Source: Rubrobacter sp. (GTDB lineage Bacteria; Actinomycetota; Rubrobacteria; Rubrobacterales; Rubrobacteraceae). Taken from it: a stretch of 11,637 nt of DNA. Position 1 is the first letter of the stretch; every line of letters begins with the position of its first letter. The notes beneath the pieces were generated by a model. That model was given only the letters and a program-made list of their open reading frames with translations. It did not search any database and was not told the origin of the DNA. The stretch covers positions 1 to 11,637 of the forward strand of contig JADDPY010000211.1 of assembly GCA_016781635.1 (NCBI GenBank), written 5' to 3'. A program made the translations under genes and the position numbers. Shown one piece after another: positions 1-11,637 of the stretch.

Positions 1-1014
1 GAGGGTACTCCCGGGGTCGTCCGGGCTTACATAGAGCACGGCCTGTACGGGCTCGCTCAGCCCGTGAAGACCTGGTACTTCGGGCCGATGTTCCGTCACG
101 AACGCCAGCAGAAGGGGCGCTACCGCCAGCACGTCCAGATCGGGGTGGAGGTCCTCGGCTCCCCGGACCCGCTCGTGGACGTCGAGGTCATCTCGCTGCT
201 CTACAACCTCCACAAGGCGATGGGCGTCCAGGACGAGGTCGTCTACCTCAACAACCTCGGCGACTTCGAGACCAGGAGCCGATATATACCGGAGCTTCGC
301 GACTTTTTGAAGAAACACGAGGCCGACCTCGACCCCGACTCTCGGTCGCGCCTCGAAAAGAACCCGATGCGCACCTTCGATTCGAAGAGCAAGGACACTC
401 AGGCCGTCCTCGACGAGGCACCCTTGATCGGGGAGTTCCTCAGCGCCGACGCCCGGGCGCACCTCTCGGCCGTGGAAGGGGGGCTCGAGGCGGTAGGCGT
501 GCCCTATGCCATCGACGAGCGTCTCGTGCGCGGCCTCGACTACTACACGATGACGGTCTTCGAGGCGAAGAGCGGTGCCCTGGGGGCCCAGGACACCGTG
601 GGGGCTGGGGGACGCTACAACGGCCTCGTGGAGGCTTTAGGCGGACCGGCGATGCCGGGCATAGGCTTCGGCACCGGGGTCGAGCGCATCCTGCTCGCCG
701 CTAACGCCCCCGCCGAGAACGACGGCCTCGACGTCTACTTCGTCACCCTCGCCCCCGAGGCACGCCTCCCGGCCATGGGGCTCGCGGCCTCCCTGCGAGC
801 CCAGGGCCTCCGCTGCGACCTGGACTACGCCGACCGGAGCGCTAAAAGCCAGTTCAAGCAGGCCGATCGCACGGGCGCCCGGTTCGCGGTAATTATCGGG
901 GACGAAGAATTGGCCCGGAACGTCCTCAAGCTGCGCGACATGGAATCTGGCGAGGAGACGATGCTGGACCTGGAAGAAGGCGCCACGGCGGTCTTGCGGG
1001 CCGTCGGCGCCTAA
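1..1014 (+). CDS. hisS: Histidyl-tRNA synthetase, 5'-truncated by the window edge
   Basis: This enzyme charges tRNA-His with histidine in the cytoplasm and is a class II synthetase. The reading frame is open from base 1, so the gene starts upstream; 337 residues are visible, and against the usual 420-430 about 85-90 N-terminal residues (including motif 1) are missing. An in-frame GTG at 64 is internal, not the start. Visible in order: motif 2 (FGPMFRHERQQKGRYRQ, fragment residues about 27-43), the histidine-specific loop RGLDYYTMTVFE (177-188), motif 3 (GGRYNGLVEALGG through GIGFGTGVERIL, about 203-231), and a C-terminal anticodon-binding domain from DVYFVTLAP to the end. No key residue is missing in the visible part. 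The stop lies 15 nt before the sirtuin gene, so the two are probably co-transcribed. In many bacteria aspS follows hisS directly; here it lies about 2 kb away on the opposite strand. Confidence 0.97.
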   Translation, partial: EGTPGVVRAYIEHGLYGLAQPVKTWYFGPMFRHERQQKGRYRQHVQIGVEVLGSPDPLVDVEVISLLYNLHKAMGVQDEVVYLNNLGDFETRSRYIPELRDFLKKHEADLDPDSRSRLEKNPMRTFDSKSKDTQAVLDEAPLIGEFLSADARAHLSAVEGGLEAVGVPYAIDERLVRGLDYYTMTVFEAKSGALGAQDTVGAGGRYNGLVEALGGPAMPGIGFGTGVERILLAANAPAENDGLDVYFVTLAPEARLPAMGLAASLRAQGLRCDLDYADRSAKSQFKQADRTGARFAVIIGDEELARNVLKLRDMESGEETMLDLEEGATAVLRAVGA

Positions 1015-1029
1015 CCGGATGACCGCTCT

Positions 1030-1782
1030 ATGAGCGACGCCGGTATGGGGATCACCAACGCCCTGACTTCGGTGCTCCGCGGCGCCCGGGGCGTGACCGT
1101 CCTGACGGGCTCCGGCGTCTCGGCCGAGAGCGGAGTGCCGACCTTCCGCGACGCCCAGACGGGCTTGTGGGCCCGCTACGAACCGCAGGAACTCGCCACC
1201 CCTGAAGCTTTCGAGCGCGACCCCCGGCTCGTATGGGAGTGGTACCAGTGGCGCAGGGATCTCGTCCGTCAAGCCGAACCGAACCCCGGCCACCGGGCCC
1301 TTGTGGAGTTCGAGCGGCGCGTGCCGACGTTCTTGCTCGCCACTCAAAACGTGGACGGTTTGCACCGGAGGGCCGGGAGCGAAAACGTGCTGGAGCTGCA
1401 CGGCAACATCATGCGCTCGAAGTGCTCCGTGGAGGGCGTGGAGGCGGAGCCGCGCACCGGTGACGAGAGCGTGCCACCACCGTGCCCGGGTTGCGGGGCT
1501 TTCCTGCGGCCGGACGTGGTGTGGTTCGGAGAAGCGTTACCTGAGGACGTGTTCGCGGCTGCCTCCGAGGCGGCGCGAAACTGCGACGTCTTTCTCTCCG
1601 TCGGGACGTCGAGCCTCGTTTATCCTGCGGCCTCCCTGCCCTCCGAGGCCGCGCGTTCTGGAGCGATGCTCGTCGAGGTCAACCCGGACGACACCCCTCT
1701 GACCCCGCACGCGGACTACACGCTGCGGGGCCGGGCCGGGGAGGTCTTACCCGTGCTCGTCGACGCTCTTCGTACCCCGTAG
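1030..1782 (+). CDS. cobB: Sir2-family NAD-dependent protein deacylase (CobB type)
   Basis: This sirtuin removes acyl groups from protein lysines using NAD+, giving nicotinamide and O-acyl-ADP-ribose. In bacteria a well-known target is acetyl-CoA synthetase. The 250 residues match a compact sirtuin. Visible are the NAD-binding GSGVSAESGVPTFR (27-40), TQNVDGLH (105-112), the catalytic His124 in ELHGN, a zinc module with Cys132, Cys152 and Cys155, and VGTSSLVYPA (191-200). Tyr72 and Arg75 in WYQWRR form the Y-x-x-R pair of class III sirtuins (SIRT5, E. coli CobB), which recognise succinyl- and malonyl-lysine. Desuccinylase activity besides deacetylase is therefore likely, as an inference. The ATG lies 15 nt after the hisS stop with no strong ribosome binding site, which suggests translation coupled to hisS. 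No T-rich terminator was seen in 1783-1870 before the convergent cupin gene. Confidence 0.93.
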   Translation: MSDAGMGITNALTSVLRGARGVTVLTGSGVSAESGVPTFRDAQTGLWARYEPQELATPEAFERDPRLVWEWYQWRRDLVRQAEPNPGHRALVEFERRVPTFLLATQNVDGLHRRAGSENVLELHGNIMRSKCSVEGVEAEPRTGDESVPPPCPGCGAFLRPDVVWFGEALPEDVFAAASEAARNCDVFLSVGTSSLVYPAASLPSEAARSGAMLVEVNPDDTPLTPHADYTLRGRAGEVLPVLVDALRTP

Positions 1783-1870
1783 CCGCAACATCGAGGTGGT
1801 GTCCCTCCCCGACGGAACTACGGCTTGTTAGCGAGGCTCGGCTAAGGGTGCTTCGTGTGCCGTTCCTGGC

Positions 1871-2266
1871 TCAGTCCTCGAAAACGTACTCGACATCATC
1901 GAACGAGTCCGCGGCAAGAATGTATGCGATGCGTAGCTCCGATGTGCCCGTGTTTTTGCAGGAGTGGACGGCGCGGCCCGGTATGAAGAGTGCTGTTCCC
2001 GCCTCCACGGATCTTGATGCGGAGTCGATCCGGACCATACCGTTTCCTTCGAGGATGAGGTAGATCTCGGCCTGTCGGTGGTGGTGTGCGTTCAGGGCCT
2101 CGCCGGGCTCTATCTTCGCGATGCCCATGGTGAGCGCTTCGCTCTGGGTGACGCCGCCGCTGATGAGCGTTCTCCAGTAGACCAGGCCTCTTTGCGCCAC
2201 GTCTTCTTCCTGCCAGGTCTCCCACTCACGATCGCTCTCCCGAACGACTACCGGTTCATGGCTCAT
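1871..2266 (-). CDS. Small single-domain cupin protein
   Basis: A 131-residue protein with one cupin beta-barrel. Cupin motif 1 is visible as GEALNAHHHRQAEIYLILEG (55-74), with His61, His63 and Glu67 as expected metal ligands. Motif 2 is GTALFIPGRAVHSCKN (90-105), giving the fourth ligand His101. A mononuclear metal site (Mn, Fe, Ni or Zn) is thus likely, but the substrate cannot be read from sequence: related proteins include dioxygenases, isomerases and sugar- or ligand-binding cupins. There is no signal peptide, so it is probably cytosolic. The ATG at 2266 is chosen because a near-perfect Shine-Dalgarno precedes it. The gene stands alone, convergent with the sirtuin gene and divergent from the gene at 2531. 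By eye its base composition is less GC-rich than hisS or iscS, which may mean later acquisition. Confidence 0.85.
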   Translation of the reverse strand: MSHEPVVVRESDREWETWQEEDVAQRGLVYWRTLISGGVTQSEALTMGIAKIEPGEALNAHHHRQAEIYLILEGNGMVRIDSASRSVEAGTALFIPGRAVHSCKNTGTSELRIAYILAADSFDDVEYVFED

Positions 2267-2276
2267 GCTTCGGCCG

Positions 2277-2285
2277 ACCTCCTTT
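2277..2285 (-). promoter_or_regulatory. Strong Shine-Dalgarno of the cupin gene
   Basis: On the minus strand AAAGGAGGT lies 10 nt before the ATG at 2266. It is close to a full anti-16S match and fixes the start of the cupin gene. No convincing -35/-10 pair was found upstream of it on that strand. Confidence 0.7.
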
Positions 2286-2425
2286 TAACTCGCTTCTGGA
2301 TACACGATCGCGAATCTACCCATGCAAGCCTCGTTGTACCGGTGCCGTGCACGAACTTTGTCTTCCGCACTTGCTCGCGGTGGCGTGAGGGTCGATCTTG
2401 CCGGTCCACGAGACGCCCGCTTCGG

Positions 2426-2454
2426 TTGGGAAGGTGAGAAAGTTTCGGCATAAT
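2426..2454 (+). promoter_or_regulatory. Vegetative-type promoter of the 127-residue gene
   Basis: TTGGGA (2426-2431) and CATAAT (2449-2454) are separated by exactly 17 nt. They match the sigma-70 consensus at 4 of 6 and 5 of 6 positions. The predicted transcript starts near 2461, leaving a leader of about 70 nt before the ATG at 2531. The rest of the 264-nt divergent region (2267-2530) shows nothing else convincing. Confidence 0.5.
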
Positions 2455-2530
2455 CCTGGTGTTTCGGGGTGGTTATTCGGGGACATTCTCTTACTCTTAA
2501 AGCTCGTAATTCGAGAAAGGAGCAGCATTC

Positions 2531-2914
2531 ATGCCGGTCGAGGATCTACGCAAGAGCCCGATGATGAGCCACATCCTTGATGCGCTGGAGAACGGCGAGG
2601 ACATCGGCCACTACGGCCGACTGACCTTCGCCATGATCGGCGTTTATTTCGCGAAGGACGACGAGCTGGTTGGTATCTTGACCAAGGATGAGGACGCCGA
2701 CGAGCGGGAGATCCGGGCGATGGTCCAGCAGGTCCGGGAGAAAGGTTACAACCCGCCCAACCGCGACAAGGTTCTGGAGTGGCAGTCGAAGCAGGACTTC
2801 CAGATCTGCCCGAACCCCGACGACCCGGACTCCTGTAACGTGTACAGCGAACTGGACATCCCTCAGGAGGTACTGGAGGATATTCAGGAGTACCGCGAAG
2901 ATAAGGCTAATTAG
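2531..2914 (+). CDS. Conserved-looking acidic protein of unknown function, possibly PriL-CTD-like
   Basis: A 127-residue, strongly acidic, soluble protein with no signal peptide or membrane segment. The start is well supported: AAAGGAG (2516-2522) lies 8 nt before the ATG, with a good promoter upstream and a terminator downstream, so this is a monocistronic unit. I do not recognise it with certainty. Its order of motifs is suggestive: HYGRLTFAMIGVYF (27-40), a helix-rich acidic middle with a DEDADERE stretch (53-60), YNPP (73-76), then CP at 93-94 and a Cys-x-Val-Tyr at 102-105. This faintly resembles the Fe-S domain of archaeal/eukaryotic primase large subunits (G-R-F-A, then Y-x-P-P-x-C, then paired cysteines), but only two of the four cysteines are present. 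That similarity is a guess from pattern, not an established assignment. Base composition is a little less GC-rich than its neighbours. Confidence 0.8.
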   Translation: MPVEDLRKSPMMSHILDALENGEDIGHYGRLTFAMIGVYFAKDDELVGILTKDEDADEREIRAMVQQVREKGYNPPNRDKVLEWQSKQDFQICPNPDDPDSCNVYSELDIPQEVLEDIQEYREDKAN

Positions 2915-2985
2915 CTTTTAGAGGCTCCTCCTCCACGCCTCTACAAAGGGATACGGGAGTTGAAAGTTACCCGAAACCGCGCGTG

Positions 2986-3033
2986 GCCCGGCGACGCGGC
3001 TCAAGGCCTCCGCGTCGTCGGGCATGCTTTTTT
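2986..3033 (+). terminator. Intrinsic terminator of the 127-residue gene
   Basis: Two 14-nt arms (2986-2999 and 3010-3023) pair perfectly except for one G-U, around a 10-nt loop. A run of six T follows at 3028-3033. Orientation fits the plus-strand gene ending at 2914. Read from the minus strand (for aspS) the stem is not followed by a T tract, although it could still block converging transcription. Confidence 0.85.
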
Positions 3034-3049
3034 CATCCCGGGCGCCGCT

Positions 3050-4909
3050 TTACGAGTTGTCGCCCTCGCCTGGGCGGGACGCGGGGTTGGATCCCTCTCT
3101 GCCCTTGGGGGGGCGACGCAGCGCGATGCCGAGCTCCTTGAGCTGCTCCTCGGTGACGGGACCGGGTGCGTCCATCATCTCGTCGCGCGCGGTCTGGGTC
3201 TTCGGGAACGCCATGACCTCGCGGATGTTCGGCTCGTCTCTTAGAAGCATGATCAGCCGGTCCACCCCAGGCGCGATGCCGCCGTGCGGCGGGGCCCCGT
3301 AGCGGAACGCCGTCAGCATCGCCCCGAAGCGACTATAAGCCTCCTCTTCGCTTATGCCGATGGTAGAGAAGACCTTCTGCTGGATGTCCGGGCGGTGGAT
3401 CCTGATGCTACCGGAGGCAAGCTCCGTCCCGTTGGCGACGAGGTCGTATAGTTGCCCGATCACCTTCAAGGGGTCCGAATCCAGGAGGGGCAGGTCTTCC
3501 TCCCTCGGCATCGTGAACATGTGATGCATCGGCTCGATGCGCCCCTCGTCCTCGTTCCACTCGAAGAGCGGGAAGTCCGTCACCCAGGCCAGCGCGAGCA
3601 CGTCCGAGTCAGCGAGCCCGAGCCGATCCCGGAGGTGAAGCCTCAACCGGTTCAAGCTCTCGATGACGACCGTGTCGGTGTCCGCGACAAAGAACATATA
3701 ATCGCCCTCGCCCGCGCTCAGGGCCCCCTTCAAGGCGTCGCCCTCCTCGGCCGAGAAGAACTTGGCGATCGGGCCTGTCAGCCCGTCCGCCCCGACCTTG
3801 AGGTGCGCGAGGCCCCTGGCCCCGCCCGTGGCGGCGACGCTCGTGAGCTCGTCGATCTCACGCCTGGACAGATCCCCTAGGCCACTCACGCCAAAGCCTC
3901 GCACGGACCCGCCGCGCTCGACGGCGCCACTAAATACCTTGAACCCGGAGCCGCCAACGGTCTCCGAGACGTCCTGGATCTCCAGCCCGAAGCGCAGGTC
4001 CGGCTTGTCCGTACCGTATCGGGACATCGCCTCCGCGAACGTCATGCGCGGGAACGGCTTCTGAAGGATTTTCTTCTCCGTGTAGCCCTCGACGATCTCG
4101 GTGAACAGGCCCTCCACGAGGGCGAGGACCTCTTCCTGGGTCGTGTAGCTCATCTCGATATCGAGCTGCGTGTGCTCGGGCTGGCGGTCGCCACGCTGGT
4201 CTTCGTCACGCAAGGCCCGCGCGACCTGGAAGTACCGCTCGAACCCCGCGACCATGAGAAGCTGCTTGAACTGCTGCGGGGACTGCGGCAGGGCGTAGAA
4301 CTGCCCCGGGTACAGCCGCGCCGGCACGAGGTAATCCCGCGCTCCTTCCGGCGACGAGGCGGTAAGGAGCGGCGTCTCGACCTCCACGAAGTCCCGTTCG
4401 GCGAGGTAGCTCCTCATGTGCTTGACGACGCGGTCCCTGAAGATGATGTTCTCCTGCATCCTCTTCCGCCTCAGGTCCAGGTAGCGGTACTTGAGGCGCA
4501 GAATCTCGTCGACCGGCCTCTCGCGGTCGATCTCGAACGGGGGCGTTTCGGAGCGGTTGAGCACCGTCAGGCCGGTGGCCGAGATCTCGATCTCCCCGGT
4601 CGAAAGCTCCGGGTTCTCGTTCCCCTCGGGCCGCTTTGCGACCTCCCCCTCTATCGAGACGCTCCACTCCGGCCGTAGCTCCTCGGCCTGTCTGAAAAGC
4701 TCCGCCTCCTCGGGGCGGAACGCGACCTGCGTGATCCCCCAGCGATCCCGCAGGTCTATGAAGATGAGCCCGCCGTGGTCCCGGCGCCGGTTTACCCAGC
4801 CCGCGAGCCTCACGCTTTCGCCCACGTCGCTGGCCCTGAGCTCGCCCGCCGTGTGAGTCCTGTAAGGGTTGTTCTCGAAGCTTTTGATGCCAGATTCTTC
4901 CCGGTGCAA
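3050..4909 (-). CDS. aspS: Aspartyl-tRNA synthetase, bacterial type, TTG start
   Basis: This class IIb synthetase charges tRNA-Asp with aspartate. In the chosen frame it has 619 residues, normal for the bacterial form (about 580-610). Domains in order: an OB-fold anticodon-binding domain (about 16-120), with the hallmark GWVNRRRDHGGLIFIDLRDR (37-56); the catalytic core, with motif 1 near FVEVETPLL (174-182) and motif 2 around RYFQVARALRDEDQR (225-239); the bacterial GAD insertion (about 305-430); and motif 3 GGIAPGVDRLIML (543-555). The frame is open far upstream to 5533, but homology begins just before YRTHT (residues 16-20). No ATG lies nearby. The TTG at 4909-4907 has AAGGA 5 nt upstream and a promoter at 4945-4973, which rules out the longer reading. 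His45 in RRDHGG is the residue seen in non-discriminating enzymes, so this one may also charge tRNA-Asn with Asp (inference). Confidence 0.95.
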   Translation of the reverse strand: MHREESGIKSFENNPYRTHTAGELRASDVGESVRLAGWVNRRRDHGGLIFIDLRDRWGITQVAFRPEEAELFRQAEELRPEWSVSIEGEVAKRPEGNENPELSTGEIEISATGLTVLNRSETPPFEIDRERPVDEILRLKYRYLDLRRKRMQENIIFRDRVVKHMRSYLAERDFVEVETPLLTASSPEGARDYLVPARLYPGQFYALPQSPQQFKQLLMVAGFERYFQVARALRDEDQRGDRQPEHTQLDIEMSYTTQEEVLALVEGLFTEIVEGYTEKKILQKPFPRMTFAEAMSRYGTDKPDLRFGLEIQDVSETVGGSGFKVFSGAVERGGSVRGFGVSGLGDLSRREIDELTSVAATGGARGLAHLKVGADGLTGPIAKFFSAEEGDALKGALSAGEGDYMFFVADTDTVVIESLNRLRLHLRDRLGLADSDVLALAWVTDFPLFEWNEDEGRIEPMHHMFTMPREEDLPLLDSDPLKVIGQLYDLVANGTELASGSIRIHRPDIQQKVFSTIGISEEEAYSRFGAMLTAFRYGAPPHGGIAPGVDRLIMLLRDEPNIREVMAFPKTQTARDEMMDAPGPVTEEQLKELGIALRRPPKGREGSNPASRPGEGDNS

Positions 4910-4944
4910 GAGTTTCCTTCCGCTGCTCGTCAAGAGTTTGCGCA

Positions 4945-4973
4945 AGTATAGGTTAGACCCTCGAAGGGGCCAA
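4945..4973 (-). promoter_or_regulatory. aspS promoter
   Basis: On the minus strand TTGGCC (4973-4968) and TATACT (4950-4945) are separated by 17 nt. Predicted initiation is near 4938, giving a leader of about 30 nt with AAGGA just before the TTG start. The divergent region 4910-5170 otherwise holds the start signals of the lipoprotein gene. I see no T-box or other riboswitch there. Confidence 0.6.
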
Positions 4974-5170
4974 GCGTCGCGCGTCCGCGTACCTATGGGT
5001 GAGTGGCGTTGAGAGGCTCGTTGCGCCCTTTTTATGGCTGTGTTAACTTGCGCCAAGCTCTGCTCCAGAAGCAGCTCATTGGAAGCCCGGCCGGGGGTGG
5101 GCCCAAAGAACGGAGGAGTAGAATCTTTTACCGCGGTTTTGATGGGTCTTCTCGGGGCCGCATTTCTCTT

Positions 5171-6151
5171 ATGTCGTGCTCCCTGGTAGTCGTGGCTACC
5201 CTTCTGTTCGCCGGGTGCGGTGGCGGCGACGAGATAAGCGAAGCGACCGTCGCTGCCCCGCCTCCGGGCGGTACGACGGGCGGTGCGGCCGTAGCCCCGC
5301 CCGGGGGCAACGCCGCAGGGGGAGGCACCGTCGAGGGGAGCGCGCAAGCCGAGTCCCTCGAGGATCAGCCTTTCACCCTCAACTTGGACCAGCCCGTCCC
5401 GCCGGACTTCCGGGCCGCCTATCAGCGCAAGGCGCTCATAGTGGTGGAGTTTTTCAAAGAAGGGGAGGATCCACTCTACCCGCAGGGGCTCGAGGTGGAC
5501 GACCTCGTCAACAGTGCCCTGTCTGACCTTCAATCCCAGTACCCGGAGGTCGAGTTCTTCACGTACGACGTCTCCGAACCCGGCGAGGCCGAGACGAGCG
5601 AGGAGCTCGAGCAGGGCCAGTACGGCACCCTGGCCGCCCAGTTGGACGTCGGTTTTACGCCTTTCGTAGCCATGCTGGCGCCGACGGGCGAGCAGTACAT
5701 GATCACGAACCTCTACCAGGGCTACGTGGAGCGCGGCGTCCTCGACCAGGCCCTCTTCGACCTGACGAGCGTCAAAGTCGCCAGCAACACCAGCGACACC
5801 GACGTCGAGCTCGAGACGGTAGAACTTACCGAGAGCGGCGGCGGCATCGAGTACTTCACCGTGACGAACATGAGTGACGAAAGGGTCAACCTCAAAGGCT
5901 TCAGCCTACGCGTGGTCGACCCCGAGAGCGGCGAAGTTACAACGGATTCCTCTGGTGTCGAGGTCAACGAAAGGACGCGCGTGGGCTCCGGCAAAAGCGC
6001 CTCGGTCGGGCGCGTCCCCGACGCCGTGGACGCCGACGGGCGCGAGGTCAAGGGGACCTTCGAGGGCGGCGAGAATCTGGAGCTGCAGCCTGGAGACACC
6101 GTCGCCCTCCTCGACGGCGGCGGCGGCGTAGTCGACACCGTGACCGTCTAG
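5171..6151 (+). CDS. Lipoprotein with thioredoxin-like and lamin-tail-like domains
   Basis: A secreted, lipid-anchored protein of 326 residues from the ATG chosen here. The signal ends in a clear lipobox LFAGC (12-16). A flexible Gly/Ala/Pro-rich linker follows (about 17-60). Residues 68-198 look like a thioredoxin fold: strands ALIVVEFF and VEFFTYDV, then a cis-Pro-like GFTPF before a strand. No CxxC is present, so it is not a standard redox enzyme. Residues 212-326 resemble a lamin-tail domain (IEYFTVTNMSDERVNLKGF, then LELQPGDTVALLDGGG), usual for extracellular adhesion or DNA/surface proteins. The start is uncertain: the frame is open back to a GTG at 5003, and from ATG 5171 the signal has no basic residue before its hydrophobic core. 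A TAGAAT -10-like hexamer at 5119-5124 and GGAGGAG at 5112-5118 could serve this gene. The function is not known. Confidence 0.75.
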   Translation: MSCSLVVVATLLFAGCGGGDEISEATVAAPPPGGTTGGAAVAPPGGNAAGGGTVEGSAQAESLEDQPFTLNLDQPVPPDFRAAYQRKALIVVEFFKEGEDPLYPQGLEVDDLVNSALSDLQSQYPEVEFFTYDVSEPGEAETSEELEQGQYGTLAAQLDVGFTPFVAMLAPTGEQYMITNLYQGYVERGVLDQALFDLTSVKVASNTSDTDVELETVELTESGGGIEYFTVTNMSDERVNLKGFSLRVVDPESGEVTTDSSGVEVNERTRVGSGKSASVGRVPDAVDADGREVKGTFEGGENLELQPGDTVALLDGGGGVVDTVTV

Positions 6152-6181
6152 GGAGCGATCTCGCCGGCCCTCTATTCCGGG

Positions 6182-6210
6182 CGGTCACACGTCCGGCCGT
6201 GCGTTATAAC
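6182..6210 (+). promoter_or_regulatory. Promoter of the iscS-nifU/mnmA unit, probably giving leaderless mRNA
   Basis: TATAAC (6205-6210) is followed by 7 nt and then the ATG of iscS. The weak -35 CGGTCA (6182-6187) is 17 nt upstream. The -10 spacing puts the transcription start on or next to the A of the start codon, and no Shine-Dalgarno precedes it. Confidence 0.5.
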
Positions 6211-6217
6211 TGTCCCT

Positions 6218-7390
6218 ATGACCGATGGCTCCGTATATTTGGATCATGCCGCCACGACCCCTCTGGACCGAAGGGTCCTGGAGGCCATGCTCCCGTACTT
6301 ACAGGGCGCGCTTGCCGGGGGCAACCCCTCTTCGCTGCACGGTCCCGGAGCCGCCGCTCGTGAGGCCGTCGAGGAGGCCCGCGCGTCCGTCGCAGGGCTC
6401 ATCGGAGCATCGCCCCAGGAGATCGTGTTTACCTCCGGCGGCACCGAGGCCGACAACCTCGCCGTCCTCGGCCTCGCCGCGGCGGACCCCGGGAAGAAGC
6501 ACGTTGCCGTCTCGGCCGTGGAGCACGCCGCGGTCCGGGGGGCCGTGGAGCACCTCGAATCGCGCGGGTACGAGGTTACTCGCCTCGGCGTGGACACCGA
6601 CGGTCGCGTCTCGCCCGAGGACCTCGCGGACGCCCTGCGCCCCGACACCGCCCTCGTCGCCGTCATGTGGGCGAACAACGAGGTCGGTACCGTGCAACGC
6701 GTCGCGGAGCTCGCGGGGAGGTGTCGAGAGCGCGGGGTGCCGTTCCACGCCGACGCGGTCCAGGCCGCGGGGAGGCTTCCCGTCGACGTCTCGCGCGTCC
6801 CCGTTTCCACGCTCGCCATCTCATCCCACAAGCTCTACGGTCCGCAGGGCGTGGGTGCGCTGTACGTACGCGGCGGCGTGAAGCTTGCCCCGATCCTTTT
6901 CGGCGGTGGACAGGAGGGGGGCTTTAGGAGCGGCACCGAGAACGTCGCCGGGCTCGTGGGCTTCGGCGCCGCCGCGCGGCATGCCATGGAGGAGATGGAC
7001 GACCGTATACGCCACGAGGAGGGGCTCCGGGAGACCCTTGCCTCCGGCGCTCTCCGGCTCCCCGGGGTGCGCCTCAACGGGCACCGCAACGAGCGCCTTT
7101 CTAACAACGTTCACCTCTCCGTCGACGGCGTCGAGGCCGAGAGCCTCGTCCTGTTTCTGGATGCCATGGGCTACGCCGTCGGGAGCGGCTCGGCGTGCGC
7201 GTCGAGCACGGCCGGACACAAGGCCTCACCGGTGCTGCTCGCGATGGGCCGTGGGGAGGACGAGGCGTTCAACGCCGTCAGGATCTCTGTCGGCAAGGAC
7301 ACTACGCGGGAGGAGGTCGAGGGGTTCCTCGGCGCCTTCTCCACGGCCGTCTCGCGGCTGCGCGAGCTTTCCCCACTGTACATACACTAG
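6218..7390 (+). CDS. iscS: Cysteine desulfurase (IscS/NifS family)
   Basis: A PLP enzyme that takes sulfur from cysteine, forms a persulfide on its own cysteine and passes it to Fe-S scaffolds or to tRNA thiolases, releasing alanine. The 390 residues are normal for IscS/NifS. Visible are LDHAATTP (8-15), SGGTEADN (73-80), the PLP-stacking His103, HADAVQAAG (177-185) with Asp178 and Gln182, the PLP-binding Lys205 in SSHKLYGP, and the persulfide Cys327 in GSGSACASSTAGHKAS (322-337). The fused NifU-MnmA gene follows after 17 nt in the same direction, so this desulfurase is the likely sulfur donor to both halves of that protein. The start is the ATG at 6218, seven bases after a -10 hexamer and without a Shine-Dalgarno. 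This is the group I (IscS-like) type rather than SufS, judged by the active-site loop. Confidence 0.96.
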   Translation: MTDGSVYLDHAATTPLDRRVLEAMLPYLQGALAGGNPSSLHGPGAAAREAVEEARASVAGLIGASPQEIVFTSGGTEADNLAVLGLAAADPGKKHVAVSAVEHAAVRGAVEHLESRGYEVTRLGVDTDGRVSPEDLADALRPDTALVAVMWANNEVGTVQRVAELAGRCRERGVPFHADAVQAAGRLPVDVSRVPVSTLAISSHKLYGPQGVGALYVRGGVKLAPILFGGGQEGGFRSGTENVAGLVGFGAAARHAMEEMDDRIRHEEGLRETLASGALRLPGVRLNGHRNERLSNNVHLSVDGVEAESLVLFLDAMGYAVGSGSACASSTAGHKASPVLLAMGRGEDEAFNAVRISVGKDTTREEVEGFLGAFSTAVSRLRELSPLYIH

Positions 7391-7407
7391 CTGAAGGCTG
7401 AGATCTG

Positions 7408-8886
7408 ATGGCTGATCGCTATAACCCGCAGGTAATAGACCACCTCGTCCGGCCCCGGAACGTCGGCGAGCTCGAAAACGCGAGCGGTACCGGCGAATCC
7501 GGCGACGCCTCCTGCGGCGACGTCGCAAGGTTCACCGTTCGTATACAGGACAATCGCCTGGAAGAGGTTCGCTACAAGGTCTACGGCTGCGCCGCGTGCA
7601 TCGCGGCGGGCTCGGCCCTCTCGGAACTTGCCGGGGGCGGGAGCCTGCTGGACGCCGCGCGCGTCTCCAAGAGCGACCTGGAAGAGGCCCTCGGCGGGCC
7701 GCTGCCGTCCGGCAAGGAGCACGCCCTCACGCTCGTCCTCGACGCGCTGCACAAGGCGATCGAGGACCACTGGAACAAGCAGGCGGGCGAGATGCTCGTT
7801 GAGGGGTACGGCGGCCTGCGGATGGGGGCGAGCGGTGAGAAGACCGTCGTCGTGGCGACTAGCGGCGGGGTCGACTCGGCGGTGACGGCACTTCTGATGA
7901 AGGAGGCCGGATACGACGTCGCGTGCGTCACCTTCCGCCTCCACGACGGCGAGCGGGGTAGCCGCTCGTGCTGCTCGCCCGACACCGTTCTGTTCGCGAG
8001 GGACACCGCCCACCGGATGGGATTGCCGCATTTCACCCTGAACCTCAAGGAGCTCTTCGACCGGCGCGTGATGAAGGACTTCGTCGGCTCGTACGCCGAG
8101 GGAAATACCCCCAACCCTTGCGTCTCCTGCAACGCCCACGTCAAGTTCCACGCCGCCTCATTTCTCGCCGACAAGCTCGGCTTCGAGCACGTCGCTACGG
8201 GGCATTACGCTCGCGTCGTGGAGGGGCCCGACGGGGCCGGGGCCACGATGGCGCGGCCCGTCGACGAGACCAAGGATCAAACCTACGTCTTGTGGCCCGT
8301 CCCGAAGGAGCTTCTTGCCCGCACGGTCTTCCCGCTCGGCGACTACCGCAAGGAGGAGGTCCGCCGGATCGCCGAGGACAGGGGGCTCGCCGTCGCCTAT
8401 ACCCCCGAGAGTCAGGACATCTGCTTTATCCCGGACGGCAACTACCGGGGCTTCGTTCGCAAAAAGGTAGCGGCGGAGCCGGGTGAAATTGTGGACCGCG
8501 GGGGCCGCGCCGTCGGTAGGCACAAGGGCGTCGTCGACTTCACCGTCGGCCAGCGCCGTGGTATCGGCATCGCCGCCCCGACCCCGCTCTACGTCACCGA
8601 GGTGCGCCCGAAGACGGGGCAGATCGTGGTCGGCAAGAAGGCCGACCTCGAAACGCGAGAGGTTCGCGTGGGCGGGTTGAACTGGTTTCTCTCGCCCGAG
8701 ACCGCCGGGTCCGTCCAGATCCGCTACAACGGAAGCCCCGTGGCGTGCGAGATCGAGCACGTGGACGGCGGCGAGGTCGTCGCCCGCCTCACCGCGCCGG
8801 TCTTCGGGGTAGCCCCCGGCCAGTCCGCGGTCTTTTACGATGGTGAGAAGGTAGTGGGGGGCGGCGTGGTGCGGCGGAACACCTAG
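7408..8886 (+). CDS. mnmA: Fusion of NifU/IscU-like Fe-S scaffold with tRNA-specific 2-thiouridylase MnmA
   Basis: One uninterrupted 492-residue frame holds two enzymes. Residues 1-125 are a NifU/IscU scaffold: YNPQVIDHLVRPRNVGEL (5-22), Cys36-Gly-Asp38, YGCAACIAAGSALSELAGG (59-77) with Cys61 and Cys64, and SGKEHALTL (101-109). His105 is kept, but Ala106 replaces the third ligand Cys of IscU. After a linker (about 126-142), residues 143-492 are MnmA, which activates U34 of Glu, Gln and Lys tRNAs with ATP and inserts sulfur. Visible are the PP-loop SGGVDS (152-157), TPNPCVSCNAHVKF (234-247) with catalytic Cys241, ATGHYARV (263-270) and ESQDICFIPDGNYRGFV (334-350) with second catalytic Cys339. 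Cys238 adds a C-x-x-C to this pair. MnmA alone is usually about 360 residues, so the N-terminal domain is an addition, not a misread start. The gene lies 17 nt behind iscS, and GAAGG (7393-7397) may serve as a weak ribosome binding site. Confidence 0.95.
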   Translation: MADRYNPQVIDHLVRPRNVGELENASGTGESGDASCGDVARFTVRIQDNRLEEVRYKVYGCAACIAAGSALSELAGGGSLLDAARVSKSDLEEALGGPLPSGKEHALTLVLDALHKAIEDHWNKQAGEMLVEGYGGLRMGASGEKTVVVATSGGVDSAVTALLMKEAGYDVACVTFRLHDGERGSRSCCSPDTVLFARDTAHRMGLPHFTLNLKELFDRRVMKDFVGSYAEGNTPNPCVSCNAHVKFHAASFLADKLGFEHVATGHYARVVEGPDGAGATMARPVDETKDQTYVLWPVPKELLARTVFPLGDYRKEEVRRIAEDRGLAVAYTPESQDICFIPDGNYRGFVRKKVAAEPGEIVDRGGRAVGRHKGVVDFTVGQRRGIGIAAPTPLYVTEVRPKTGQIVVGKKADLETREVRVGGLNWFLSPETAGSVQIRYNGSPVACEIEHVDGGEVVARLTAPVFGVAPGQSAVFYDGEKVVGGGVVRRNT

Positions 8887-8936
8887 AGACGACGTCGGGC
8901 GCGGCGGTCTTCGGGTGTGGCGGAGAGAGCGGTGAG

Positions 8937-8942
8937 TATAAT
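8937..8942 (+). promoter_or_regulatory. Consensus -10 box of the DUF948-sigma factor operon
   Basis: A perfect TATAAT lies 43 nt before the GTG start at 8986, in the 99-nt gap after mnmA. No good -35 was found 16-18 nt upstream, so the promoter may depend on an activator or another sigma factor. Confidence 0.5.
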
Positions 8943-8969
8943 GGCATTTGCCCAGGAGAGAGACGTATC

Positions 8970-8976
8970 GGAGGTG
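8970..8976 (+). promoter_or_regulatory. Shine-Dalgarno fixing a GTG start
   Basis: GGAGGTG lies about 10 nt before the GTG at 8986. No in-frame ATG occurs near the start of the gene, so this site decides the start. Confidence 0.65.
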
Positions 8977-8985
8977 CACTAAGAC

Positions 8986-9408
8986 GTGGACGCGTTTGTA
9001 GACCTTATGAAGGGGCTGCTCTTCGGGGGGCTCGCCATCGCCTTCTTCGTCCTCGCCTGGATGTTCCTCCGGCTCGCCCGGATCTTCTCGGCGACCGAGA
9101 AGACGATCAAGGAGGTCTCCGAGCAGGTGGTCCCGCTGCTTGGTAAGACCCACACTACCGTCGACAACATAAACAGTCAGCTCTACCAGCTCGATAGCGC
9201 CGTCGGGGACGTCGCCGACATAACAGGGGAACTCGACCAGACCACAACCGTCATCACGAGGGGCGTGCGCGGCGGCGTGATCAACCTCTCCTCAGCGACC
9301 GCCGGCCTCTCGAAGGGTATAAGCGCCTTCTTCGGTGGGCCCGGCAAAGAACCTTCTGCAAACAACGCGACGGTGTCCGAGGACGGGCGCCCCACGAGGG
9401 AAGGCTAG
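8986..9408 (+). CDS. DUF948-family single-pass membrane protein
   Basis: A 140-residue protein with one N-terminal membrane helix (GLLFGGLAIAFFVLAWMFLR, about 10-29). A long helical or coiled-coil part follows (about 33-95, ATEKTIKEVSEQVVPLL and later heptad-like segments), then a polar, disordered tail. This is the layout of the DUF948 family, which includes the Bacillus general-stress protein YtxG; its biochemical role is unknown. In streptomycetes a DUF948 gene and a second small gene also lie just before alaS, and the same order appears here with two genes in between. The GTG start is chosen because of the GGAGGTG upstream. The next gene starts 3 nt after the stop, so they are translated together. 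Confidence 0.8.
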   Translation: MDAFVDLMKGLLFGGLAIAFFVLAWMFLRLARIFSATEKTIKEVSEQVVPLLGKTHTTVDNINSQLYQLDSAVGDVADITGELDQTTTVITRGVRGGVINLSSATAGLSKGISAFFGGPGKEPSANNATVSEDGRPTREG

Positions 9409-9411
9409 AAC

Positions 9412-9780
9412 TTGCCGGGTTGGGGAAAGCTCGTTGCCGGTGCCGTCATCGGGGCGGTTGGAGCTATGTACGCGACAAACGAGGAGCTCCGCAAGGGCCT
9501 GCCCGGGGCGATCCGGGACCTGCCCGAGGCTGCCCGGCGCCGCTTCGAGACCGCGACCGCGGCGGCGCGCGAGGCTTCGGCACTGCGGCGGGCGGAGATC
9601 ATGAGGGAGCTTGAGGCCCACGGGGCCGACCACTCCGGCCGCCGCTCGCTGGGGGCGCCCCCTGACGCGGCCCGCGGGCTGCCCGCCGTCGAAGAAAGAT
9701 CGTCCGAAGACCCGTCGCCGTCCCAGGTAGTGCGACGCAATACCGAGCGCACGGGGTCCGCTGCGCCGGTCGATGAATAA
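9412..9780 (+). CDS. Small membrane-anchored protein, YtxH/DUF6167-like by position
   Basis: A 122-residue protein starting at TTG, 3 nt after the DUF948 gene. A purine-rich GGGAAGG lies about 7 nt before it. The N-terminus has a short hydrophobic, Gly/Ala-rich segment (GKLVAGAVIGAVGAMYA, 5-21), enough for a membrane anchor. An Arg/Ala/Glu-rich amphipathic helix follows (about 32-70), then a disordered tail rich in Pro, Ser and charged residues. That layout resembles YtxH-type proteins and the small protein that follows DUF948 in streptomycetes, but similarity is by architecture and location only. No catalytic motif is visible. The high GC content and the 3-nt spacing support it being a real gene of the operon. 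Confidence 0.65.
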   Translation: MPGWGKLVAGAVIGAVGAMYATNEELRKGLPGAIRDLPEAARRRFETATAAAREASALRRAEIMRELEAHGADHSGRRSLGAPPDAARGLPAVEERSSEDPSPSQVVRRNTERTGSAAPVDE

Positions 9781-9789
9781 GAACCGATG

Positions 9790-9797
9790 AGGAGGAG
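9790..9797 (+). promoter_or_regulatory. Shine-Dalgarno fixing a TTG start
   Basis: AGGAGGAG lies just before the TTG at 9801. It supports this start over any internal codon of the 93-residue gene. Confidence 0.65.
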
Positions 9798-9800
9798 AGC

Positions 9801-10082
9801 TTGAGCGACGCTACCGACTATACGTATCTGACGTTACCGCCTGGAGAACCCGTGCGTTCCTGCATAGGTCTCGTGGTCGCCGGGATGGCGGCTCGCGGCA
9901 AGATCGGGGTCGGTGGTTTGGAGGAGGCCGTGGAGCTTCTCGAGGACCGCCACTCCGACGAGTCCCTGACTCGCTACCGTTTCTCGCTCGTGGAGGACCG
10001 TCTGCTCGCGCAGGTCGAGGAGCAGCGCAATGCCACGGACGATGGTGCCGGCTGGCGGACCGTGGTAGAGCTGGTTTCGTGA
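9801..10082 (+). CDS. Unknown 93-residue protein coupled to the sigma factor
   Basis: A small soluble protein with a TTG start and a strong ribosome binding site. Its last codons overlap the sigma-factor start by 4 nt (GTGA), so the two are translationally coupled. This is where rsbW, the anti-sigma kinase, usually sits in SigB/SigF operons. I cannot assign it to a family. A predicted order of strand (8-12), helix (17-33), helix (38-50), strand (58-65), strand (67-74) and strand (85-92) resembles the N-terminal half of a GHKL ATPase such as RsbW/SpoIIAB. The N-box Asn and His and the glycine-rich ATP-lid motifs are absent, so it cannot be an ordinary kinase. A degenerate anti-sigma factor or a regulator of the sigma factor is the best guess from position; an unrelated function is possible. 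Confidence 0.7.
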   Translation: MSDATDYTYLTLPPGEPVRSCIGLVVAGMAARGKIGVGGLEEAVELLEDRHSDESLTRYRFSLVEDRLLAQVEEQRNATDDGAGWRTVVELVS

Positions 10083-10912
10083 CGACCGGGAGGCGCTACA
10101 GGCGTCCGGACAAGGCCCGCACCCGCAGGCTCCTCACCCGCTACCACAAGCATGGGGATCAACGGGCGCGCGAGCTCGCTATTCAGGAGCAACTCCCGCT
10201 CGTGGAGTTTCTCGCCCGTAAGTTCGCCGGGCGCGGCGAGCCCGTCGAGGACCTCGTGCAGGTCGCCTCGGTCGGCCTCATCAAGGCGGTGGACCGCTTC
10301 GACGTCGATAGAAACATCGAGTTCTCAACCTACGCCACCCCGAACATCCTTGGGGAGATCAAGCGTTACTTCCGCGACAAGGGTTGGGCGATGCGCGTCC
10401 CCCGTGGCCTCCAGGAGCTCAGGCAGTCGGCGAAAGAGGCGATCCGCGACGGCACCGTAAAAACGGGCCGCTCCCCGACGATCCTCGAGCTCGCCGAAAG
10501 GCTCGACTCCGACGTCGAGAGCGTCGCCGAAGCCCTCACGCTCGGGCGTGCCTACAACACGGCCAGCCTCGACGCACCGGTGAGCCAGGACGACTCCGAC
10601 GGCGACACCATCATGGACCTTCAGGCCGATGAAAACTCCCCCATAGAAGGGTTGGAGGATAAGATCCTCCTGCAAAAAGCCATTGAAACTTTAAAAGGTC
10701 AGCAGCAGCGCATCCTCAAACTCCGCTTCAACGAAGGCAAGACCCAGACCGAGATCGCCGAGACCATAGGCGTAAGCCAGATGCACGTCTCTCGGCTCCT
10801 GCGTCGTGCCCTCGACGACCTGCGCCGCCAGCTCGACGATATCAGTGGGGAAGAGGACGACGGGCAGACGGGCGGGCAGTCCGAAAGCGCGCGGGCAGGG
10901 ACCGGAATTTAG
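10079..10912 (+). CDS. SigB/SigF-type alternative RNA polymerase sigma factor
   Basis: A 277-residue group 3 sigma factor that directs RNA polymerase to stress-type promoters. Region 2 is clear: EPVEDLVQVASVGLIKAV (54-71), FDVDRNIEFSTYATPNILGE (74-93) and RYFRDKGWAMRVPRGLQEL (96-114), which is the signature of the SigB/SigF/SigG group. Region 3 covers about 115-190. Region 4 has a helix-turn-helix, QTEIAETIGVSQMHVSRLLR (223-242). The tail after about 252 is acidic and Gly/Ser-rich, probably disordered. The GTG start overlaps the stop of the 93-residue gene by 4 nt. No GTTT-GGGTA type (SigB-like) promoter was found upstream, so autoregulation is not evident. No rsbV or rsbW gene is visible within the window. 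Symbol not assigned because SigB and SigF cannot be told apart here. Confidence 0.93.
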   Translation: MTTGRRYRRPDKARTRRLLTRYHKHGDQRARELAIQEQLPLVEFLARKFAGRGEPVEDLVQVASVGLIKAVDRFDVDRNIEFSTYATPNILGEIKRYFRDKGWAMRVPRGLQELRQSAKEAIRDGTVKTGRSPTILELAERLDSDVESVAEALTLGRAYNTASLDAPVSQDDSDGDTIMDLQADENSPIEGLEDKILLQKAIETLKGQQQRILKLRFNEGKTQTEIAETIGVSQMHVSRLLRRALDDLRRQLDDISGEEDDGQTGGQSESARAGTGI

Positions 10913-10943
10913 GGTCCCGTACCCGGCCGAGACGACGGGATCC
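10912..10943 (+). terminator. Hairpin after the sigma-factor gene, possible T-less terminator
   Basis: Arms 10912-10920 and 10935-10943 pair over 9 bp (one G-U) around a 14-nt loop, starting at the last base of the stop codon. No T tract follows. It could end the operon or attenuate read-through into alaS; weakly supported. Confidence 0.3.
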
Positions 10944-10971
10944 GGACCGAGATAACGCCTCCTCGATAACG

Positions 10972-10977
10972 TAGAAT
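10972..10977 (+). promoter_or_regulatory. -10 box of alaS, probably giving leaderless mRNA
   Basis: TAGAAT is followed by 7 nt and then the ATG of alaS, the same geometry as before iscS. No Shine-Dalgarno is present and no good -35 was found. No T-box leader is visible in the 72-nt gap. Confidence 0.5.
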
Positions 10978-10984
10978 CAGCCTC

Positions 10985-11637
<653 letters not shown>

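What the first reader, a model, noticed from the sequence alone, without database searches (positions are those of the whole stretch)
7408..8886. NifU/IscU scaffold fused to tRNA thiolase MnmA, directly behind iscS
A single open frame without interruption joins an Fe-S scaffold domain (1-125) to complete MnmA (143-492), 17 nt after a cysteine desulfurase. MnmA normally takes sulfur from IscS, directly or through Tus relay proteins, and is not known as a scaffold partner in the well-studied models. The fusion suggests on-site delivery of a cluster or persulfide to the thiolase. I recall, without being able to verify, that NifU/MnmA fusions have been annotated in Rubrobacter, so the architecture may be known while its chemistry is not.
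Basis: partly seen in the sequence, partly recalled or inferred. Interest (0 to 1): 0.75.

Follow-up and report, generated by a model that had tools for sequence, protein, structure and literature searches.

The report
Ex-scaffold protein welded to tRNA thiolase
In Rubrobacter-type bacteria the enzyme that puts sulfur on tRNA carries, in one protein, a former iron-sulfur-cluster workbench that has lost part of its cluster-holding site, which suggests that it now hands over plain sulfur rather than clusters.

Summary
In detail: 7408-8886 (+) encodes one 492-aa protein, an IscU/NifU_N domain (5-125) plus complete C-type MnmA (145-488), 17 nt behind an IscS gene. It is no artefact: 26 of 39 family genomes carry it uninterrupted, and fused genes occur in ten further families of the phylum. 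What is new lies in the ligands. MnmA's own cluster ligands are kept in 93 of 93 rows. Of the scaffold's three ligand cysteines, 75 fused domains keep C37 in 69, C63 in 65, but C106 in only 10; nine keep all three, none keeps these plus D39 and H105. Separate nifU genes near mnmA outside this family keep all five in 21 of 21; five separate ones inside it lack C106. Here the remaining site is invariant and under purifying selection; SUF is present, TusE not found in 9 genomes. Best reading: a repurposed scaffold that docks IscS and relays persulfide to MnmA, not an on-site cluster builder. The relay is inferred; docking only, or a rewired C36/C61/C64 cluster site, is not excluded.

The parts
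6218..7390 (+). iscS, cysteine desulfurase of IscS/NifS class (390 aa, loop Cys327)
   Evidence: PF00266 271 bits; IscS/NifS models 356-436 bits, below the equivalog cut-offs; Cys positions 169 and 327; iscS directly upstream in 33 of 33 family loci that hold upstream sequence
7408..8886 (+). nifU-mnmA fusion gene (492 aa)
7420..7782 (+). IscU/NifU_N-like domain, residues 5-125; kept site C36, D38, C61, H105; extra C64; A106 in place of the third ligand Cys
7513..7521 (+). C36-G-D38 (IscU C37/D39); C36 is the putative persulfide acceptor
   Evidence: C36 and D38 154 of 154 in close homologues
7588..7599 (+). C61-x-x-C64: C61 = IscU C63; C64 is a family-specific extra Cys
   Evidence: C61 154/154, C64 151/154; no Cys at this place in 49 fused rows of other families
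7714..7725 (+). K103-E-H105-A106: IscS-contact Lys and His kept, ligand C106 replaced by Ala
   Evidence: K103 and H105 154/154; position 106 Ala 151, Gly 3, Cys 0 of 154
7783..7839 (+). variable linker, residues 126-144
   Evidence: no invariant column, mean entropy 1.64 bits against 0.74 and 0.56 in the two domains
7840..8871 (+). complete C-type MnmA, residues 145-488; C188, C189, C238, C241, C339
   Evidence: C238/C241/C339 in 93 of 93 rows, the CC pair in 88 of 93

Best explanation
The locus is a compact tRNA 2-thiouridine-34 factory of two genes: iscS, and a protein in which MnmA carries an IscU-derived arm. The arm is a former [2Fe-2S] scaffold. In this family it lost the third ligand Cys (C106) and with it, most likely, the ability to assemble a normal cluster. 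It keeps the IscS-binding Lys (K103) and the exposed acceptor Cys (C36) with D38, C61 and H105, a set that can hold zinc. It docks IscS, takes the persulfide sulfur on C36 (possibly passing it along C61/C64) and hands it to the MnmA active site, whose own [4Fe-4S] cluster (C238, C241, C339) is supplied by the SUF system. Shown: the fusion, its conservation, ligand loss in the arm, ligand conservation in MnmA, the iscS neighbour, no TusE found, presence of SufB/SufD. Inferred: zinc rather than Fe-S in the arm, IscS docking, direction and route of sulfur, origin of MnmA's cluster.
For: In 75 fused domains (11 families) C37 is kept in 69, C63 65, D39 56, H105 49, C106 10; all five in 0. Separate nifU genes next to or near mnmA outside this family keep all five in 21 of 21. 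Close homologues: C36, D38, C61, K103, H105 each 154/154, C106 0/154; dN below dS in the arm (0.033/0.31 to 0.191/1.10 in four comparisons). MnmA cluster triad 93/93. iscS directly upstream in 33/33 family loci with upstream sequence. DsrC/TusE 0 of 9 and TusA 2 of 9 genomes; SufB/SufD core 9 of 9; the same genome has a SufU with an intact C-D-C-C set. Literature passages: Cys37 proposed as first sulfur acceptor, K103E abolishes IscS binding (PMC2854127); in one modelled protonation state zinc sits on Cys37/Asp39/Cys63/His105 without Cys106 (PMC4243993); M. tuberculosis SufU, same fold, is a zinc sulfurtransferase through the matching Cys (PMC10216065).
Against: No biochemistry. Nine fused rows of f49, f27, f57 and f68 keep all three ligand Cys and D39 and lack only H105, and Asp/His are said to be replaceable in IscU (PMC4243993), so cluster binding is not excluded there. 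In f24 all five residues are gone, and C37 is also missing in 3 of 9 f5 and 1 of 2 f68 rows, so a C37 relay cannot be the rule everywhere. Outside the family only 1 of 49 fused genes has iscS in the fetched stretch (some stretches hold under 1 kb upstream). C64 could replace C106 as a ligand in this family. K103 is K or R in only 58 of 75. In other modelled states Cys106 does bind zinc; more than one IscU Cys can accept sulfur, and for E. faecalis SufU the third Cys was proposed as acceptor. B. subtilis needs no relay (passage, PMC5372745), so docking alone would do.
Confidence: 0.5

Rival explanations
1. Docking arm only: the ex-scaffold tethers IscS (or another desulfurase) so that its loop Cys passes persulfide straight to MnmA, as YrvO does in B. 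subtilis; no Cys of the arm carries sulfur.
For: Families that lost most or all Cys of the arm still keep the domain (f21, f24); K103 invariant in 154 close homologues; direct YrvO-MnmA transfer described in PMC5372745 (passage).
Against: C36, D38, C61 and H105 are invariant in 154 of 154 close homologues, which docking alone does not require; K103 is lost in most f21 and f29 rows.
Confidence: 0.25
2. On-site cluster assembly with a rewired site: in this family C64 replaces C106, so C36/C61/C64 plus D38 or H105 still hold a nascent cluster that is passed to MnmA C238/C241/C339.
For: C64 kept in 151 of 154; three Cys remain; nine fused rows of other families keep all three original ligand Cys; MnmA is of the CxxC-C type reported to hold [4Fe-4S] in Thermus (passage in PMC8584467).
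Against: C64 is absent in 49 of 49 fused rows of other families and is Ser or Thr in 3 of 31 rows of this family (L016, L037, L021); 66 of 75 fused rows lack at least one of the three ligand Cys; SUF is available for clusters.
Confidence: 0.15
3. The arm is a structural or tRNA-contact module of MnmA with no role in sulfur traffic.
For: The arm persists in f24 without any of the five residues; pTM 0.90 suggests a fixed position on MnmA.
Against: Invariant metal/thiol site and iscS neighbour in this family; as separate genes the pair sits behind iscS; six family genomes do without the covalent link.
Confidence: 0.1

Closest known systems
IscU / NifU N-terminal scaffold
   Different: Third ligand C106 replaced by Ala; fused to MnmA; extra C64; no IscU/NifU equivalog model reaches its cut-off
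C-type (CxxC-C) MnmA, e.g. Thermus
   Same: PP-loop domain, CxxC-C triad and CC pair, all three MnmA Pfam domains
   Different: Carries an N-terminal IscU-like domain
YrvO-MnmA pair of Bacillus subtilis
   Same: IscS-type desulfurase gene directly upstream of mnmA, no TusE found (for the literature; here)
   Different: An IscU-derived domain is added to MnmA
SufU, zinc-dependent sulfurtransferase
   Same: Same superfamily; works as persulfide acceptor through the Cys that matches C36, with zinc (passages)
   Different: The SufU of this genome keeps the third Cys near its end; SufU partners SufS and is not fused; the arm is closer in sequence to IscU than to SufU
Separate iscS-nifU-mnmA genes (Clostridia, Dehalococcoidia and others)
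   Same: Same three functions in the same order
   Different: Separate genes; scaffold residues complete in 21 of 21 outside this family

Membership tests
tRNA 2-thiouridylase MnmA (C-type) | PP-loop HUP, PRC-barrel and C-terminal barrel domains | tested here: met
   PF03054, PF20259, PF20258 over cut-off; NF001138 over cut-off
tRNA 2-thiouridylase MnmA (C-type) | CC-CxxC-C cysteines | tested here: met
   C188, C189, C238, C241, C339; over 93 rows triad 93, CC pair 88
tRNA 2-thiouridylase MnmA (C-type) | [4Fe-4S] cluster and s2U34 activity | not testable with these tools
   needs protein
IscU/NifU scaffold | IscU fold and NifU_N sequence | tested here: met
   PF01592 94.5 bits; fold match
IscU/NifU scaffold | three cluster-ligand cysteines C37, C63, C106 | tested here: not met
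   A106; Cys at this place in 0 of 154 close homologues; C64 might substitute, untested
IscU/NifU scaffold | binds cysteine desulfurase | not testable with these tools
   only indirect: iscS neighbour, K103 kept
SufU zinc sulfurtransferase | SufU sequence family and Zn site of three Cys plus Asp | tested here: not met
   SufU model 41.5 bits against cut-off 92.5; third Cys absent
Tus relay | TusE (DsrC) in the genome | tested here: not met
   0 of 9 genomes; of 14 controls only E. coli rings; the window's own genome is 78% complete
YrvO-MnmA type direct pair | IscS-like gene directly upstream of mnmA, no Tus relay | tested here: met
   TusA in 2 of 9 genomes, not in the window's own

The most novel reading that the evidence does not exclude
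A third sulfur route to tRNA U34 beside the Tus relay and the direct YrvO type: an Fe-S scaffold turned, by fusion to MnmA, into a built-in persulfide relay (zinc- or thiol-based), with the cluster site given up in different ways in several lineages of Actinomycetota. This would separate 'sulfur for the tRNA' from 'cluster for the enzyme' inside one protein and bear on the dispute over how MnmA uses its cluster.
Probability: 0.4. Interest if true: 0.78.

Novelty: new variant of a known kind. Interest (0 to 1): 0.6.

Why it matters
Whether MnmA thiolates through a persulfide or through an extra sulfur on a [4Fe-4S] cluster is unsettled (review PMC11784392, sections 6 and 8 read). Here evolution has tied a likely docking partner of the sulfur donor to the enzyme and, in this family and most others sampled, let the partner's cluster site decay while the enzyme's cluster site stays intact. 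That is a natural experiment on the question, and the cis arrangement fixes the stoichiometry, so point mutants of the arm can test donor, relay and cluster roles one by one.

Tried and rejected
Sequencing frameshift or assembly join: rejected. Misread strand: five minus-strand loci (L005, L006, L019, L022, L023) were translated on the wrong strand; these rows were redone. Internal start for a free MnmA: an ATG (M139) lies in the linker, but in the linkers that I read it is not shared by other family members (inspection, whose output was cut), so not pursued. Delivery by a normal scaffold: disfavoured for this family for lack of C106. Dropped before the ligand counts: L035 (falsely called fused; a separate pair), L032 (cut by contig end), L039 (interrupted copy). 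L048 (MnmA frame interrupted) is in the ligand counts but not in the MnmA rows. K103 retention against iscS adjacency: no clear link. One origin of the fusion: not rejected (p-AU 0.0955). The free tree needs three changes of state: the large fused group adjoins f49/f68, f5/f24 stand apart, and a separate Thermoleophilia pair with all five residues (L145, long branch) falls inside the large group, against a simple story; placing it outside is not rejected (p-AU 0.284). Literature: searches for MnmA with NifU, Rubrobacter, IscU/fused, SufU, and NifU with 2-thiouridylase listed no paper on such a fusion by title or abstract start; I saw passages of two of these hits (PMC5372745, PMC4014445), the rest in the listing only. 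The library holds open-licence papers only. One search found no paper.

Full report
What is there. The frame 7408-8886 (+) reads through without a stop into a 492-aa protein. Pfam places NifU_N at 5-125 and the three MnmA domains from 145 to 488. NCBIfam names the second part tRNA 2-thiouridine(34) synthase MnmA well over cut-off; the NifU and IscU equivalog models match the first part but stay under their cut-offs. An IscS/NifS-class desulfurase ends 17 nt upstream. No tRNA or Rfam family at gathering score is in the window. Named close relatives are proteins of Rubrobacter marinus (90%) and R. xylanophilus (68%).

It is real and conserved. In 39 genomes of the window's family (f1) the protein is uninterrupted in 26; one copy is cut by a contig end, six genomes have the parts as separate frames, two show part of MnmA only, and four (60-82% complete) have no NifU-MnmA match. 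iscS lies directly upstream in 33 of 33 loci of this family that hold upstream sequence. In 396 genomes of the phylum, family included, 337 matched at E <= 1e-60 (the match list was cut). From that list I fetched 60 loci outside the family, taken from its upper part and mainly for matches that span both halves, so a biased choice: 49 fused in ten families, 8 with separate nifU and mnmA, 3 mnmA only. I saw no fused gene outside Actinomycetota, but the sample is capped.

The decisive detail. E. coli IscU is thought to hold its cluster on C37, C63 and C106, with D39 and H105 nearby (PMC4243993, passages). In separate nifU genes outside this family all five are present in 21 of 21 (seven f18, one f45, 13 named). 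In 75 fused domains of 11 families (26 of f1, 49 of others) none has all five; C37 is kept in 69, C63 in 65, D39 in 56, H105 in 49, C106 in 10; nine rows (f49 five, f27 two, f57 one, f68 one) keep all three Cys. The seven named fused loci lack C106 in 7 of 7. Losses differ by lineage: f1, f14, f29 and f39 lose C106; f49, two of three f27, f57 and f68 keep C106 but lose H105; f21 keeps only C37; f24 keeps none; f5 is mixed. Five separate f1 genes with this stretch intact also lack C106. A Fisher test on C106, fused outside f1 (10 of 49) against separate (21 of 21), gives 1e-10, but related rows are not independent, so it is only descriptive. In the same loci MnmA's C238/C241/C339 are kept in 93 of 93 rows, fused or not (L048 left out). 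So the enzyme's cluster site is conserved throughout while the scaffold's is not.

The arm is not decaying here. Over 154 listed close homologues (67-100% identical; the 157 proteins held minus the query copy and two distant ones; the list is the best 120 of each of two searches), C36, D38, C61, K103 and H105 are invariant, C64 is kept in 151, and position 106 is Ala in 151 and Gly in 3. In four pairwise comparisons dN is well below dS in the arm, though in three of the four the arm's dN exceeds MnmA's, in one only slightly. The linker has no invariant column.

Genome context. Nine genomes were tested: seven of the family and two of f14 and f39, all with the fusion; the window's own is 78% complete. 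DsrC/TusE is found in 0 of 9 (control: E. coli only of 14) and TusA in 2 of 9 (11 of 14 controls). The SufB/SufD core is in 9 of 9. MnmG is over its cut-off in 0 of 9, with weak sub-threshold matches in 8; 9 of 14 controls pass. The window's genome also holds a SufU with an intact C-D-C-C set and a third NifU_N paralogue that has lost ligands.

How it probably works. In the IscS-IscU crystal structure C37 is the exposed Cys nearest the donor loop and was proposed as first acceptor, C106 is buried, and K103E abolishes binding; the authors also note that more than one Cys can accept sulfur (PMC2854127, passages). In one modelled protonation state zinc on IscU sits on C37, D39, C63 and H105 without C106; in others C106 takes part (PMC4243993). 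SufU of M. tuberculosis, same fold, takes persulfide on the matching Cys with zinc; for E. faecalis SufU the third Cys was proposed instead (PMC10216065, passages). The set kept in this family is C36, D38, C61, H105 and K103. I therefore infer an IscS-docking persulfide relay, with MnmA's [4Fe-4S] supplied by SUF. The chief rivals are docking alone and a rewired C36/C61/C64 cluster site. Families that lost even C37 show that the relay is not universal, and the nine rows with all three Cys may still bind clusters.

History. On a 60-row MnmA tree the fused proteins (with the family's separate pairs counted among them) need three changes of state: the large fused group and f49/f68 adjoin, f5/f24 stand apart, and the separate L145 lies inside the large group. 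One origin is not rejected (p-AU 0.0955). Within the family, fused and separate forms are mixed: five changes on the best tree, two forced by well-supported branches.

Literature. Section 8 of a 2024 review states that no direct evidence decides between persulfide and cluster mechanisms; section 6 sets out the contradictory E. coli results. Thermus CxxC-C MnmA is reported to hold a [4Fe-4S] cluster (PMC8584467 passage). I found no paper on the fusion in the searches named above.

Noticed in passing
G000:C697:101-448 (L041): A third NifU_N paralogue in the same genome has degenerate ligand positions (ECGGS, GQGDTIS, TRNATMG), unlike the intact SufU on C561.
   Followed up: partly
whole genomes: MnmG is over its cut-off in 0 of 9 genomes that carry the fusion (weak matches in 8), so MnmA there may work without the cmnm5 pathway.
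   Followed up: no
window 9801-10912: A small ORF without Pfam match (9801-10082) overlaps a SigB/F/G-type sigma factor gene (10079-10912) by four bases; a possible regulator-sigma pair. An ORF that looks like alaS (recognised by eye) begins at 10985.
   Followed up: no
window 5003-6151: Lipoprotein-like ORF upstream of iscS with a weak, below cut-off Lamin Tail Domain match.
   Followed up: no
L111-L181: iscS-mnmA without nifU (Chloroflexi, Acidimicrobiia) and iscS-nifU-mnmA (Clostridia and others) both occur; what decides between them was not surveyed.
   Followed up: partly
L116:1500-2639: In one Rubrobacter MAG iscS is read in two adjacent frames, likely a frameshift, while the fusion behind it is open.
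   Followed up: no
window residue C447 (8746-8748): A Cys in the C-terminal barrel of MnmA is invariant in 154 of 154 close homologues but Ala in the two distant ones; role unknown.
   Followed up: no
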